Shown: positions 1-64,000 of the stretch, piece after piece
How positions within the stretch are numbered: the first letter of the stretch is position 1
Layout: each line of letters opens with the position of its first letter
Assembly: GCA_945882615.1 (NCBI GenBank)
Contig: CAMCWK010000007.1
Location: 1-64,000 of the forward strand
Origin: Rhizobium sp. Q54
GTDB taxonomy: Bacteria; Pseudomonadota; Alphaproteobacteria; Micropepsales; Micropepsaceae
Direction of reading: 5' to 3'
Length of the DNA: 64,000 nt
Position numbers and translations under genes: made by a program
The notes under the pieces: generated by a model
What the model was told of the DNA's origin: nothing
What the model saw: only the letters and a program-made list of their open reading frames with translations
The model's database searches: none

Positions 1-96
1 CTCGCAGAAAGGCCTTTGACGTTTGAGACTATCGGCTGGCGGACGTGATACCATCTGTTGGGCCGCGAACCGGCCAGCCAGCAGGACAATTTGCAG

Positions 97-252
97 ATGT
101 TGAAAAGCACCTTCACGGCGCTTGCGCTGGTTGCCGCCGCTCCGGCGGCAGCCGCGGCCCTGCCCGACGACCAGGGCTGGAATGGACCGGGCTGGTATAT
201 CAGCGGCGGCGCCTGCCGATACCCGAACGTCAAACCGGCAAAGACATGGTGA
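97..252 (+). CDS. Small secreted protein, unknown
   Basis: Encodes 51 aa. Residues 2-20 form a clear signal peptide (charged start, LALVAA core, AAAAA before the cleavage region), followed by a short polar tail with a DDQGWNGPGWYI stretch, so export to the periplasm is expected. The ATG at 97 was preferred over an upstream in-frame alternative because it begins the signal peptide. The stop codon overlaps the next start as TGATG, implying translational coupling. No family is recognised. Since related secreted peptides usually continue beyond the GPGWYI stretch, a frameshift around 230-250 cannot be excluded. Confidence 0.5.
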   Translation: MLKSTFTALALVAAAPAAAAALPDDQGWNGPGWYISGGACRYPNVKPAKTW

Positions 253-443
253 TGGACCGCATCCCCAGCGCGCTGGAACTGACGGCGGCGGAACATGCCT
301 CGCTGGTGCTGACCTGCCGTGGTTTCATTACGCGCAGCATTCCGCACGCCCATGAAGTGCGGCTTGTCGAACTGGGCCTGATTCAATCCATGATGGGCGG
401 GTTGATGGCCACGCCCGCCGGTCGCATGGTGGCGCGGGCCTGA
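252..443 (+). CDS. Small winged-helix-like protein
   Basis: Encodes 63 aa starting at the ATG inside the TGATG overlap with the upstream gene (an in-frame ATG lies 6 nt earlier). The product has no signal peptide. Its pattern (LTAAEH, then RGFITRSIPHAHEVRLVELGL, then GGLMATPAGR) reads as a compact helix-rich domain ending in a TPAGR wing, resembling the end of winged-helix folds. DNA binding is an inference from this pattern only. Coupling to a secreted peptide gene is odd for a DNA-binding protein. Confidence 0.5.
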   Translation: MDRIPSALELTAAEHASLVLTCRGFITRSIPHAHEVRLVELGLIQSMMGGLMATPAGRMVARA

Positions 444-527
444 GCATGGAGGCCATGCGCACGCCCGCGTTGTAATCGCGGGCATTACTCCCCACCTCAG
501 GCAAGCAGGATGCTCTAAGGAAATCCC

Positions 528-854
528 ATGGAAACCCGCACCACCCATTCGACCGTGACCTTTCGGCGCCCTTTCAAGCTGGCCGGCATGGATGGGATCG
601 CGCCGCCGGGCAACTACCGGCTGGACATGGAAGAAGAGAAGCTGGACACGCTCAGCTTTGAGAGCTGGCGGCAGACCGCGGTCATCCTGCAACTGACCCG
701 CGCCGGCGTGACCGAATATCTGGCCATCGATCCGCAGGAACTGCGCGACGCGCTGGCCCGCGACAGTGCGCCCTTGCCCGAAGTGCCGCCCGCATCGGGC
801 GACCGCAGCCGCCGCGTCCGCGATCAGCTGCGCCTCAGGGCGCAGCGCCCATGA
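528..854 (+). CDS. Conserved small hypothetical protein
   Basis: Encodes 108 aa from an ATG preceded by a good ribosome site (AAGGAA, about 8 nt upstream). The N-terminal part is beta-rich (TVTFRRPFKLAGMDG, then PPGNYRLDMEEE), followed by an amphipathic stretch and a basic Arg-rich tail. It resembles short cytosolic proteins common in Alphaproteobacteria whose function is unknown. No signal peptide or membrane segment is present. The stop overlaps the next ATG (ATGA), so it is probably co-translated with the Rmf-like gene at 851. Confidence 0.7.
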   Translation: METRTTHSTVTFRRPFKLAGMDGIAPPGNYRLDMEEEKLDTLSFESWRQTAVILQLTRAGVTEYLAIDPQELRDALARDSAPLPEVPPASGDRSRRVRDQLRLRAQRP

Positions 855-1030
855 AGACCGCGCAAACCACTGCCGCCCAGGCCTTCCGCGCCAGTCGCAT
901 TTTCGCCGAAGGCTGGAACGCCGCCAGAGCAAACGTCCTCGACACCAGGCCGGCAGCTTCCAATCCCTATCCGCCCGGACCCGAACATCTGCGCTGGAAC
1001 GAAGGGTTCACGCAGGCACAGGCTCGCTAG
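851..1030 (+). CDS. Ribosome modulation factor-like protein
   Basis: A 59-aa ORF overlapping the preceding gene by 4 nt (ATGA). It shows the signature spacing of Rmf-like proteins: FAEGWNAARA near residues 18-27, NPY at about 40-42, and RWNEGF near 50-55. Rmf family members bind the 30S subunit and promote 100S ribosome hibernation in stationary phase; that role is inferred here only from the pattern. Its last 23 nt overlap the 3-prime end of the convergent kinase gene, so the two messages share complementary tails. Confidence 0.65.
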   Translation: MKTAQTTAAQAFRASRIFAEGWNAARANVLDTRPAASNPYPPGPEHLRWNEGFTQAQAR

Positions 1031-1721
1031 CCGTCTCGAAAACCGGCTGCAACCGCGCCAATGGCAGGGTGAGCGTGAACGTCACGCCGCTGGGCAAAAA
1101 CTCCAGATGTCCGCTGCCCCCCAGCTGGCGAGGAAGCGCATTCTCGATCAGCTTGCTGCCGAAGTTTTTGCGCTCAGGCGCCGCGACCGATGGGCCGCCG
1201 CCTTCGAGCCAGCGCAGCACAAGCGCTCCATCCGCCACCGTCAAGCCGATCTCGACATGACCGCTCTCGCGCGACAGTGCGCCATACTTGGTGGCGTTGG
1301 TGCAAAGCTCATTCAGGATCATGGTCAGCGGCAGGATGGCGGCGGAGGTGATCTGCATGTCGTCGCCGCTCACCATGATGCGGGCAGCGGCGGTTTCATG
1401 CTGCTCGACCGCGCCGCGCACCACCGCCAGCAACCCGGCGGATTGCCAGTCCGCCTTCAGCAGCAGGTCATGGGCCCGGGCCATCGCCAGCAGGCGCACG
1501 CTGATCGCCGCTTCCGCCTCCGCCAGGCCCTCGGCGGAACGCATGCTCTGGCGCACGATCGCCGTCACCATGGTCAGCATGTTCTTCATGCGATGATGGA
1601 TTTCGTCGGTCAGCACGGTCTGGATGCGCTCGGCCACGTCGCGCGCTTCGGCGTCCAGCCCAGCCTGCTTCAGCATTTGCGTGAGATAGGCGTTCTGGGC
1701 CGTCAGCTTGCTGTTCTGCAT
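1008..1721 (-). CDS. HWE/HisKA_2-type sensor histidine kinase
   Basis: Encodes 237 aa from the ATG at 1721, chosen because AAGGGGAG lies about 7 nt upstream; a longer in-frame version adds 15 residues that look non-coding. Residues 30-110 hold the dimerisation/phosphoacceptor helix with EIHHRMKN (His43 likely phosphorylated). The N box NELCTNATKYGALS and a G-rich ATP-binding half follow. There is no sensor domain beyond a short coiled coil, so it is a cytosolic kinase core of the kind often linked to general stress or light signalling in Alphaproteobacteria. No response regulator is adjacent. Confidence 0.85.
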   Translation of the reverse strand: MQNSKLTAQNAYLTQMLKQAGLDAEARDVAERIQTVLTDEIHHRMKNMLTMVTAIVRQSMRSAEGLAEAEAAISVRLLAMARAHDLLLKADWQSAGLLAVVRGAVEQHETAAARIMVSGDDMQITSAAILPLTMILNELCTNATKYGALSRESGHVEIGLTVADGALVLRWLEGGGPSVAAPERKNFGSKLIENALPRQLGGSGHLEFLPSGVTFTLTLPLARLQPVFETASEPVPA

Positions 1722-1825
1722 GGGCTCCCCTTGGAATCGCCCCCGCGACCCCCGCCACCCTAGCATGACCGGGCGCAGGCGCTCAGCTTTATCCCAACCG
1801 AACGGATAGCCCGCCGCCAGGCCGG

Positions 1826-2686
1826 CTAGATCCGGTTCACCGGCAGCTTCAGATAGACTTGGCCGCCCACTTCCGGCGGCGGCATCTGCCCGGCGCGGAT
1901 ATTGACCTGCACCGACGGCAGGATCAGGACCGGGGCCGCCAGCGTCTTGTCGCGGGCACGGCGGGCCGCCACGAAAGCCTCCTCGCCGATGCCGTCATGG
2001 ACATGGATGTTTTTCGCCCGCTCCTCGCCGACCGTCGTGCGCCAGGCCGGCGTCTCGCGGCCCGGCGTCTTGTAGTCGTGGCACATCCACAGCACCGTAT
2101 CCTCGGGCAGCTCCAGGATGCGCCGGATCGAACGAAAAAGCGCATGGGCATCGCCGCCGGGAAAATCCGCCCGCGCCGTGCCATAGTCGGGCATGAAGAG
2201 TGTGTCGCCGACAAAGACATTGGCCCCGACACGATAACTGACGCAGGCCGGCGTATGGCCCGGCGTGTTCATCACCGCGATCTCCAGCCCGCCGACCTTG
2301 AGAATTTCCCCTTCGCGCAGCAGCCGGTCGAACGGCGCGCCGTCGCCGGTCACATCCCCGGCGCCGAATATCGGCGCGAACACCTTCTGCACCTGGCGGA
2401 TATGCTCGCCGATAGCGACTTTCGCGCCCGTGATCTGGCGCAAATAGGCCGCCGCCGACAGGTGATCGGCATGGGCATGGGTTTCCAGTATCCAGTCGAT
2501 GGCGATGTCACCGGCTCCGGCCGCCGCCAGTATCCGGTCCGCCGAGCCTGTCGTGGTGCGGGCGGACTTGGGGTCGAAATCCAGCACCGGATCGATGATG
2601 ACGCCGCGCCGGGCCACCGGATCGCTCACCAGATAGCTGATGGTGAAGGTCTGTGGATCATAAAAGGCCTGGATTTTCGGCTGCAT
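1826..2686 (-). CDS. blh: MBL-fold persulfide dioxygenase-like hydrolase
   Basis: Encodes 286 aa. The metallo-beta-lactamase fold carries THAHADH (His70, His72, Asp74, His75), a later TPGHTP and a VGDTLF segment, all typical of the ETHE1/Blh persulfide dioxygenase group, which oxidises glutathione persulfide to sulfite with a mononuclear iron. Start ATG 2686 has GGAG 7 nt upstream; a TTG 12 nt earlier lies within that ribosome site. The gene is divergent from a BigR-like repressor and shares its operator, so it should be induced by sulfide or polysulfides. Downstream chemistry (rhodanese and a sulfite-type exporter) is encoded on the other arm of the locus. Confidence 0.88.
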   Translation of the reverse strand: MQPKIQAFYDPQTFTISYLVSDPVARRGVIIDPVLDFDPKSARTTTGSADRILAAAGAGDIAIDWILETHAHADHLSAAAYLRQITGAKVAIGEHIRQVQKVFAPIFGAGDVTGDGAPFDRLLREGEILKVGGLEIAVMNTPGHTPACVSYRVGANVFVGDTLFMPDYGTARADFPGGDAHALFRSIRRILELPEDTVLWMCHDYKTPGRETPAWRTTVGEERAKNIHVHDGIGEEAFVAARRARDKTLAAPVLILPSVQVNIRAGQMPPPEVGGQVYLKLPVNRI

Positions 2687-2711
2687 GGCGTTCTCCAATT
2701 TCTCTTGACTA

Positions 2712-2733
2712 TATATTAGAAACTACTAATATA
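2712..2733. promoter_or_regulatory. BigR-type operator palindrome
   Basis: Perfect 8-bp arms TATATTAG (2712-2719) and CTAATATA (2726-2733) separated by 6 bp. It is an AT-rich island in GC-rich DNA, midway between the divergent MBL-fold gene and the ArsR-family gene. Position and sequence match the known AT-rich BigR boxes, so it probably represses both arms in the absence of sulfane sulfur. Confidence 0.75.
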
Positions 2734-2754
2734 CAAGCCTACCGGGAAGGCACC

Positions 2755-3069
2755 ATGCAGAATATCTCCGCCACCGACATGAAGGCGATGCGCAAGCATT
2801 CCGCCACCGCCGCCGCCATGATGCGGGTGCTGTCGCACGAAGCGCGGCTGCGGGTCCTGTGCGACCTTGTCGTGGGCGAATGCATGGCGGGCGAGCTGGT
2901 GGAGCGCTCGGGGCTGAGCCAATCGGCGCTGTCCCAGCACCTCGCCAAGCTGCGCGAAGAAGGCATTGTGGCGACGCGGCGCGAAGGCCAGTCGGTTTTC
3001 TACCGCATCGCCGATCCCCGGGCGGCCACCATCCTGGGCGTATTGTACGACATCTATTGCAAGAGGTAA
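2755..3069 (+). CDS. bigR: ArsR-family sulfide sensor repressor, BigR-like
   Basis: Encodes 104 aa with a winged-helix ArsR fold; the recognition helix is around SGLSQSALSQHLAKLREEG. Cysteines sit at 36, 43 and 102. The 43/102 pair corresponds in position to the redox pair of BigR and SqrR that forms a disulfide or tetrasulfide on exposure to persulfides and releases DNA. The ATG at 2755 follows GGGAAGG at a good distance; longer frames would run across the operator. It lies first in an operon with rhodanese and TauE genes and divergent from the dioxygenase, the usual BigR arrangement. Confidence 0.88.
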   Translation: MQNISATDMKAMRKHSATAAAMMRVLSHEARLRVLCDLVVGECMAGELVERSGLSQSALSQHLAKLREEGIVATRREGQSVFYRIADPRAATILGVLYDIYCKR

Positions 3070-3074
3070 CAGAC

Positions 3075-3611
3075 ATGACCCTGCCCACCATCGCCCCCGC
3101 CGAAGCCCGGCGCCGGGTTGCCGAAGGTTCGGCGATCCTGGTTGATATCCGCGAACCGCTGGAGCATGCGCGCGAAGCCATTCCCGGCGCCGCGCTGCGT
3201 CCCCTGTCGGGGCTATGCGAACAGTCCCTTGCCGGGCTTGGCGGCCAAGATGCGCCCGCCATCATCTTCCACTGCCAGAGCGGCAAGCGCACCGCCGACA
3301 ATGCGGTGCGTCTTGGCGTATGCCGCGCGCCGCAAGCCTATATCCTGCAAGGCGGCCTGATGGGCTGGAAAGCGGCGGGCTTTCCCACCGCCCTGGACCG
3401 CACCAAGCCCATCGAAATGCAACGCCAGGTGCAGATCGCGGCGGGCCTTCTGGTGCTGACGGGCGTGCTCTTGGCATGGCTGGTGGCGCCCGGCTTCGTC
3501 CTTGTGCCTGCCTTTGTCGGCGCCGGGCTGATCTTTGCCGGTGCCTCGGGCTGGTGCGGCATGACCACGGTTCTGGGCCGGCTGCCCTGGAACAGGACGT
3601 CGCGCGGATGA
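3075..3611 (+). CDS. Rhodanese-DUF2892 membrane fusion
   Basis: Encodes 178 aa. Residues 5-110 are a rhodanese domain with active-site loop HCQSGKR (Cys67), able to carry a persulfide sulfur. Residues 118-165 contain two hydrophobic segments of the DUF2892 type, as in YgaP, which anchor the domain to the inner membrane facing the cytoplasm. It begins 5 nt after the bigR stop and overlaps the TauE gene by ATGA, so all three are one operon. The expected role is sulfur transfer between the persulfide pool and sulfite/thiosulfate, working with the dioxygenase on the divergent arm. Confidence 0.88.
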   Translation: MTLPTIAPAEARRRVAEGSAILVDIREPLEHAREAIPGAALRPLSGLCEQSLAGLGGQDAPAIIFHCQSGKRTADNAVRLGVCRAPQAYILQGGLMGWKAAGFPTALDRTKPIEMQRQVQIAAGLLVLTGVLLAWLVAPGFVLVPAFVGAGLIFAGASGWCGMTTVLGRLPWNRTSRG

Positions 3612-4387
3612 ATCCCGCCGACCTGCTCTCGCTCGGCTCCGGCACCATTGTCGGTTTCGCACTGGGCCTTTTGGGCGGCGGCGGTTCCATCCTGGCCGTG
3701 CCGCTGCTGGTCTATGTCGTCGGGATCAAGGATGCCCATGTCGCCATCGGCACCAGCGCGCTGGCGGTATCGGCCAATGCCTTCGCCAACCTGATTTCCC
3801 ATGCCCGGGCGCAAACGGTGAAGTGGCCCTGCGCCACCGCCTTTGCGCTGTCGGGCATGGCGGGCGCGGTGCTGGGCGCTTTCCTGGGACGCCATGTCGA
3901 TGGCCAGCACCTGCTGTTCCTGTTCGGATTGGTGATGCTGGCGGTCGCCGCCGGCATGTTCGGCAATCGCGCCGCCGGCGGCGACCCGCTGGTGCATATC
4001 AATCCGGCCATCGCCATGCGGCTGGTGGGCGCGGGGCTCGTGGTCGGCTTTGCATCGGGATTTTTCGGGATCGGCGGCGGCTTTCTGATCGTGCCCGCGA
4101 TCATGCTGGGCAGCGGCATGGCCTCCATCAATGCGGTGGGATCATCGCTGCTCTCGGTCGGGGCTTTCGGGCTTGCCACCGCCATGACCTATGCGGCGGC
4201 CGGTCTGGTGGACTGGCGCGTGGCCGCCCTGTTCGTGCTGGGCGGCATCGCCGGCGGGCTTGCGGGGGTGAAATTGTCCGTCCGCCTGTCCGCCCGGCGC
4301 GGCCTGCTGTCAAAGATCTTCGCCGCCGCCACGGTCTGCGTCGCGCTCTTTGTCTTGTGGAAGTCCGCGCAGGGCCTTCTGCTCTGA
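3608..4387 (+). CDS. TauE/SafE-family sulfite exporter
   Basis: Encodes 259 aa with about eight membrane helices and the two glycine-rich repeats typical of TauE/SafE permeases (GLLGGGGSILAVPLL near the N terminus and FFGIGGGFLIVPA near residue 155). The start ATG overlaps the rhodanese stop (ATGA). In BigR regulons this permease is thought to expel sulfite or related sulfur anions formed from persulfide oxidation; the substrate here is inferred from context. Confidence 0.88.
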   Translation: MNPADLLSLGSGTIVGFALGLLGGGGSILAVPLLVYVVGIKDAHVAIGTSALAVSANAFANLISHARAQTVKWPCATAFALSGMAGAVLGAFLGRHVDGQHLLFLFGLVMLAVAAGMFGNRAAGGDPLVHINPAIAMRLVGAGLVVGFASGFFGIGGGFLIVPAIMLGSGMASINAVGSSLLSVGAFGLATAMTYAAAGLVDWRVAALFVLGGIAGGLAGVKLSVRLSARRGLLSKIFAAATVCVALFVLWKSAQGLLL

Positions 4388-4468
4388 CAGGCGCGGATTA
4401 TTGATCCGGCGCAAGGCGGCCCTGGCGCAAAGCGGCTTTCCTTCCGCGACGGAAATGAGGAGATCGCG

Positions 4469-4666
4469 ATGCGGCCGAACATGGGAAGCCTGGACAGGAT
4501 CATTCGGGGAGTTGCGGGCTTGGCCCTGCTGGCCTTTGCGCTGGGGCTGATTTTCCCCGGCACCGGCTGGAACTGGCTGGGCTGGATCGGTGTGGTGCTG
4601 ATCATCACGGCCCTGGTGCGGATATGCCCTGCCTATACGCTGATCGGCGTGCGCACCGGGCTTTAG
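4469..4666 (+). CDS. DUF2892 inner-membrane protein
   Basis: Encodes 65 aa with two hydrophobic helices (about residues 13-32 and 38-55) and the characteristic NMGSLDRIIRGVAG N terminus and RICPAYTLIG C terminus of the DUF2892/YgaP membrane domain. The ribosome site TGAGGAG lies 8 nt upstream of the ATG. It stands 81 nt after the TauE gene, so it may be the last gene of the sulfide operon. The rhodanese in the same operon carries its own copy of this domain, making this a free-standing second copy. Confidence 0.85.
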   Translation: MRPNMGSLDRIIRGVAGLALLAFALGLIFPGTGWNWLGWIGVVLIITALVRICPAYTLIGVRTGL

Positions 4667-4738
4667 CGCGCAAGTCAGAAAAAAGACCCCGCCCGCTGCC
4701 GGCCGCTTCTTTCAGGGTGTCAGTCCGTCACTGGGTGG

Positions 4739-4909
4739 TTACAGCTTCGCGCCGAGGTCCGCAAAGCTGGTGGACAGCTTGGTGCCCACCGCCGTCACGC
4801 CGGTGATGACCACCGCGGCGATCAGGGACGCGATCAGGGCATACTCGATGGCGGTGGCGCCGGATTCATCGGCCAGAAAATGGCGCAGCAAGTTGATGCC
4901 CGTCTGCAT
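4739..4909 (-). CDS. flp: Flp/Fap-type pilin prepilin
   Basis: Encodes 56 aa. A short basic leader ends in DESG, followed by ATAIEYALIASLIAAVVI, the hydrophobic type IVb pilin helix with Glu5-Tyr6 of the mature protein; TadV-type prepilin peptidase would cut after the Gly. The ATG at 4909 follows AGGAGAGA; an upstream extension would cover the promoter. Flp pilins form the fibre of Tad pili used in surface adhesion. No tad assembly genes are adjacent, and the TadG-like gene lies about 39 kb away. A CtrA-type box lies 49-63 nt upstream. Confidence 0.92.
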   Translation of the reverse strand: MQTGINLLRHFLADESGATAIEYALIASLIAAVVITGVTAVGTKLSTSFADLGAKL

Positions 4910-4957
4910 CTCTCTCTCCTTGGCCTTTGGCCATGGACGCATCATGCCGATCAAGGT

Positions 4958-4972
4958 TTAAAGCTGGCTTAA
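4958..4972. promoter_or_regulatory. CtrA-type binding box
   Basis: TTAA-N7-TTAA followed by AC, 49-63 nt upstream of the Flp pilin start. This is the consensus of the alphaproteobacterial cell-cycle regulator CtrA, which controls the pilA pilin gene in Caulobacter. The match is exact for both half-sites; control is inferred. Confidence 0.55.
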
Positions 4973-5027
4973 ACGATGCGGCTGTCGCACCAGGGTAAAG
5001 CCTACCTTAAAGCGGGAAAAACTCAGC

Positions 5028-5222
5028 TCAGGCGAAGGTGTCGAGCAAGGTGCCAATGCCGGGCCCGGTCTGGCCGACCCGCGCCAGGGCGGTCTTTTCC
5101 ATCTCGCTGGCCGAACGCTGGATTTTTTCCGCAAGCTCGGGCTGGGGCGCCAGCTTGGCGGCGCGGCGAAGTTCGCCGGCCATCGACACCATGTCCACGA
5201 CGGAGGTGATGGATTGCCCCAT
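5028..5222 (-). CDS. Small helical protein, unknown
   Basis: Encodes 64 aa from the ATG at 5222 (a TTG two codons earlier is possible). It is almost wholly amphipathic helix, with many Ala, Glu, Lys and Met, and no signal peptide or membrane span. A helix such as MVSMAGELRRAAKLA followed by ELAEKIQRSASEMEKTALARV suggests a small coiled or helical bundle. It sits between the Flp pilin and a divergent acyl carrier protein. The ribosome site is weak and no family is recognised, so its reality rests on the protein-like composition. Confidence 0.45.
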   Translation of the reverse strand: MGQSITSVVDMVSMAGELRRAAKLAPQPELAEKIQRSASEMEKTALARVGQTGPGIGTLLDTFA

Positions 5223-5353
5223 CCCCAATGCCTAGCACAGCACCGCCCATCCAAGAACCAGAACCGCAAGTTAAGACTAAAAGAAGCTTAACTACCCTTC
5301 GAAACCGGGCCTGCGGCGTGCTAGGCTTTGTCCTCACGCTAGGAAGGCCGCCG

Positions 5354-5593
5354 ATGGATATCGAAACCAGAGTGAGCGCCGTCCTGCGCAAGGCCCTCCT
5401 GCTCAGTCCCGAACAGATCTCCCCCAAGGCGCTGCTGGTCGAAGATCTGGGCGTTTCCAGCCTGGACCGTTTCGAACTGCTGATGGGGCTGGAGGAAGAG
5501 TTCGGCATCGAACTTCCCGAACAGGACCAGGACAAGATGAAGTCGGTGGGCGACATCATCGCCTATATCGAGCAGCATCTGAAAAAGGCCTGA
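5354..5593 (+). CDS. Acyl carrier protein
   Basis: Encodes 79 aa, the usual ACP length, and acidic. The phosphopantetheine site is at Ser36 in EDLGVSSLDRFELLM; the usual Asp before this serine is Ser35. The following helix LEEEFGIELPEQD is typical. It carries acyl chains as thioesters after modification by a phosphopantetheinyl transferase. It is not in a fatty-acid operon: neighbours are a small helical protein and stress genes, so it may serve a specialised acyltransferase elsewhere. The ATG follows AGGAAGG at about 8 nt. A strong terminator ends the transcript. Confidence 0.88.
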   Translation: MDIETRVSAVLRKALLLSPEQISPKALLVEDLGVSSLDRFELLMGLEEEFGIELPEQDQDKMKSVGDIIAYIEQHLKKA

Positions 5594-5610
5594 CAGGCGT
5601 CCACACATGA

Positions 5611-5645
5611 AAACGCCCCGCCAGCGCTGCGCTGGCGGGGCGTTT
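5611..5645. terminator. Bidirectional intrinsic terminator
   Basis: Perfect 16-bp inverted repeat (5611-5626 and 5630-5645) with a 3-nt loop, flanked by A and T runs. It lies between the convergent ACP gene and the minus-strand stress protein gene and probably serves both. Confidence 0.9.
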
Positions 5646-5659
5646 TTCATTCCATGAGA

Positions 5660-6289
5660 TCAGACGCGGCGATAGGCGTCGCGTTCCTTGCGAATCTGCT
5701 CGGCGCTATAGGCCGAGGCGGTGGGGTCATATCCGCTCCAGCCCGAGCTGCGATAGTCATTTTCGCGTGCCGCGATGTCGAAGGCCGAACGGTCCATGAT
5801 GTCCGCGTACTTCTTGTACTCGTCATCCGGCACCTTGGCCGTCACCACCGCGCCGCCGCGCCGAAGCGCTTCGGCATAGAGCTCGGCATTCTCCTTGCTG
5901 GTTCCCGATTCCACCAGCGCACCGATGATACCGCCGGTCGCGCCGCCCGCGGCAGCGCCGGTCGCCAGCGCGGCCAGCCATCCCGCCGCCACCACCGGGC
6001 CGATGCCGGGAATGGCCAGCATGCCCAGCCCCGCCGCAACGCCCGCTGCGCCGCCGGCAATCGCGCCCAGGCCGCCGCCCGTCACCGCACCTTCGGCGCG
6101 GTCGTCCCTGCCGTCGCGGTCCTTGTCATGCTTCGGATTGACGTCACCGCCGCCCGGCTTGTGCCAGCCTTCGGCATTGCTGGCGACGATGCCGATATGG
6201 CTGTCGCCCAGGCCCGCATCATTGAGTTCCCGCACGGCCAGCTCGGCCGAGGCATAGTCGTTGTATACGCGTGTCAGTGTCTTGGTCAT
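5660..6289 (-). CDS. General stress 17M-like glycine-zipper protein
   Basis: Encodes 209 aa. The first 45 residues (TRVYNDYASAELAVRELNDAGL) match the YflT/general stress protein 17M domain. The middle (about 65-125) is a Gly/Ala-rich helical hairpin of glycine-zipper type (GGAAGVAAGLG), likely membrane inserting, and a C-terminal part has DDEYKKYADIM and a Tyr/Ser-rich tail. Such proteins are commonly induced by general stress in Alphaproteobacteria. The ATG at 6289 begins the conserved domain. A secreted small protein lies 31 nt upstream on the same strand, so they may be co-transcribed. Confidence 0.8.
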   Translation of the reverse strand: MTKTLTRVYNDYASAELAVRELNDAGLGDSHIGIVASNAEGWHKPGGGDVNPKHDKDRDGRDDRAEGAVTGGGLGAIAGGAAGVAAGLGMLAIPGIGPVVAAGWLAALATGAAAGGATGGIIGALVESGTSKENAELYAEALRRGGAVVTAKVPDDEYKKYADIMDRSAFDIAARENDYRSSGWSGYDPTASAYSAEQIRKERDAYRRV

Positions 6290-6319
6290 TTTCGATTCCT
6301 TTGAAAAGTTGGTCAGGCG

Positions 6320-6637
6320 CTAGTGAACGTTGCCCTGATAGTCGAGGCTGACCGGCACGCTCGCGCCGCCCTTGGTGGCGTTGCCGCGCCAGACGCCGCT
6401 GGCGTCCTTCTTGAGGTCCTTCACATTGGTGAAGCCGCGCGCTTCGATGTGCGACTTGGCCTCACCCTCGGTGAAGGAGTTGGCGCCCGCCACCGGTACC
6501 GGCGAGTTGTTCTGATGCATGTCCTTCACGGCCGGATTCTGCGGCCCTTGCTGCGCCGGCGCCGCCGCCGGCGTCTGTGCGATGGCCACCGTGGCGCAAA
6601 GTGCGACTGCGCTGGCAGTCAGTACGATAAGGCGCAT
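6320..6637 (-). CDS. Secreted PepSY-like small protein
   Basis: Encodes 105 aa from the ATG at 6637, which begins a signal peptide ending ATVAIAQ and follows CAGGAGA. The mature protein has a Pro/Ala/Gln-rich linker, then a compact domain: NSFTEGEAKSHIEARGFTNV, KDASGVWRGNATKGG and VSLDYQGNV. This helix-strand-strand layout resembles PepSY-type periplasmic modules. Function is unknown. It precedes the stress protein gene on the same strand and may share its induction. Confidence 0.75.
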   Translation of the reverse strand: MRLIVLTASAVALCATVAIAQTPAAAPAQQGPQNPAVKDMHQNNSPVPVAGANSFTEGEAKSHIEARGFTNVKDLKKDASGVWRGNATKGGASVPVSLDYQGNVH

Positions 6638-6806
6638 TCGGGTTTCTCCTGTTGTTTCCCAATGGCCTAACTCGCCGCTGATGGCGAAGTTGCGGATCGC
6701 GCATGATTTTTCGTAGCGATTCCGCTCCGCAGTCCGCTCAGCTGGCAAGAAGGAACAAACAGACGCGCAACGCGTTACGCGGTTTCACCGATCCAATCTC
6801 GCGCAA

Positions 6807-9383
6807 TCAGCGTTCGATCATCTCCCGCACCTTGTTGGCCAGGGTGGACATGGCAAACGGCTTGGCCAGGATTTCCATGCCCGCATCCAGAAGGCCGTTG
6901 CCCACGGCGGCATTCTCGGCATAGCCGGTGATGAACAGCACCTTGAGGTCCTTGCGCATCACCCGCGCCGCATCGGCCACCTGCCGCCCGTTCATGCCGC
7001 CGGGCAGGCCGACATCGGTGATCATCAGATCGATGCGGCGATTGCTCTCCAGCACCTTCAGCGCCGAGAGACCATCGCCCGCCTCGACGATGTTGTAATA
7101 GCTTTCCGACAGCACTTCAGCGATCAGCATCCGCACCGTCTGCTCGTCATCGACCACCAATACGGTCTCGCCAAAGCCGCGCTCCATCATCTCGGCGCCC
7201 TGGGGCGCGTCCTCCTCCACCGTTCCCATATGGCGGGGGAAATACAGGCACATGGTGGTGCCCTGGCCTTCCTCGGAATAGATCCGCACCTGCCCGCCCG
7301 ACTGGCGCACAAAGCCATAGATCATCGAAAGACCCAGGCCGGTGCCCTGGCCCAGCGGCTTGGTGGTGAAGAACGGATCGAAGGCGCGCGCGATCACTTC
7401 GGCCGACATGCCGATGCCGGTATCGGTGACGCAGAGCGAGACATACTGCCCCGGCGGCAGTTCGCGTTCGCGCGCCGCGCGCTCGTCCAGCCACTTGTTG
7501 GCGGTCTCGATGGTCAGCTTGCCGCCTTCGGGCATGGCGTCGCGCGCATTGATGCAGAGATTGAGCAGCGAATTTTCCAGCTGCGACGGGTCCACCCTGA
7601 CCGGCCACAGCCCGCCCGCGCCCACCACTTCCACCTCGACATTGGGGCCCATGGTGCGCCGGATCAGTTCCTCCATGCCGCCGATCAGCCGGTTGGCATC
7701 GGTGGGCCGGGGGTCAAGCGTCTGGCGGCGTGAAAAGGCCAGCAGGCGATGGGTCAGCGCCGCGGCGCGGTTGGCCGATTCCACCGCCGCCTTCAAAAAG
7801 CGCTCGACTTCGCCGATGCGCCCCTGGCCGATGCGATGCTGCACCCGGTCCAGCGCGCCGGTGATCCCCTGCAACAGATTGTTGAAGTCGTGCGCGATAC
7901 CGCCGGTCAGCTGGCCCACCGCTTCCATCTTCTGCGACTGGCGCAAGGCCTCTTCCGACAAGGCCAGCGCCCGGCTGCGTTCCTGCAACCGCGTCTCCAG
8001 CAGGGTTTCGGCGTTTTTCTGGTCATCTATGTCGGTATTGGTGCCGATCCAGCGCAGCACCGTGCCGGCGCTGTCCTTGACCGGCACGGCGCGGGCGATA
8101 TGCCAGCGCCACGCCCCGTCGGCGCGGCGCACGCGAAATTCGGTCTCATAGCCCTCGCCCGCAGCCAGCGCCGCCATCCATTGCGCGCCCGCTCTCTCCA
8201 GATCATCGGGATGGACGAGCGACGTCCAGGCGCTGCCATTCAGGCTGCCCGTGGCCGCGCCGCTATAGTCGTAGACCTGCTGGTTGAACCAGTCGAGCAG
8301 GCCATCGGGCGCCGCGGTCCAGACATGATGCGGCATGGCCTGCGCCATGGTGCGAAACTGGTTTTCGCTGACGGCCACCATTCCGGCCACGCGGGCGCGC
8401 TCGATATGCGCCCAGGAGCGTTCCGTCACTTCGGCGATCACCGCCAGCTCGTTGGCCTTCCAGACACGCGGCGCCTTGTCATGGATCGCCATCAGCGCGG
8501 TCAGCCGGCCTTCACGCACCAGCGGCATGCAGATGGTGGCGGTGATGCCGATCGCCTGAAAGTTAGCCGCTTCCTGCGGCGCAATTTCCGTACGGTTGTC
8601 GTTGATGATCAGCGGATGTCCGGCATGAAGTTCTTCCACCGCCTTGCGGCCGAAATCCTTCAGGCTGTAATGGCCCACAATGCTGGGCGAGCCCGGCGCG
8701 TTCCAGTCGCCCTGGATGGTGAAACCGTCTTCGTCGGCATCCATGTCGGCATAGGCGCAGATCGAAACACCCAGATGCTCGCCCACCATGCGCGTGGTGA
8801 TGGCCAGGATGGCGTCGGCATCCAGACTCTTGGCGGTTTGCCGGCTCAGCGCGTCCAGGAATCGCAGCCGCGCCTCGCTCTCGGCCAGATCGCGCGCCAC
8901 CATGACCTGCTCGGTAACCTCCACCACGATGGCGATCACGCCGCCCGGCTTGCCGCTTTCGTCGATCACCGGTGAATAGTCGAGGTTGAGCCAGCAGGGC
9001 TCCAGCTTGCCCCGGCGGTTCAGCGCCAGTTCCTGTTCGCGGTAGGACAAGGTGCCGCCGGCCAGGCCCACCTTCATGATATTGTCGTTCCAGTCGGCGA
9101 CTTCCGGCCAGCCTTCGCGCACCTTGCTGCCCAGCAGCTGGGGATGGCGGGCACCCGCGAACACCGAATAGGCATCGTTATAAAGCATGATCCCGTCGGC
9201 GCCCCACAGCAGCACCAGCGGCACGGGGGAATGCAGCATCAGTCCGACCGTGGTCTTCAGGCTGCCGGGCCAGGCGGCGATGGCCCCCAGCGAGCCGGAC
9301 CAGTCATGAACGGCAATCAGCCGCGCCATCTCGCCGCCGCCCTGAAGAAAAGGCTCGGGCTGGCTGCTGGCGGTGACCGTCAT
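6807..9383 (-). CDS. Hybrid sensor histidine kinase (PAS-GAF-PAS-HK-REC)
   Basis: Encodes 858 aa, cytosolic. Order: N-terminal PAS (about 35-165), GAF (170-330), second PAS with PAC tail WRWHIARAVPVKD...IGTNTDI (340-460), HisKA with GGIAHDFNNLLQ (His498), HATPase with NARDAM, DTGIGM and GTGLGLSM boxes (600-715), and a C-terminal receiver (740-858) with Asp745/Asp746, phosphoacceptor Asp790 and Lys841. This architecture is common in soluble light or redox sensors. The HDFNN-type H box with a C-terminal receiver suggests a phosphorelay or self-inhibition. No partner gene is adjacent; the output is unknown. Confidence 0.92.
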   Translation of the reverse strand: MTVTASSQPEPFLQGGGEMARLIAVHDWSGSLGAIAAWPGSLKTTVGLMLHSPVPLVLLWGADGIMLYNDAYSVFAGARHPQLLGSKVREGWPEVADWNDNIMKVGLAGGTLSYREQELALNRRGKLEPCWLNLDYSPVIDESGKPGGVIAIVVEVTEQVMVARDLAESEARLRFLDALSRQTAKSLDADAILAITTRMVGEHLGVSICAYADMDADEDGFTIQGDWNAPGSPSIVGHYSLKDFGRKAVEELHAGHPLIINDNRTEIAPQEAANFQAIGITATICMPLVREGRLTALMAIHDKAPRVWKANELAVIAEVTERSWAHIERARVAGMVAVSENQFRTMAQAMPHHVWTAAPDGLLDWFNQQVYDYSGAATGSLNGSAWTSLVHPDDLERAGAQWMAALAAGEGYETEFRVRRADGAWRWHIARAVPVKDSAGTVLRWIGTNTDIDDQKNAETLLETRLQERSRALALSEEALRQSQKMEAVGQLTGGIAHDFNNLLQGITGALDRVQHRIGQGRIGEVERFLKAAVESANRAAALTHRLLAFSRRQTLDPRPTDANRLIGGMEELIRRTMGPNVEVEVVGAGGLWPVRVDPSQLENSLLNLCINARDAMPEGGKLTIETANKWLDERAARERELPPGQYVSLCVTDTGIGMSAEVIARAFDPFFTTKPLGQGTGLGLSMIYGFVRQSGGQVRIYSEEGQGTTMCLYFPRHMGTVEEDAPQGAEMMERGFGETVLVVDDEQTVRMLIAEVLSESYYNIVEAGDGLSALKVLESNRRIDLMITDVGLPGGMNGRQVADAARVMRKDLKVLFITGYAENAAVGNGLLDAGMEILAKPFAMSTLANKVREMIER

Positions 9384-9452
9384 GGAAAAAGCACTCCCCA
9401 GTCGTCAAAAACGCTGCCTCTGGCCAAAAGTTCCCGGCTTGTACAAAGCAAA

Positions 9453-9476
9453 AGGCGCGGGGCTTGGCCCGCGCCT
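9453..9476 (-). terminator. Intrinsic terminator after ThuA-like gene
   Basis: Nine-bp stem (9453-9461 with 9468-9476) and a 6-nt loop; read on the minus strand it is followed by TTTTGCTTT. It lies 34 nt beyond the stop of the minus-strand ThuA-like gene. Confidence 0.75.
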
Positions 9477-9509
9477 CTCACTCTTATACGGCTGCCGAAG
9501 CGCAGCGAC

Positions 9510-10691
9510 TTATTTAAATATCCGCGTCTGGTTGGCCTTGGCCCAGGCATGGGCTTCGGGCGATGCCGCCCATTTGATCGCATTGCGGATCAGCTGCTGA
9601 TAGGCCGGTACCCGCCAAGCGTTATTGTCATGGCCCATCTGAGTATAGAAGACGGGGCTGGCCTCCGACACCTTCACCCAGGTCGACAGGTTGCTGTACT
9701 GCCGCCCCGGACCAAAGTTCACCCGCGGATCGGGCGGGGTGAAGCTGGTGGTCAGGATCGGCTTGACGCTTTCCGGGAACCAGGCGCAGCCATAGGCTTC
9801 ATCGGTGATGTCGAAGCCGTCGCCAAGCCCGGCGACCACCGGATGGCTCTTGTCCACCACGCTCTGGCGCTGCGCGGTGCGCGGATAATAGCCGTGATGC
9901 GGATCGAGGATGCCGCGCACCGTCACCGGCGAATACCAGTCGCAGGCCCCGCCCACCACTTCGGCATATTCCGGCCATGTATGCGTCCAGGCCGCCGAGG
10001 CGTGATGCAGGAACACCATGCCCTTGCCCTGCTTGAGCAACGCGGCAAAACCCTTTTTCAGTTCGGGCGAAGGATCGGGATAGAAGCGGTTGCGCTCGCC
10101 CTTGGGGCCAAGCTGCAAGACGCCCGGACCACCCAGGTCATAGAACACGAAGACGTCGAAATTCTTCGAGCCTTCCGGTGTCATCAGCACATCGGCCGCC
10201 GGATGCTCGGCATGGGCATAGGTAATGTCATCGCCCAGGCAGTCGAGCATGGTCAAAAGATGTTCGCGCTCGAACTCATGGCCCTTGGAGATAAAGAGCA
10301 CGCGGATCGGGCCGCGACCGCCCTGCGGCGCGCGCGCCAGCGCCTGGCCGTCCGCGCCCTTCATCGGCACGGCGCAGGTCATGGGCGTCAGCGGATTGGG
10401 CGGCAGCGGCTTCACCCCGGCGGCTTGCGCGGCGGCCTGCTGTGCCTTGAGCCGGGCCTGGATTTCCGGCGTGCCGGTCTGGATCGCGGGCGCGCACAGC
10501 GCACCACCTTCCACGCGCTTGCAGCCCACCCACTTTGCCGGGTCCAGCTCCAGCGGTTCGCGCGAAATCGCGACGGCGGGCGGCAGCGTCGGCGTCTGTG
10601 AAGGCGTTTGGGCCATCAACCCGCCACTGAGCCCTATGGCCGATGCGGCGGCGCCGATCAGAACCGGAAAAATGCGCTTTGCAGAAAACAT
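9510..10691 (-). CDS. Secreted ThuA-domain protein
   Basis: Encodes 393 aa. Residues 1-27 are a signal peptide ending GLMAQ. A low-complexity Pro/Gln region follows, then a glutamine-amidotransferase-like ThuA domain (about 125-385) with ISKGHEFER, FVFYDLGG, GKGMVFLHHASAAW and QMGHDNNAWRVP. ThuA domains occur in trehalose and other sugar catabolic proteins, but the catalytic chemistry is not settled. Periplasmic location and the nearby Tat-exported sugar-type enzyme at 11521 suggest carbohydrate processing. A terminator follows the gene. Confidence 0.8.
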   Translation of the reverse strand: MFSAKRIFPVLIGAAASAIGLSGGLMAQTPSQTPTLPPAVAISREPLELDPAKWVGCKRVEGGALCAPAIQTGTPEIQARLKAQQAAAQAAGVKPLPPNPLTPMTCAVPMKGADGQALARAPQGGRGPIRVLFISKGHEFEREHLLTMLDCLGDDITYAHAEHPAADVLMTPEGSKNFDVFVFYDLGGPGVLQLGPKGERNRFYPDPSPELKKGFAALLKQGKGMVFLHHASAAWTHTWPEYAEVVGGACDWYSPVTVRGILDPHHGYYPRTAQRQSVVDKSHPVVAGLGDGFDITDEAYGCAWFPESVKPILTTSFTPPDPRVNFGPGRQYSNLSTWVKVSEASPVFYTQMGHDNNAWRVPAYQQLIRNAIKWAASPEAHAWAKANQTRIFK

Positions 10692-10769
10692 GTGGAGACC
10701 CCCGAAAGTTGTTCTTATTGGGGCGGATCATAGCCGCAGGCCCCGTACGACACTAGCCGCTTTTGTTCC

Positions 10770-10805
10770 TATTCATGCCCCACTATTCATGCCCATTATT
10801 CATGC
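10770..10805 (+). repeat. Three direct repeats of TATTCATGC
   Basis: Identical 9-mers at 10770-10778, 10784-10792 and 10797-10805, spaced 14 and 13 bp, between the divergent ThuA-like gene and the 70-aa gene at 10873. The spacing is slightly above one helical turn, so they could be stacked protein sites or a slippage product. Confidence 0.6.
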
Positions 10806-10872
10806 AAGGTTCATCGCCGCACCCGCATAACCCGCCTGCCCGATCATGGGCGGGAAAATCGTGGAGTCATCC

Positions 10873-11085
10873 ATGGCAGTTTATCGCTTTCGTTATGCCA
10901 GCCGGTCCGGCAGCGTGATCCGCACCACCATCATGCAATGCGACACGGATGACGAAGCCGTCCGCAAGGCAGGCGGCACGATGCAGGACAGCTACGCCAG
11001 CGTGGAAATCTTCGAGGGCGAGCGGCTGGTTCAGACCGTCTTTGCCCCGTCGCAGGCGCAGTCCGCCCGGCAAACGCCCCAATAG
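10873..11085 (+). CDS. Conserved small cytosolic protein
   Basis: Encodes 70 aa from an ATG with GGAG 7 nt upstream. The product is soluble and mostly beta/helix (VYRFRYASRSGSVIRTTIMQCDTDDEAVRKAGG), reading like a small ferredoxin-like or dsRBD-like fold, with a disordered Ser/Gln tail. No signal peptide is present. Function is unknown. It may be followed by the membrane protein at 11139 in one transcript (53-nt gap). Confidence 0.65.
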   Translation: MAVYRFRYASRSGSVIRTTIMQCDTDDEAVRKAGGTMQDSYASVEIFEGERLVQTVFAPSQAQSARQTPQ

Positions 11086-11138
11086 TTCCCCACGCCGATA
11101 GCACCCTTGTGCGGCGGCAATGATGCTACAAGCACCGG

Positions 11139-11402
11139 ATGCAGCATGTCTTCTTCGCGGCCTCTGTCGTGTCCACCGTCCTGAAATTCGTCGGTGTCGC
11201 GATCGGCTTTGCCGGCGTGATGATCTTCGGATTTCATTTCATCCGCGAAAATGGCCGCGCCGCGCGCCAGGGCGAAAGCGCCGTGCGCCAGAATGCCTGG
11301 CGCGGCGAAGGCCCCATGAAAGGCCTCAGGCTTTTCGCCATCGGCGTGGCGCTGGTGCTGGCCTCACTGGTCGTATCGCTCATCTTGCCCGGCCGACCCT
11401 GA
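11139..11402 (+). CDS. Small inner-membrane protein
   Basis: Encodes 87 aa with two hydrophobic helices (about residues 5-33 and 64-82) separated by a basic, polar loop (RENGRAARQGESAVRQNAWRG) that would lie in the cytoplasm. There is no recognisable domain. It lies between a small soluble protein and a Tat-exported enzyme, all on the plus strand. Confidence 0.6.
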   Translation: MQHVFFAASVVSTVLKFVGVAIGFAGVMIFGFHFIRENGRAARQGESAVRQNAWRGEGPMKGLRLFAIGVALVLASLVVSLILPGRP

Positions 11403-11520
11403 ACCGATCTTAGGGCTTGCGATCCGCGATACTTTGCCCGGCAGACAGAAGTATTGCCCCGCTGCCGACCCTATGGCTGAATGCCGCCGATATAATGCCT
11501 ATATATATAATGAGAGACGC

Positions 11521-12690
11521 ATGACCGGGAAAACCCATTTCAGCCGCCGCGCCATGCTGGCCGCCTCTGGCGCCGCGCTCGCCTTGCCCGCGCTGTCGTC
11601 GGCCGCCCAGGCCTATATGCCCAACGAAGGCCCCGACACGCCCAAGATCTGCCTGGGCCCCATCGTCGAGGACGAGCTGAACCCGCGCGGCATCCAGCGT
11701 TTCCGCCAGATCGGCATCACCCACATCATCCTCAACAATTCCGGTTTTCCTTGGAAGGAAGATTACCTCAAGGCCCGCGTCACGCTGCTCAAGCAGCATG
11801 GCCTCACGGTGGGCGACATCGTGCTGCCCTATGTCGGCCCCGCACGCGAAATCATGCGCGACATCATTCTGGGCCGGCCGGGCCGCGACGCCTCCATCAA
11901 GGTCGTCAAATCCTGCATCCGCGCCGCCGGCGCCGCCGGCATTCCGGTGGTGGAGTATAATTTCTATGCGCACCGGCTGGAGGAAGGCTATTTCCACGCC
12001 CCCGATCCCACGCGCGGCGGCGCGGTGGTGGAAAGCTTCCATTACGACCGGGTCAAGGACCTGCCGCCTTTGCCCGAAACCGGACGCCTCAGCGCCGACC
12101 GGCTCTGGAGCAACCTGGAATATTTCCTCAAAGCCGTGGTGCCGGTGGCCGAAAGCGTGAACGCGCGTATGTCGCTGCACCCCAATGATCCGCCGCCGCC
12201 GGTGTCGCGCGGCTCGGCCCAGATCATGACCACCTTCAACGACTGGAAGCAGCTGATCGGCCTGGTCAACTCGCCCAGCAACGGCCTGACCTACGATTGC
12301 GGCGTTAGCCGCGAAATCGGCGAGGACCCGGTTCAAGTGGCCCGCTGGCTGGGCGAGCGTGATCGCATCTCGCACTGCCATTACCGCAACGTCGTGGTGC
12401 GCAAGCCCATCTACGATTACACCGAAGTCTGGCCCGACAACGGCATGGTCGACATGCTGGCGGTGATGAAGGAGCTGTTGCGCCAGAAATATCCCCGCAT
12501 GGTCCATCCCGAACATGCCCGCGGGCTGAACGTGAATGACGGCGTGGCGGAAAAGCTGCGCGACCCCGCCGGCGAACGCGGCACGCGCCTGGCCGCCGAC
12601 ACCGACCCCAACCTCAACAGCTACGCCGCCTGGGCCTATCACGCCGCCTATACGCGCGCGATGCTGCAGGCCGCGCTGCTGACGCGTTAG
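11521..12690 (+). CDS. Tat-exported UxuA-like TIM-barrel protein
   Basis: Encodes 389 aa. A twin-arginine signal (SRRAMLAASGAALALP, cleavage near AAQA) replaces the normal cytosolic N terminus. The barrel has features of the mannonate dehydratase/xylose isomerase-like group: LHPNDPPPPVSRG, NGLTYDCGVS, ISHCHYRNV and a late PEHARG. UxuA converts mannonate to 2-keto-3-deoxygluconate in the cytosol; an exported relative probably acts on an oligomeric or modified sugar acid. The Tat route suggests folding with a metal cofactor before export. The neighbouring secreted ThuA-like protein supports a periplasmic sugar role. Confidence 0.75.
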   Translation: MTGKTHFSRRAMLAASGAALALPALSSAAQAYMPNEGPDTPKICLGPIVEDELNPRGIQRFRQIGITHIILNNSGFPWKEDYLKARVTLLKQHGLTVGDIVLPYVGPAREIMRDIILGRPGRDASIKVVKSCIRAAGAAGIPVVEYNFYAHRLEEGYFHAPDPTRGGAVVESFHYDRVKDLPPLPETGRLSADRLWSNLEYFLKAVVPVAESVNARMSLHPNDPPPPVSRGSAQIMTTFNDWKQLIGLVNSPSNGLTYDCGVSREIGEDPVQVARWLGERDRISHCHYRNVVVRKPIYDYTEVWPDNGMVDMLAVMKELLRQKYPRMVHPEHARGLNVNDGVAEKLRDPAGERGTRLAADTDPNLNSYAAWAYHAAYTRAMLQAALLTR

Positions 12691-12693
12691 CGA

Positions 12694-14667
12694 TCAGGCG
12701 ACCCTGGCGCTGTCCACGCAGCGCGCGGCGGGGAAGGTCACGGTCACGGATGTGCCCGCGTTCAGCGTGCTTTCCAGCCTGACCTCGCCGTCATGCAGTG
12801 CCCCGAGTTTCTTGACCAGCGGCAGGCCCAGGCCGGTGCCTTCCTGGTCGCGCGCCAGGGTGGAATCGATCTGCCGGAACGGCTCAAAGGCCAGCGCGAT
12901 CTTGTCGGGCGCGATCCCAATACCGGTGTCGCGCACGCAGATGACGGCCCGGCCCGCATCATCGCGGCGAGCCGAGACCGACACGCGGCCATGGTCCGGC
13001 GTGAACTTCACGGCATTCGACAACAGGTTGAGCAGCACCTGCTTGGTGCGCAGCCGGTCGATCAGCAAGGGCGGCAGCGCGCCGATGTCGAGCGTGAGAT
13101 TCAGGCCTTTCTGCTCTGCCCGCTGCGACATCAACTGAACGCTTTCCCCGATCAACCCGGCCATGTCGACCTGTTCGACATGCAGGTCCAGCTTGCCCGC
13201 TTCGGCCTTGGACAAATCCAGTATATCGTTGATCAGCGACAGAAGATGCTTTCCTGCGCCATGAATGTCCGCGGCATAACCGCGATAGCGCGGCTGGGTC
13301 GGACCAAAAATCTCCGCCGTGATCATTTCCGAAAAGCCGATGATCGCATTCAGCGGCGTGCGCAGCTCGTGACTCATATTGGCCAGGAATTCCGACTTGG
13401 TGCGGTTGGCCTTTTCCGCCAGGTCCTTGTCGGCCTGGCTCTGGATCATCCTGGCTTTCAGGCGCACCTGTTCGGCGGCGCTTTCGCGGAACATCAGCAC
13501 CGCGCGGGAAAATTGGCCGATCTCGTCCTTGCGGTCGGTATAGGGCACCGTTTGCGCGACGCCGCCATCGGTGACCGCCTTCATGGTCCGGGTGATGCGC
13601 TTGAGCGGCTTGATTATCCGCCACATCACGAACAGCGCCGTAAAACAGGCCAACCCGATCGACAGCAGCATCAGGGCGATGGCAACATAGAAATTATGCT
13701 GCGCTTCCTGTGCCTGCTGCGCGGCGTGCGCCTCGGTCAGGTCCAGCGCGATCTTCGAGATCGCCATGATGCTGTTCAGACCGGGATTGGATAGCCGCAG
13801 CCAGTCATAGTTGGAATAGGGAACGGGCTTGCCCGCCACCAGGTCGTCAATCGCCTGATTGCGCACCTTGCGGAATTTGACGAAATAGGCGTCCTTTGCC
13901 TGCGCAATCGCCGATTCAAGCTGCGGCGGAACGTTCGAGCTATCGGCGAATTCCTCGATGTCGGCCCAGCGCGCATCGATCCGGCCGCTGGATTGTGCGA
14001 ATTGCTGGATTTGCCGGAGCGAAGGATTCTCCCTCTCCCGAACCGCCACACCCACGCTGCCGCGGTCACTTCCCGCGTCCAGGCGCACGCGCCAGATCGC
14101 ATCGGAGAGGGTCATCATGCTGCTGATGAAGGCGTCGGCCTCGCGCCGGTCGCGTGTCAGGGTGGCGGATAGCCGGTCCACCGCAGCCGTAAGCCGTTCG
14201 GAGGAGAAATGCCAATCCTGGTCCAACGGCGCTTTGGGGCGCCGCGCTGCGGGCATCTTGGCGGCGGCCACCACCGGCATTAGAGCCAGGTCATAGACGG
14301 CCTTGGCGGCAATTACCTCGACCAGTTCGGGCGAGGTCCCCCGAGGCAACGCCTTGCGGACCTGGGCGATCATCGAACCGACCGCGCCATTGGTCCTGGC
14401 CCGCAGATCGAACATCCGCGCCACCGTCTCATCACTGGCGGCTTCCGGCGCCCTGGAGGCGGCATGCGCCACCCCGCCTTCGATCCGGATATTTTCCTTG
14501 GCGGCCAGCGTGATGCGCATCAGGTTGACGATGGACAGCATCCGCGCCGCCACCTGTTTCTTATCGAATGCTTCGTTCGCGGAATAGGCGAAGATGGAAA
14601 CCAACAGGACAACCAGCAGGCCGGTGATCACCGACAGGAGCGTCCGTATGGATAGAAAATTCGTCAC
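12694..14667 (-). CDS. Membrane sensor histidine kinase
   Basis: Encodes 657 aa from a GTG. Membrane segments lie near 8-28 and 326-350 and flank a roughly 300-residue helical periplasmic sensor with no named domain recognised. Then HAMP (350-405), a coiled linker, HisKA with MSHELRTPLN (His433) and HATPase with NLLSNAVKF, DTGIGI and GTGLGLPLV boxes. There is no receiver domain. It is convergent with the UxuA-like gene, only 3 nt apart. The cognate regulator is not in the window. Confidence 0.9.
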   Translation of the reverse strand: MTNFLSIRTLLSVITGLLVVLLVSIFAYSANEAFDKKQVAARMLSIVNLMRITLAAKENIRIEGGVAHAASRAPEAASDETVARMFDLRARTNGAVGSMIAQVRKALPRGTSPELVEVIAAKAVYDLALMPVVAAAKMPAARRPKAPLDQDWHFSSERLTAAVDRLSATLTRDRREADAFISSMMTLSDAIWRVRLDAGSDRGSVGVAVRERENPSLRQIQQFAQSSGRIDARWADIEEFADSSNVPPQLESAIAQAKDAYFVKFRKVRNQAIDDLVAGKPVPYSNYDWLRLSNPGLNSIMAISKIALDLTEAHAAQQAQEAQHNFYVAIALMLLSIGLACFTALFVMWRIIKPLKRITRTMKAVTDGGVAQTVPYTDRKDEIGQFSRAVLMFRESAAEQVRLKARMIQSQADKDLAEKANRTKSEFLANMSHELRTPLNAIIGFSEMITAEIFGPTQPRYRGYAADIHGAGKHLLSLINDILDLSKAEAGKLDLHVEQVDMAGLIGESVQLMSQRAEQKGLNLTLDIGALPPLLIDRLRTKQVLLNLLSNAVKFTPDHGRVSVSARRDDAGRAVICVRDTGIGIAPDKIALAFEPFRQIDSTLARDQEGTGLGLPLVKKLGALHDGEVRLESTLNAGTSVTVTFPAARCVDSARVA

Positions 14668-14817
14668 CGCCCCACAGCCCTTCGCGGATGCTCTTTTTTT
14701 CGCCGAAGAGCAACTTTAGCCGGGCAATCGTGATGGGAGGCTTAACGGCCGCCCGCGCACCGTCACGCGCGCCAATACCGGTTTTCGATGGTTATCGAGC
14801 CGTAAATTCCGTGGCCG

Positions 14818-15477
14818 CTAGCGTTTCGGCGGTACGCCCACCCATAACGTCTTGGGCGGCGGCGGCGACGCATTGCGGCGCGCCCGTTCGAAGTCGTATT
14901 CGATGCGTGTCTGCTTGGCGCGCTGCCTTTCCGCCAGCATCTGGCCCATCATGCAGCCCGTTTCGGACTGCCCGCCACCCCAGGCGTTCATGAAGCAACT
15001 GGGCGTGAACTCCCGCGCCGCCCGGTCTTCCGCCCACATCACCGCGTCGCGCGACCGGCTCCGGGGCGGCGTCAGAAGATGCGCATCCGGAAGGCGCGCC
15101 AGCCCTTCGCCAGGCGGGGGACAGCGCGCCTGTTCTTCGCGCGTCAGCAATCCATAACGTTCCGGCGCGCAGGCGAACAAGCTGCGCCCGATGCCTTCCA
15201 GCGCCGAAGGCGGCGCGGCCAGCACGCTGGCCGCCCGCTCCCCGGGCGTGGGCGACGTCATGGCGGCGGGCGGCACGATCATGCGCGGCATGCGCGCTTG
15301 CGGCGGCTGCGGCGCCGGTGCGCTGGGACGCAGAATGGGGCGCAGCAACAGCATCATCTCCCGCGCCACCTGTTGCGGCTTGCCCGGCGCAAAGGAATGC
15401 GCGAACAGCAGCACAAGCCCGATTTGCACAAGGATAGCGGCGCTCGCCGTGGCAAAGCGTTGTTGGGAGCGCGTCAT
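14818..15477 (-). CDS. Membrane-anchored Cys-containing hypothetical protein
   Basis: Encodes 219 aa. One N-terminal membrane helix (about 10-30) is followed by a Pro/Ala-rich linker (50-85) and a periplasmic domain with several cysteines (FACAPERYG, EEQARCPPP, PSCFMNAWGG, GCMMGQM) that could form two disulfides. It resembles lineage-specific alphaproteobacterial proteins of unknown role. The ATG at 15477 begins the membrane segment. It stands alone, divergent from the gene at 15627. Confidence 0.65.
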   Translation of the reverse strand: MTRSQQRFATASAAILVQIGLVLLFAHSFAPGKPQQVAREMMLLLRPILRPSAPAPQPPQARMPRMIVPPAAMTSPTPGERAASVLAAPPSALEGIGRSLFACAPERYGLLTREEQARCPPPGEGLARLPDAHLLTPPRSRSRDAVMWAEDRAAREFTPSCFMNAWGGGQSETGCMMGQMLAERQRAKQTRIEYDFERARRNASPPPPKTLWVGVPPKR

Positions 15478-15626
15478 CAGCCCGTTCCGTCACGGGCCGA
15501 AAACTCGTTTCGCCCCGCCAGCGCCCCCGCGCCAGGCGCATGATTATGGACTTTTTATCATCCTGCCAATTGTTGCCCGCATGCCGCGCCTGTGGCTGAA
15601 TAGTCAAAACAGGGCGGCGACAATCA

Positions 15627-16676
15627 ATGTTACGAATTGCTTCCGTGAGTTTAGTGCTGCTGACGGCACTGATGCCGCTGGCCGTGCCTGCGGGTGCCCA
15701 GCCCGCACCCAAAATACAGCCTGCTACCGACGGCATCTTCGAAGCTTTCCGCACTCACGCGATCGTGGGATTGGGCGATCATCACGATCTGGCACAGGAA
15801 GAGGATTTCTTTGCCACGCTAGTGCGCGACCCGCGTTTTGCTAGGCAGGTTGGCAATGTGGTTGTGGAATTCGGCAGCGCCCAGAGTCAGCCTATCCTCG
15901 ACAGGTACTTGAATGGCGAAGACATTCCCTACACCGAACTGCGCAAGGTATGGGAAGACCGTGTCGGTTGGGTGCCGTCCGGCGCGCGGCTAGGCTATGC
16001 CAATTTCTTCGCCGCCGTGCGTACCGCGAACATGGCGCTGCCGCCCGCACAACGGATCCGCGTCTGGCTTGGCGATCCACCGATAGACTGGAATGCGGTG
16101 AGAACCAAGGCTGACTGGCTGCCGATCTTGCGTCAGCGCGATATGCACACCCATGCCCTGATCCGCCGCGAGATATTGTCGAAAGGCAGAAAAGCACTGG
16201 TGATCTATGGCGGTACCCATTTCTTCCCAAGCGATCAGGGCGAACTTGAAGATGTCGGACCGCTGCTGAACAAGAGCGATCCCGGCGCACTATTCACCGT
16301 GCTGCCCTATTCCGGTTTCACCACGGCTGCCTGCTCGCTAGCTTTTGAGAAGGATGCAAGGCTGCCGCTCCTGTCGCTGGCCACTCCGGTACGCGGCACA
16401 TCGCTGGAAAAAGCGTTGACCCGGCCCGGCTGCCGCACCTCGCCCGACAGCATATCACCCAAGCATGAAGGCCAGTGGTCAGGCACCGATGCCGACGCTT
16501 TCCTCTATATTGGTCCGGCCGCCGGCCTGCTGCGTTCGCCGCTGATGCCCGACATCTATTTGGACGCCGCTCATCGAGCCGAAATGAGCCGGCGCTACGA
16601 AATCGTGATGGGCAAGCCGCTGGCCAGCTCGACCTACGACCGCAACCCCTCGACGGCGCTGCCATTCCGGCCCTGA
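15627..16676 (+). CDS. Secreted ChaN/erythromycin-esterase-like protein
   Basis: Encodes 349 aa with a signal peptide (residues 1-24, ending AGAQ). The core opens with FRTHAIVGLGDHHDLAQEEDFF, then NVVVEFGSA, and later VIYGGTHFFP: the arrangement of histidines and acids found in the ChaN/Tiki and erythromycin-esterase-like superfamily, whose members bind haem or hydrolyse ester or peptide bonds. The exact activity cannot be set from sequence. The leader and lack of neighbours on the same strand within 50 nt suggest its own promoter. Confidence 0.65.
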   Translation: MLRIASVSLVLLTALMPLAVPAGAQPAPKIQPATDGIFEAFRTHAIVGLGDHHDLAQEEDFFATLVRDPRFARQVGNVVVEFGSAQSQPILDRYLNGEDIPYTELRKVWEDRVGWVPSGARLGYANFFAAVRTANMALPPAQRIRVWLGDPPIDWNAVRTKADWLPILRQRDMHTHALIRREILSKGRKALVIYGGTHFFPSDQGELEDVGPLLNKSDPGALFTVLPYSGFTTAACSLAFEKDARLPLLSLATPVRGTSLEKALTRPGCRTSPDSISPKHEGQWSGTDADAFLYIGPAAGLLRSPLMPDIYLDAAHRAEMSRRYEIVMGKPLASSTYDRNPSTALPFRP

Positions 16677-16734
16677 GCTTGATGCCTGCCCGTACTCGTG
16701 GCTGAATAGGCCCGCATCGCTGGCGGATAATAAT

Positions 16735-17418
16735 ATGAAAGCCCTGTCGCAAGCCTTCTGCGCCCTGGTCCTGCTGGCCGCGCCAGCCCTCGCCGCGCCG
16801 CCGCTGCCGTCCGATCCGCGCGCCGCCCGGGCGGTGCAGAATTACCTGCGCGCACAGCAGGCCGAGACCGCGCGTGACCGCGACCAGCGCGTCGCCGACC
16901 GCATGGATGCCCTCGCCAACAATCCCGCCTCACCGGTGCTGGGCAACCCCAAAGGCGATGTCGCCATCATCGTCTTTTCCGATTACGCCTGCCCCTATTG
17001 CAAGCTGGCCGAACCGCGCCTGATGGCGCTGATCGCCGCCGACAAGCGCGTGAAGATCGTGATGAAGGAATTCCCCATCCTGACCCGCGCCTCGATGACC
17101 GCATCGCGCATGGCGCTGGCGGCGCACAAGCAGGGCAAGTACCGCCAGTTCCATCTCGCCCTGATGCACCGCGAAGGGGTGCTAGACGAAGCCGGCATAC
17201 TGGAAACCGCCCGCGCCGCCGGCCTGGACGTGGCGCGCGCCCGCCGCGACATGCAGGCCCCCGACGTATCGGACGAGATCATCGCCAACTTCAACCTGGC
17301 GCGCGGCATCCGCGCCTTCCAGACCCCCACCTATATCGTGGGCGGGCGCATCCTCAATTCCGACTCCGCCAACATCAATTTCGCCCAGGAAGTCGCCGCC
17401 GCCCGCCGCCGCCGGTAA
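16735..17418 (+). CDS. Periplasmic DsbA-family thiol oxidoreductase
   Basis: Encodes 227 aa. A signal peptide (1-21) is followed by a helical prodomain with many Arg and Gln (25-60), then a thioredoxin fold with active site SDYACPYCK (Cys86, Cys89) and an inserted helical domain; the cis-Pro loop is FQTPTYIVGG. It matches the DsbA-family group with an N-terminal oligomerisation-like helix, as in ScsC/Com1 proteins. It should form or isomerise disulfides in exported proteins. No DsbB-like partner is adjacent. Confidence 0.87.
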   Translation: MKALSQAFCALVLLAAPALAAPPLPSDPRAARAVQNYLRAQQAETARDRDQRVADRMDALANNPASPVLGNPKGDVAIIVFSDYACPYCKLAEPRLMALIAADKRVKIVMKEFPILTRASMTASRMALAAHKQGKYRQFHLALMHREGVLDEAGILETARAAGLDVARARRDMQAPDVSDEIIANFNLARGIRAFQTPTYIVGGRILNSDSANINFAQEVAAARRRR

Positions 17419-17491
17419 GAACGATCTGGAATTTTCCTGCATCCAAACCGGCAGCCTGCCGCATCATGCCAGTGATGCGAAGTGAGGGCCG

Positions 17492-18856
17492 ATGATGAAT
17501 TTTCGACTTGTGTGGCCCGTGGTGATGCTGGCGCTTTGCCTGAAAGCGCCGGTCGCGGTCGCGGCCGGCCTTGTTATCGAACATGCCACCGTGCTGCCGA
17601 TGACCGGGGCAGCGCCGCTGCCGGGCGCCAGCGTGGTGATCGAAGACGGCAGGATCGCCGCCATCCTGCCGTCCGGCAAGGCCATCCCGCGCGGCCACAA
17701 GCGCATCGACGCCCGCGGAAAATTCCTCATCCCCGGCCTGACCGATGCCCATGTGCATCTGATGAGCGACGACATGGCCAGGCTCTATCTCGCCATGCTG
17801 GGGCTCGACCTGCCGACAAAGACCAATACCCAGGATGCGGTGCTGCCCTATCTCGCCAATGGCGTCACCCAGGTCTTCAACCTGCAGGCCACGCCCGGCG
17901 GCTTCGCCCAGAAGGCGCAGATCGCATCCGGCAAGGTGCTGGGCCCCACCATCCTGTCCGCCGCCATGATCGACGGCGATCCGCCGAACTGGCCGGTCGG
18001 CATGACGCGCGTGGCCCGCACGCCGGAAGAGGGGCGCGCGCAGGTGCGCAAGGCCGCCGCCGAGGGCTATGACCTGATCAAGCCTTACAGCCAGCTCAAA
18101 CTCGAAACCTTCACCGCCATCCTGGATGAAGCGCGCAAGCTGAACCTGCCGGTGGTGGGCCATATTCCCGGGCGCGGCCAGGACACCGCGAAGTTCGTGC
18201 AACCAGGCTTGGGCATGGTCGCCCATGCCGAGGAATTCGCCCAGCGCACCAGCAGCCCCGATCCATCGCTGATTCCCCGCTATGTCCTACTGGCCAAGGC
18301 CAGCGGCGCCGGCCTGATCGCGACCCTGACGCTGGACGACCGGCTGCTGGAAATGGTGCGCGATCCCAACAGCCTCAAAGCCCGGCCCGAACTCGCCACG
18401 CTTCATCCAACCGTTCGCAAGATCTGGCTGGAACATAACCCATACGTGTCGCGCGCCACGCCGGACTACATCGCCTTCATCGAACGCATCGTGGCGTTCA
18501 ACAAACTGCTGGTGAAAGCCTTTGCCGATGCCGGCATCCCGATATTGACGGGCACCGATGCGGTTGTGCCGGGCGTGGTGCCGGGCTTTTCCTTGCAGGA
18601 CGAACTGGCGGCACTTGTGGCGGCGGGCCTGAGCAACGATCAGGCATTGACGGCAGCGACCCGCGCGCCGTGCGAATGGATCAAGAGCAATTGCGGCACC
18701 GTGGCGGTGGGCATGCGCGCCGATCTGCTGCTGCTGGACGGCGATCCCCTGGCCGACATCGCCAACACCCGCCGGATTCACGCTTTGGTGCTGGGCGGAC
18801 GGCTGATCGAAAAAGCCGAATTGGACCGCCGGATGGCCGCGCTCACGGCCCGATAA
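17492..18856 (+). CDS. Secreted amidohydrolase
   Basis: Encodes 454 aa (ATG 17492, or 17495 one codon later). A signal peptide (about 1-25) precedes a metal-dependent amidohydrolase barrel: DAHVHL (His87, His89), a central KPYSQLKLE (the candidate bridging lysine), GHIPG, and TGTDAVVPG for the late aspartate. The C-terminal beta-sandwich with GMRADLLLLDGDPL is typical of the imidazolonepropionase-like/prolidase branch. Substrates of secreted members are often cyclic amides or dipeptides; this one is unassigned. Confidence 0.82.
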   Translation: MMNFRLVWPVVMLALCLKAPVAVAAGLVIEHATVLPMTGAAPLPGASVVIEDGRIAAILPSGKAIPRGHKRIDARGKFLIPGLTDAHVHLMSDDMARLYLAMLGLDLPTKTNTQDAVLPYLANGVTQVFNLQATPGGFAQKAQIASGKVLGPTILSAAMIDGDPPNWPVGMTRVARTPEEGRAQVRKAAAEGYDLIKPYSQLKLETFTAILDEARKLNLPVVGHIPGRGQDTAKFVQPGLGMVAHAEEFAQRTSSPDPSLIPRYVLLAKASGAGLIATLTLDDRLLEMVRDPNSLKARPELATLHPTVRKIWLEHNPYVSRATPDYIAFIERIVAFNKLLVKAFADAGIPILTGTDAVVPGVVPGFSLQDELAALVAAGLSNDQALTAATRAPCEWIKSNCGTVAVGMRADLLLLDGDPLADIANTRRIHALVLGGRLIEKAELDRRMAALTAR

Positions 18857-19008
18857 ATCCGGCGGACGCTTTGTCGCAACTGCTCTTTATAATGAGACGC
18901 AGCGTCACCGTCCGTTCCGGGCTTTCGCGGCGAAAAGTTGCCACGGCGGATCGGGAACATTTCAGGTGCGGCTTGCCTCTCACCCATCGCGGCCAGTACC
19001 CTGCGGCC

Positions 19009-19374
19009 ATGCAAATCCTGCCCGGATCATTCCTGAGGAAAAGCTGCGCTTCGCTCTGCGTCGCGCTGATGTTCGTCTTCACCGCGGCGGCCAGCGCCAG
19101 CACCGTCAACACGGTCCAGCATGCCTTTGGCCAGCCCACCAGCCACGATCACATGCCCTTCAGCAACATCTCGCTGGATGACGAAGACAGTCACTCCACC
19201 AAGCATTACGGGCATGGCGATCACCATCATCATGGCGATATCGGCGCCGGCATCACCGCGCTGCTGTCCGATGCCCCGGCGCATGCGCCGGGCAGCACCC
19301 GTCACGCCCTTGCGCGCGGCAGCCTTCACACCGATATGCGGCACGCCCTGCCCGATCGCCCCCCCAGAGCCTGA
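19009..19374 (+). CDS. His-rich periplasmic metal-binding protein of efflux operon
   Basis: Encodes 121 aa from the ATG at 19009, which begins a signal peptide ending ASA. The mature part has a histidine cluster (HDHMPF, then HSTKHYGHGDHHHHGD) suited to binding Co, Zn, Ni or Cu. Longer in-frame extensions are not signal-like. It is first in the RND operon, 66 nt ahead of the adaptor gene, where small His-rich proteins are often found. It may buffer or sense metal in the periplasm. Confidence 0.78.
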   Translation: MQILPGSFLRKSCASLCVALMFVFTAAASASTVNTVQHAFGQPTSHDHMPFSNISLDDEDSHSTKHYGHGDHHHHGDIGAGITALLSDAPAHAPGSTRHALARGSLHTDMRHALPDRPPRA

Positions 19375-19440
19375 TCCAATAGCCGTCTGAGCCCCGCGTC
19401 TTTGCGCGGGCCTGTTCACATTTGGCCCTGAGGCATCATC

Positions 19441-20496
19441 ATGCTTGTGCGTATCAACGCGTTCGCGCGCGTGTCTGCGATTCTGTTTTTCGCCACTCTG
19501 CTTGCCGGTCCATCACCGGCAACGGCAAAGCTGCTGCCGCTGTCATCGCAGCAGGTGGCGCGGCTGGGCATCCGCACCGCCCCGGTCCGGCCCGCCGTCA
19601 CCCAGGCGGTGGTCTCGGTGCTGGGCCGCGTCACCCCCGCGCCCGGCGCACGCGTGCCGGTCAGCGCCCCCTTCGCCGGCACAATCAAAAGCCTGATCCG
19701 GCTGGAAGGCGAAACCGTCAAACAGGGCGACGCGCTGGCGGTCATCACCAGCGCCGAGATGTACCGCCTGTCGGGCCAGGAAGCGCGCTATCGCAGCGCC
19801 CAGGCGGCCGCAACCCGCGCCAAAACATTGGTCGATGAAGGCATCGCGCCGGCTTCGCGCGCCGAGGAAGCCAATGCGCTGGCCGCCGAAGCGGCGGGCG
19901 AACTGTCGGCCCTGCGCGGCAGCGCCGCGCGTGCCGCACGCTCCGGTGATGGCGAGTACCGGTTGCTGGCCCCGGCGAGCGGGCGCATCGCCTCCATCGC
20001 CGCCGCCGTCGGCGAAACCGTCGCGGCGATGCAGCCGGTGATGTCGCTGGAAACCGGAAACGAGATCTGGGTCGAAGGCATGTTGCCCGCCGGCATGATC
20101 GGCAAGGTCGCCCCCGGCGATGGCGTGTCGGTGGACGGCACGGATGCAACAGGAACCGTCGCCGCCGTCGGCTCCAGCATCGATGCCAGAACGCGCTCGG
20201 CGCTCCTGCGCGCGCGTCTCACCCCGTCGGCCCGGCTGGTCACCGGCCAGACCGTGCGCCTGTCGGTGACGGCCCGCGCCGACAAGGGAAGTTTCAGCGT
20301 GCCGCGCGGCGCGGTCAGCGAACTTCGAACCGGCCCGCATGTCTTCGTGGCGCGCAAGGGCGGCTTCGAAGCCGTGCCGGTCAAGGTGACTGCACGCGGC
20401 GTGACCGATGCCACCATCGTGGGGGCTTTAAGCGCCCGCGATACCGTGGCCATCACCGGCGTCAGCGAACTCAAAGCCCTTCGCGGCCAGGAGTAG
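19441..20496 (+). CDS. czcB: RND efflux periplasmic adaptor, CzcB-like
   Basis: Encodes 351 aa: signal peptide (1-28), a lipoyl half-motif around PVSAPFAGTIKSL, a helical hairpin (about 95-155), the second lipoyl half (RLLAPASGRIASI), beta-barrel, and a membrane-proximal domain ending in VAITGVSELKAL. This is the membrane-fusion subunit that joins the inner-membrane pump to the outer-membrane channel. It stops 4 nt before the pump gene. It lacks the long His-rich N-terminal extension of some CzcB proteins; the separate His-rich gene upstream may replace it. Confidence 0.9.
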   Translation: MLVRINAFARVSAILFFATLLAGPSPATAKLLPLSSQQVARLGIRTAPVRPAVTQAVVSVLGRVTPAPGARVPVSAPFAGTIKSLIRLEGETVKQGDALAVITSAEMYRLSGQEARYRSAQAAATRAKTLVDEGIAPASRAEEANALAAEAAGELSALRGSAARAARSGDGEYRLLAPASGRIASIAAAVGETVAAMQPVMSLETGNEIWVEGMLPAGMIGKVAPGDGVSVDGTDATGTVAAVGSSIDARTRSALLRARLTPSARLVTGQTVRLSVTARADKGSFSVPRGAVSELRTGPHVFVARKGGFEAVPVKVTARGVTDATIVGALSARDTVAITGVSELKALRGQE

Positions 20497-20500
20497 GATC

Positions 20501-23500
20501 ATGCTGCGCCGCCTGATCGAATTCGCGCTGAGCCAGCGCCTGCTGACGCTGGTGCTGGCCGCCCTTCTGGCCGGGGCCGGCAGCTATGCGCTGCTGCGCC
20601 TCCCCATCGACGCCTATCCCGACATCTCCACCACCCAGGTCAAGCTGATCCTCAAAGCCCCCGGCATGACGCCCGAGGAAGTGGAACAGCGGGTGATCGC
20701 GCCGCTGGAACTGGAACTGCTGGGCATTCCCGACCAGGTGATCCTGCGCTCCATGGCCAAATACGCCATCGCCGACATCACCATCGATTTCACCGACGCG
20801 ACCGATGTCTATTGGGCGCGCCAGCAGGTGGGCGAACGCCTCTCCAGCACGATGGATTCGCTGCCCGATACCGTGACCGGCGGGCTCGCGCCCATCGCCA
20901 CGCCGCTGTCGGAAATCTTCATGTTCACCATCCAGGGCGGCGACCTGACCCTGGCCCAGCGCCGCAGCCTGCTGGACTGGACCATCCGTCCCGCCCTGCG
21001 CACCATTCCGGGCGTCGCCGATGTCAACGCGCTGGGCGGCCATGTCTCGACCTTTGAAGTGGTGCCGGACGATGCCGCACTGCTGGCGGCGGGTCTCAAC
21101 ATTTCCGACCTGAAAATGGCCATCGAACAGGCCAACCGCAATGACGGGGCGGGACGCGTCGGCGAGGGCGAGGAGGCGCTGATCGTGCGCGCCGTCGGCG
21201 CCATTCGCACGCTGGAGGATTTGCGCGAAGTAACGGTGGCGCATGCAGGCGCGGCGGTGCGGCTGGGCGACGTTGCCGAAATCCGCACCGGCTCGCTCAC
21301 CCGCTATGGCGTGGTGACGCGCGACGGGGCGGGTGAAGCGGTGCAGGGCCTGGTGCTGGGCCTGCGCGGCGCCGATACCGGCGCCACCGTGGCGGGCGTG
21401 CGCGCCAAGCTGGCGGAAATCCAGCCCAACTTGCCCAAGGGCGTTCGCATTCAGGTCTTTTATGACCGCGCCGACCTGATTGGCCAGGCCGTCGGCACCG
21501 TCCGCAGCGCCCTGCTCGAAGCCACCGTGCTGATCGTGATCCTGCTGCTGGTGTTTCTGGGCAATCTGCGCGCCGCCATCGTGGTGGCGCTGACCCTGCC
21601 CTTTGCCGCCATCACCACATTCCTGATGATGTGGATGTTCGGCCTCACCGCCAACCTGATGAGCCTTGGGGGCCTGGCCATCGCGGTCGGCATGTTGGTC
21701 GATGCCGCCGTGGTGGTGGTGGAAAACACTGTCGAGCAGCTCTCCCGCCACAGGCCCGAAAGCCGCGTGCCGCAACTGCATCTGGTGTTCCGCGCCACAG
21801 CCGAAGTGGCGGTGCCGGTGGCCGCCGGCATCGTGATCATCTGCCTGGTGTTCCTGCCGCTGCTGTCGCTGCAGGGGTTGGAAGGCAAGCTGTTCGCACC
21901 CGTGGCGCTCACCATCATCTTCGCGCTGTCGGCTTCGCTGGTGCTGTCGCTCACCCTGATCCCGGTGATCGCCTCGCTGCTGCTCAAACCCGGCCATCAC
22001 GAGGAAGTCTGGGTGATGCGCAAACTGATGCCGCTTTATTCCGGCGCGCTGGAAAAGGCGCTGGCCGCGCCCCGCCGCCTGTTCATCGGCGTCGGCATTG
22101 CCTTCGCGCTTGCCACCTTCGCCTACATCATGATCGGCAAGACCTTCATGCCGACCATGGATGAAGGCTCCATCATCGTGCAGCTCGCCAAGCTGCCCTC
22201 CATCACGCTGGAACGGTCCGCGCAGGTGGACACCATGGTCCAGCGCGCCATCCTGGACAGGGTGCCGGAAGTTCAGGAGGCCATTGCGCGCACGGGAAGC
22301 GATGAGATCGGCCTCGATCCGATGGGACTGAATGAAACAGACCTGTTCCTGATCCTCAAGCCCCGCAGCCAATGGCAGGCTGCGAGCAAGGAAGCCATTG
22401 TCGACAAGCTGCGAGTCGTGATGGCCGACTTTCCCGGCGTGGGATTTGTCTTCACCCAGCCGATCGAGATGCGCACCTCCGAAATGCTGACCGGCAGCCG
22501 TGGCGATCTCGCCATCAAGGTGTTCGGCCCCGACCTGACGACGCTGGGCCATATCTCCGAATCCATCCGCGCCACGGTGGCGGGGGTGGAAGGCGCCGCG
22601 GAAGTCTTCACCGTGGCCGACGATACCGTGCGCTATCTCCAGGCCGACATCGACCGGCTTGCGGCGGGGGCGGCGGGCTTGCCGGCCCAGACGCTGCAGG
22701 AGGAATTGCGCGCCCGGCTGGAAGGGCTGAATGCCGGCACCGTGATGGAGCCCGCGCGCCGCACCAATATCATGATCAAGGGCGCCGACGAACTGCGCAC
22801 CCGCCCCGAGCTTCTGGCCGACATCGCGGTCGCGGGCGAGAATGGCGGCATCGTCCATATCGGCGATGTGGCGCGCATCAGCCAGCCCGAAGGTCCGGTG
22901 CGCATCCAGCGGGAGAATGCCTCACGCTTCGCCACCATCCAGGCCAATGTCGCGGGCCGCGACCTGGTCAGTTTCGTCGATGCGGCGCAGGCCGCTGTGG
23001 CCGCCAAGGTCAAGCTGCCGCTTGGCTATCGCCTGGAATGGAGCGGTGAATACCAGAACCAGCGCCGCGCTGCGGCCCGGCTGATGGTGGTGGTGCCGTT
23101 GGCCCTGGGCCTGATCTTCCTGGTGCTGTTCGCCACCCTGGGATCGGTGCGCCAGTCGCTGCTGATCCTGGCCAACATCCCCCTGGCGCTGATCGGCGGC
23201 ATGTTGCTGCTCTGGGCGTCGGGCCAGTATCTCTCGGTACCCGCATCGGTGGGCTTCATCGCGCTGCTGGGTATCGCGGTACTGAACGGTCTTGTGCTGA
23301 TCGTCTATTTCAACCAGATGCACAGCGCTGGCTTGCCCTTGCACACGGTGGTCTATGAAGGCTCGCGACGCCGCCTGCGCCCCGTGCTGATGACCGCCAG
23401 CATCGCCGCGCTGGGCCTGGTGCCGCTCCTGTTCGCCACCGGCCCCGGATCGGAAGTGCAGAAGCCGCTGGCGATCGTGGTGATCGGCGGGCTGATCAGC

Positions 23501-23575
23501 TCGACCGTTCTGACCCTGTTCCTGCTGCCCATCCTGTTCGAACGCTTTGGCCTGTCCAGGGAAGAAGCCCGATGA
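20501..23575 (+). CDS. czcA: Heavy-metal RND efflux pump, CzcA/CusA-like
   Basis: Encodes 1024 aa, full length for the HME-RND family, with 12 membrane helices and two large periplasmic loops. Family marks are DITIDFTDATDVYWARQQV (about 92-110) and GSDEIGLDPMGLNETD. The proton-relay helix IV reads GGLAIAVGMLVDAAVVVVEN, with Asp401 and Glu408; the extra aspartate of the CzcA type is Ala here, as in CusA. Metal preference is therefore open between divalent and monovalent ions. It exports metal from the periplasm in exchange for protons. It overlaps the next gene by ATGA. Confidence 0.92.
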   Translation: MLRRLIEFALSQRLLTLVLAALLAGAGSYALLRLPIDAYPDISTTQVKLILKAPGMTPEEVEQRVIAPLELELLGIPDQVILRSMAKYAIADITIDFTDATDVYWARQQVGERLSSTMDSLPDTVTGGLAPIATPLSEIFMFTIQGGDLTLAQRRSLLDWTIRPALRTIPGVADVNALGGHVSTFEVVPDDAALLAAGLNISDLKMAIEQANRNDGAGRVGEGEEALIVRAVGAIRTLEDLREVTVAHAGAAVRLGDVAEIRTGSLTRYGVVTRDGAGEAVQGLVLGLRGADTGATVAGVRAKLAEIQPNLPKGVRIQVFYDRADLIGQAVGTVRSALLEATVLIVILLLVFLGNLRAAIVVALTLPFAAITTFLMMWMFGLTANLMSLGGLAIAVGMLVDAAVVVVENTVEQLSRHRPESRVPQLHLVFRATAEVAVPVAAGIVIICLVFLPLLSLQGLEGKLFAPVALTIIFALSASLVLSLTLIPVIASLLLKPGHHEEVWVMRKLMPLYSGALEKALAAPRRLFIGVGIAFALATFAYIMIGKTFMPTMDEGSIIVQLAKLPSITLERSAQVDTMVQRAILDRVPEVQEAIARTGSDEIGLDPMGLNETDLFLILKPRSQWQAASKEAIVDKLRVVMADFPGVGFVFTQPIEMRTSEMLTGSRGDLAIKVFGPDLTTLGHISESIRATVAGVEGAAEVFTVADDTVRYLQADIDRLAAGAAGLPAQTLQEELRARLEGLNAGTVMEPARRTNIMIKGADELRTRPELLADIAVAGENGGIVHIGDVARISQPEGPVRIQRENASRFATIQANVAGRDLVSFVDAAQAAVAAKVKLPLGYRLEWSGEYQNQRRAAARLMVVVPLALGLIFLVLFATLGSVRQSLLILANIPLALIGGMLLLWASGQYLSVPASVGFIALLGIAVLNGLVLIVYFNQMHSAGLPLHTVVYEGSRRRLRPVLMTASIAALGLVPLLFATGPGSEVQKPLAIVVIGGLISSTVLTLFLLPILFERFGLSREEAR

Positions 23576-23877
23576 ACCATGTCAAACTCAACCTCTCCTG
23601 CCCCGCCGCGCTGGGCGAGCAGATCGTGGAATATCTTCTGGAAAGCGGCACGCTGGAGGGCGGCTTCACCTCCCTTCCCGGCCATGGCCATGGCGGCGAC
23701 TTCGGCGCGGCCAGCCTGGCGGAAAAAGTGCGCGGCCGTGTCCATGTCCTGACCATCATGGCGATCCTGCCCGAAGCGAATGTCGCGCCGCTGCTGGCCG
23801 CCCTGAAAGGGCGCTTCCCCTCCCCGCACCTGATCTACTGGACCGAACCGGTCCGGCAATTCGGAGATTTCACATGA
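23572..23877 (+). CDS. DUF3240 protein of efflux operon
   Basis: Encodes 101 aa, soluble, with a ferredoxin/PII-like pattern (KLNLSCPAALGEQIVEYLLES, VRGRVHVLTIMAILPEA, HLIYWTEPV). DUF3240 genes are repeatedly found directly behind CzcA-type pumps; they may be cytosolic metal sensors or pump modulators, but no activity is proven. It is joined to both neighbours by ATGA overlaps, indicating tight co-translation. A GHGHGG segment could bind metal. Confidence 0.85.
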   Translation: MNHVKLNLSCPAALGEQIVEYLLESGTLEGGFTSLPGHGHGGDFGAASLAEKVRGRVHVLTIMAILPEANVAPLLAALKGRFPSPHLIYWTEPVRQFGDFT

Positions 23878-25133
23878 AGCACATCATCCCGGCGCTGCTT
23901 TTCGCTTTCGCGGTCACGCCCGCTTTTGCTCAAGTGTCATCCCCCAGCCTTACCTTCATGCCGCCCGAAGGGCTGGTGATCGACGTGCTGGCGCAGGACC
24001 CTTTGGTGCGCCAGGCCGGCGCCAAACTGAACGCCGCCCAGGCCGAAGCACGGGTGCGCGATGCCGGCCCGCATGAATTCACCCTGCATGGCGGCTACAC
24101 CAGCCGCGATGTCAAAATGGCAGGCCGCTTCGACGAATGGACCGCTGGCGTCAGCCGCGGCATCCGCCTGCCCGGCAAGGCCGAGGCCGACCGCAAGATC
24201 GGCGGCTTCGGCATCAGCGCCGCCGAGAACGGCTTCGGCGATGCCCGCCACCAGAGCGCGATCAGCCTGAAGAATCTCTGGATCTCCTGGCTGGTCGCCG
24301 AAAGCGATGTGCGGCAGGCCGCCGCCGATGTCGCCACCTATGAACGCCAGCTCTCGGCCATCGAACGCTCGCGCCAGCTTGGCCAGTCGGCGCGCCTGCA
24401 GGTCGAACAGGCCGAGGCCGCGCTGGCCCAGGCGCGCATGCAATCCGCCCAGGCGGTGCAGGCCCAGCTTGAGGCCCGGATGACCTTGCAGCGCAACTTC
24501 CCCAGCCTTGCGCTGCCCGCCTCGCCGCCCGCCATGCCCGAGCCAGCGCCCCTGCCCGGCAGCTGGGAGGATTGGCGCGCCGCCGTCCTGGAAGACAATC
24601 ACGAAATCAAGATGGCGCGCAGCGAAGCGGACCGCCGCGACTGGATGGCGCGGCGTGCCCGCATGGACCGCTTCGCTGATCCCACGCTCGACCTGCGCAC
24701 CTTCCAGGAACGCGGCGGCCAGGAGACCGGCATCGGCATCGGCTTTTCGATTCCCATCGGCGGCGCGCTGCGCCAGGCAACGTCCGACCAGGCGGGCGCC
24801 GAAGCGGTGGCCGCCTCGGTCGCCGCCCACATGGTGCTGCGCGATGTCGAGATCGTGGCCGACCGCGATGTGATCCAGGCGCGCCAGGGTCTGGAAGCCT
24901 GGCGCCAGGCGAATACCGCCGCCGCCACCAGCACCGCCATGCTGGCGCGGATGAACCGCGCCTTCGAGCTGGGCGACCAGGGACTGAGCGAACTTCTGAT
25001 CGCGCGCCGCCAGGACTATGACGTGCGCCGTACCGAGGCCCGCGCCCGCGCCGCCGCCCATGCCGCCATCCTGCAGCTGCTGATCGACACCCATCGCATC
25101 TGGGGGCTGGGGGACGAGGAACATGGGGGATGA
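23874..25133 (+). CDS. czcC: Outer-membrane efflux channel, CzcC-like
   Basis: Encodes 419 aa with a signal peptide ending AFAQ (residue 20) and two repeats of the TolC/OMF helical hairpin (near 140-215 and 330-400). It forms the trimeric outer-membrane channel of the tripartite pump. The ATG overlaps the DUF3240 stop. Placing the channel last in the operon, after the pump, differs from the common czcC-czcB-czcA order. The family is inferred from pattern and context. Confidence 0.88.
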   Translation: MKHIIPALLFAFAVTPAFAQVSSPSLTFMPPEGLVIDVLAQDPLVRQAGAKLNAAQAEARVRDAGPHEFTLHGGYTSRDVKMAGRFDEWTAGVSRGIRLPGKAEADRKIGGFGISAAENGFGDARHQSAISLKNLWISWLVAESDVRQAAADVATYERQLSAIERSRQLGQSARLQVEQAEAALAQARMQSAQAVQAQLEARMTLQRNFPSLALPASPPAMPEPAPLPGSWEDWRAAVLEDNHEIKMARSEADRRDWMARRARMDRFADPTLDLRTFQERGGQETGIGIGFSIPIGGALRQATSDQAGAEAVAASVAAHMVLRDVEIVADRDVIQARQGLEAWRQANTAAATSTAMLARMNRAFELGDQGLSELLIARRQDYDVRRTEARARAAAHAAILQLLIDTHRIWGLGDEEHGG

Positions 25134-25209
25134 GGATCGGCCCGCCCGGCGGTAACCGAATTGCGCTTTGGCCGTTCTATCCGCACAAGCCCCATGCTAG
25201 GTTCCTGAA

Positions 25210-26063
25210 ATGAACACCAAAATCGGCGTTTTCCTCGCGTTCGGCGCGGTCTTTTTCATCACCGTCCCGGCCCCCCCCCCGCCTTCGCCCAGGGCGGCGG
25301 CGCCAGCCAGACCCAGGAATGGGAAGCCCTGTCGCGCCGCGCTGCCGCGCCCGAAGGGCGCGAATGGGACGTGCGCCTGGGCGGGGCGGCCCTGATGCGC
25401 CCCACCTTCGAGGGCAGCGACCGCTACCGTTTTTCCGGCTTTCCCTTCATCACCGTCAACTGGCGCGACACCATCACCCTGGGCGAAAGCGGCCTGTCCG
25501 CCCAGATTCGCCATGACAATTTTCGCTATGGCGTCGGCCTGACCTTCGATGCGGGCCGCGAAGACAGCGGCACCGGCGGCGTCTTCGGCGGCGGCGACGA
25601 CCGGCTTCGGGGCCTGGGGCAGATCGACTTTTCGCTGGGGGTTCGCGGCTTTGCCACCTATCGCTGGCAGTTCCTGGAGTTCGGCGGCGCGGTGACCAAA
25701 TATACCGGCAAGCAGAATGACGGCATCCTGTCCGACATCGGCGTTTCCGCCGCCCTGCCGATCAACGGCAAGCTGCTGCTGATCCCCAATATCCGCCTGG
25801 GCTTTGCCGACGACAAGTATATGCAGACCTACTTTGGCGTGACGCCTGCGCAAGCCGCGGGCTCCATCTTCCCGGCCTTCAACGCATCGGGCGGCCTGCA
25901 CCAGATACGCGGCGGCGCAAACCTGGTCTACAGTTTCACCGATCACTGGTTCGTCGGCGTCAATGCCGGCGTCACCCACCTGACCGGCGACGCCGCCGCC
26001 AGCCCGATCAGCATCACCGACACCTATGCCACGGCGCTGAGCTTCATCGGCTATCGCTTCTAG
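25210..26063 (+). pseudogene. MipA/OmpV-type porin gene, out of frame at poly-C
   Basis: The 3-prime part (25281-26063) reads a complete outer-membrane barrel similar to the intact neighbour at 26124: RPTFEGSDRYRFSG, NWRDTITLGE, KQNDGILSDIG, KYMQTYFGVTPAQA, and a C-terminal GYRF. The start ATG at 25210 opens a good signal peptide (MNTKIGVFLAFGAVFFITVPA) in a different frame. The two frames meet at ten C residues (25271-25280): one more or two fewer C would restore an uninterrupted protein of about 284 aa with cleavage at AFA-Q. It may be a sequencing error, a broken gene, or a phase-variable one. A weak GTG internal start at 25371 would lack the export signal. Confidence 0.8.
25271..25280 (+). 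repeat. Homopolymeric C10 tract
   Basis: Ten consecutive C in the signal-peptide coding region of a porin gene, exactly where the reading frame changes. It is the type of tract that slips during replication. Confidence 0.9.
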
Positions 26064-26123
26064 CCCGGCCAGATTTCGCCGCAGTGACATAGGTTCGCCG
26101 CAGTTGGGGTGTTAACCTCGGCA

Positions 26124-26921
26124 ATGATCCCGACACGATTGCTGCTCGCGGCCACGGCGCTGCTCATCACCCTGCCCGCCGCCGCCCAGCCCATGCGCGG
26201 CGGCCGCCCCGCGCCGCAGACTTGGGAAGTCTCCCTGGGGGCCGGGGCCAGCTGGCGCCCGACCTTTGAAGGCAGCGACCGTTCGCGCTTTCGCCCCCTG
26301 CCCGTCATCATCATCAACTGGCGCGACACCATCACCTTCGGCGAAGGCGGACTGAGCGCGCAGCTCAAGGGCGGACGCCTGCGCGTCGGCGGCGGCCTGA
26401 CCTTCGATGGCGGCCGCAAGGATCACGACACTGGCGGGATCTTCGCCAATGGCGACGACCGGCTGGCCGGCATGGGCGACATCGATTTCGCGCTGGGTCT
26501 TCGCGGCTTTGCCGCCTATCGCGTCGGACCGATCGAATTCAACGCCGCGGCGATCAAGTATCTGGGCAAGCAGAATGACGGCGTGGTGGCCAGCCTGGGC
26601 GCTTCCGCCCCGATCCCGCTGGGCCGCAAGCTGCTCTTCATCCCGGGCGTGCGCGCCGGCTGGGCGGACGAGAAATACATGCAGACCTTCTTCGGGGTCA
26701 CGCCGCTGCAGGCGTCACGCTCGAACTTCCCCGCCTTCAATGCCCGTTCGGGATTGCAGGAAGTGCGCGGAAGCGCCAACCTGATCTACCGCTTCAACAG
26801 TCACTGGTTCGCGGCCGTGAACGCCAATGTCACGCGCCTGATGGGCGATGCCGCCACAAGCCCGATCAGCATCACCGACACCAGCAGCAGCGTGACCACG
26901 CTCTTGGGCTATCGTTTCTAA
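26124..26921 (+). CDS. MipA/OmpV-family outer-membrane protein
   Basis: Encodes 265 aa with signal peptide (ending AAAQ, residue 22) and a beta-barrel of about 12 strands ending in aromatic LLGYRF, the recognition signal for the Bam machine. MipA/OmpV proteins are outer-membrane channels or scaffolds for murein enzymes. The ATG at 26124 follows a GTG five codons upstream that is unlikely. It is a tandem paralogue of the frameshifted gene ending at 26063. Their place behind the metal efflux operon could mean shared induction, but a 60-76 nt gap separates each. Confidence 0.85.
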   Translation: MIPTRLLLAATALLITLPAAAQPMRGGRPAPQTWEVSLGAGASWRPTFEGSDRSRFRPLPVIIINWRDTITFGEGGLSAQLKGGRLRVGGGLTFDGGRKDHDTGGIFANGDDRLAGMGDIDFALGLRGFAAYRVGPIEFNAAAIKYLGKQNDGVVASLGASAPIPLGRKLLFIPGVRAGWADEKYMQTFFGVTPLQASRSNFPAFNARSGLQEVRGSANLIYRFNSHWFAAVNANVTRLMGDAATSPISITDTSSSVTTLLGYRF

Positions 26922-26926
26922 AGGTT

Positions 26927-27217
26927 TTAGCGTCGCGCCACCGGCGCGACATAGCGCGATCCGGCGGCGGTGCCCGTGCTGGCGCCCGAGGTCGGCTGCT
27001 GCACGAACTGCATCACGATGGGCCCGCCCTCATCGGCGGCGGCCGAACCGACCCCGCCCGACAGGTCGCCGATGGTGATCCCTTCGGCTTCCACCACGTC
27101 AATATCCTTGTCGGTCAGGTCCATCACGATGGTGGTGGTGGAATCCAGTTCCTGGGCGAAAACCGGGGTGCCGCCCAGCAGAATGGCGGACGAAAGAAGA
27201 AGCGCGCGCAGAGTCAT
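26927..27217 (-). CDS. Small secreted acidic protein
   Basis: Encodes 96 aa from the ATG at 27217, preceded by GGAGGG; the TTG 12 nt upstream lies in that ribosome site. Signal peptide 1-22 (ending VFAQ). The mature protein is acidic and low in complexity: TTTIVMDLTDKDIDVVEAEGITIGDLSGG, then a Gly/Ala/Thr/Gln tail. No domain is recognised. It converges with the porin gene with 5 nt between stops. Confidence 0.6.
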   Translation of the reverse strand: MTLRALLLSSAILLGGTPVFAQELDSTTTIVMDLTDKDIDVVEAEGITIGDLSGGVGSAAADEGGPIVMQFVQQPTSGASTGTAAGSRYVAPVARR

Positions 27218-27366
27218 AAGGCCCTCCAATATATGTGCCGCCCGGCAAAAGCGTCCCGGGGCGGGAAATCGCGGCAGGGGGCGCTGCCGCGTCTGATCCA
27301 GTTTGAGACAAAAGGAAATTGTTCAAGTCGTGTTGCGCTGAACCTCGCAACCGCCGTGCCAGCTGC

Positions 27367-28773
27367 TTAAACCGTAAACGTCACCAGCGCCGCGCTGCCC
27401 GCGGGCACGCTCAGCACCCCTTGCCCGCCACGGATCGTCACCGCCTCGGTCAAGCCGGCCCAGCGGCCATCATTGCCCACGCCCCCGCGCCCCAGCGTGA
27501 CGCCGCGCAGGGCCGACACCGATGGCGCGGCCAGCCGCATCGCCTGCGCCTCGCCTTGCGGCGCCCCCGCAATTGTCACCGCCGCATCGCGCGCCATGTC
27601 CTTGTTGATCACCGCCACGCCGATCGCGCCGTCCTCCTGGCGCACCGCATGGGCCGACAGGTTGACGCCGGCCTTGTTCACATCCGCCGCGATCATCTCG
27701 CCGTCCGCGATCTGGGCAAAGGCCAGCAAGCCGTAATATTCCGGCGCTGCACCGTAACGCCCCTTGCGGTCGTCGGTGATGGGCGAATAGGAACTGAGCC
27801 GCCCCAGGTGATTGATCCCGGTCTGCAGATTGGCCCCCGCCGCGCCGAACCGAGCCAGCACGAACAGATAGTCCAGCACCCACAAGGCGGATGCGAAACT
27901 GTCGCTCACCCCCGGCTTGCCGCCGCCATACAGCGTCGCGGTCTCGCTCATCCGCCAGGGAATGCCGGCGCGCCCCGCGCTGGCCTGGAATTTCGCCAGG
28001 TTGTTCTGCTGGAAGCGGGTTTCGTCGCGCAGCAGCAGCGCATGGTTGCTGGCCGGATTGTCCGCCCCCGCAATGTAATGATGCGCCGTCAGCATCACCG
28101 CGTCGCTGCCCTCGTCGCGCGCGAAATTCTCCACCCACGAAACGCCCGCATCGCTGATATCGGGCCCGGCGAAGCGCGCCCCCGGCACCGCCGCGCGGAT
28201 CGCCGCCTTGAAGCGGCGATACTCCGCCAGCCATTGTTCATAGCCGTAAGGCGCGGCGCGATGACCCTGCAGCACGAACAGGTCCGGCTCGTTGCCGATC
28301 TGAAAGGCCACCAGCCGATCCCCCATCAGCGAGGCCACGTCGCGCGCCAGCGCCACCGCGTTCTCAACCGTGCCGGTACCCAGATTGAGCCCCCAGATCA
28401 GCTTCCAGCCGACCGCATCGAGAAAGCCGCGAAACCGCCGCAGGCTTTCATAATTCAGCACCGTCGCCTTGTGGCCGGACATCGCCGCCGCGCCCACGTC
28501 ATAGCGCGTGTAATCGGAAACATTGCCCCCGATGCGGATCACCCCGCGCCCCAGGTTGCGCACCAGTTGCACATAGGCCCGGTTCCCGCTGGAGAGCAGC
28601 CCCGGCTCCGCCACCGCCGAGGATTCAAATCCCAGTCCCATGAAATCGGCCGGCAGCGCGCGCAGGCGGCGCTGGGGATAGAGCTGGATGGAAACCGCAT
28701 CCGCCGCTCGCGCCGCACCCACAAACGGCAATGAGGCCGACGCCGCCAGCACCGTTCTGCGCGAAAATTTCAT
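27367..28773 (-). CDS. Tat-exported GH79-like glycosidase
   Basis: Encodes 468 aa. A twin-arginine signal (KFSRRTVLAASASLP, cleavage after ARA) is followed by a TIM barrel with QIGNEPDLF (Glu162, likely acid/base) and RMSETATLYGG (Glu277, likely nucleophile), then a beta-sandwich. This is the clan-A retaining pattern of family GH79 (beta-glucuronidase/heparanase). The expected substrate is a glucuronide or uronic-acid polymer outside the cytosol. The ATG overlaps the DUF1493 stop (ATGA). A pathway with the UxuA-like protein at 11521 is conceivable but distant. Confidence 0.75.
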   Translation of the reverse strand: MKFSRRTVLAASASLPFVGAARAADAVSIQLYPQRRLRALPADFMGLGFESSAVAEPGLLSSGNRAYVQLVRNLGRGVIRIGGNVSDYTRYDVGAAAMSGHKATVLNYESLRRFRGFLDAVGWKLIWGLNLGTGTVENAVALARDVASLMGDRLVAFQIGNEPDLFVLQGHRAAPYGYEQWLAEYRRFKAAIRAAVPGARFAGPDISDAGVSWVENFARDEGSDAVMLTAHHYIAGADNPASNHALLLRDETRFQQNNLAKFQASAGRAGIPWRMSETATLYGGGKPGVSDSFASALWVLDYLFVLARFGAAGANLQTGINHLGRLSSYSPITDDRKGRYGAAPEYYGLLAFAQIADGEMIAADVNKAGVNLSAHAVRQEDGAIGVAVINKDMARDAAVTIAGAPQGEAQAMRLAAPSVSALRGVTLGRGGVGNDGRWAGLTEAVTIRGGQGVLSVPAGSAALVTFTV

Positions 28774-29129
28774 GAACGCAAGTCCCGCATCGGTGGCGGA
28801 TCGAACCAGGCCCCCAACACAATCACCTCCACCAGATGGCTTAGCGGCAAAGGTTTGACGGGTATGGGCGCAAAGCCAAGCCTGACAGATGTCTTCTCGC
28901 CGATCGTCTCCATGTCGGCGGGAAAATAGCTGTGCCAGTCCTCCAGGCAATCGAAGCACGTGCCGAACCGGACATGAATCTCGTCAAATAGCTCGCTGGC
29001 ATCGTCGCTGAGAAGGCCAAGATAGTGATAGAGCCACGGGTCTTCCGAGGGGGCGAATTTTCCCACATACTTTGGCAAGATCGCCACAAGCTCGCGCGCC
29101 GCTTCTTCCCGCGACCATGCTGTACTCAC
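28770..29129 (-). CDS. DUF1493-like protein
   Basis: Encodes 119 aa from a GTG that has a strong ACGGAGG ribosome site 6 nt upstream. The product has a helical domain with LYHYLGLLSDDASELFDEIHVRFG and FPADMETIGEK, as in DUF1493 proteins, small cytosolic acyl-carrier-like proteins of unknown function. No Ser site of an ACP is clear. Translational coupling (ATGA) to a Tat-exported glycosidase is unusual; a role as its chaperone or a coincidence of operon structure are both possible. Confidence 0.65.
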   Translation of the reverse strand: MSTAWSREEAARELVAILPKYVGKFAPSEDPWLYHYLGLLSDDASELFDEIHVRFGTCFDCLEDWHSYFPADMETIGEKTSVRLGFAPIPVKPLPLSHLVEVIVLGAWFDPPPMRDLRS

Positions 29130-29288
29130 ACGAGGCCTCCGTAAGGCACAGGTTCGCCAAATTATAACACCATCCGACCCATGCTTTCCCGAAATACCGG
29201 GATTTTTTTGTCAGCCGACCAACACGACGTCCCCGTATTGCGTCCTTTTTCTCCTGCGCTAGGCTGCTTCCCGCACGAGGAGACCGCC

Positions 29289-30893
29289 ATGCGCACCACG
29301 CCCGTCCTGTTGTCCGTCCTGATATTGGCTGGCCTGCCTGCCACCGCCCAGACGGGCAGTGACTCCGCCGCCAATATCAAGGCGCACATGGCGGTGCTTG
29401 CCAGCGAGGAGCTGAAGGGCCGCGAAGCCGGCTCCCCTGGCTATGAGGCGGCGGCCGATTATGTCGCCCGCCAGATGAAGGGGCTGGGGCTGCAGCCCAT
29501 GGGCGCGGGCGGAAGTTATTTCCAGACCGTGCCGCTGGTCGCGGCCCGCGCCAAAAGCGAAGGCAAGCTCTCGCTCAAACACCCATCCAGCAAGGAAACG
29601 CCGCTGGTGTTCGGCAAGGATTACATCACCGGCGGCGACGAGGTGTTCCCGAAGCTCCGCATGAACGCGCCGCTGGTGTTCGTCGGCTATGGCCTGGTGG
29701 CGCCGGAAAAGGGCCGCGACGATTACAAAGGCCTGGACGTGAAGGGCAAGATCGTGGTGGCGCTGTCCGGCGCGCCCAAGTTCCTGCAGACCGAGGAACG
29801 CGCCTACTATCGCGGCGGCCGCGCCAAGCTGCAGGCCGCCAAGGACCGCGGCGCCATCGGCTATCTCAGCGTCGGCACCCTGACGGGGGAAAAGCTCTAT
29901 CCTTTTGCCAACCGGGTTCGCCAGTACAAGAGTTGGGGCATGAGCTGGCGGCAACAGGACGGCACGGCGTTCAGCCAGGTGCGCCTGCCGATCCTGGCGG
30001 GCATCAGCGTGGCGGGAGCCGAAAAACTCTTCGGCGCAAAAACCAAGGACATTCTCGCCCAGGCCGAAACCGATCAGGGCGCCGTCCGGGGATTCGACCT
30101 GAACATGTCGCTGTCCGCCGCGATGGAGAGCGAAACCCGCACCCTGGAAAGCCGCAACATCATCGGCCTGCTGCCCGGCAGCGATCCCAAACTCAAGAAC
30201 GAATATATCGTGCTCAGCGCCCATCTCGACCATCTGGGCATCACGCCCCCCGTGAAGGGCGACAAGAGCGGCGACACCATCAATAATGGCGCGCTGGACA
30301 ATGCGGCGGGGGTATCCACCACGCTGGAAGTCGCGCGCCTGTTAAAGGCCAAACCGCCGCGCCGCTCCATGATCTTCTTGGTCAACACGGCCGAGGAAAA
30401 AGGCCTGATCGGTTCGGAATATTTCGCCCGCAATCCCCCGGTGCCGGTCACGCAAATCGCCGGCAACGTCAATCTCGACATGCCGATCCTCACCTATGAT
30501 TTCACCGATGTGGTGGCCTTCGGCGCCGACCGTTCCACCATCGGGCCCGCCGTCAGCCGCGCCGCCGCCAGGATGAAGGTGAAGCTGTCCCCCGATCCCA
30601 TGCCCGATGAAGGCGTCTTCACCCGCTCCGACCATTACCGCTTTGTCGAACAGGGCATCCCGGCGGTGTTCCTGATGACGGGCTTTGCCAATGGTGGCGA
30701 AAAAGCCTTCCTGCACTTCATGAAGACCAACTATCACAAGCCCAGCGACGACCTGAAACAGCCGATCAACTATGACGCGGGCGCCAAATTTGCGAAGCTG
30801 AACGCCGAGATCGCCCGCGAACTGGGCGACGCCGCCACAGCACCCCAATGGAACAAGGGCGACTTTTTCGCCGCGCGCTTCAAGCAGAAATAG
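29289..30893 (+). CDS. Secreted M28-family metallopeptidase
   Basis: Encodes 534 aa with a signal peptide (1-21). A PA-type insert (about 120-270) precedes or interrupts a di-zinc aminopeptidase core: VLSAHLDHLG, GALDNAAGV, NTAEEKGLIGSEYF, NVNLDMP and SDHYRFVEQGIP provide the five metal ligands and the catalytic Glu. It should release N-terminal amino acids from peptides in the periplasm or outside. The ATG at 29289 has GAGGAG 8 nt upstream. It is monocistronic. Confidence 0.88.
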   Translation: MRTTPVLLSVLILAGLPATAQTGSDSAANIKAHMAVLASEELKGREAGSPGYEAAADYVARQMKGLGLQPMGAGGSYFQTVPLVAARAKSEGKLSLKHPSSKETPLVFGKDYITGGDEVFPKLRMNAPLVFVGYGLVAPEKGRDDYKGLDVKGKIVVALSGAPKFLQTEERAYYRGGRAKLQAAKDRGAIGYLSVGTLTGEKLYPFANRVRQYKSWGMSWRQQDGTAFSQVRLPILAGISVAGAEKLFGAKTKDILAQAETDQGAVRGFDLNMSLSAAMESETRTLESRNIIGLLPGSDPKLKNEYIVLSAHLDHLGITPPVKGDKSGDTINNGALDNAAGVSTTLEVARLLKAKPPRRSMIFLVNTAEEKGLIGSEYFARNPPVPVTQIAGNVNLDMPILTYDFTDVVAFGADRSTIGPAVSRAAARMKVKLSPDPMPDEGVFTRSDHYRFVEQGIPAVFLMTGFANGGEKAFLHFMKTNYHKPSDDLKQPINYDAGAKFAKLNAEIARELGDAATAPQWNKGDFFAARFKQK

Positions 30894-31402
30894 TTAGGCG
30901 CGCGGCGTTGCGGCGCTCGAGTCTTCCGGCGACCCGCAGGCTGCGGGCAGACGCGCCAGTATGACTGCTTCATCTTCGGTTAAATGCCCTACATGTTTAG
31001 AGCAAAGCGTCTTTGCGTTTAGCAGCCGCACAACAGTGTACCTATCGCGCATCGACATATACGCAAGGGAATTATCCCATCTTCGACGGCAATGCTGCGA
31101 ACTCATTCACAGGTACATGTTGACGCTAGCTCAAGTGGAGCTTTGCGTTCTCAATCCAGATTGCGCCCCTGAAAATGGCGGCCCGATAGAAAGTCGTCGC
31201 CGCCCCACATCTTGTCTCGATTGGCAGTGGCTGCGCCCGCTAAAAACGGTTCAATCAACCGCCAGCCAGCCACAAAAGCCGGCTGCTGGCCCGCCTCACC
31301 TAGTGCAAATTTTGGCTCACGCGCCTCCCCCTAACCCGCGAAATCTCCGTCTTTTTGCCCTATTGTCCCGCCACCCTTCTGCCGCCTCCTACGCCGGTGA
31401 CG
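30894..31402. other. Gap with possible 70-aa minus-strand ORF
   Basis: About 500 bp between the M28 peptidase and the TraB-like gene, visibly lower in GC from 30960 to 31180. A minus-strand frame at 30894-31106 (70 aa) has a protein-like middle (VVRLLNAKTLCSKHVGHLTEDEAVILARLP) but no ribosome site at any of its ATGs. The rest (31107-31402) shows no gene, hairpin or repeat that I can support; it may hold the TraB promoter. Confidence 0.35.
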
Positions 31403-32356
31403 ATGCGCCGTCCCTTCGCCCTCCTGCTGCTGGCCGTGACCGCCCTTCCGGCGCGGGCGCAGGAGCTTGCCGTGCGGCCCGAATGGAGCGAAATCGAAAC
31501 CGTCACCGTGCGCGCCCAGCCGGGCCCGGCCCTGTGGCGCCTGACCCGCGGTGACGGTGAAGTTTGGGTGCTGGGTCAGGTCTGGCCGATGCCCAAGGAT
31601 CTGGCCTGGAATAGCGACGTGCTGGCCGATGTGATGGATGGCGCGCTGGAGGTCGTCCATCCGCCGCGCCCCAGCATCAATTTCGTCGATGTCGCCTGGT
31701 TCCTCTTGTGGAACGGCGGCAAACTATCCTTGCCGCGCGGCCAACATCTGGAAAGCCAGCTCGAGGATGACCTGCGCCGCCGCTTTATCGCCGCACGCGA
31801 AACGGTGAAGGGCGATGCGGAGGAATATGCCACCGACATTCCCATCCGCGCCGCCATTCGCCTGCAGCAGGATTTCATGAAGGCCCGTAATTTCGAGGGC
31901 GGCCAGCCGCGCGGAAAAATTGGCGAGATCGCGCGCCGCCACCGGATCGAGCGCCGCTCGGTCGCCCGCTTCGAAGCCATGGACGTGGTGCGCGAACTTC
32001 TCAAGCTCAGCCCCGCCCAGCAGCGCCAGTGCCTGTCACAGGCCGTGGACGATGTGCTGTGGGCCGCCGCCCATGCCGAACCCGCCGCCCGCGCCTGGGC
32101 GGTGGGCAATGTCAGGGCGATGAAGGCCCACTACGCCGAATCCCGGCTGATGAACTGCGCCATCGGTTCGGTCACCCGCGCCGCCCAGATCGAGGCGCGC
32201 AACGTGGCCGAAACCGTCAGCGCGATCGATGCGGCGCTGAAGAAACCCGGCAAGACCGTGGCCATCGTCAATCTGGGACCGCTGCTGAGAAAGGGAGGCG
32301 TGCTGGAAAAACTCGCCGCCATGGGCATCACCATCCAGACCCCGGCGGAAAGCTAA
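31403..32356 (+). CDS. Secreted TraB/GumN-like protein, degenerate site
   Basis: Encodes 317 aa; the ATG at 31403 begins a signal peptide ending ARAQ. The TraB/GumN (Tiki) fold is suggested by LWRLTRGDGEVWVLGQVWPMPKDLAWN at the start, a helical middle, and VAIVNLGPLLRKGGVLEKLAAMGI at the end. The usual GxxH metal motif in the first strand is replaced by GQVW, so the normal metalloprotease centre seems to be lost. It may act as a binding protein. Neighbours give no functional clue. Confidence 0.72.
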   Translation: MRRPFALLLLAVTALPARAQELAVRPEWSEIETVTVRAQPGPALWRLTRGDGEVWVLGQVWPMPKDLAWNSDVLADVMDGALEVVHPPRPSINFVDVAWFLLWNGGKLSLPRGQHLESQLEDDLRRRFIAARETVKGDAEEYATDIPIRAAIRLQQDFMKARNFEGGQPRGKIGEIARRHRIERRSVARFEAMDVVRELLKLSPAQQRQCLSQAVDDVLWAAAHAEPAARAWAVGNVRAMKAHYAESRLMNCAIGSVTRAAQIEARNVAETVSAIDAALKKPGKTVAIVNLGPLLRKGGVLEKLAAMGITIQTPAES

Positions 32357-32486
32357 GCCGGGGAGCGTCTGCTCAAGACCCGGCACCCGTCAGGCACGAA
32401 ACCGGCGCCGTTACCTGCGTCTAGACGCGGTTGAACCAACCCGCCATCCGCTGCGTTTCCGACAGGCATTCGCCTGGAGGATTTCG

Positions 32487-32735
32487 ATGCGCAAACTGAT
32501 CTTGGGCCTGGGACTGCTGGCGGTCAGCCGCCTTCTGGCGCGCCGCGGGCCGGCGGGTGGCCTGGGCCGCTTCACTTCGCTGCCGTCGCTGGCCGCCATG
32601 ATCGCGGGCGCCGCGGCCACGCAGATGATGAATCGGCCCGCGAACGGTGCGCCATCGCACAAAGCTCCCACAGGGAACAACCGGAACCAATCATTCTGGA
32701 AACGGTTTTCGCTGCAACCAAACCACGGAGAATGA
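32487..32735 (+). CDS. Small hydrophobic N-anchored protein
   Basis: Encodes 82 aa with a strong CTGGAGG ribosome site. The N-terminal helix (3-17) and a second weak hydrophobic stretch (32-47) flank a basic Arg/Gly linker, and the tail is polar (NRNQSFWKRFS). No family is recognised. It ends just before a CsbD-like gene (2-nt gap between stop and start), so both are probably one stress-induced transcript. Confidence 0.6.
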   Translation: MRKLILGLGLLAVSRLLARRGPAGGLGRFTSLPSLAAMIAGAAATQMMNRPANGAPSHKAPTGNNRNQSFWKRFSLQPNHGE

Positions 32736-32737
32736 AG

Positions 32738-32932
32738 ATGAGCGTCAAGGGTCAGATCAAGGAAGCCGCCGGCTACGTCAAGGAAGAAGCCTACGAGCAC
32801 GGCACCTCCCCGGAAGACAAGGCCAAGGCCCAGGAAGGCCGCAACCTGCGCAATGAAGGCCGCATCGAAGACGGCAAGAAGCCGATGACGACCGAGCCGG
32901 GCACGACCGACAAGCACACCGACAAGGCTTAA
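32738..32932 (+). CDS. CsbD-like stress protein
   Basis: Encodes 64 aa, highly charged, with the CsbD pattern VKGQIKEAAGYVKEEAYEHG and repeated GR/EG segments. CsbD proteins accumulate in the general stress response; the molecular role is unknown. The second ATG (32738) was chosen because GGAG lies 7 nt upstream of it and only 1 nt from the first. A strong terminator follows. Confidence 0.82.
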   Translation: MSVKGQIKEAAGYVKEEAYEHGTSPEDKAKAQEGRNLRNEGRIEDGKKPMTTEPGTTDKHTDKA

Positions 32933-32950
32933 GCGGTCCTGAAATGAATA

Positions 32951-32986
32951 TGCCGCCCGCGTTTCACGACGCGGGCGGCATTTTCT
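32951..32986 (+). terminator. Intrinsic terminator after CsbD gene
   Basis: Perfect 11-bp stem (32951-32961 with 32970-32980), 8-nt loop, then TTTTCTT. It ends the plus-strand CsbD transcript just before the stop of the convergent PepSY gene. Confidence 0.88.
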
Positions 32987-32989
32987 TGC

Positions 32990-34369
32990 CTAGGCGGCTT
33001 TGGGCTTCAGCGCGACCATGATGCGGTCCAGCGCGAACACTGCGATCAGCGACGCGCCGAACAGCGGCAGCAGCACACCCGCCAGCGCCAGCAATGCCAG
33101 CGCACCCTTCACCTGCGCATCGGGTACCTTGGGCGGCGCGGCCAGCCGACCCGCCGGCCTGCGCTTCCACCACATCCAGATGCCGCTGACCACCAGCAGC
33201 ACAATGCCGATGCAGGGCAGCAGCATCAAAATCTGGTTGGCGCGGCCGAAATAATTGCCCATGTGAAACTGCACGCCCAGCTCGATCGCCTTGGCGCCCC
33301 AGCCGTAATCGCCATAGCCCACATCCTTGATCAGCGCGCCCGTATGGCGGTCGAAATACAGCGTGCGCTGGCCCTGCGGCTGGTCGGGATAGATCGACGC
33401 GGTATAGACCCCCGTCGGTCCCGCCGGCAGGGTCAGGCGATAGCCGCCGGTGATGTCTTTTGCCCACAACGCATCGGTGATGCGGTCCACGCCCGCCACC
33501 GCCGCCGCATCGCCGCCGCCGCTGGCCGCTTCGTGACCGGCATGGCCGGCATGTTCGGACGGCGCGGATTTCGGCATCGCCGCCTCGGCCAGCGTCCAGG
33601 GCGCGTCCTTGACCACGGCCTGCATCGGCACGCTTTGCGCGCCGCGCGGCGGATAGCCGATGCCCATCGCCGTGACGCCCTGGCGGATGATGCCGCCCTG
33701 CACCCCCGCCCAGGGCAATCCGGTCGCGATCAGGAACACGATCAGCGCCGCCACCCACACACCGGTCACGGCATGAACGTCCTTCAGCAAGGCGCGCCCC
33801 CGCAGCCAGACGCGCGGGAACAGCACCCCGCCCAGATGGAACGCCGCGCCGCGCGGCCACCACAAATAAATGCCGGTGCCCACCATCACCAGCGTCCAGC
33901 AGGCCGCCAGCTCGACAATCCCCCGGCCCAGCGTGCCGATGGTCAGCGAACGATGAATTTCCCGCGCCAGGCCCACCAGCGTGTCGCCGGCCACATACGT
34001 GCCCAGCACTTCCATGGTCGCGGGCTCCACCGCCACCTGCACCGGCGCGCCCGACGCCGGCTGGATCGCCACTTCGGCGGGCCGGTCCGGCGTCGCCGGC
34101 ATGTCGATGCTCACCACCTGGCCTGCTTGCGCCCCTTGCGCCGCCGCGATGGAGTGCGAGGCTGGCATCGCCGCGCCTTCGACATTCACAAAGCGCCGGT
34201 CATGGTGCAGCCAATCTTCGATCTCCGAATTGAACAGATAGATGGAACCGGTGACCGCCATCACCAGCAGGATCGGCGCCACGATCAGCCCGGCATAGAA
34301 ATGCCAGCGCCAGATCGCGCGATACAGCGCGCCGGCGGCGGACCTGGTCGATGCTTCGGAATTGCTCAT
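32990..34369 (-). CDS. PepSY-associated membrane protein
   Basis: Encodes 459 aa from ATG 34369 (a GTG 9 nt upstream is possible). Four membrane helices (near 20-45, 150-170, 195-215, 385-405) and two periplasmic PepSY-like regions match the PepSY_TM/PiuB family, which acts with TonB receptors in ferric or copper siderophore uptake, probably as an inner-membrane reductase. It is rich in His between 270 and 300 (EHAGHAGHEA). A TonB receptor operon lies 2 kb away on the same strand, though two genes intervene. Confidence 0.85.
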   Translation of the reverse strand: MSNSEASTRSAAGALYRAIWRWHFYAGLIVAPILLVMAVTGSIYLFNSEIEDWLHHDRRFVNVEGAAMPASHSIAAAQGAQAGQVVSIDMPATPDRPAEVAIQPASGAPVQVAVEPATMEVLGTYVAGDTLVGLAREIHRSLTIGTLGRGIVELAACWTLVMVGTGIYLWWPRGAAFHLGGVLFPRVWLRGRALLKDVHAVTGVWVAALIVFLIATGLPWAGVQGGIIRQGVTAMGIGYPPRGAQSVPMQAVVKDAPWTLAEAAMPKSAPSEHAGHAGHEAASGGGDAAAVAGVDRITDALWAKDITGGYRLTLPAGPTGVYTASIYPDQPQGQRTLYFDRHTGALIKDVGYGDYGWGAKAIELGVQFHMGNYFGRANQILMLLPCIGIVLLVVSGIWMWWKRRPAGRLAAPPKVPDAQVKGALALLALAGVLLPLFGASLIAVFALDRIMVALKPKAA

Positions 34370-34392
34370 GGCGCGCACCTATACAACAAGCG

Positions 34393-34905
34393 TTACAAAT
34401 TGCACTGCTGCGCGCCGCGGGCGAAACCGCGCTTGCGTGCTTCCAGCGCTGCTTCCAGCGCATCGCCCAGCCGGGCGCGGGCGTCAGGCCCCAGCATGGC
34501 GGCGATCCGAAGGCGCCGCCGCGACACCCGCAGATACAGGGCTTCGCAGCCGAATTCTTCATGCATCCGCCGTTCCAGGCTGACCCAGGACGGCTCGACC
34601 CGTTCCGCATGCGTCGCGCGTCCATCCCAGCGCTGCACGATCAGGTCGCGGTCGGTGATGATCACCCGTTCGCCCTGCCGGGCCAGGCGGCGCCAGCACC
34701 AGTGCAGCGCCACCACCGCCAGCGCGCTTTCGGCGCCGACGAAGCAACTGGCCGGCCAGGCGTGGAAGATCACCAGCATGGTTGCCAGCACCGCCGAGGG
34801 AAACAGAAGAAGGAGGCTGCACAATACAAGCCCGCCCGGGGTCAGCGCCCTGTGGGGCGTGACGCTGCTGTCGAACCAGACATGGTTGTCAGCGGTCATC
34901 GGCAT
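34393..34905 (-). CDS. DUF2244 membrane protein
   Basis: Encodes 170 aa from ATG 34905 (34899 is equally possible; no strong ribosome site). Two adjacent membrane helices (near 25-45 and 50-70) are followed by a beta-rich cytosolic domain (ALHWCWRRLARQGERVIITDRDLIV), the layout of DUF2244, often found near cytochrome oxidase genes. Its role is unknown. It precedes the PepSY gene by 23 nt on the same strand, so the two are likely an operon. Confidence 0.75.
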   Translation of the reverse strand: MPMTADNHVWFDSSVTPHRALTPGGLVLCSLLLLFPSAVLATMLVIFHAWPASCFVGAESALAVVALHWCWRRLARQGERVIITDRDLIVQRWDGRATHAERVEPSWVSLERRMHEEFGCEALYLRVSRRRLRIAAMLGPDARARLGDALEAALEARKRGFARGAQQCNL

Positions 34906-35032
34906 TGCCCATTTTTTGTGCTCGGAGCTGCCGGCCATCGCACCGTGGAAAACAGTATCGGCCGGCGTGAATGGGCTGGTGCGGCCTGGATGCTCTGATA
35001 GGCTTTTCCCACCCAAACCAACGGAGAAGCGA

Positions 35033-35407
35033 ATGCGCATCAAGATGATTGTGACTGCCGCGATGCTGGCCATGATGGCCGGCACGGCACTCGCCCAGTC
35101 GGACATGCCGGCGGGCGTGAAGATGACGAACGGCATGTTGACGGACTCCAAGGGCATGGTCCTTTACACCTTGGACAAGGACGTACCCGGAAAGAGCAAT
35201 TGCAGCGGACAGTGCCTGGTGAACTGGCCCGCGCTGACGGCCGATGCGGGCGCGACCGCGACAGGCGACTGGACCGTGATCACCCGCGACGAAGGCACCA
35301 AGCAGTGGGCCTACAAGGGCAAGCCGCTTTACTACTTCGTGCAGGACAAGAACCCCGGTGACATGGTCGGCGAGAACCGTGGCGGCGTCTGGCATATCGT
35401 AAAATAA
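35033..35407 (+). CDS. Secreted COG4315-type repeat lipoprotein-like protein
   Basis: Encodes 124 aa with a signal peptide (1-22, ending ALAQ) and a Lipoprotein_15 (secreted repeat) domain: GMLTDSKGMVLYTLDKDVPGKS, NCSGQCLVNWPAL, and KGKPLYYFVQDKNPGD. The two cysteines in NCSGQC are conserved in this family, found in the periplasm of many soil bacteria; function is unknown. There is no lipobox Cys, so it is soluble. AAGCGA/GGAGAAG provides the ribosome site. Confidence 0.82.
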   Translation: MRIKMIVTAAMLAMMAGTALAQSDMPAGVKMTNGMLTDSKGMVLYTLDKDVPGKSNCSGQCLVNWPALTADAGATATGDWTVITRDEGTKQWAYKGKPLYYFVQDKNPGDMVGENRGGVWHIVK

Positions 35408-35475
35408 CGACGGCGTGCGGCGCCCGCTCCGCGCGGGCGGGCGCCGAGATTCCATCAACCAGGCGCGGGCCACAG

Positions 35476-35913
35476 TCATTTTCCGGTCGCGCTCCGCACC
35501 TGGAATTGCGCCGTGATCTTATGGCCGTCCTTGAAGAACAGCGTCACGGGCACGCTTGCACCGACCTTGAGCAGCGGCGTCGAAGCCATGCACATCAGGT
35601 GGTAGCCGCCGGGCGCGAAAACCATGTCTGCACCGGCCCGGATGTCCAGCGCCATCACATGATCCATTCCGCTGGCCGTCGTCTGATGCATCATCATCGC
35701 GGCACAGGCCGGGCTTTCCACATCGGTCAGTATCGCTGTCGTCTTGCCGCCATTGTGTAGCGTGAAATAGCCGCCCGACGGCACTGACGGCGGCAGCGCC
35801 CGGAACCAGCCGCTGCTGACCGTGACATCTGCCGCATGGGCGGGATAGGTCAGCACCAGCAGCAGGGCCAGGATCGCCGCCACATGAAACACATTCGAAT
35901 TTCCGATACGCAT
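35476..35913 (-). CDS. Copper chaperone PCu(A)C
   Basis: Encodes 145 aa with a signal peptide (1-28) and a cupredoxin-like fold carrying the PCu(A)C ligand set: MMMHQTTASGMDHVM and GGYHLMCM, giving the H(M)X10MX21HXM arrangement. It binds Cu(I) in the periplasm and delivers it to cytochrome oxidase or other targets. It is the last gene of a five-gene operon with a TonB receptor, pointing to copper import rather than efflux. Its ATG lies 1 nt past the stop of the preceding gene. Confidence 0.9.
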   Translation of the reverse strand: MRIGNSNVFHVAAILALLLVLTYPAHAADVTVSSGWFRALPPSVPSGGYFTLHNGGKTTAILTDVESPACAAMMMHQTTASGMDHVMALDIRAGADMVFAPGGYHLMCMASTPLLKVGASVPVTLFFKDGHKITAQFQVRSATGK

Positions 35914-35914
35914 G

Positions 35915-36115
35915 CTAATGCTCCTGTCCGCCGATATCGGCGCTAAGTGAACGGATTCTGGCGAGGAAAGCGGGACCGAACTGGGGCAGCGACAACAGCG
36001 CCCGGTCGGACCAGGCGGCGGCCTCCTCCAGGCTGGCGATGCCGCCGCGCGTCAGCGCGTTGATCGCGCGGCGCGGCAAGGCAAGGTTGGTGATGGGAAC
36101 GGGCTGAAGGCTCAT
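35915..36115 (-). CDS. RNA polymerase alpha-CTD-like small protein
   Basis: Encodes 66 aa with GGAGAG 7 nt upstream and an ATGA overlap with the preceding gene. The pattern LALPRRAINALTRGGIASLEEAAAWSDRALLSLPQFGPAFLARIRS is the helix-hairpin-helix of the alpha-subunit C-terminal domain (two HhH units with the PxFG turn). That domain binds UP elements and activators. Free-standing copies are of unknown function. Being locked in a copper-uptake operon is odd and could reflect a regulator or anti-activator. Confidence 0.78.
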   Translation of the reverse strand: MSLQPVPITNLALPRRAINALTRGGIASLEEAAAWSDRALLSLPQFGPAFLARIRSLSADIGGQEH

Positions 36116-36543
36116 TCTTTCTCTCCATGCGCCGGATGCGCGTCCATGCGCACCACCCCCCGGAACGTGGCCATGCGCGACAACCGCTGCGGCGCGATGC
36201 CGGCCTCGGCCTCCTGCAGCTTGCGCGCCAGCGTCTTTGCCGCTGCGGGCGGAACGCCGACGCCTTGCAGACCTTCCGCCGTGCGCAGCGGATCGCCGCT
36301 GCACAGCAGCAGCGTCCACATGCCCTCATGGCGTTGCAGAAGCGCGCGCCCGCCCATATCGCCTTGTGTCCAGTCCACCACGGCGATGTTGCCTTCTATC
36401 GCCGTGGGGCCGGATTCCAGCGTCTGGCCGGGCTTGTCGTACAGCACGTGCAGCACGCCTTGTGCCGCCGCGCGGTCGGCTTCCTGCGATGGCCCACAGG
36501 CCGCCAGCACCGCCACAAGTCCCAATGCCGCTATCCACCGCAT
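36112..36543 (-). CDS. Copper-uptake-associated lipoprotein
   Basis: Encodes 143 aa from ATG 36543, which opens a lipoprotein signal with lipobox LAAC (Cys15). The mature domain has WTQGDMGGRALLQRHEGMWTLLLCSGDPLR and PPAAAKTLARKLQEAEA, as in proteins annotated as copper uptake system-associated. It lies between the TonB receptor (8-nt gap) and the alpha-CTD-like gene. It is presumably anchored to the outer or inner membrane facing the periplasm; how it assists uptake is unknown. Confidence 0.82.
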   Translation of the reverse strand: MRWIAALGLVAVLAACGPSQEADRAAAQGVLHVLYDKPGQTLESGPTAIEGNIAVVDWTQGDMGGRALLQRHEGMWTLLLCSGDPLRTAEGLQGVGVPPAAAKTLARKLQEAEAGIAPQRLSRMATFRGVVRMDAHPAHGEKE

Positions 36544-36553
36544 CGCGCGCCCC

Positions 36554-38620
36554 CTAGAAGCGGTAGGCGATGCCGGCGAACACCGAACGGCTTTCGCCCG
36601 GGAAGAACACATTCGTGGTGGCCACCGCAGCATCCGTGACCGCGCCGAATTCCGCCGTATAGCGTTCGTCGGCCAGGTTGCGCGCATCGACGAACAGCGT
36701 CATGCCGTTGCCGACCTCGTAACCGGCATTGACGTTGAACAGCACATAGCCCGGCGCCGTCATGCGGTTGGCGTAATCGACGAACACGCTCTTGATGCGC
36801 CAGTCCAGGCCCGGCTCGATGAACACGCCCGATTCATGCTGGTACTTCAGCGAGGCGCGATACTGGTGTTCCGGCACCACCGGCATGCGGTTGCTGCCGT
36901 AAACCGGATCGCGGTCGAAGCGGAAATCCGACCAGGCATAGGTCTGACGCAGCCGCAGTGGCGTCGTCAGCCAACCCGCTCCCAGCTCCCAGTCCAGACT
37001 GGCTTCGATGCCCTGATGGACGGTGTCGCCGGCATTGAAGAAGGTCGCCGGATAGCCGGTGACGGCGCGGAAACTCAGCAGCTCGTTCTGCACCGAGGAA
37101 TGATAGAAAGTGATGTCCCAGGTCAGCGCGTCCGCACGTCCGCGCGTGCCGATTTCACCCGTCCAGGCCTTCTGCGCCTGCACCGGCACGAAGCCGGGGA
37201 ATGGCGACTGCACCAGCGCGCCGTAATGTGGCGGCTCGACCGAGCGCGTCGCATTGGCATAGACCTGGATACCGTCGGCATTTTCCCACAACAGGCCCAC
37301 GCGCGGCGAGAACCAGTCGAACGATTTGCCCGCATTGTTGGCGGCATTGAGATTGTCGCGATAATCGCGCGTGGCATGGCCCCACGACCCGCCCGCCACC
37401 AGCGCCAGCTCGTCGGTCACGAACAGGCGCCCTTCGGCGAACAGGTCGCTGCCGCTGGCTTCCTGATGGCCGTTGCCGAAGTTGAAGCCGCTGACGCCGC
37501 CGGTATTGGCGTAAAGCTGCTGGTTGTTGGTGCCCTGGCGATAGGAAAGGCCGGCGAACAGGTCTGCCTTCAGCCCGCCGATGATGCCGGTCCAGTCCAG
37601 GCGGCCGAACGCGCCCTGCGAATGGGTGTTCTGGTCGATCACGATGGAGATGGGATGATGCAGCGCCGTGCCGGTGGCATAGATGCCGCCCTCGAAAACC
37701 AGTTGGTCGTCCAGACGCCAATGCGATTGCAGCGAGGCGCGGAAGATCTGCTGGTCGCGCGCCCAGCGGTTGGCGACCACGCCGGTGCCGGCATTGGTGG
37801 GATTGGTCAGCGCATCCGACAGGTTCAGCGTGCCGGGCACCTCTTGGTCGATATCGGCGCCGGTCAGGATCAGGCGCACATCCTGTTCCTCGCCGAAACG
37901 GTATCCGGCGTTGACGGTGCCGCGCACCTGGCTCTGCGCGGAATGGGTGCGATAGCCGTCTGCCTGCAATCCGCTGACGGCGGCATAGACATCCCAGTTG
38001 CCGAATTCGCGCGCCACCGCGCCGGTGCCGCGCAGGGTGCCGTAACTGCCGCCTTCCAGCCGCAGCAGGTTGGGCGAGATCGCGGTGCGCCCAGTGGGCG
38101 ACACCAGGTTGATCGCGCCGCCAAGCTGCGCGCCGCCGAAGCGCAGCGCATTGCCGCCCTTGTAGACCTCGATGTAGCGGGCCCCCAGCGCATCGACCTT
38201 CTGGAAATCGGAAAAGCCGTCGGCATCGGCGAAGGGCACGCCGTCCTGCGCGATCAGCACGCCGCGCTGGTGATAGGATTGGTCGATGCCCGAACCACGG
38301 ATCGAAAGCCGCGATTCCTCGCCATACCGCTTGTTCGACAACACGCCCGGCACGTCGCGCAAAAGATCGGGAAAGCCGACCGACAGCCGGTCCTGCGAGG
38401 CTTCCGCCGACACCACCGACACCGCGCCGGGCGTGCGCGACAGACGTTCGCGCGCCTGGGCGACGATGGCGGGCTCGCCCGCATTGGCATTGGCGGTGAC
38501 GATTACGGTATCGGCGCCGCTGATGGCGCCAAGAGCGGTCTGTGCCTCTGCGCCGGACGACAGCAGGCAGGCAAGCGAAAATGCGGAAACGGTGGCGCAA
38601 AGGCGCGAACGACTGGACAT
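36554..38620 (-). CDS. TonB-dependent receptor, probable copper or siderophore uptake
   Basis: Encodes 688 aa. A signal peptide (1-27, ending AEAQ) is followed by a TonB box region (DTVIVTA), a plug domain (about 45-165 with RGSGIDQSYHQRGVLI) and a 22-strand barrel ending in IAYRF. Two upstream in-frame codon groups lack a ribosome site; ATG 38620 follows CGGGGAA. Size and context (DUF2946, PCu(A)C, copper-uptake lipoprotein) point to import of copper or a copper chelate across the outer membrane, as with OprC-type receptors. Confidence 0.87.
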   Translation of the reverse strand: MSSRSRLCATVSAFSLACLLSSGAEAQTALGAISGADTVIVTANANAGEPAIVAQARERLSRTPGAVSVVSAEASQDRLSVGFPDLLRDVPGVLSNKRYGEESRLSIRGSGIDQSYHQRGVLIAQDGVPFADADGFSDFQKVDALGARYIEVYKGGNALRFGGAQLGGAINLVSPTGRTAISPNLLRLEGGSYGTLRGTGAVAREFGNWDVYAAVSGLQADGYRTHSAQSQVRGTVNAGYRFGEEQDVRLILTGADIDQEVPGTLNLSDALTNPTNAGTGVVANRWARDQQIFRASLQSHWRLDDQLVFEGGIYATGTALHHPISIVIDQNTHSQGAFGRLDWTGIIGGLKADLFAGLSYRQGTNNQQLYANTGGVSGFNFGNGHQEASGSDLFAEGRLFVTDELALVAGGSWGHATRDYRDNLNAANNAGKSFDWFSPRVGLLWENADGIQVYANATRSVEPPHYGALVQSPFPGFVPVQAQKAWTGEIGTRGRADALTWDITFYHSSVQNELLSFRAVTGYPATFFNAGDTVHQGIEASLDWELGAGWLTTPLRLRQTYAWSDFRFDRDPVYGSNRMPVVPEHQYRASLKYQHESGVFIEPGLDWRIKSVFVDYANRMTAPGYVLFNVNAGYEVGNGMTLFVDARNLADERYTAEFGAVTDAAVATTNVFFPGESRSVFAGIAYRF

Positions 38621-38686
38621 GGAAATTCCCCGAATAAAACGTGTGAGCGCACCGCGCGGACAAAGCCGCACGGGCGAAAAAAAGGC

Positions 38687-39040
38687 TCAGACGTTCAGTG
38701 GGGGTGCGCGTGGAGCGCCGGGGGTAAAGCGCGCGACGATCGTCGCGGCATAGAAGCGGTCGTTCTCGGCTTCACGGGCATGGACCGCCGGGGCGGTCAG
38801 TGCCGGAACATCGGGCACGAAAGCGACATGGGGCGCGGCGCCAAAGGCGCAATCCTCGGACGCCATGGCTTTCGCGGGCGCACCCGGCGCATCGGGATGC
38901 AGGACCTTCTGGCCCTGGACCGAGCAGATGGTGATCAGGGTGCCGGCATTGGCAACCGGCATCCAGCCAGCCGGAACCAGCGCGCGGGCGATCAGCGCGA
39001 TCAGTACCAGGTGCCTTAGAACCAGCCGGGTCCCCATCAT
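38687..39040 (-). CDS. DUF2946-family protein
   Basis: Encodes 117 aa with one N-terminal membrane segment (HLVLIALIARALVPAGWMP), the hallmark of DUF2946, followed by a periplasmic part with two Cys (TICSVQG, EDCAFG). DUF2946 genes are commonly joined to copper-responsive TonB receptors. It is first in the operon, 66 nt before the receptor. A Cys pair may bind copper. Confidence 0.82.
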   Translation of the reverse strand: MMGTRLVLRHLVLIALIARALVPAGWMPVANAGTLITICSVQGQKVLHPDAPGAPAKAMASEDCAFGAAPHVAFVPDVPALTAPAVHAREAENDRFYAATIVARFTPGAPRAPPLNV

Positions 39041-39156
39041 CCGCCTTTTCTCCGCCCCTCCCCGGCTGGGGTCAAGAAAGCGAGATGTCGCAGAGCTTAA
39101 AAAGACTGGCCCGACGCTGACCAGCGCGAACAGCGTGGATTGCCACAGATGGTCGA

Positions 39157-39543
39157 TCAGGGCGTCTTGTCTCCGCCGCCCATCTGGCGGACCAACTTTT
39201 CAGCCGCCTGCACATCTTCCAGCGTGACTTTTCCGGTTTCCACCAGATGGGTCATCACCGGCTGGGTGCGCCCGCCGAACAGCGCCAAAAGATCATCGAC
39301 CAGACGGCGCTGGGCCGCGTTGCGCGACACCGCCGCTTCATAGATATGCGCATTGCCGATCTTCTTCAGGCGGGTGACCGCCTTCTTGCCTTCCAGCCTG
39401 ACCACCGTGGTCTGGATGGTGGTGTAGGCGGGGCGGCCTTTCTTGGGAAATTCTTCCTGGATTTCGCGCACCGAGCGCGGACCGCCCGTCCACAGCGTCT
39501 CCATGATGGCCAATTCCAGCTTGGTCAGACGCGGCGGAGCCAT
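39157..39543 (-). CDS. BlaI/CopY-family transcriptional regulator
   Basis: Encodes 128 aa: a winged helix (LTKLELAIMETLWTGG, PAYTTIQTTVVRLEGKKAV) and a C-terminal dimer helix. The BlaI/MecI/CopY group represses beta-lactamase or copper genes. No BlaR1-type peptidase is adjacent and the CopY CxCx4CxC copper motif is absent. It lies 116 nt upstream of the copper-uptake operon on the same strand, so it may control it, or a distant target such as the class A beta-lactamase at 55936. Confidence 0.85.
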   Translation of the reverse strand: MAPPRLTKLELAIMETLWTGGPRSVREIQEEFPKKGRPAYTTIQTTVVRLEGKKAVTRLKKIGNAHIYEAAVSRNAAQRRLVDDLLALFGGRTQPVMTHLVETGKVTLEDVQAAEKLVRQMGGGDKTP

Positions 39544-39626
39544 GGAATGATTCCTACTATGGTCATCGGTTTTATACCGAAAGGCCCGGTGCCTGTCGAA
39601 TCCCTTGCGCTGGGCAAAAGGCTCGT

Positions 39627-40487
39627 TCAGGCCCGCGCCGCCACCATCCAGCAGGCGGCGATGAAGCGCACTTCTTCTCCCTGCACAAAAGGCGCAAACG
39701 CCGCGCGCACGGCTTCGATCACCTGGCCGCGCGCCTTCTCGTCCAGCTGGGGCAGAATCCGGCCCAGCGGTCCCAGCCGGGTGATGTAGCCGTCCAGCGC
39801 CGCCTTCGGGATCGCGCAGGCCACATCGATCGGCGCGACCGCGATGTCGCGCCATCCGCTGTCTTCCAGGATGCGCGCCACGCGGTGCTGGTCGGCAAAG
39901 CCGAACTGGCCCGGCGCATCCTTCTGGCGCACCGGCATGTCCGGCACGAACGGCGCGGCGGCGCGTTCGGCCGCGGTCATGAAGGGATTGTCCCCGGCGC
40001 TGCGCCAGGCCGCGAACCGCAACGCCCCGCCGCTGCGAACGCTGCGCCGCAAATTGGCGAAGGCCCGCACCGGATCGTCGAAGAACATCACCCCGAAACG
40101 CGACACGATCATGTCGAAGCTTTCCGGCGCGAAATCATGCGTCTGCGCATCGGCGCAGATGAAGTCGGCGCTCACCCCTTCGCGCGCCGCGATGGCGCGG
40201 GCGGCGGCGATCATCGCTTCGGAAATATCGATGCCGGTGCAGCGCGCGCCCTGTCTCTGCTCCTGTCTCTGCCCCAGCCGCCGCGACACTGCGCGGACGA
40301 CGCTGCCGGTGCCGCAGCCGATGTCCAAAATCCGGTTGCCCGGCTGGGCGGCGACCGCCTCCACCAGCGCGTCCTCAAACGGGCGGAACATCTGGTCCAG
40401 CACCCCTTGCGCCTCCACCCAGGCCTGTGCGGCATCGCCGTTCCAGAAAGCCTGCTGGGAATTATCGCTCTTCGCCATGTCCGTCAT
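39627..40487 (-). CDS. Class I SAM-dependent methyltransferase
   Basis: Encodes 286 aa from ATG 40487 (an alternative lies at 40478). Motif I is ILDIGCGTGSVVRAV (about residues 52-66), motif II CTGIDISEAMI, then ADFICADAQTHDF. It is a soluble small-molecule methyltransferase of the ubiE-like type. The substrate is unknown. It is divergent from a MerR regulator, with the operator in a long promoter spacer, so inducer-dependent expression is expected. Confidence 0.85.
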   Translation of the reverse strand: MTDMAKSDNSQQAFWNGDAAQAWVEAQGVLDQMFRPFEDALVEAVAAQPGNRILDIGCGTGSVVRAVSRRLGQRQEQRQGARCTGIDISEAMIAAARAIAAREGVSADFICADAQTHDFAPESFDMIVSRFGVMFFDDPVRAFANLRRSVRSGGALRFAAWRSAGDNPFMTAAERAAAPFVPDMPVRQKDAPGQFGFADQHRVARILEDSGWRDIAVAPIDVACAIPKAALDGYITRLGPLGRILPQLDEKARGQVIEAVRAAFAPFVQGEEVRFIAACWMVAARA

Positions 40488-40532
40488 GATCGTCTGTCCT
40501 TGCCCAAATTGCGTGACGGCGGCACACTGCCA

Positions 40533-40550
40533 CTTCAAGTCCACTTGAGG
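40533..40550. promoter_or_regulatory. MerR-type operator, SoxR-box-like
   Basis: CTTCAAGT-CC-ACTTGAGG is a near-perfect palindrome (7 of 8 bp) matching the SoxR box. On the minus strand it lies within a 19-bp spacer between a candidate -35 TTGACC (40549-40554) and a weak -10, the long-spacer layout MerR proteins activate by twisting DNA. It should drive the methyltransferase gene. Confidence 0.7.
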
Positions 40551-40558
40551 TCAAGGGC

Positions 40559-40993
40559 ATGAAGGACCTGGATATCGTGGAAGTTTCCCGCCTGAGCGGG
40601 CTTCCCAGCGCCACCTTGCGCTTTTACGAGGAAAAAAGGCTGATCGCCTCCATCGGCCGGCGGGGCCTGCGCCGCCTGTTCGATCCCGATGTGCTGGGAC
40701 GGCTGTCGCTGATCGGCCTGGGCCGCGCCGCCGGTTTCTCGCTGGACGAGATCGCCCGCATGTTCGCCCCCGACGGGCGGGTGCGCATCGACCGCAGGAT
40801 GCTGGCGGCCCGGGCCGACGAACTGGACCGCACGATCCGCCGGCTCAGCGCCCTGCGCAACGGCTTGCGCCATGCCGCCGATTGCCCGGCGCCGCGTCAC
40901 ATGGAATGCCCCAAATTCCGCCGCCTGGTGCGCGCCGCCGCATCCGGCGCCATCGCGCCGCCGCCAAAGCGGACGCCGCAGCGCAAAACATAA
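40559..40993 (+). CDS. MerR-family regulator
   Basis: Encodes 144 aa: N-terminal winged helix (VEVSRLSGLPSATLRFYEEKRLI), dimerisation coil (80-115) and a short tail with ADCPAPRHMECPKF. The two cysteines there are far apart, not the CX2CXCX5C of SoxR, so no 2Fe-2S cluster is expected despite the SoxR-box-like operator. It may sense an organic cation, metal or thiol agent and activates the divergent methyltransferase. The ATG follows AAGGG closely, and the message is probably leaderless or nearly so. Confidence 0.87.
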   Translation: MKDLDIVEVSRLSGLPSATLRFYEEKRLIASIGRRGLRRLFDPDVLGRLSLIGLGRAAGFSLDEIARMFAPDGRVRIDRRMLAARADELDRTIRRLSALRNGLRHAADCPAPRHMECPKFRRLVRAAASGAIAPPPKRTPQRKT

Positions 40994-40998
40994 AAAGA

Positions 40999-41022
40999 CC
41001 CCGCAGGATTTCTCCTGCGGGG
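40999..41022 (-). terminator. Intrinsic terminator
   Basis: Perfect 10-bp stem (40999-41008 with 41013-41022) and a TTTC loop; on the minus strand it is followed by a T-rich run (TCTTTTTA). It ends the gene at 41071 and may also serve the convergent MerR gene. Confidence 0.85.
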
Positions 41023-41070
41023 CGCAATCTCTGCCCGTCGTGAGGGTCGGGGCAGAGCCGTTTGCGAAAT

Positions 41071-41403
41071 TCAGGTGCCGCTGGGCTGGAAATATTGCGG
41101 CACTTCCGGCGGCAAATGCGGAAAGTCGTCGATCGTCACATTGGTGTACCAGCCGCCCTTGGCGCGCGGCCGCAAGGCATCCCTGGGCATCACCACCTGA
41201 TAACGCCCCAGCCCCGACCACATCTTGGTGGGATGGACTACGACATAATCCGGGCCCAGGCGCAGCGACGGGCCCTTCAGCACCGCCACCTGGTTTTCCT
41301 TGGCGTTCCAGATGGTGGGATTGCGCGGCTCCTGCGCGGCCGCGGGCATGGCCAGGCCAAGGGCCAGCACAGACAAGGAAATGGCGACAAGCGTGGGTTT
41401 CAT
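41071..41403 (-). CDS. Small secreted protein, unknown
   Basis: Encodes 110 aa with a signal peptide (1-24, ending AAAQ) and a beta-rich domain with IWNAKENQVAVLKGPSLRLG, YVVVHPTKMWSGLG and GGWYTNVTIDDFPHLP. There is no Cys and no known domain. AAGGATA lies 7 nt before the ATG. It is an isolated gene with its own terminator. Confidence 0.65.
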   Translation of the reverse strand: MKPTLVAISLSVLALGLAMPAAAQEPRNPTIWNAKENQVAVLKGPSLRLGPDYVVVHPTKMWSGLGRYQVVMPRDALRPRAKGGWYTNVTIDDFPHLPPEVPQYFQPSGT

Positions 41404-41571
41404 CGGATATCCTTTGGTTGACTCTATTACGCACCGCCCCGCATGACGGACCAGGGAACTGGCAGGTTCCGGCGCTTTATTTGGGTACGCAAGCAGACGG
41501 TTCGCGCCCGCAGGATCGAAGTGATCCGGACAGCGTATATAAAGTGAGAAGGGCCACTTAGGAGAGACAAT

Positions 41572-41973
41572 ATGATCAGGAAACTGCTGGTGGTCGCCGC
41601 AATGCTCTGCGTCACCGCCCCCGCCCTCGCCCAGTCGGACCGCGACGCCCCCTGCCTGCGCAACCGCAACATCCATGACTATCAGCTGGTGCCGGGAAAC
41701 CGCTCGCTGATCGTCACCGACATCGCCCGCCAGCGCTACCGCGTCAACTTTGTCGGCCGCTGCTATGACCTGCAGCACAATTTCGGCCTGGCCTTCCGCA
41801 CCCGCGGCGTCGGCACCCTGGCCTGCGTCACGCGCGGTGACTCGGTCTACAACAATGCCGCGATCGGCGCGGGCCGCCAGTGCATTGTCCAAAGCGTGGA
41901 ATACCAGACCCGCCGCCTCGACCGCATGGACTATGAAGCCCTGCGTACCCGCGACGACCGTCCCCGCCGCTAG
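41572..41973 (+). CDS. Secreted DUF6491-like protein
   Basis: Encodes 133 aa: signal peptide (1-21), then a small domain with APCLRNRNIHDYQLVPGNRSLIV, YRVNFVGRCYDLQH and four Cys likely paired as disulfides. Such short proteins are widespread in Sphingomonads and relatives and have been grouped in DUF6491; role unknown. TAGGAGAG gives a strong ribosome site. A terminator follows. Confidence 0.72.
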   Translation: MIRKLLVVAAMLCVTAPALAQSDRDAPCLRNRNIHDYQLVPGNRSLIVTDIARQRYRVNFVGRCYDLQHNFGLAFRTRGVGTLACVTRGDSVYNNAAIGAGRQCIVQSVEYQTRRLDRMDYEALRTRDDRPRR

Positions 41974-41995
41974 CCGCACGCCGCAGGATCGAAAC

Positions 41996-42026
41996 AGGGC
42001 GCGTCCTTCACCGGGCGCGCCCTTTT
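41996..42026 (+). terminator. Intrinsic terminator
   Basis: Eight-bp stem (AGGGCGCG at 41996-42003 with CGCGCCCT at 42016-42023) followed by TTTC, 23 nt after the stop of the DUF6491-like gene. Confidence 0.7.
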
Positions 42027-42037
42027 CGTCGCCCTCT

Positions 42038-42079
42038 TGTCATTCCCGGCGAACATCGCGCGACAGCGCGATGTGAGGG
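42038..42079. repeat. Half copy of the dispersed palindromic repeat
   Basis: The left arm TGTCATTCCCGGCGAACATCG and its attached small hairpin match the left end of the full copy at 42227 base for base up to GATGTGAGGG, after which the two diverge. The right arm is missing. Confidence 0.8.
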
Positions 42080-42188
42080 GTGAGCGTGCGGCGCCCGCAG
42101 GGCGTGAGCATGTCCTGTGGACATGCGAAAGCAAGCGAACGCCGCGAGCCAAAGCGAGCGGCCGGGCGGGAAGCCATGAGAACCAGAC

Positions 42189-42216
42189 AGGGCACATCCC
42201 TCACGGGATGCGCCCT
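42189..42216 (+). terminator. Terminator-like hairpin
   Basis: Stem AGGGCACATCCC with GGGATGCGCCCT (one G-U pair), loop TCAC, then TTT. The flanking words (ACAGGGC and GCGCCCTTT) echo the terminator at 41996, as if the segment 41990-42080 were duplicated and diverged. An 8-bp stem GCATGTCC/GGACATGC lies between (42108-42126). Confidence 0.5.
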
Positions 42217-42226
42217 TTGCTGCGAA

Positions 42227-42359
42227 TGTCATTCCCGGCGAACATCGCGCGACAGCGCGATGTGAGGGAAGGGAATCCATGGTAAGAGATGCGCGGTCAG
42301 CGGGATGGATTCCCTTCCCCTCGCCCCGCGCTGCGCGCAGGGCTCGGCCGGGAATGACA
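42227..42359. repeat. Dispersed palindromic repeat, copy A
   Basis: A 133-bp nested inverted repeat. Outer arms TGTCATTCCCGGC and GCCGGGAATGACA, inner arms GAGGGAAGGGAATCCAT and ATGGATTCCCTTCCCCTC, with a variable loop. It sits 30 bp upstream of the dehydratase start. The same structure occurs at 45807, 54950 and 55081. Confidence 0.9.
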
Positions 42360-42388
42360 GTCACGCGATAACAGGGAGCGCATACGCC

Positions 42389-43564
42389 GTGAAGATCGAG
42401 TCGGTTGAATTCTTCTATCTCTCCATGCCCGAAGTTCTGGATATCGGCGACGGCAGCCAGGACGCGCTGTTGGTGCGCGTGCGCGCCGGGGGCGTGACAG
42501 GATGGGGCGAGTGCGAGGCCGCGCCGCTGGTCTCGATCGCCAGCCTGGTCTGTCCGATGTCGCACAGCGCCTGCAAGCCGGTCATCGCCTCGGTGCTGGG
42601 CCAGACGCTGGACGGCCCCGAGGACATCGCCCGCATCGGCCGTACGGTGCGCGACAACAGCCTGGACCTGCTGCAGGCCGACCACACGCTGGCCGGCATC
42701 GACATCGCGCTGTGGGACCTGATGGGCAAGAAAAAGGGCGTGCCGGTGTTCGACCTGCTGGGCACCAAAAAAGCCTATCCCAAGACGCCCTATGCCTCGC
42801 TGCTGTTCGCCGATACGCCGGAACAGACGCGCGTCGCGGCACAGGCGCTGCGCGCAAAAGGCTACACCGCCATCAAGTTCGGCTGGGGCCCCTATGGCCG
42901 CACCACCGCCAAGGCCGATGCCGACCAGGTTCATGCCGCGCGCGAAGGGTTGGGCGCCGACGGTCACCTGCTGGTCGATGCCGGCACGGTGTGGGTGGAT
43001 GACGTGGCGAAGGCGCGCCAGCGGCTGGCGGCGTTGCAGGAATGCGGCGCGATGTGGCTGGAAGAACCCTTCGTGTCGGGCGCGATCGATGCCTATGCGC
43101 AGCTGTCGAAGGAAAGCGGCACGGTGAAGCTGGCGGGCGGCGAAGGCTGCCACAACTTCCACATGGCCAAGCACATGATCGACCATGCCGGGCTGGGCTT
43201 TGTCCAGATCGACACCGGGCGCATCGGCGGCATCACTGACGCCAAGCTGGTCGCCGATTATGCGGCAAAGCGCGGCGTCACCTATGTGAACCACACCTTC
43301 ACCACCCACCTGGCGCTGTCGGCGTCGCTGCAACCTTTCGCCGGTCTGGAAGATCACCGCATCTGCGAATATCCGGTGGAGGCCAAACCGCTGGCCGAAG
43401 AACTCAGCCGCGACCGGCTGGAGCGCGACGCCAGCGGGCTGGTGCATGTCCCCGAAAAGCCCGGCCTGGGCGTGGAGCCCGACCTGGCCGCGATGCGCAA
43501 ATATCTGGTCGATACCGAAATCAAGGTCGGCGGCAAAATTCTCTACCGCACGCCGCAGATCTGA
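42389..43564 (+). CDS. Enolase-superfamily sugar-acid dehydratase
   Basis: Encodes 391 aa from GTG 42389; GGGAG lies about 10 nt upstream, and a longer frame runs into the repeat. The mandelate racemase/muconate lactonising fold shows an N-terminal capping domain, then TAIKFGWGPYG (Lys163), LLVDAGT (Asp197), WLEEPF (Glu225), GGEG (Glu252) and VNHTFTTHLAL, the catalytic His. Family members dehydrate or epimerise sugar acids, such as rhamnonate or galactonate; the substrate is not determined by sequence. No transport or kinase gene is adjacent. Confidence 0.85.
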   Translation: MKIESVEFFYLSMPEVLDIGDGSQDALLVRVRAGGVTGWGECEAAPLVSIASLVCPMSHSACKPVIASVLGQTLDGPEDIARIGRTVRDNSLDLLQADHTLAGIDIALWDLMGKKKGVPVFDLLGTKKAYPKTPYASLLFADTPEQTRVAAQALRAKGYTAIKFGWGPYGRTTAKADADQVHAAREGLGADGHLLVDAGTVWVDDVAKARQRLAALQECGAMWLEEPFVSGAIDAYAQLSKESGTVKLAGGEGCHNFHMAKHMIDHAGLGFVQIDTGRIGGITDAKLVADYAAKRGVTYVNHTFTTHLALSASLQPFAGLEDHRICEYPVEAKPLAEELSRDRLERDASGLVHVPEKPGLGVEPDLAAMRKYLVDTEIKVGGKILYRTPQI

Positions 43565-43755
43565 GCCTGAACGAAAGGGGCGCATTTTTTTCGCAGAGCC
43601 TGCGCATTTTTCCCTGCGCAAAATAAGATTCGTCTTAAGAACGCTGTGCACATCGCCGGAAACCTTGGATTTGGCTTGCGGCGAAGTTTCCATTGTTCCC
43701 TTGCGTAAGCAGAACTACTTACAAAATCGCAAGGGTTGCGGCGCGATGATGCGCC

Positions 43756-45498
43756 ATGGTTCAGCGCCTGCGATCCTTGACATCTTTGCTGCGCGGTTTC
43801 CTGGCCGCGCGCGGCGGCAATGTCGCGATGATGTTCGGCATCGCGCTGGTGCCGATCACCATCGCCGCGGGCGCGGGGCTGGATTATGCGCGTGGCGCCG
43901 TGGTGCGCCAGCAGATGAGCACCGCGCTGGACGCCGCCGCCCTGGCGGTGGGTTCGACCACAGGCCTGACCCAGGCAACCGCCGAAGCACTGGCGCGAAA
44001 ATACTTCGAAGCCAACTATGCCGGCGACAAATCGAATGGAACACCGACCGTCACCATCGGGTCGGGCGGGTTCAACAGTTCGGGCAGCGTCAAGATCGAT
44101 GTCAGCTACAATCTGCCCACCACCCTCCTGAAGGTCATGGGCAAGACTTCCATGCCGGTCACCACCTCGACCACCGTGGTGTGGGGCCAGAGCAAATTGT
44201 GGGTCGCGCTGGTGCTCGACAATTCCGGCTCGATGCGCAATGGCGATTCCAGCGGCACCCAGATGGACGCGCTGCAGAACGCTTCCAAGCAGCTTCTTAC
44301 CATCCTGCAGAATGCCTCGGCCTCCGCCGGTGACGTGAAAGTGTCGATCGTTCCGTTCGACGTGACAGTCAATGTCGGCACCAGCAATGTGAATGCCAGC
44401 TGGATCGACTGGACCGACTGGGAAGCCCCGCCAAAATATCCGGGTACCGATTACGACTATGCGATGGACAACCAGTATTCCGACAATCCCAACAAGGTTT
44501 CATTCGAAGCCTGGGGCCCTGGCGATGAATGTCCCTTCGTGACCACCAACAGCAGCGGCTGGTGGTCCAGCCAGTCGCGCAAAAGCCCGTATGGCTTTCT
44601 TTGCACCTCCGGCCCGAGCAATAACGCCGGCACCGTGGAAACTATTCCGTCCAGCGGCAGCTACAAGGGCTATATCTGCCCCGGCATCGATTCCGGCGAT
44701 TATGGCAACAGCGACCACCGCGATCGCTATTACAATGGTTGCTACACGTCGGTCGCAAACAAGAACAAGAAAATCCTCGTTGCCCAGGGCAGCAACGCCA
44801 CATGCGATGGCTTTTCCAGCAGCAATTGCAGCTGCAGCGGCAGCGGCAATGGCAAGAAGTGCCGTACCCAGCGCTGGACCCACACCTGGGTCAAGAACAA
44901 CCGCTCGACCTGGGGCGGCTGCATCATGGACCGCGACAAGGACAACGATTACGACATTTCCAACACCACGCCCAACACCACCGCCAAGGGGTTTCCCGCG
45001 ACCAACCCGGAAGACTGCCTGGGCACCACGGTTTCATCGCTGGGTTACGACTGGTCGGCCCTGACCAACAAGATCGATGCCATGTCGCCGAACTCGGCCA
45101 CCAACCAGGCGATCGGCATGGCGCATGGCTGGCAGACCCTGACCGATTCGACGCCCTACAGCCCCGGCGCGGTGCCGGCCAATACCAGCCGCTATATCAT
45201 CATCCTGTCGGATGGCCTCAACACCAAGAACCGCTGGTGGGGCAATGGCTCCTCGACCGGCACGTCCGATACCGACCTGATCGACGACCGTATGGATAAG
45301 GTTTGCGCCGCGGCCAAGGCCGACGGCATTACGGTCTATTCGATCTTCCTGAATATCAGCAGCCAGGGCAATTCCGAAGCGCTTGAGGACTGCGCCAGCG
45401 ACAGCACCAAATATTTCGCCCTGACCTCAACCGATGCCGTCGTCACCACCTTCCAGCAGATCGGCCAGTCGATCACCAATGTCCGCGTCAGCAAGTAA
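43756..45498 (+). CDS. tadG: TadG-like protein with von Willebrand A domain
   Basis: Encodes 580 aa. One N-terminal membrane helix with RGGNVAMMFGIALVPITIAAGAGLDYARG is the TadE/TadG pseudopilin signature, followed by a periplasmic vWA domain whose MIDAS motif is LVLDNSGSM. It carries a long Asn/Ser/Gly/Cys-rich insertion (about 215-400). TadG proteins help anchor or stabilise Tad pili at the cell surface. No tad ATPase, secretin or pilin gene is nearby; the Flp pilin gene at 4739 is 39 kb distant. The upstream 190 bp is AT-richer and likely holds the promoter. Confidence 0.85.
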   Translation: MVQRLRSLTSLLRGFLAARGGNVAMMFGIALVPITIAAGAGLDYARGAVVRQQMSTALDAAALAVGSTTGLTQATAEALARKYFEANYAGDKSNGTPTVTIGSGGFNSSGSVKIDVSYNLPTTLLKVMGKTSMPVTTSTTVVWGQSKLWVALVLDNSGSMRNGDSSGTQMDALQNASKQLLTILQNASASAGDVKVSIVPFDVTVNVGTSNVNASWIDWTDWEAPPKYPGTDYDYAMDNQYSDNPNKVSFEAWGPGDECPFVTTNSSGWWSSQSRKSPYGFLCTSGPSNNAGTVETIPSSGSYKGYICPGIDSGDYGNSDHRDRYYNGCYTSVANKNKKILVAQGSNATCDGFSSSNCSCSGSGNGKKCRTQRWTHTWVKNNRSTWGGCIMDRDKDNDYDISNTTPNTTAKGFPATNPEDCLGTTVSSLGYDWSALTNKIDAMSPNSATNQAIGMAHGWQTLTDSTPYSPGAVPANTSRYIIILSDGLNTKNRWWGNGSSTGTSDTDLIDDRMDKVCAAAKADGITVYSIFLNISSQGNSEALEDCASDSTKYFALTSTDAVVTTFQQIGQSITNVRVSK

Positions 45499-45516
45499 GC
45501 CCCCAGGAGGATCACC

Positions 45517-45798
45517 ATGAGCCCCACCGACCAAGCCTTGCAGACCTTCGAGAATGGTGGCCCCAAGCGGCTGTCCTGGGCTCGCTCGTTACGGCTGAAT
45601 CTGGGTACGAGCCTGCTGGGCGGCGGCGCCGGTCTTTCATTCCCCTTCGCCGCCGATGTGATCACCTGGGGTGCCGCATCGCAGGGACTTTCCCTGATTG
45701 GCCTGTTATGCGCCGTGCCGATGATGGCGGCGGGCGCGGCGCTGACCGCCTCGGCCCTCGGCCTGAAACCGCACCTGGACATCTTCGGGCGGCGCTAA
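45517..45798 (+). CDS. Small membrane protein behind TadG
   Basis: Encodes 93 aa with a strong AGGAGG ribosome site. Two hydrophobic segments (about 30-50 and 55-80) suggest an inner-membrane hairpin with a soluble N-terminal part (SPTDQALQTFENGGPKRLSWA). It starts 18 nt after the TadG stop and is probably co-transcribed. No family is recognised. It is convergent with the SLC13 permease, the gap being filled by a palindromic repeat. Confidence 0.65.
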   Translation: MSPTDQALQTFENGGPKRLSWARSLRLNLGTSLLGGGAGLSFPFAADVITWGAASQGLSLIGLLCAVPMMAAGAALTASALGLKPHLDIFGRR

Positions 45799-45806
45799 CC
45801 TCCCCT

Positions 45807-45934
45807 TGTCATTCCCGGCGAGCATCGCGCAGCGATGCGAGGGAAGGGAATCCATGGCAATACGTGCGCAGGTGTATAAATGGATTCCCTTCCCCTCGCC
45901 CCGTGCTTCGCACAGGCCTCGGCCGGGAATGACA
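45807..45934. repeat. Dispersed palindromic repeat, copy B
   Basis: A 128-bp copy with the same outer and inner arms as copy A, and a unique loop (CAATACGTGCGCAGGTGTAT region). It fills nearly the whole gap between two convergent genes, where it could end both transcripts. Confidence 0.9.
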
Positions 45935-45942
45935 CAGCAGCC

Positions 45943-47709
45943 CTACATCCACACCATCACGATCATCGGCGTTGCCACCGCGACCACGATGACCGACAGC
46001 GGCAGGCCCAGTTTCCAGTAATCCCCGAAGCGATAGCCGCCCGGCCCCATCACCAGCGTGTTGCACTGGTGCCCGATGGGGGTGAGGAAATCGCAGGCCG
46101 CGCCGATCGCCACGGCCATCAAATAGGCATCCGGATTGGCCCCCAGGTCCTTGGCCACCGCGGCGGCGATCGGCGCCACGATCAACACCGTCGCGGCATT
46201 GTTCAGGAACGGCGTCACCGCCATGCCCACCACGATAAGCGTGGCGACAGCCAGATAGGGCGGCAGCGGCCCCAGCAGCTGGGCCAGGGGGGCGGCGATC
46301 AGCGCCGCGCCGCCGGTGCTGGCAATCGCCGAACTCAGCGGAATCAGCGCCGCCAGCAGCACCAGCAGCGGCCCGTCGATCGAACGGTACGCCTCGGTCA
46401 TGCTCATCACCCGCAGCAGCAGCACCAGCACCGCGGCTGCCGCCAGCGCGACATGGGTCGGCGCCCAGCCCATGCCGATCGCAACCACCGCCGCGCCCAG
46501 CGCCAGAAGCGGCGCATACCCGAACCGCTTGACCCCCAGCGCGATGGAACGCTCCGTCAGCGGCAGCACGTGCAGGTCGGCAAAGGCTTCGGCGATCTCG
46601 CCCTCGCCCGCCTTGAAGATCACCACGTCACCGGCCTGCAGCGTAATGGCGCGCAATTCCTTGGTCAGCCGCGCCCCTTCCCGGCTGACCGCCAGCAGGC
46701 TCATGCCATAGCGCCGGTGAATGCGGGCCTGGGCCGGGGTGCGGCCCACCAGGCTGGATTCCTGCGCGATCACGCCTTCGATCACCTTGACCTCGTCGCC
46801 CGCTTCGCCTTCCGCCCGGTGCCGCTCGCCCGCCAGCGCCAGCTTGGCGGCGGCCGAGAATTTCTCCAGCGCCGCCTCCTCGCCCTCGCAGATCACATGA
46901 TCGCCGGCGCGCAACAGGTAATCGGCCGCCGGCTTGCCCTTTTGCGGCCCCCCCACGATGGACACCACATCCACATCCGGCGTGCCCAGCGCATCCAGCT
47001 CGGAAAAAGGCTTGCCGATCCATTCGCTGTCCTCGGGAATGGAAAACTCTGTGACGAAGCGCACCGACTCCAGCGCTTCTTCCACGGTGGGCGGCGGTGT
47101 GCGGTCGACGCGCAACACGAACTGCGCCAGGAACAGGAAGACAAAACCGGCGGCGCAGATCACCAGCCCGACCGGCGCGAAATCGAAGAACTGGTACGGC
47201 TCGCCCAGGATCGACTGGCGCACCCCCGACACGATCAGGTTGGGCGAGGTGCCCACCAGCGTCACCAAACCGCCCAGCAGCGAGGCGAAGGCCATCGGCA
47301 TCAAGAGGCGCGACGCCGGCACCCCGGTCTTGCGCCCGGTCTGGATCGCCAGCGGCATCATGATGGCCAGCGCCCCGATATTCTTGGTCACCATCGACAG
47401 CAGCATCACCGCTCCGGCAAAGACCGGAATCTGCGCCGAACGGTGGCTGAGATGTGTGATGACGGGGTTGAAGGCGCGCTCGATCAGCCCCGAACGGGCG
47501 ATGGCCGCGCTCAGCACCAGCACCGAGGCGATGATCCAGATCAGGTCATTGGCAAAGCCGGAAAACATCTGGTCTTCGGGGATCACCCCGACCAGGACGC
47601 CCACCACCAGCGCGAGCACCGCCACCAGGTCGTAGCGCAATTTTCCCCATATAAATAAGAGTATGGCCCCGCCCATCAGCGCGAAGGCCATCGCCTGATC
47701 GGCGGTCAT
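45943..47709 (-). CDS. SLC13-family permease with RCK_C domains
   Basis: Encodes 588 aa. About 11-12 membrane helices of the divalent anion:Na+ symporter (SLC13/DASS) type flank two tandem RCK_C/TrkA-C domains (about residues 205-380, with LRAGDHVICEG and LQAGDVVIFKAGEG). Substrate marks include TLVGTSPNLIVSG and LTPIGHQCNTLVMGPGGY. Such proteins carry sulfate or dicarboxylates; the cytosolic domains are probably regulatory. The ATG begins the first helix; the gene stands alone. Confidence 0.88.
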   Translation of the reverse strand: MTADQAMAFALMGGAILLFIWGKLRYDLVAVLALVVGVLVGVIPEDQMFSGFANDLIWIIASVLVLSAAIARSGLIERAFNPVITHLSHRSAQIPVFAGAVMLLSMVTKNIGALAIMMPLAIQTGRKTGVPASRLLMPMAFASLLGGLVTLVGTSPNLIVSGVRQSILGEPYQFFDFAPVGLVICAAGFVFLFLAQFVLRVDRTPPPTVEEALESVRFVTEFSIPEDSEWIGKPFSELDALGTPDVDVVSIVGGPQKGKPAADYLLRAGDHVICEGEEAALEKFSAAAKLALAGERHRAEGEAGDEVKVIEGVIAQESSLVGRTPAQARIHRRYGMSLLAVSREGARLTKELRAITLQAGDVVIFKAGEGEIAEAFADLHVLPLTERSIALGVKRFGYAPLLALGAAVVAIGMGWAPTHVALAAAAVLVLLLRVMSMTEAYRSIDGPLLVLLAALIPLSSAIASTGGAALIAAPLAQLLGPLPPYLAVATLIVVGMAVTPFLNNAATVLIVAPIAAAVAKDLGANPDAYLMAVAIGAACDFLTPIGHQCNTLVMGPGGYRFGDYWKLGLPLSVIVVAVATPMIVMVWM

Positions 47710-47796
47710 AAAGTGCCCTTTTCAAGAAATCGTGGACTTATAACGCGCGGGAACCGCTTTCAGGTTCCCGGCCTTTCGCCGCAACGAACCGCCCGC

Positions 47797-48192
47797 TCAC
47801 CGGCGCAGGATCGCCAGCCGCAAGGCCGGCACCAGCGCGAAGGCAATCTGGCCCGCAAGCCCCAGCACCCCGGGCGCGGTCGCCAGTTCGGCGACATAGA
47901 CCGGCCATGGCGTGCCGAACGCCACCAGCGCCAACCCCGCTTCCGCCAGCATCAAAATCGCGAAGGCCCACCCGCCCATCGCCAGCCGCGCCCCCATCCG
48001 CGCCGCCACATGAAAGCGCGCGATCACCCACGCCGCCATCAGCCAAGAAATCACCAGTATGAGCGGCATCTCGATCACCACCGCCGCCAGGGCGCCAACC
48101 GCCGGGGCCACCAGCAGCACGCGCACGGTCCCCGCCATGAAAGCGCAGGCGAACACGATCCCGAAATAGGCCAGCGCGGCGCGAATGATCAC
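47797..48192 (-). CDS. Four-helix membrane protein, unknown
   Basis: Encodes 131 aa from a GTG with GGAGGAGG 8 nt upstream. Four hydrophobic helices fill most of the protein, with a short basic loop (IARFHVAARMGARLAMGG). No domain is recognised. It ends 87 nt from the start of the SLC13 gene on the same strand, so co-transcription is possible. It is divergent from the DUF4010 gene. Confidence 0.65.
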   Translation of the reverse strand: MIIRAALAYFGIVFACAFMAGTVRVLLVAPAVGALAAVVIEMPLILVISWLMAAWVIARFHVAARMGARLAMGGWAFAILMLAEAGLALVAFGTPWPVYVAELATAPGVLGLAGQIAFALVPALRLAILRR

Positions 48193-48287
48193 GGCACCTC
48201 CTCCCTCGCCAGCCTAGCACAAAAGAAACCGGGCCGGGCTTGCGGCAAGCCGCTATAACCCTGCCGCAAACTGACCGAAAGCCATGC

Positions 48288-49163
48288 ATGCCTGCCGGTG
48301 AGCCCAAGGGAAAATTCGCAGGGATCACCCGGCACGATGCGCAGGACGGCCTGGTCTTCCTCGCCGCGCTCGCCGTGCTGCCGCTGTTGCCCAACCGCAT
48401 GATCGGCCCGCTGTCGGTGTTCAATCCCTTTGCCTTCTGGCGGCTGCTGCTGGTGATGATGGGGCTGAGCGCGGCGGGCTATTGGGCCGCGCGCCTGATG
48501 GGGCCGCGCCGTGGCTTGATGGCGGCGGGCTTCGCCACCGGCTTTGTCTCCAGCACCATCGGCATCGCCGCGATGAGCGCGCGCGCCCATGACCACCCGC
48601 CCGTCACCAATATCGCCGCCGCCGGCGCCATGGCTTCCATCATGGGAAGCCTGGTCTACCTGATCGCGCTGGTGACGGTGGCCGATGCGCCGCTGCTGGC
48701 CGATCTGGCGCTGCCCTTCCTCTGCGCCTTTGTGCCGGCACTGGGTTACGCCCTGAAGCTGGCATGGCATGCCAGATCACCGGCCGAGCATGACCATACC
48801 GGCCGCGCCTTCGACCTGAAAGTCATCGCGATGTTCGCAGGCCTGGTGGTGCTGTTCTCGTTCATCTCGGCGCTGCTGGTCGAGCGCTTCGGCTCCGAAG
48901 GCATGCTGGCCAGCGCCGTGGCCACCGGCCTGGTCGATGCCCATGCCACGGCGGTGTCCATCGCCACCATCCTGGTGGCGGGCAAGACCGACATGGAAAC
49001 CGGCCGCCTCGCCATTCTGATCGGACTTTCCGCCAACATGGCGGTCAAGATTCCCGCCGCCTTCGCGCTGGGCCCGCGCCGCTTCGCCGTAAAGGTGGGC
49101 GGCGGCATCGCCATCCTGATCGCGGGCCTGTGGTGCGGCTTTGGCATCGCGGTGTTGCTGTAG
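48288..49163 (+). CDS. DUF4010 membrane protein lacking MgtC half
   Basis: Encodes 291 aa from ATG 48288 (ATG 48284 is out of frame; an upstream TTG at 48240 is possible). About eight membrane helices match the DUF4010 half of MgtC-DUF4010 proteins (LPLLPNR, GFATGFVSSTIGIAAMSARA). In the common architecture an N-terminal MgtC domain of about 140 residues precedes it; none is encoded upstream here. The function of this half alone is unknown, possibly ion transport. Confidence 0.75.
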   Translation: MPAGEPKGKFAGITRHDAQDGLVFLAALAVLPLLPNRMIGPLSVFNPFAFWRLLLVMMGLSAAGYWAARLMGPRRGLMAAGFATGFVSSTIGIAAMSARAHDHPPVTNIAAAGAMASIMGSLVYLIALVTVADAPLLADLALPFLCAFVPALGYALKLAWHARSPAEHDHTGRAFDLKVIAMFAGLVVLFSFISALLVERFGSEGMLASAVATGLVDAHATAVSIATILVAGKTDMETGRLAILIGLSANMAVKIPAAFALGPRRFAVKVGGGIAILIAGLWCGFGIAVLL

Positions 49164-49278
49164 CGAAAGCGCGGAGGAAATCGCCTGAAAGCCGAACCGG
49201 CCGCCGCGCTAGGCGAGTTCCGCGGAACCCGCGCCCCGCTGGGCGGTTATCGCCAGACGCGAAAAAGGATGCCCGGCG

Positions 49279-49605
49279 ATGATTTATAGAGTGATGGCGG
49301 CGGCGACCGGCCTGTTCCTGCTGGCGGCCTGCGACGATCCCAAGCCCACCGCCAGCGAGGACCGCGATGTCGGCGCCCCCAGCCAGATGAGCGGTTCTTC
49401 GTCCCAACAGGGTACCGTCGCAAAGGAAACGCCGCAGAACTCCATGATGATGCAGAGCGGCGCGGCCAGCGGCAACGCGCAGACCATGCAGGCTCCCGGC
49501 ATTCAACCGCAGGAGCAGCGCATCGGCCCGCGCGGCGAAAACGCCGCCGGAACCCAACCCGCCCCCACCACACCCAGCCCGACCGCCCCGGTGCCGGGGC
49601 AGTAG
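49279..49605 (+). CDS. Small lipoprotein, low complexity
   Basis: Encodes 108 aa. The signal peptide carries a lipobox LLAAC (Cys18), and the mature part is Gln/Ser/Pro/Thr/Met-rich without predicted structure, so it is probably a flexible envelope lipoprotein. Function is unknown. Confidence 0.65.
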   Translation: MIYRVMAAATGLFLLAACDDPKPTASEDRDVGAPSQMSGSSSQQGTVAKETPQNSMMMQSGAASGNAQTMQAPGIQPQEQRIGPRGENAAGTQPAPTTPSPTAPVPGQ

Positions 49606-49847
49606 TAACCTGTGGATTACCGACGAAAAGGTGGCTTCATCCTCGGTGCAATACGCATCGAGCGGGCTTCTCCTATGAACAGACGCGTTGATAGCCAGCG
49701 AGCCACTTGTCCGCAAACAAGTTCGCGGCCCCGAAGCTAGCGCTAATTCCTGAACCTAACGGTCCCAATGCGCCAGCATAGCCTGTTGGCCGCGCGCGGG
49801 AGGGCCGCCGCCGCGCCTTTCCTTGGGGAAGGCGCGGGGGGTAGAGC

Positions 49848-49997
49848 CTAATTTTCTTCGGTCTTGGTGACCCTGACGCTTTCGGTGACGACGGTCTTCT
49901 CCGTCTTCTCCGGTCGGTCTTCGGCCTTGGGTTTGATGACAACCACGTCCGGCCTGGACGGCTTGTCGTCTTCGGTGATGATGATCTGGTCGCCCAT
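49848..49997 (-). CDS. Small charged protein, unknown
   Basis: Encodes 49 aa, composed almost entirely of charged and beta-branched residues (IIITEDDKPSRPDVVVIKP, then EKTEKTVVTESVRVTKTEE). An AGGGGG stretch stands 5 nt before the ATG, and the gene follows the broken small gene at 50008. There is no homology to a known family. Confidence 0.5.
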   Translation of the reverse strand: MGDQIIITEDDKPSRPDVVVIKPKAEDRPEKTEKTVVTESVRVTKTEEN

Positions 49998-50007
49998 CAC
50001 GCCCCCC

Positions 50008-50134
50008 CTAGCGGTTCGGGGTGGTGATGACGACGGCCTTGGGCGCGCCGCCGCTCTTGAAATTGTCCCACATGAAGAAGCCCAGCACCGCCGCCGCCAC
50101 CGTCGCTGCCGTCCTTGTTGATGATCACCGCCAT
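50008..50134 (-). pseudogene. Small membrane-protein gene, frameshifted
   Basis: A strong ribosome site (AAGGAG) and ATG at 50134 begin MAVIINKDG, but this frame decays into Gly/Arg/His. A neighbouring frame carries a well-formed helix and tail (TVAAAVLGFFMWDNFKSGG...TTPNR) ending at the TAG at 50010. Removing one base near 50115 (for example one A of AACAAGG) joins them into a 39-aa single-pass membrane protein. Either a real frameshift or a base error explains it. Confidence 0.5.
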
Positions 50135-50506
50135 GGGGAGACTCCTTCATTGTGTTGCTGTCCCACACAACGGTTGGCCGCGCCGCGCGTTCCCTGGTCA
50201 TCGGCGCAGGGTTCCCGCCAGGGCATGAGGGACTCGCGAAACCGCGCCGTGACCGTGTAGCGTAAAGTGCTGCCACGACGCAGATCGCTTCGTCCTCGGG
50301 CAAGCTTTTGACCGTCGGCACTGGCGTAATGGTGCAGCAGCGGGCCAAGGTGGCGAGACACCGCTGGCGGTGGTCAAACGGCTGTCCGAGCGTACGGGGC
50401 GCCCGAATTATGCGGGGACAGTTTAGCCCGCACCAGTTATTTGAAATCCGCGCCGATGATATAGTATCCATCCACCGCGTGGTGGGATCAGGGGAAGCTT
50501 AACGAC
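50135..50506. other. Intergenic, no gene seen
   Basis: About 370 bp with no ORF that looks coding on either strand, no clear hairpin and no repeat. The last 60 bp (AT-rich, GATATAGTATCC) could hold the promoter of the gene at 50507. Confidence 0.5.
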
Positions 50507-50749
50507 ATGACCGAGCCAACCCGCCGGGAAAACATCGTGCGCTTTGTGCAGCAATCGGCGGCGGTGGCCTTTGCCGTCTGGCTGGCAGTCGTCTTCAACC
50601 GCCGCGGTGAACTGGCCGACCTACCCACGCCAGAGGTGCTGGGGTCTGTCACCGGCTGGCTGATCGCTGCGCTGCCCTTCGGCATGATCATGACAGCGGG
50701 CGCCTGGGGCTTTCGCGCCGTGCTGGGCTGGGTGCTGCGAAAGCCCTGA
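50507..50749 (+). CDS. Small two-helix membrane protein
   Basis: Encodes 80 aa: a short basic N terminus (TEPTRRENIVRF), two hydrophobic helices (about 15-30 and 48-72) and a basic C-terminal end. No family is recognised and there is no partner gene. The ribosome site (GGGGAAG) is 12 nt upstream and so weak. Confidence 0.55.
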   Translation: MTEPTRRENIVRFVQQSAAVAFAVWLAVVFNRRGELADLPTPEVLGSVTGWLIAALPFGMIMTAGAWGFRAVLGWVLRKP

Positions 50750-51003
50750 TACCACTCCTTGGCAAGGCTGAAATGGACGGTTGCTCGTGCCCAAGCGCCC
50801 GCGCGTAAATTGGTTCGGCACGCATGGTGACTGATCTTTCCACACCCCTTCCGCTGCCGCCTATGCCATCGCCCGTCCCTTGGCCCCGAGGCCGATGTTG
50901 AGGCGTGATTGCTGCCGCTGGGTGCGCTAGACTCCCGGCCCGCATCAACAGGAGCGCGCCGGTTGATGTTCCTTTGGCGGCCAAGTCACTGCGCAACGGG
51001 TAG

Positions 51004-51303
51004 ATGCAATTGAGTTTTCCCTTTGCCCTCGTCGCCAGCGCCATCACCGCGCTGGTCGCCTCCATCCTATGCGCCGCCATCCTGCGCCGCATTCCGGCGG
51101 CGGCCGCGCTGACCTGGGTGTTCGCCTCAGCGGTGATCGCCGCCGTTACCGCCATCAACTGGCATGGCGGCTTTTCGCCCATCGCCCTGGCCTTCGATTT
51201 TTTCATTATTACGGGCCAGGCCATGCTGGGGGCGATCATGGGCGCCCTGCCCGTCCTGCTGTGGCTGAAACATCGCGCCCGGCGAGACGGGGACGCCACC
51301 TAA
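51004..51303 (+). CDS. Three-helix membrane protein, unknown
   Basis: Encodes 99 aa with three hydrophobic helices (about 5-28, 33-48 and 60-87) and a basic tail (KHRARRDGDAT). It is located between unrelated genes, with a weak ribosome site. No function can be assigned. Confidence 0.55.
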   Translation: MQLSFPFALVASAITALVASILCAAILRRIPAAAALTWVFASAVIAAVTAINWHGGFSPIALAFDFFIITGQAMLGAIMGALPVLLWLKHRARRDGDAT

Positions 51304-51397
51304 AACCCGCGTAATCCCTGCCAAAACCGGCAGTTGGCGCTGGGGCAGCCATGCTATAAAACCCGCCCAGCCCAAGCCCACAGCACCGGAATCACCC

Positions 51398-52021
51398 ATG
51401 GCCCTGCCCCGTAACACCATCATCGCAATCGCCGCCGCCGTCATCCTGGTGGCGGGCGGCGTCGGGGCCTGGTTCCTGCTCAAATCCCCGTCCACCGACG
51501 CGCCGGCCGCCACCGCCGCCCAGGATGACGGCCCCCTGCCCGATCCGCACATCGTGCTGATCAGTATGGATGACGTCACCCAGGGCTCGACCCTGGGCCA
51601 GAGCATCATGACCCAGATCCAGGCCCTGGCCACCCAGGCCAAGGAGGAACTGGGCGCCGAAGCCAAGGCGCTGCAGACCGAACAGGCGGCGATCGCCAAG
51701 CTGCCGGCCGCCGAGCGCGCCGCGCGGATGGAAGCCTTTGCCCCGCGTAGCAACGCGTTCCAGCAAAAGGCGGCGCAGCGCGACGCCCAGCTCAAGGCCG
51801 CGTTCGGTCAGGCCCGCGCGGCGCTGGGCAAAGAGATCGAACCCATCCTGCGCGACATCACGGTCAAGCGCGGCGCCAACATCGTGATGGACCGCCGCGT
51901 CTCGGCCGTCGCGCCCGATCCCGGCCAGGACATCACCGAAGATGTGGTGAAGGCGCTGAACGCCAAGACCACCAGCTATGAAGTCAAGCTGCCGCCGCCC
52001 CAGCCGGTCCAGGCGCAGTAA
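51398..52021 (+). CDS. OmpH/Skp-like periplasmic chaperone
   Basis: Encodes 207 aa with an N-terminal membrane helix (about 7-26) that could be an uncleaved anchor rather than a signal, then a long helical coiled region (about 65-140, QALATQAKEELGAEAKALQTEQAAIAKL) between two short beta segments (IVLISMDDVTQGS and ANIVMDRRVSA). This matches the OmpH/Skp layout, which shields outer-membrane proteins in transit. It is not beside bamA, the usual place, so it may be a second homologue. Confidence 0.8.
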   Translation: MALPRNTIIAIAAAVILVAGGVGAWFLLKSPSTDAPAATAAQDDGPLPDPHIVLISMDDVTQGSTLGQSIMTQIQALATQAKEELGAEAKALQTEQAAIAKLPAAERAARMEAFAPRSNAFQQKAAQRDAQLKAAFGQARAALGKEIEPILRDITVKRGANIVMDRRVSAVAPDPGQDITEDVVKALNAKTTSYEVKLPPPQPVQAQ

Positions 52022-52087
52022 CGAACGCCAACCCACCACCAGCCGCCGACGTAATTTTCGTTTTCACAACCACAGAAGGATCACCCC

Positions 52088-52228
52088 ATGGCCGCGCGCC
52101 GCAACAATGCCCGCAAGAAAGAAAAAAGACGACGTCACGCCGGAGCCCGCAAGGCTTTCCGCGAAGCCGCCGCCGCCACCGCCAAGGAACCGCCGCAGCG
52201 CCAGGCTCCGAAGCGGCCGTCCAAGTAA
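52088..52228 (+). CDS. Very basic 46-aa protein
   Basis: A small ORF with AAGGA 7 nt upstream. About half of its residues are Lys or Arg (ARRNNARKKEKRRRHAGARKAF), with a disordered Pro/Gln/Ala end resembling histone H1-like tails. It lies 66 nt behind the OmpH-like gene. DNA or RNA binding is a guess from charge. Confidence 0.45.
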   Translation: MAARRNNARKKEKRRRHAGARKAFREAAAATAKEPPQRQAPKRPSK

Positions 52229-52250
52229 AACGACGGACGAAAATGCAAAA

Positions 52251-52279
52251 AGGGCGTGGCGGGAAACCGCCGCGCCCTT
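52251..52279 (+). terminator. Terminator-like hairpin
   Basis: Stem AGGGCGTGGCGG with CCGCCGCGCCCT (one G-U pair), loop GAAAC, then TCTGCTTT. It follows the small basic gene and marks the left border of the lower-GC islet. Confidence 0.65.
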
Positions 52280-52482
52280 CTGCTTTGAAACCTTCCGTTA
52301 ATGGACCAGTTGCAGCGCGCCCTAACTTCAAAAAAGCCTCTTAAATCAAAGGCGCGAGCAGGGGTGTGATTCGCCATAGCCGCAAAAAAAGCCGGCGAAA
52401 TGGCCGCAAAAATCCCCAAAAATCGACAAATTCAACGTCATATTTGACACTCATAGCCCAGGCTCTAAAAATATATCACGCA

Positions 52483-52582
52483 GACGAGCATGGAGGGTCG
52501 GCTGCCGATGGCACCTGTAAGAGGGTGTACGGTCGGCGAGTTAGGCTCTCCGCTCCATGCCATCGGCAGCCCCTTGCTCGTC
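52483..52582 (+). repeat. Long inverted repeat upstream of ParB-domain gene
   Basis: Two paired blocks: GACGAGCA (52483-52490) with TGCTCGTC (52575-52582), and GGCTGCCGATGGCA (52500-52513) with TGCCATCGGCAGCC (52558-52571). The loop is 44 nt. It lies 23 nt before the ParB-domain start in a stretch (52280-52600) otherwise without genes and AT-rich around 52440-52480. It could be a leader RNA structure or a protein-binding site. Confidence 0.8.
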
Positions 52583-52604
52583 ACATGAACGAGAGGGATG
52601 CATG

Positions 52605-53282
52605 ATGGCAAAAGTTACGTTCACGAAATCTGCTAAATCTTTCAACTATAGGCTAGCCAAAAAGTCGCTCGGAGAGCGCAACCGGCTTAAGGACCGGGTT
52701 GCACTTGAGGAAGTCCGCCCGAGCAGAAACGACTTGCTGCCGAGAATGGTTCTTGAGAATCGTCCCATTGCATTGCTGCGCGCGCCCCATCGCAATGTTC
52801 GTGAACAGCAGCCCGCTCACGAAACGGAAGTTGCGTTTTCCATCAAGAAGCTTGGCTTTTCCTCGCCGCCCATTGTTACCGAAGCCGGAGAGATCATTGA
52901 CGGGGTAACCAAGGTCGCGGCCGCTGCGGCTTTAGGTATGACCGAATTGCCGTGTATCGTGATTTACGATTTGTCGCAGCAGGACACCAAGCTGCTCCGG
53001 ATCGCGCTCAATCGGCTGGGTGAGAAGGGCAGTTCCCGGTTCTCCCTGAAGGTTGATAAATGTGCGACACCGCTTGCTCCGGATGAACGAATTGTGGAAA
53101 TGCCCCTAGACCAGGAGACCGTCGATGGCTGGCATGCCGCGGGATATTTCCCCGCAGGAACCTCCCGGCGCATCGAAGACATCGCAGAGGAAGAACTGAA
53201 TTTCGCTTACGAAAGATGGAAGCAGGAAAGAAACTTCCAGACGCGCGAACCCGGGCGCCGCAGACGCAGATCATGTAGCTGA
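52605..53282 (+). CDS. Orphan ParB/Srx-domain protein
   Basis: Encodes 225 aa from ATG 52605 (ATG 52602 is adjacent; the ribosome site GAGAGGG is 7 nt upstream). Residues 60-150 match the ParB/sulfiredoxin N-terminal fold, with PIALLRAPHRNVREQ, LGFSSPPIVTEAGEIIDGVTKVAAAAALGM, CIVIYDL and ALNRLGEKG. Such domains usually sit ahead of a DNA methylase or a helix-turn-helix domain; here only a short helical end and an Arg-rich tail follow. It has lower GC than its surroundings and lies against tRNA-Val, suggesting foreign origin. Possible functions are nucleic-acid or nucleotide binding. Confidence 0.7.
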   Translation: MAKVTFTKSAKSFNYRLAKKSLGERNRLKDRVALEEVRPSRNDLLPRMVLENRPIALLRAPHRNVREQQPAHETEVAFSIKKLGFSSPPIVTEAGEIIDGVTKVAAAAALGMTELPCIVIYDLSQQDTKLLRIALNRLGEKGSSRFSLKVDKCATPLAPDERIVEMPLDQETVDGWHAAGYFPAGTSRRIEDIAEEELNFAYERWKQERNFQTREPGRRRRRSCS

Positions 53283-53363
53283 AGGGGGAATGCTTCCAAA
53301 TATTTGAATTCGCATGCGCAAAAAGGAGCGCAAACAGTGAGCAACTTATAGGAGTGGAAGAAA

Positions 53364-53438
53364 TGGTGGGCGCGACAGGGATCGAACCTGTGACCCCTTC
53401 CATGTCAAGGAAGTGCTCTCCCGCTGAGCTACGCGCCC
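53364..53438 (-). tRNA. tRNA-Val (GAC)
   Basis: 75 nt on the minus strand: acceptor GGGCGCG paired with CGCGCCC, D arm AGCTCAGCGGGAGAGC, anticodon stem-loop CTTCC-TTGACAT-GGAAG with anticodon GAC, T arm CAGGTTCGATCCCTG, and an encoded CCA end. All arms pair correctly. It reads the valine codons GUC and GUU. Confidence 0.95.
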
Positions 53439-53554
53439 CACCGATGCGGCAGAAGGGCGTCTCTATAACCGTGGGGGGCCGGGGGGGCAAGCGGGCTGCC
53501 AACGGGCTGGATGGGGGCGAAAAGCCCGGCCCCAAAGGGGCTTAGGGCCCCGCT

Positions 53555-53917
53555 TCAGGCCGCCGCCAGCATGCGGTCCACTTCGGCCACGATTTCGCGC
53601 AGGTGGAACGGCTTGGACAGCACCTTGGCCTGCTTGGGCGCCCCGCTCGCCGGGTGCAGCGCCACGGCGGCAAAGCCGGTGATGAACATGATCTTCAGGG
53701 TGGCATTCAGTTCGGCGGCCCGCTTGGCCAGCTCGATCCCGTCCATGCCGGGCATCACGATATCGGTCAGCAAAAGGTCGAAACTCTCGCCCTTCACGCA
53801 CTCCCAGGCATCGCCGCCGTCGCCGAAATCGGTCACGGCATGGCCGGCCTTGACCAGCGCCGCCGCAAGAAACTTGCGCAGGGATTCGTCGTCTTCCGCC
53901 AAAAGGATATGCGCCAT
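53555..53917 (-). CDS. cpdR: Response regulator CpdR
   Basis: Encodes 120 aa, a lone receiver domain: EDDESLRKFLAAAL (acid pocket), FDLLLTDIVMP (Asp52), MFITGFAAVAL and VLSKPFHL. It closely resembles CpdR of Rhizobiales and Caulobacter, which when unphosphorylated delivers ClpXP to the pole to degrade CtrA and other cell-cycle proteins. The location between tRNA-Val and the N-formylglutamate amidohydrolase gene also matches the Rhizobiales order. Its partner kinase is the CckA-ChpT path elsewhere in the genome. Confidence 0.9.
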   Translation of the reverse strand: MAHILLAEDDESLRKFLAAALVKAGHAVTDFGDGGDAWECVKGESFDLLLTDIVMPGMDGIELAKRAAELNATLKIMFITGFAAVALHPASGAPKQAKVLSKPFHLREIVAEVDRMLAAA

Positions 53918-54077
53918 GGTTTCCGCCCTGCCCGTCCCTATACAAGCCTATACAGGGCGAACCTGTAAACCGCGGTTAACGCCCCGGTTTACGCCCCAGT
54001 TCCGCCCCCGGCCCGGCCCCCCGTCAGCCCCCGCCTTGCCAGCCCCGCCGGGCGGTGTTTCCCTGTACCCCGCGACC

Positions 54078-54938
54078 ATGACCGAACCTGCGCCCCCCTT
54101 CCGCCTGGACCGTCCGGCCCGCCAAAGCGTGCCGTTCGCCTTCGCCTCCCCCCATTCGGGCCGGGCCTATCCCGACACCCTTCTGGCCAGGACCCGGCTG
54201 GACGCCGTCACCTTGCGCCGCTCGGAAGATGCCTATGTCGATCAGCTGTTCGCCGGCGTCACCGCCCTGGGCGCGCCGCTGCTGGCCGCCCAGTTTCCCC
54301 GCGCCCTGCTGGATGTGAACCGCGGCATGGCCGAGATCGACCGCGCCATGGTCAGCGGCGCCCTGGACGTAAAGGTCGATGCCCCCAGCCCGCGCGTCGC
54401 CGCCGGGCTTGGCGTGATCCCGCGCATCGTGCGCGACGGGGCCGAGATCTATCGCGCCAAGCTCGACAGCGCCGAAGTCCATGCGCGGCTGGAACAGCTC
54501 TACAAGCCCTATCACGCGGCGCTGGCCGCGCTGATGGAGGAAACGCGCACACGTTTCGGCGTGGCGGTGCTGATCGATTGCCATTCCATGCCCTCGGCCC
54601 TGTCGGTGCCCGACATTGTGCTGGGCGACCGCTATGGCGCATCGGCCGCGCCGGCGGTGACAGCGCGCGCCGAATCCGCCTTCCTGCGCGAAGGCTTCAC
54701 CATCGCCCGCAACACCCCTTATGCCGGCGGCCACACCACGGTGCAGTATGGCAAGGTCGCGTTGGGGTGCCACGCGCTGCAGATCGAGATCAACCGCGCG
54801 CTCTATCTGGACGAAGACAAGATCACCAAGAAGCCGTCGTTTGAGGCGGTGCGCACCCGCCTCACCCGCGCGATGGAATATCTCACCGCAATCAACGCCG
54901 CCGACCTCGGCGGCCAGATGCCGCTGGCGGCGGAGTAG
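54078..54938 (+). CDS. N-formylglutamate amidohydrolase-family enzyme
   Basis: Encodes 286 aa with FAFASPHSGRAYP at the start, SEDAYVDQLF, ALLDVNRGMAEIDR, LIDCHSMPS and GGHTTVQYG; these give the His, Glu and Asp metal-ligand set of the FGase family (HutG-type, zinc-dependent). It cleaves N-formylglutamate to glutamate and formate in histidine degradation, or an unknown N-acyl amino acid. No hut genes are adjacent; the pairing with cpdR is positional and conserved in Rhizobiales. The ATG at 54078 begins the conserved region. Confidence 0.88.
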   Translation: MTEPAPPFRLDRPARQSVPFAFASPHSGRAYPDTLLARTRLDAVTLRRSEDAYVDQLFAGVTALGAPLLAAQFPRALLDVNRGMAEIDRAMVSGALDVKVDAPSPRVAAGLGVIPRIVRDGAEIYRAKLDSAEVHARLEQLYKPYHAALAALMEETRTRFGVAVLIDCHSMPSALSVPDIVLGDRYGASAAPAVTARAESAFLREGFTIARNTPYAGGHTTVQYGKVALGCHALQIEINRALYLDEDKITKKPSFEAVRTRLTRAMEYLTAINAADLGGQMPLAAE

Positions 54939-54949
54939 CCAACTCTCCC

Positions 54950-55068
54950 TGTCATTCCCGGCGAGCATCGCGCGTCAGCGCGATGGGAGGGAAGGGAATC
55001 CATGGTGAGACAAGCGCAGACGGATAGATGGATTCCCTTCCCCTCGCTCCGCTCGGCCGGGAATGACA
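54950..55068. repeat. Dispersed palindromic repeat, copy C
   Basis: A 119-bp copy with both arms intact. Copy D follows after 12 bp in the same orientation. Together they fill most of the 359-bp gap between the amidohydrolase and the gene at 55298. Confidence 0.9.
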
Positions 55069-55080
55069 AGACCGGCAAAC

Positions 55081-55194
55081 TGTCATTCCCGGCGAGCATC
55101 GCGAAGCGGTGCGAGGGAAGGGAATCCATGGTGAAACAAGCGCAGACGGATAGATGGATTCCCTTCCCCTCGCTCCGCTCGGCCGGGAATGACA
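55081..55194. repeat. Dispersed palindromic repeat, copy D
   Basis: A 114-bp copy nearly identical to C, including the loop ACAAGCGCAGACGGATAG, with a slightly shortened left hairpin. The pair looks like a recent tandem duplication. Confidence 0.9.
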
Positions 55195-55297
55195 CAAGGC
55201 GCGAATAAGGCAATTGCGGCGCGATAAAATTGCACGTCCCCCCGCAACCCTCCCCTTTCGAAAACGTTTTTAGGAGGCATCCCAAAAGGGGTTCCAA

Positions 55298-55654
55298 ATG
55301 CTGCATCCTGTACGCATCGCCGCCACAAGCGCGCTTTTCCTGCTGGCTCTCCTGGTTCCCGCCGGTGCCGAAACCCTGGCGCCCACCGCCCTCAACAGCC
55401 TGACCACGCCGCCCAATATTTCGGCAGCCCCCGTGATGGACCAGCATGGCCGCGTCATCGGCACCAACGCGCGCATCCAGACCGATCATGAAGGCAAGCC
55501 CGCCGCACTGGCCTTCACCGCGCGGAGCGGAACCACCATCGTCCTGGGCGCCGCCGCCGTCAGCTTTGATGGCAGCGTCCTGGTAGCCGACAGCGAACAG
55601 CCCCAGATCGCCGCCCTGACCGCCCCGCCCGCGCTGCGCACGGCGGTGAACTGA
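55298..55654 (+). CDS. Secreted PRC-barrel-like protein
   Basis: Encodes 118 aa: signal peptide (1-24, ending AGAE) and a small beta domain with SAAPVMDQHGRVIGTNARIQTDHEGKPAALAFTA, the pattern of PRC-barrel-type proteins, and ending in a Pro/Ala tail. Its location in the periplasm is expected. The stop overlaps the start of the next gene (TGATG), so both are coupled, and a class A beta-lactamase gene follows. Confidence 0.65.
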   Translation: MLHPVRIAATSALFLLALLVPAGAETLAPTALNSLTTPPNISAAPVMDQHGRVIGTNARIQTDHEGKPAALAFTARSGTTIVLGAAAVSFDGSVLVADSEQPQIAALTAPPALRTAVN

Positions 55655-55896
55655 TGCGCACCGCGATCGTCGTCACCGTCGCCTTGATGCTTGCGGTCGG
55701 ATCGACCATTGCGCAGAGCCAGCCCGCGCCGCTGCCGCCCGGCCAGCCCGCCGGCCTGAAACAGGCGCAGCGCGGCGACAACACCCTGGCCATCGTCTTG
55801 GGCGTGGGCGCGGTTGCGGCGGGCATCGCCCTGGTTGCGTCCAACAATAACGACGACAGCAACCCCGTCGTGCCCACCACCACCACCGCGCCGTAA
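55654..55896 (+). CDS. Small secreted/membrane protein
   Basis: Encodes 80 aa with a signal peptide (1-20), a Pro/Gln/Ala linker and one hydrophobic helix (about 45-62, AIVLGVGAVAAGIALVA), then a disordered Asn/Asp/Thr end. It may be a tail-anchored periplasmic peptide. It is translationally coupled to the upstream PRC-barrel-like gene and 39 nt from the beta-lactamase start. Confidence 0.6.
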   Translation: MRTAIVVTVALMLAVGSTIAQSQPAPLPPGQPAGLKQAQRGDNTLAIVLGVGAVAAGIALVASNNNDDSNPVVPTTTTAP

Positions 55897-55935
55897 GCCT
55901 TTTCTTTGTCGCGCCGCGCTGGCTAAATCGCCCGC

Positions 55936-56832
55936 ATGGGTCCTGGCCGCCGCCATCTGCTTGCCGCGCTGCTGGCGCTTGCCACGGGGCCGGCGCTCGC
56001 TCAGCCGCGCGGCCGCCGCACCCCCTTGCCCTTCGACCCCACCATCGCCGCCATCGAACGCAAGTATGGCGGCAGGCTGGGCGTCTTCGCGCTGGACACC
56101 ATGACGCGCAAGACCATGGCCTGGCGCCCCGACGAACGCTTCAACATGTGCAGCACCTTCAAGCTGCTCTTGGCGGCGCAGCTTCTGGCCAAGGTGGATG
56201 CGGGCAGCGAGAACCTGTCGCGCAAGCTGTTCTATGGCCCGGGCGATCTCTTGCCCGGCTCGCCGGTGACCACGCGCCATGCCGAGGAAGGCGCGCTCGG
56301 CATCGCCGTGCTGGCCCGCGCCATTGTCGAGGTCAGCGACAACGCCGCCGCCAATCTGCTCTTGCGCGCGCTGGGCGGGCCGGCCGCCCTCACCCGCTTC
56401 GTGCGCACGCTGGATGACGAAGCCACGCGCGCCGACCGCTTTGAGCCCGATTGCAACCTGTATGATCCGCTGCTCGACACCACCACGCCGCGCGCCATGA
56501 TTCTCACCCTGCGCCGCATCCTGATGGGCCGGACACTCAGCGAAAAATCCCGCCAGATGCTGGAGGGCTGGATGATCGCCAGCACCACCGGCGACGGGCG
56601 CCTGCGCGCTGGCTTGCCGCGCGGCTGGATCGCGGGCAGCAAGACCGGCACCAGCACCGCGCGCCACACCAATGACGTGGCGATCGTGCGCCCGCCGGGG
56701 CGCAGGCCGCTGCTGGTCGCCGCTTATTATGATGCGCCGCGCGTGAGTCTCAGCGAACGCGAACAGGTGATGCGCGACGTGGGTAACGCTTTTGTGACAT
56801 GGTTTCGGGGTGGGGCCCGTCCGGCGCCTTAG
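55936..56832 (+). CDS. Class A serine beta-lactamase
   Basis: Encodes 298 aa with a signal peptide (1-22, ending ALAQ). All class A motifs are present: CSTFK (Ser73, Lys76), SDN (134-136), the omega-loop acid in FEPDCN (Glu170, Asn174) and KTG (236-238, KTGTST). It hydrolyses beta-lactams in the periplasm. The omega loop has YDPLLDTTTP in place of the usual PGDxRDTTTP. A chromosomal location without mobile elements suggests an intrinsic gene. No ampR/blaI gene is adjacent; regulation is unknown. Confidence 0.9.
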   Translation: MGPGRRHLLAALLALATGPALAQPRGRRTPLPFDPTIAAIERKYGGRLGVFALDTMTRKTMAWRPDERFNMCSTFKLLLAAQLLAKVDAGSENLSRKLFYGPGDLLPGSPVTTRHAEEGALGIAVLARAIVEVSDNAAANLLLRALGGPAALTRFVRTLDDEATRADRFEPDCNLYDPLLDTTTPRAMILTLRRILMGRTLSEKSRQMLEGWMIASTTGDGRLRAGLPRGWIAGSKTGTSTARHTNDVAIVRPPGRRPLLVAAYYDAPRVSLSEREQVMRDVGNAFVTWFRGGARPAP

Positions 56833-56880
56833 TTATACCGCGCCGCAATATATGCGCGCAAAGGAAGCAGGCTGCGCAAA

Positions 56881-57066
56881 ATCCAGTCAGAAATGTCATA
56901 ATTTCCAGACGTTCTGCGGCTTTTTGTCTGGAATCGTTTCCGCTTTTATCTTGCGGGCCAGGGCCCATCGGAGCATATTGTTGCAGCGCGGCATTAAGTT
57001 GCCGCCGCCCTTCCTGGGCGTTTCCTCCCTGAACTTGGCCGCTCTTCGGAGCGGCCATTTTTTTTG
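56881..57066 (+). ncRNA. Candidate small RNA
   Basis: The stretch has an 8-bp stem (TTCCAGAC at 56903-56910 with GTCTGGAA at 56926-56933), a GC-rich middle and the terminal hairpin with a UUCG tetraloop at 57036-57057 followed by eight T. That arrangement fits a small RNA of about 150-190 nt. No conserved family is recognised (6S-like features were considered but not established), and the 5-prime end is unknown. Confidence 0.3.
57036..57066 (+). terminator. Strong intrinsic terminator with UUCG loop
   Basis: Stem TGGCCGCTC/GAGCGGCCA with loop TTCG and a run of eight T. It lies 204 nt beyond the beta-lactamase stop. Confidence 0.93.
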
Positions 57067-57317
57067 GCCTAGCTTTTATAGGCGCGCCTTCGCGCGCCAG
57101 AAAAGCTGGCCCCGCACCGAGCAACACCGCCCCATCAACCAACGCAATGCGAGGGCGGACGCGTGAAGCAAGCGCGAACCACCACTTTCTCCGCACACGG
57201 AAGTTCCAACCTCCGCACCCCGTTAAGTTTTTCGTCACGCGATCTTCGCCTACGGGCAACAAAAGAGTCGTGCGAAGCACCTAAACGTCCCGTCATGAAC
57301 AAGCCGGGTGGCATGGC

Positions 57318-58211
57318 ATGAGCGACAGTCTGTGGTTCGAGGATACCAGCCGAAGTTTCGCCCCCGTCCTGCCGCGCCCACATACTGCCGCGCCTCCCCG
57401 CACCAGCGCTGCCCGCTTCACCCGCCACCGCACCATCTTCATCTCCGACACCCATCTGGGCACCCGCGGCTGCAAGGCCGAAGCGCTCGCCGACTTCCTC
57501 GCCCATAACGAATGCGAAACCCTGTTCCTGGTCGGCGACATCGTCGATGGCTGGCAGATGAAGCGCCGCTGGTACTGGACCGCGGCGCAGGACCGGGTGG
57601 TGGCCGAGATACTGCGAAAAGTCGATCACGGCACGCGCGTGATCTTCGTGCCCGGCAACCATGACGAATTCGCCCGCGATTATGCCGGGCGCCTGTTCGG
57701 CGGCATCGAGATCATCGAGGAAACCATCCACCAGGGCGCCGACGGCAAGCACTATCTGGTGCTGCATGGCGACCGCTTTGATGGCGTGATCACAAGCGCA
57801 AAATGGCTGGCCCATCTGGGCGACCGCGCCTATGGGATGATGCTGCGCGCCAACACGCTTTTGTTTGCCGTGCGCAAGCGCATGGGCCTGCCCTACTGGT
57901 CGCTGTCCGCCTGGCTGAAGCACAAGGTCAAGAATGCGGTCGAATATATCTCCCGCTTCGAGGAAGTGGTCGCCGCCGAAGCGGCCCGCCGCGGCGTCGA
58001 TGGCGTGGTCTGCGGCCATATCCACCATGCCGAAATCCGCCGGATCGGCGATGTCCTTTACCTGAATGACGGAGACTGGGTTGAAAGCTGCACCGCCCTT
58101 GTCGAAGATGCCCGCGGCCATATGGAGATTCTGCGCTGGGCAACCCCGCCTCACACCACGACCAGCCGCGCCGCCGCCCCCAAGGGCGCGCTTGTACCCG
58201 CGCAGGTCTGA
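57318..58211 (+). CDS. LpxH-like metallophosphoesterase
   Basis: Encodes 297 aa. The calcineurin-like fold has SDTHLGTRG, LVGDIVDGW, PGNHDE, LHGDRFD and CGHIHHAE, the full set of metal motifs of the UDP-2,3-diacylglucosamine diphosphatase group. The protein is longer than LpxH, with a proline-rich N terminus (residues 1-35). In Alphaproteobacteria this subgroup is often paired with a GT4 transferase, which follows here, so the pair may make a non-phosphorus glycolipid rather than lipid A. Membrane association is likely. Confidence 0.85.
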   Translation: MSDSLWFEDTSRSFAPVLPRPHTAAPPRTSAARFTRHRTIFISDTHLGTRGCKAEALADFLAHNECETLFLVGDIVDGWQMKRRWYWTAAQDRVVAEILRKVDHGTRVIFVPGNHDEFARDYAGRLFGGIEIIEETIHQGADGKHYLVLHGDRFDGVITSAKWLAHLGDRAYGMMLRANTLLFAVRKRMGLPYWSLSAWLKHKVKNAVEYISRFEEVVAAEAARRGVDGVVCGHIHHAEIRRIGDVLYLNDGDWVESCTALVEDARGHMEILRWATPPHTTTSRAAAPKGALVPAQV

Positions 58212-58239
58212 GCCGCTTCGTCCCGGGCCGATCCCCGGC

Positions 58240-59283
58240 GTGGCGGCGCGATTGAAAATCCTGATCGTCACCGACGCCTGGACGCCCCAGGTCAATGGCG
58301 TGGTGCGCACGGTGCAGATCACCGCCGCTGACCTGCGCGCGCTGGGCCATGACGTGCGGATGATCACGCCCGAGGGGCGCCTGACCTTTCCCATGCCGAC
58401 CTATCCGGAAATCCGCCTGGCGGTGCTGCCCGGCCGCGCCCTGACGCGGGAGATAAAAGCCTTCGCCCCCGATGCGGTGCATATCGCCACCGAAGGCAGT
58501 CTCGGTCTGGTGGCGCGCCGGATCTGCATCAAGCACGGCATCGCCTTCACCACCGCCTTTCACACCCGTTTCGCCGAATATGTCCATGCGCGCTTTTCCT
58601 TCGTGCCGGAATCGCTCATGTGGCGCTGGCTCGCCTGGTTCCATGCCCCCGCCACGGCGGTGATGGTGGCGACGCAAAGCCTGAAGCGCGAACTGGAGGG
58701 GCATGGCTTCAAACATCTGCGCATCTGGTCGCGCGGTGTCGATGTGGAGCGCTTCCATCCCGTTGAAGATGCGCGTCACGCCTATGCGTCGCCCATCTGG
58801 CTTTATGTCGGGCGCGTCGCCGTCGAAAAGAACATCGAGGCCTTCCTGGCGCTGGACATTCCCGGCACCAAGGTGATCGTCGGCGACGGCCCCGCCCGGG
58901 CGGCGCTGGAGAAAAAATACCCGCACACCAAATTCCTCGGCGCGCTGACCGGCGACGCATTGGTGCGCGCCTATGCGGGCAGCGACGTCTTTGTCTTTCC
59001 CAGCCGCACCGACACCTTTGGGCTGGTGCTGCTGGAGGCGCTGGCCTGCGGCTTGACCGTGGCGGCCTATCCGGTGGAAGGCCCCCGCGACGTGGTGGGG
59101 CCGGATGCGCCGGGCGCGGGCGATGTCGCCGCCCTGGACACCGACCTCAAAACCGCCTGCCTTGCCGCCTGGGCGCTCCGGCAAAGCCCCCGCGGCCTCA
59201 GCCCCCGCGCCTTTGCGCAAGAACATTCCTGGCGGGCCTGCACCCTCCAGTTCCTGCGGAATCTGGCGGTGGAAGCGGACTAG
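58240..59283 (+). CDS. GT4-family glycosyltransferase
   Basis: Encodes 347 aa from GTG 58240 (TTG 58252 is an alternative; a longer upstream frame overlaps the phosphoesterase and looks non-coding). The two Rossmann domains show VTDAWTPQVNGVVRTVQ, WLYVGRVAVEKNIEAF and the nucleotide-sugar site with PSRTDTFGLVLLEALA (E-x7-E type). This is the alpha-mannosyl/glucuronosyl-type GT4 group that attaches sugars to diacylglycerol or phosphatidylinositol. It starts 29 nt behind the phosphoesterase, so they are probably an operon. Confidence 0.83.
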   Translation: MAARLKILIVTDAWTPQVNGVVRTVQITAADLRALGHDVRMITPEGRLTFPMPTYPEIRLAVLPGRALTREIKAFAPDAVHIATEGSLGLVARRICIKHGIAFTTAFHTRFAEYVHARFSFVPESLMWRWLAWFHAPATAVMVATQSLKRELEGHGFKHLRIWSRGVDVERFHPVEDARHAYASPIWLYVGRVAVEKNIEAFLALDIPGTKVIVGDGPARAALEKKYPHTKFLGALTGDALVRAYAGSDVFVFPSRTDTFGLVLLEALACGLTVAAYPVEGPRDVVGPDAPGAGDVAALDTDLKTACLAAWALRQSPRGLSPRAFAQEHSWRACTLQFLRNLAVEAD

Positions 59284-59342
59284 CGCACCCCTTGGCGGCA
59301 AGGGAAAAATCCCATTATGCTTCTCAAAAAGAGGTGCCAAAA

Positions 59343-59720
59343 ATGAAAGCCCCGCTTGTTCTGACCGCCGCGTGCCTGGCCCTGATTTCCGCCGCCAACG
59401 CCCAGCCGCCCCCCACCCCCGCCGAGCAGGTCAAGACCCTCCAGTCCCGCCATGCCGAAAGCCTCAAGCAACATGCCGGTCTGCAGGCGATCGATGACGC
59501 GGTGAAGGCCGACTGCATCACCAAGGCGGCAGACGACAAGGCCAAGGCGGCGCTGTGCCCCTGCGCCGGCGCGGTGACGGTGCAATACTGGATGGACGAC
59601 GCCTTCATGCGCCAGCAGGTCGAAGCCTATCTCAAGTCCCCATCGCCCAAGGGCGTGTCGGAACTGCTGAAATATCAGGGCCCGGAGCTCTACCAGATCT
59701 GCCAGGCAGCCACGAAATAG
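59343..59720 (+). CDS. Small secreted Cys-containing protein
   Basis: Encodes 125 aa from ATG 59343, which opens a signal peptide (1-20, ending ANAQ) and follows AGAGGTG. The mature part is helical with three Cys around ADCITKAADDKAKAALCPC and a later YQICQAA. It may be a disulfide-linked helical bundle. It has no known family and is isolated from the neighbouring glycosyltransferase by 59 nt. Confidence 0.65.
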   Translation: MKAPLVLTAACLALISAANAQPPPTPAEQVKTLQSRHAESLKQHAGLQAIDDAVKADCITKAADDKAKAALCPCAGAVTVQYWMDDAFMRQQVEAYLKSPSPKGVSELLKYQGPELYQICQAATK

Positions 59721-59770
59721 GTCTTGCGCCCCATTGGTGTTAGGCTCGCCCACCCACCGGGAGATCTGCC

Positions 59771-59932
59771 ATGCGCGTGATCCTAGTCGCCGCCCTTGCC
59801 GCCCTGATGCTGTCGGGTTGCGCGATCAACTGGCCAACCGAGATGTCGGTGCCGCGCTTCACCTGGAGCCCCAACACCAACAGCCAGGCTGCCGACCCGG
59901 CAACCGACGAACGCGCCCTGCGCAAGCGCTGA
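59771..59932 (+). CDS. Small lipoprotein
   Basis: Encodes 53 aa with a lipoprotein signal (MRVILVAALAALMLSGC, lipobox LSGC, Cys17) and a short polar tail with FTWSPNTNSQAAD and RALRKR. It would be anchored by lipid in the envelope. It is placed 2 nt ahead of the next gene. Confidence 0.6.
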   Translation: MRVILVAALAALMLSGCAINWPTEMSVPRFTWSPNTNSQAADPATDERALRKR

Positions 59933-59934
59933 CC

Positions 59935-60195
59935 ATGAGATACCCGATGCGCCTACCGTTCCTGATGGCCGCCCTGGCATTGGCATCGCCCGCGATCGCC
60001 GCGACTCCCACACCACCGACGCCGCCCACCGCGCCCGCCGTCACGCCGGTACAGAGTACGCAGAAAGCCGCGCCACTGCGCCTGCGCGCCCCCCTGATGC
60101 TCGACGACCGCCGCCGCATGGTGCCGCCGGGCCGCATCGATCCGGGCTCGTACAAACCCATGCCCAAGAACGGCGGCGGCCCGGAGATCGGATAA
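59935..60195 (+). CDS. Small secreted Pro-rich protein
   Basis: Encodes 86 aa: signal peptide (1-23, ending AIAA), a Thr/Pro-rich linker (TPTPPTPPTAPAVTP) and a basic tail with APLMLDDRRRMVPPGRIDPGS. Only 2 nt separate it from the lipoprotein gene, so they are one transcript. No function is known. Confidence 0.6.
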   Translation: MRYPMRLPFLMAALALASPAIAATPTPPTPPTAPAVTPVQSTQKAAPLRLRAPLMLDDRRRMVPPGRIDPGSYKPMPKNGGGPEIG

Positions 60196-60198
60196 CAG

Positions 60199-60444
60199 AT
60201 GATTTTTGAGGCTGAGATTAAGATTCGCGGCGCTTGGGTCGAAGTAGATATTGCGGACGCTTTAGGGCTGCCGACGACTTCAGTCTTCCGTTGCATCGGC
60301 TGTCATGGACGGCTCTGGGCTCACAAAGAGTATAGCAACGGTACACGGGCACATTTCGAGCACGCTGTAGCTCACAAGGGATGCGCCCGAACTGACTACA
60401 ATTTCTCTGGCCACAAGGCGCGGCACCCTGAAGCGATTTCATGA
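60199..60444 (+). CDS. Small Cys/His (zinc-ribbon-like) protein
   Basis: Encodes 81 aa with RCIGCHGRLWAHK (CxxCH) and later FEHAVAHKGC, a set of Cys and His that could hold a zinc ion, as in small DNA-processing proteins. It is lower in GC than the genes to its left and begins 4 nt after them, which looks like the left edge of an islet (60199-62035). No ribosome site is strong; the function is unknown. Confidence 0.55.
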   Translation: MIFEAEIKIRGAWVEVDIADALGLPTTSVFRCIGCHGRLWAHKEYSNGTRAHFEHAVAHKGCARTDYNFSGHKARHPEAIS

Positions 60445-60461
60445 CAGGAGCGGCTACGACC

Positions 60462-60914
60462 TCAGTTCAGGAGAGATACGATACCGAGAAACAAGCCCAC
60501 AACACCTAGGGCAACAGAAATCAAACTGATCTTGGCAGGAATTCTATACGCCGGATCGGTGGCTGACCAAGCCCAGCGCATGCACTCACTCCATGTCGCA
60601 GTGTGCAGTTTAAAGTTGTAGGCGACATTCGGTTTTAAACCACCAAGCCGACCACGAGTTTCTAAATCCAGCCAAATCTCGTCTCTGCTATTATCGTGCG
60701 CTCCGCGGGCAACAAGAGGAACAAACACGCCGTTACATTCAACTGTGAGAATGCGTCCTGCGGAAACGCCGGGCCGGTGAGAAATATGCACTCGGACCAT
60801 GTCCAAAAAGACGTCCTCCAACCCGATCTCGCGAACGGTTAGGCACACGCAAGGTTGGGTTTGCCTCACGTAGCCCACATCACAGGCCCTTTCCGGTATC
60901 TTGGGTCGCGTCAT
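60462..60914 (-). CDS. Unknown protein with C-terminal membrane helix
   Basis: Encodes 150 aa from ATG 60914 (TTG 60920 is also possible). Most of the protein is a beta-rich soluble domain (VCLTVREIGLEDVFLDMVRVHISHR, VECNGVFVPLVARG) and the end is a hydrophobic helix (ISLISVALGVVGLFLGIVSLL), so it may be tail-anchored. Its first 35 nt overlap the end of the P63C gene, meaning both come from one transcript. Lower GC content than the surroundings. Not recognised. Confidence 0.6.
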   Translation of the reverse strand: MTRPKIPERACDVGYVRQTQPCVCLTVREIGLEDVFLDMVRVHISHRPGVSAGRILTVECNGVFVPLVARGAHDNSRDEIWLDLETRGRLGGLKPNVAYNFKLHTATWSECMRWAWSATDPAYRIPAKISLISVALGVVGLFLGIVSLLN

Positions 60915-61941
60915 AGTCAAAAGAAAGCTGCGGAGATGGGGCGCCCTTAGGAAGTTCGAAACGCGGGCGTAGGCGATTTAGCTTTTTCATAAAATCGTGC
61001 CAGTCGTCACTAAGCTGCATCATCGTAACTACTGCCCCAAGATGTTCTTTGAGTTTGGGATACCCGCGAGTTTGAGTTAATCGCCGGAAAAGATGCGTAG
61101 AAAGCCTACCTGAAGCCAGTTTTGGAGTTACAGCTTTGAGTTCTTCGAGGACACCAGGAGCGAGACGGCGATATACCACCTCATTGGTTAGGCAGCCGAA
61201 ATATTGGGGTCGCTTCACCGAGTCTTTTGGATATTCCAGATTTCGGAGCCGGAAAATCTCCTTGTAGAATTCGGGAGGGAATGTTGGAACGTAGGGCTGC
61301 AATTCCTTGGCGATATACTCGTTAAGAATACGGGCCAAGGCATCTTGAGTTCGAAAATTCTGGAATCCAGTTGCTTCATCGACCAGGGCAATAATACCGA
61401 CGTTTGCCAGCGCCCGGATCAGCACATCCGCAGCAGAAATCATGCGTTCGTAGCGAGCAGGTACGCTGCCGCTCTCTTTCAGTTCAGCGTCACGGAAGCG
61501 AAGATAAACTTCTGCAACCATCGGCAGCAGCCGGGCATCGTAACCCACACCCTTGCCGCCAGTTTTGGAGCGATAAAAGATGGGCGTGGTCGACTGCAGT
61601 AGATCGTCAGATATGAAGGGTTTGAGGGCTTCTGCCTGCAAGAAGAAGGGAAGTTCGTCTACGGTAGAGAGGACGCCCGTCCCCGCCTTTGGTGACCTGG
61701 AGCGGCCCAGTGCTCGCAAGAAGGTCGCCTGTGTGATGATGCGGGTCCCATTTTGGAGGACCGCGCTAGACACGGTCGATTTTCCGAGAGGGAAATCACC
61801 TTCGTGTTCCGCTACCGGCAGATTGCCCGCCCAGCGGCTGACGGCAGCTTTAGACGCGATTTCTCTGCGGCGCTCAGGAGAGAGAGCATCTTTTCGGGCC
61901 TTTGCAGCCTTAACTCGGGCCGGGTTTTTCACATCGGTCAT
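60880..61941 (-). CDS. P63C-domain protein
   Basis: Encodes 353 aa from ATG 61941, chosen because GGAG lies 6 nt upstream; longer starts enter the operator. The N-terminal 30 residues are basic (VKAAKARKDALSPERRREIASKAA). The C-terminal part is the P63C domain: ALANVGIIALVDEATGFQNFRTQDALARILN, ELQPYVPTFPPEFYKEIFRLR, VKRPQYFGCLTNEVVYRRLAPGVLEELK and HLGAVVTMMQLSDDW. P63C proteins are known from phages and scattered genomic islands; their function is not established. It lies with two small genes in a lower-GC islet. Confidence 0.85.
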   Translation of the reverse strand: MTDVKNPARVKAAKARKDALSPERRREIASKAAVSRWAGNLPVAEHEGDFPLGKSTVSSAVLQNGTRIITQATFLRALGRSRSPKAGTGVLSTVDELPFFLQAEALKPFISDDLLQSTTPIFYRSKTGGKGVGYDARLLPMVAEVYLRFRDAELKESGSVPARYERMISAADVLIRALANVGIIALVDEATGFQNFRTQDALARILNEYIAKELQPYVPTFPPEFYKEIFRLRNLEYPKDSVKRPQYFGCLTNEVVYRRLAPGVLEELKAVTPKLASGRLSTHLFRRLTQTRGYPKLKEHLGAVVTMMQLSDDWHDFMKKLNRLRPRFELPKGAPSPQLSFDYDATQDTGKGL

Positions 61942-61950
61942 CTGATTCTC

Positions 61951-61999
61951 CATGCTTGCAGGGAGATAAATACATGCTTGCAAAAATGTTTGCAAGCAT
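61951..61999 (-). promoter_or_regulatory. P63C-gene operator and promoter
   Basis: The palindrome ATGCTTGCAAA-AATG-TTTGCAAGCAT (61974-61999, 11-bp perfect arms) overlaps a candidate -35 (TTGCAA) and spacer of the minus-strand promoter. The 10-mer TGCAAGCATG (minus strand) recurs exactly 22 bp downstream at 61951-61960, a separation of two helical turns. Together they look like a three-half-site repressor operator. Confidence 0.75.
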
Positions 62000-62132
62000 A
62001 TGAACTGACGCGTGCTAGCATACAGGGGGCCCGGTAAACCTTTGAGATTTCAGCTATCCGCTAGCAAACTACCTTATCCCCGCCCGCCAGACGCGCTAGA
62101 AAGGCCCCCTAACAGGGGTCCTTACAACAACA

Positions 62133-63731
62133 ATGCCGCCCACCGGACGCCTCACCGCCCGCGAATGGACCTTTCTGGGGATCACCCTGCTGTTCTGGGC
62201 GGGGTTCGTGATCCTGCTCGGAAAAGACACCAGCTGGGACTTCCGCAATTACCACTGGTACGCCCCCTATGCGTTCCTGAACGGCCGCATGGGGATCGAC
62301 ATCGCCGTCGCCCATCAGGGCAGCTGGTACAATCCCTATCTCGACCTGCCCTTCTATTGGCTGGCGAACCACACGCGCGCCTGGATCGCGCTGGGCGTCT
62401 TGGGCGCGGTGCAGGGCGCCACCGTCATCCCGCTCTACATGATGGGCCGCTCCATCCTGCGCGTGGTGGCCAAGCCCGGCGATGCGCAATTGCTGGCGGG
62501 CGCACTCGCCCTCCTGGGCCAGTTCGGCGCCCTGACGATCACCGAGTTCGGCACCACCTATTACGACAATGTGATGGCCTGCTTCGCCCTTTCGGGCCTC
62601 GCCATCATCGTCTGCAACCGCGATGCCCTGCGCACCGGACCGTTGCGCAACGCCGCGATGCTGTCGGCGCTGGCCGGCCTGATCACCGGCATGGCGATGG
62701 GCCTGAAACTGCCCTCCATGCCCTGGTGCATCGGCTTCGCCGCCGCCCTGCTGGCGGTGGGCGGAAGCGGGCGGCATATCGGCCTTCGCCTGGCGGTGGG
62801 CGGCATTGCGGGCGTGATCGGCTTTGCCATCTTCGCCGCGCCCTGGATGCTCCATGTCTATGAGCAGACCGGCAATCCGCTGTTTCCCTATTTCAACGCC
62901 TATTGGCAATCGCCGCTGGCGCTCGACGCGCATTATCGCGACCTGCGCTTCGTCCCCATCCTGTTCTGGCGGCAGATATTCTTCCCCTTCCTCTTCACCC
63001 TGGACTGGCATGTCGCGGGCGATCTGGCGGTGCAGGATATCCGCCTGGCGCTCGCCTATATCCTGGTGATCCCGGCGGTCATCGTCCTGATCCTGAAGAA
63101 GGAGGCCGCCGACGCGCTGGTGGAACGCCGCGCCGCCATCATCCTGTTCGCCTTCGCCGCGGCCGGCTACGTCACCTGGCTGAAATTCTTCGCCATCTAC
63201 CGCTATGCCATCCTTCTGGAGATGCTCAGCGTGCTCCTGGTGATCGCGGCGGTCGGCCTGCTGCCGATCGCGCGCAAGACGCGCCAGCTGGTGCTGGTGG
63301 GCCTCGCCGCCCTGGTGCTGGTCACCACCCGCAGCGAGTTCCTGGAACGCGCCCCCGTCGAAGACCCCTATATCGAGACCGCGCTGCCCCCCATTCCCAA
63401 TCCGGGCAAGGCCATGGTGGTGATGACCGGCGACGCCCCGCTGGGCTTCATCGCCACCACCCTGCCGCCCCAGATCCCGGTGCTGCGGATCGACGGCTGG
63501 TTCCTGCAGCCGCGCGACGGCAGCGGGCTGACAAAGCTGATGAAGGCCCGGGTGGCGGCGCACCTGAAATCGGGCGGTGACCTCTACCTCCTGGCCGACG
63601 CCAATGACATGAACCGCGCCCGCGCGGCGCTGCGCGATTATCGCCTCGCCATCCGCTGGCCCGTCTGCCAGCAGTTCGATACAAATATCATCGGGCTCTA
63701 TCAGTGGTGCCCGCTAGCGAGATTGCCATGA
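62133..63731 (+). CDS. Polytopic membrane glycosyltransferase-like protein
   Basis: Encodes 532 aa with about 11 membrane helices and an early periplasmic loop (TSWDFRNYHWYAPYAFLNGRMG...QGSWYNPYLDLPFYW), the layout of GT-C enzymes that use polyprenyl-phosphate sugars (GT87/PMT-like). The acidic residue after W (SWD) could be catalytic. It is coupled by ATGA to a GT2 transferase, which would make the lipid-linked sugar donor. The target is not known. Confidence 0.75.
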   Translation: MPPTGRLTAREWTFLGITLLFWAGFVILLGKDTSWDFRNYHWYAPYAFLNGRMGIDIAVAHQGSWYNPYLDLPFYWLANHTRAWIALGVLGAVQGATVIPLYMMGRSILRVVAKPGDAQLLAGALALLGQFGALTITEFGTTYYDNVMACFALSGLAIIVCNRDALRTGPLRNAAMLSALAGLITGMAMGLKLPSMPWCIGFAAALLAVGGSGRHIGLRLAVGGIAGVIGFAIFAAPWMLHVYEQTGNPLFPYFNAYWQSPLALDAHYRDLRFVPILFWRQIFFPFLFTLDWHVAGDLAVQDIRLALAYILVIPAVIVLILKKEAADALVERRAAIILFAFAAAGYVTWLKFFAIYRYAILLEMLSVLLVIAAVGLLPIARKTRQLVLVGLAALVLVTTRSEFLERAPVEDPYIETALPPIPNPGKAMVVMTGDAPLGFIATTLPPQIPVLRIDGWFLQPRDGSGLTKLMKARVAAHLKSGGDLYLLADANDMNRARAALRDYRLAIRWPVCQQFDTNIIGLYQWCPLARLP

Positions 63732-64000
63732 AGGTCGCGGTGCTGGTGCCCTGCTATAACGAGGAAGCCGCCATCGCCAAGGTGGTGACGGACTTCCGCG
63801 CCGCCCTGCCGGATGCCACCGTCTATGTCTATGACAATAACAGCCATGACGACACAATCGCCCGCGCCGCCCATGCCGGCGCGGTGGTGCGAAGCGAGCG
63901 CCGCCAGGGCAAGGGCAATGTGGTGCGCCGCATGTTCGCCGACATCGATGCCGACATCTATGTGCTGGTCGATGGCGACGACACCTATGACGCCGCCGCC
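63728..64000 (+). CDS. GT2-family glycosyltransferase (partial)
   Basis: The first 91 residues are in the window; the gene runs off the end. VAVLVPCYNEEAAIAKVV, VYDNNSHDDT, GKGNVVRRMF and LVDGDDTYD give a GT-A fold with the DxD metal motif, of the dolichol/polyprenyl-phosphate mannosyl- or glucosyl-transferase kind. It starts within the stop of the membrane glycosyltransferase gene (ATGA), so the two are a functional pair in which this protein charges a lipid carrier. Confidence 0.85.
   Translation, partial: MKVAVLVPCYNEEAAIAKVVTDFRAALPDATVYVYDNNSHDDTIARAAHAGAVVRSERRQGKGNVVRRMFADIDADIYVLVDGDDTYDAAA

Follow-up and report, generated by a model that had tools for sequence, protein, structure and literature searches.

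What does a short islet of three genes with low GC content, one of them encoding a protein with the P63C domain, do for the DNA that carries it? A preliminary description of the locus had suggested a two-gene defence or toxin-antitoxin module, built of a DNA-contacting P63C protein and a membrane-anchored partner. The origin of the islet, the family to which its main gene belongs and a DNA repeat at the start of that gene are considered here in the whole stretch of DNA analysed, 64,000 nucleotides long (the window), and in related loci.

The islet as an insertion

All three open reading frames of the islet are present in the ORF list and in the window sequence, and the deviating composition ascribed to them earlier is borne out. 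The islet (60196..62075, no strand) has a GC content of 52.9% against 64.7% for the whole window and is its lowest-GC stretch of 1.9 kb, with none of 622 sliding windows (1880 nt, step 100) equally low. It sits at a tight junction between a glycosyltransferase gene and the gene at 62133; both, together with the flanking phosphoesterase gene, are recurrent in the genus, the gene at 62133 being found in 24 of the 41 genomes searched, the islet's own genome counted. Fifteen same-genus loci were drawn from the 22 other same-genus genomes with a match to this gene, and in all 15 none of the three islet genes was found (tblastn, E 1e-3). In 12 of these loci, about 85-155 nt separate the aligned ends of the glycosyltransferase gene and of gene 62133; in the remaining three (L065, L078, L079) the distance comes to about 1.2, 1.2 and 2.2 kb and is taken up by other material. 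In the nearest relative, the DNA alignment ends at window position 60193 and restarts at 62076, and the islet is replaced by different ORFs, of which one resembles a cytochrome c by eye. The islet is thus an insertion.

The junction between the glycosyltransferase gene and gene 62133 (window 59284-62132) is itself variable across the genus. No att-like direct repeats or tRNA were evident at the islet. The islet was also considered as an IS1-type transposon with ends, and the motif TAGGACACTACC, seen in two other P63C loci (L001, L002), was sought at both borders; with 10 of 12 letters on the right, at 62062, and at best 7 of 12 on the left, the match is too weak. The right-hand sequence, TAGCAAACTACC (62062-62073), agrees with the IS1-type end motif of L001 in 10 of 12 letters and lies right at the islet border beyond which homology to the relative picks up again, and the other border has no partner for it.

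A probable DNA-binding protein

The P63C gene lies on the minus strand (60880..61941; 353 aa; stop TGA 60880-60882). Its start is most likely the ATG at 61941, judging from a GGAG six bases ahead (61948..61951, minus strand), the putative ribosome binding site. By sequence the protein is a clear member of the Pfam family P63C (PF10546; E 7.9e-27, 94.2 bits against a cut-off of 26.1) and of PHROG 2384 (phrog_2384; E 9.9e-110 over residues 20-347), the name-giver being p63 of Myxococcus phage Mx8. The Pfam domain falls at 61051..61329 on the minus strand. Ahead of it, on the same strand, an AlphaFold2 model of modest confidence (mean pLDDT 67.9, pTM 0.47) places an N-terminal domain of about residues 1-40 (61822..61941), with predicted helices at 7-19 and 22-38, and a middle domain of residues 45-194 (61360..61809); the model comprises a helical hairpin (7-38), a middle part rich in strands and a helical C-terminus. 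A hidden Markov model of our own for the N-terminal domain matches the protein with E 5e-18, the window sequence itself being among its seeds.

The middle domain is labelled Bro-N/KilA-N-like, tentatively, because its structural matches stay under Z 6. With VIA-align the model of the protein matches DdrC (7udi; Z 5.9, rmsd 9.3, 188 aligned), 4ye7 (Z 5.8, rmsd 3.4, 95 aligned), 1sbx (Z 3.4, rmsd 5.0, 88 aligned) and PCG2 (4ux5; Z 2.7); 4ye7 we take to be a member of the KilA-N/Bro-N fold. In a viral structure library, K7YPE6, p63 of Mx8 (the second match) and A0A192Y858 fall at E < 0.001, and many Bro proteins lie above that value (Bro-N matches at E 0.013 and above). Foldseek gave no match to the model in the PDB at E 0.001, its top rows being unrelated enzymes; Pfam reports no Bro-N or KilA-N match in the window protein, and PADLOC reports nothing for it. 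Bro-N proteins and phage antirepressors, to which the middle domain is weakly similar in structure, have other C-terminal domains. The protein probably binds DNA, much as the preliminary description had supposed.

A cargo gene of mobile elements

Phages and plasmids both carry relatives of P63C: 47 of the 50,697 phage records and 15 of the 72,556 plasmid records contain them. Of 398 genomes sampled from the phylum, 30 match phrog_2384; just 12 of the 30 do so over 80% or more of the profile, and many others show the N-terminal part only. The P63C loci read further are a non-random sample with flanks that are often short, and in 5 of 13 of them a divergent IS1-type transposase lies upstream (L001, L002, L005, L006, L109), in 4 of 13 an IS1595-type transposase directly upstream on the same strand as P63C (L017, L019, L098, L110). 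Pfam at its cut-offs confirms both transposase labels; in NCBIfam the IS1-type transposases score below its own cut-off. In L001, TAGGACACT and its complement flank the transposase and P63C on both sides, and P63C is therefore cargo inside that element. Among 20 annotated records, P63C directly follows the gene in the position of the CI repressor in four (L043, L135, L136, L138), namely in phages ST104, Midgardsormr38 and Kuwabara and in a phage-like module that an E. coli plasmid carries; the window gene, unlike these, does not directly follow a prophage repressor. Defence-type neighbours are seen in five of the 20 (L047, L048, L049, L133, L141), a count made without a control comparison.

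P63C is, then, carried as cargo by phages, by plasmids and by elements of the IS1 or IS1595 type, and the mobile, phage-linked character attributed to it at first holds; its presence on plasmids and beside transposases speaks against its being a phage remnant only. The open literature consulted gives no function for the P63C domain, and no report on Mx8 p63 of Myxococcus was found there. As a further observation on two of these loci, the transposase is divergent to P63C in both L001:3346-6828 and L002:124-2836, with TAGGACACT on both sides in the former and on one side in the latter, and a related small ORF (SDVDPKELK...) stands behind P63C in both.

A repeat around the start of the gene

The region from -200 to +30 around the P63C starts of 32 loci was searched de novo for common 7-mers, and GCAAGCA/TGCTTGC, the commonest, is present in 23 of them. 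In 200 dinucleotide shuffles this 7-mer appeared on average in 3.7 of the 32 loci and never in more than 8, and the best 7-mer of any kind never in more than 12. Two to six copies per gene lie between -93 and +22, in inverted as well as direct order, and the spacers of the inverted repeats cluster at 4, 10-13 and 24-26 nt. In the window, an inverted pair, TGCTTGCA and TGCAAGCA separated by 8 nt (61975..61998, no strand), is followed towards the gene by a third copy of the 8-mer (61953..61960, no strand) directly before the GGAG. All three exact 8-mers are in the P63C promoter and nowhere else in the 64 kb, the shorter 7-mer occurring 11 more times elsewhere.

The inverted pair occurs once in its own genome of 2.85 Mb, at the P63C promoter. 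A search of 16 records gave 13 forward matches in 8 records, all upstream of P63C by coordinates, and the backward control gave 2. The repeat was found in 19 of 20 P63C promoters against 22 of 832 other slices, a check of specificity and not of frequency, as the 20 loci had been picked mainly for carrying it; the regions upstream of 21 BstA genes hold none. In the open literature, as far as its accessible parts go, a repeat upstream of P63C is not mentioned, and the titles listed for TGCAAGCA are on other subjects.

The repeat and the N-terminal domain

P63C genes with the N-terminal helical hairpin mostly carry this repeated start signal, an association that is new here. The repeat is present around the start in 32 of the 38 genes with the N-terminal domain and in 0 of the 12 without it. 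Among the loci fetched after the idea had formed, the figures are 10 of 12 with the domain against 0 of 8 without (Fisher 0.0004), the model of the domain having been built on the first set of loci and applied to the second (20 later loci scored). Left out of these counts are two genes cut by contig ends (L003, L008; included in the 32-locus search, not in the 38 and 12), the fragments L022, L023, L053, L101-L106 and L113-L117, and L051, L095 and L099, which are on the same contigs as L040 or L052; the near-copies L010/L045 and L048/L049 were retained.

Five of the six exceptions with the N-terminal domain show variant repeats, each weak or moderate alone: four copies of GCTTGA in L002 (0 of 300 shuffles), three of CAAGCA in L040 (p 0.03), an inverted repeat ATACTTGC in L136 (p 0.03), ATGCGTGCT in L100 (p 0.01), and TGCACGTT with three copies of CGTGCA in L042 (p 0.05 and 0.07). 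The start region of the sixth, L015, is just AT-rich.

In a tree of the rest of the P63C protein (49 rows), the N-domain label changes at least 6-8 times. Across six independent pairs on supported branches, the repeat changes in the same way in 4-5 and in the opposite way in none (sign test, median p 0.0625). In one clear instance, L134 and L019 are 87% identical over the matched body of the protein; L134 has both the domain and the repeat, L019 neither. Since the promoter adjoins the N-terminus, one exchange may carry the two together. The association supports, without proving, a reading of the repeat by the N-terminal domain. The domain was also considered as a general carrier of the repeat, an idea that was rejected: stand-alone genes with a similar domain have the repeat in 0 of 11 cases (within 250 nt upstream of the match).

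Comparison with BstA

According to the available part of the published account, BstA of Salmonella phage BTP1 inhibits phage replication and is silenced by aba, a 63-bp DNA element that overlaps the bstA start and depends on the direct repeats at its ends (PMC8585504). The likeness to P63C is one of design. Each is a solo gene; the slot from cI to N in P22-type phages holds BstA in BTP1 and P63C in ST104; BstA has a KilA-N-like domain, of which weak matches give a hint in P63C; and in both, DNA repeats overlap the gene start and vary between relatives, as far as the same part of that account describes aba (PMC8585504). A BstA relative (L084) lies behind an IS1595-type transposase, as do some P63C genes. 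The repeats themselves differ, CCCGCC in aba as given there (PMC8585504) and TGCAAGCA in P63C.

The proteins differ as well: their similarity over the whole length is not significant, and their C-terminal domains fail to align. A test for kinship by sequence was negative; among the hits of P63C up to E 1 the BstA family (phrog_6287) is absent, and profile comparison gives a probability of 7-10% for the whole proteins and 0.5% for the C-terminal halves. The middle domains are co-linear over 124 columns with a probability of 41%, two cross-controls giving 0.1% and 0.7%. A model of BstA (mean pLDDT 79.8) matches DdrC (7udi; Z 6.0, rmsd 4.3, 97 aligned), 4ye7 (Z 4.6, rmsd 4.8, 83 aligned), MBP1 (1bm8; Z 4.2) and 1sbx (Z 3.6). 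DdrC, 4ye7 and 1sbx are thus common to the match lists of the two proteins, at Z under 6.1, a level below that at which such matches of models would mean more than a common arrangement. Because the comparisons of sequence and structure are weak, P63C is called BstA-like in architecture and place, and not a BstA.

Several composite proteins were seen alongside. L025, L026 and L027 have a KilA-N domain fused to the P63C domain, of the phrog_1136 type (family search on L026 only); the P63C domain is common to them and the window protein, and a KilA-N domain recognised by Pfam replaces the hairpin and middle domain. By eye, L086 joins a KilA-N-like start to a BstA-type C-terminal half. In L084 the IS1595-type transposase is directly upstream of the BstA-like gene on the same strand, and a similar N-terminal stretch is common to L084 and the P63C loci L017 and L019.

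A proposed role for P63C, and alternatives

The reading that we favour, tentatively and a little short of an even chance, is that of a cargo insertion with a solitary DNA-binding P63C protein that is autoregulated through its own repeat and, like BstA, probably interferes with phages. The main gene of the small cargo insertion would encode a stand-alone DNA-binding protein of mobile elements, in which the P63C domain is preceded by the helical hairpin at the N-terminus and by a middle domain of Bro-N/KilA-N-like type. Half-sites of the form TGCAAGCA in the promoter and ribosome-binding region of its own gene would be bound by this protein, most likely through the hairpin, and its expression would thereby be limited; on this proposal, the repeat would be kept across very distant hosts and be otherwise rare per replicon because P63C autoregulates through it. 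Once foreign phage DNA replicates, P63C would probably be drawn to it and block it, as BstA does, and the repeated operator may double as a self-exemption for the carrying element, as aba does. The simplest common account for P63C and BstA would be that of an autoregulated DNA-binding effector against foreign replicons.

The main rival to a role in defence, which we consider rather unlikely, is that P63C regulates the mobile element that carries it, either as an accessory repressor or antirepressor or as a repressor of the divergent transposase. The names Bro-N and antirepressor among the weak structural matches would fit such a role, as would the place of P63C beside repressors or integrases and the position of the repeat, which lies between the divergent IS1-type transposase and P63C in L001, L005, L006 and L109, with the variant repeat at the same place in L002. 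However, P63C is found on very different elements, and the gene 3' of it is convergent in 10 of the 20 annotated records. Further, the search of 16 records showed the inverted pair nowhere else, and at its stringency a second target gene is therefore not apparent.

A further reading, the most novel of those considered, is doubtful. P63C and its TGCAAGCA-type element could constitute a second, sequence-distinct mobile-element defence with a built-in password, in which the N-terminal domain would read the half-sites of its own gene, the element would exempt the carrying replicon, and clades would differ in their half-sites (TGCTTGC, TGCTTGA, ACTTGC, GCGTGCT, ACGTGCA), each element being immune to its own protein only.

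That P63C is a decayed, non-functional relic of cargo appears quite improbable. Absence of the gene from the same-genus loci inspected speaks for it, but in the window copy the reading frame is open and of normal length, identity to L001 is 84%, and the start region is intact, with its three exact 8-mers, the sole ones in the 64 kb. Still less probable is a repeat that acts as RNA, in the form of a leader hairpin, or as a site for a host factor, with P63C having an unrelated role. While the inverted pair does score as a terminator-like hairpin, copies in direct as well as inverted order and at many spacings argue against this, as do the extra unpaired copies with the same letters and the four copies in L002 with the same variant core; moreover, the hosts (Deinococcus, Acinetobacter, Salmonella, Burkholderia relatives) are too diverse for a single host factor.

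For P63C, a widespread domain without an assigned function, a conserved DNA element at the start of its own gene, tied to one protein domain, offers a direct biochemical handle and a testable role. If the parallel with BstA is true, prophage self-immunity by a DNA element in cis would be a strategy of general standing: more than one family would have evolved or acquired it, and it would extend to plasmids and transposons.

The neighbouring genes

The second gene (60462..60914, minus strand), known from the ORF list and from remote plasmid relatives, encodes a protein that ends in one hydrophobic stretch, and the C-terminal membrane helix assigned to it earlier is thereby upheld. The overlap with P63C described along with it exists only if the start is TTG 60920 or ATG 60914; an alternative start at GTG 60878, with GGAAAGG ahead of it and just past the P63C stop, gives none. 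The third gene (60199..60444, plus strand; ORF list) encodes an 81-aa zinc-ribbon-like protein with the sequence pattern CxxCHG...H...GC, which is kept in three plasmid relatives.

Searches with the membrane-protein profile and the zinc-ribbon protein covered 56 stretches surrounding P63C genes, 342 kb in all, with many stretches reaching just about 1.5 kb per side and some built on fragmentary P63C matches; each search returned the window copy only. Because no relatives stand beside the other P63C genes in these stretches, the two are best seen as separate cargo; they look unrelated to P63C. In phages, the membrane protein has three matches at E 3-6, none of note, and it has no confirmed relative in viral contigs and none in 40 related genomes. 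Among 366 other genomes of the class there is one clear relative (G470, E 8.4e-14), with internal stops, directly behind an IS1-type transposase and with no P63C gene in the 8.5 kb read, and three more matches stand at E about 0.008. Its relatives on plasmids are weak (best E 5e-4, Geoalkalibacter), and their annotated surroundings, where looked at, hold no P63C. Two PADLOC models of 2TM effectors (E 0.018, 0.059) were taken as chance hydrophobic matches.

The two-gene defence or toxin-antitoxin module first suggested, in spite of two ORFs on the same strand that are close or overlapping, is thus the least probable reading and very unlikely, as the pair does not co-occur among the loci sampled (a membrane relative in 0 of 56 other P63C stretches) and the best non-plasmid relative (E < 1e-3), in G470, has stops, an IS1-type neighbour and no P63C.

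In the plasmid relatives of the membrane protein at L142:2794-3246, L144:2812-3243 and L143:2992-3366, the C-terminal helix is conserved. On a Sphingobium plasmid (L219:2001-2225), an unannotated relative of the zinc-ribbon-like gene lies near genes for a WYL-domain protein, a DUF2779 protein and a RecB-like nuclease.
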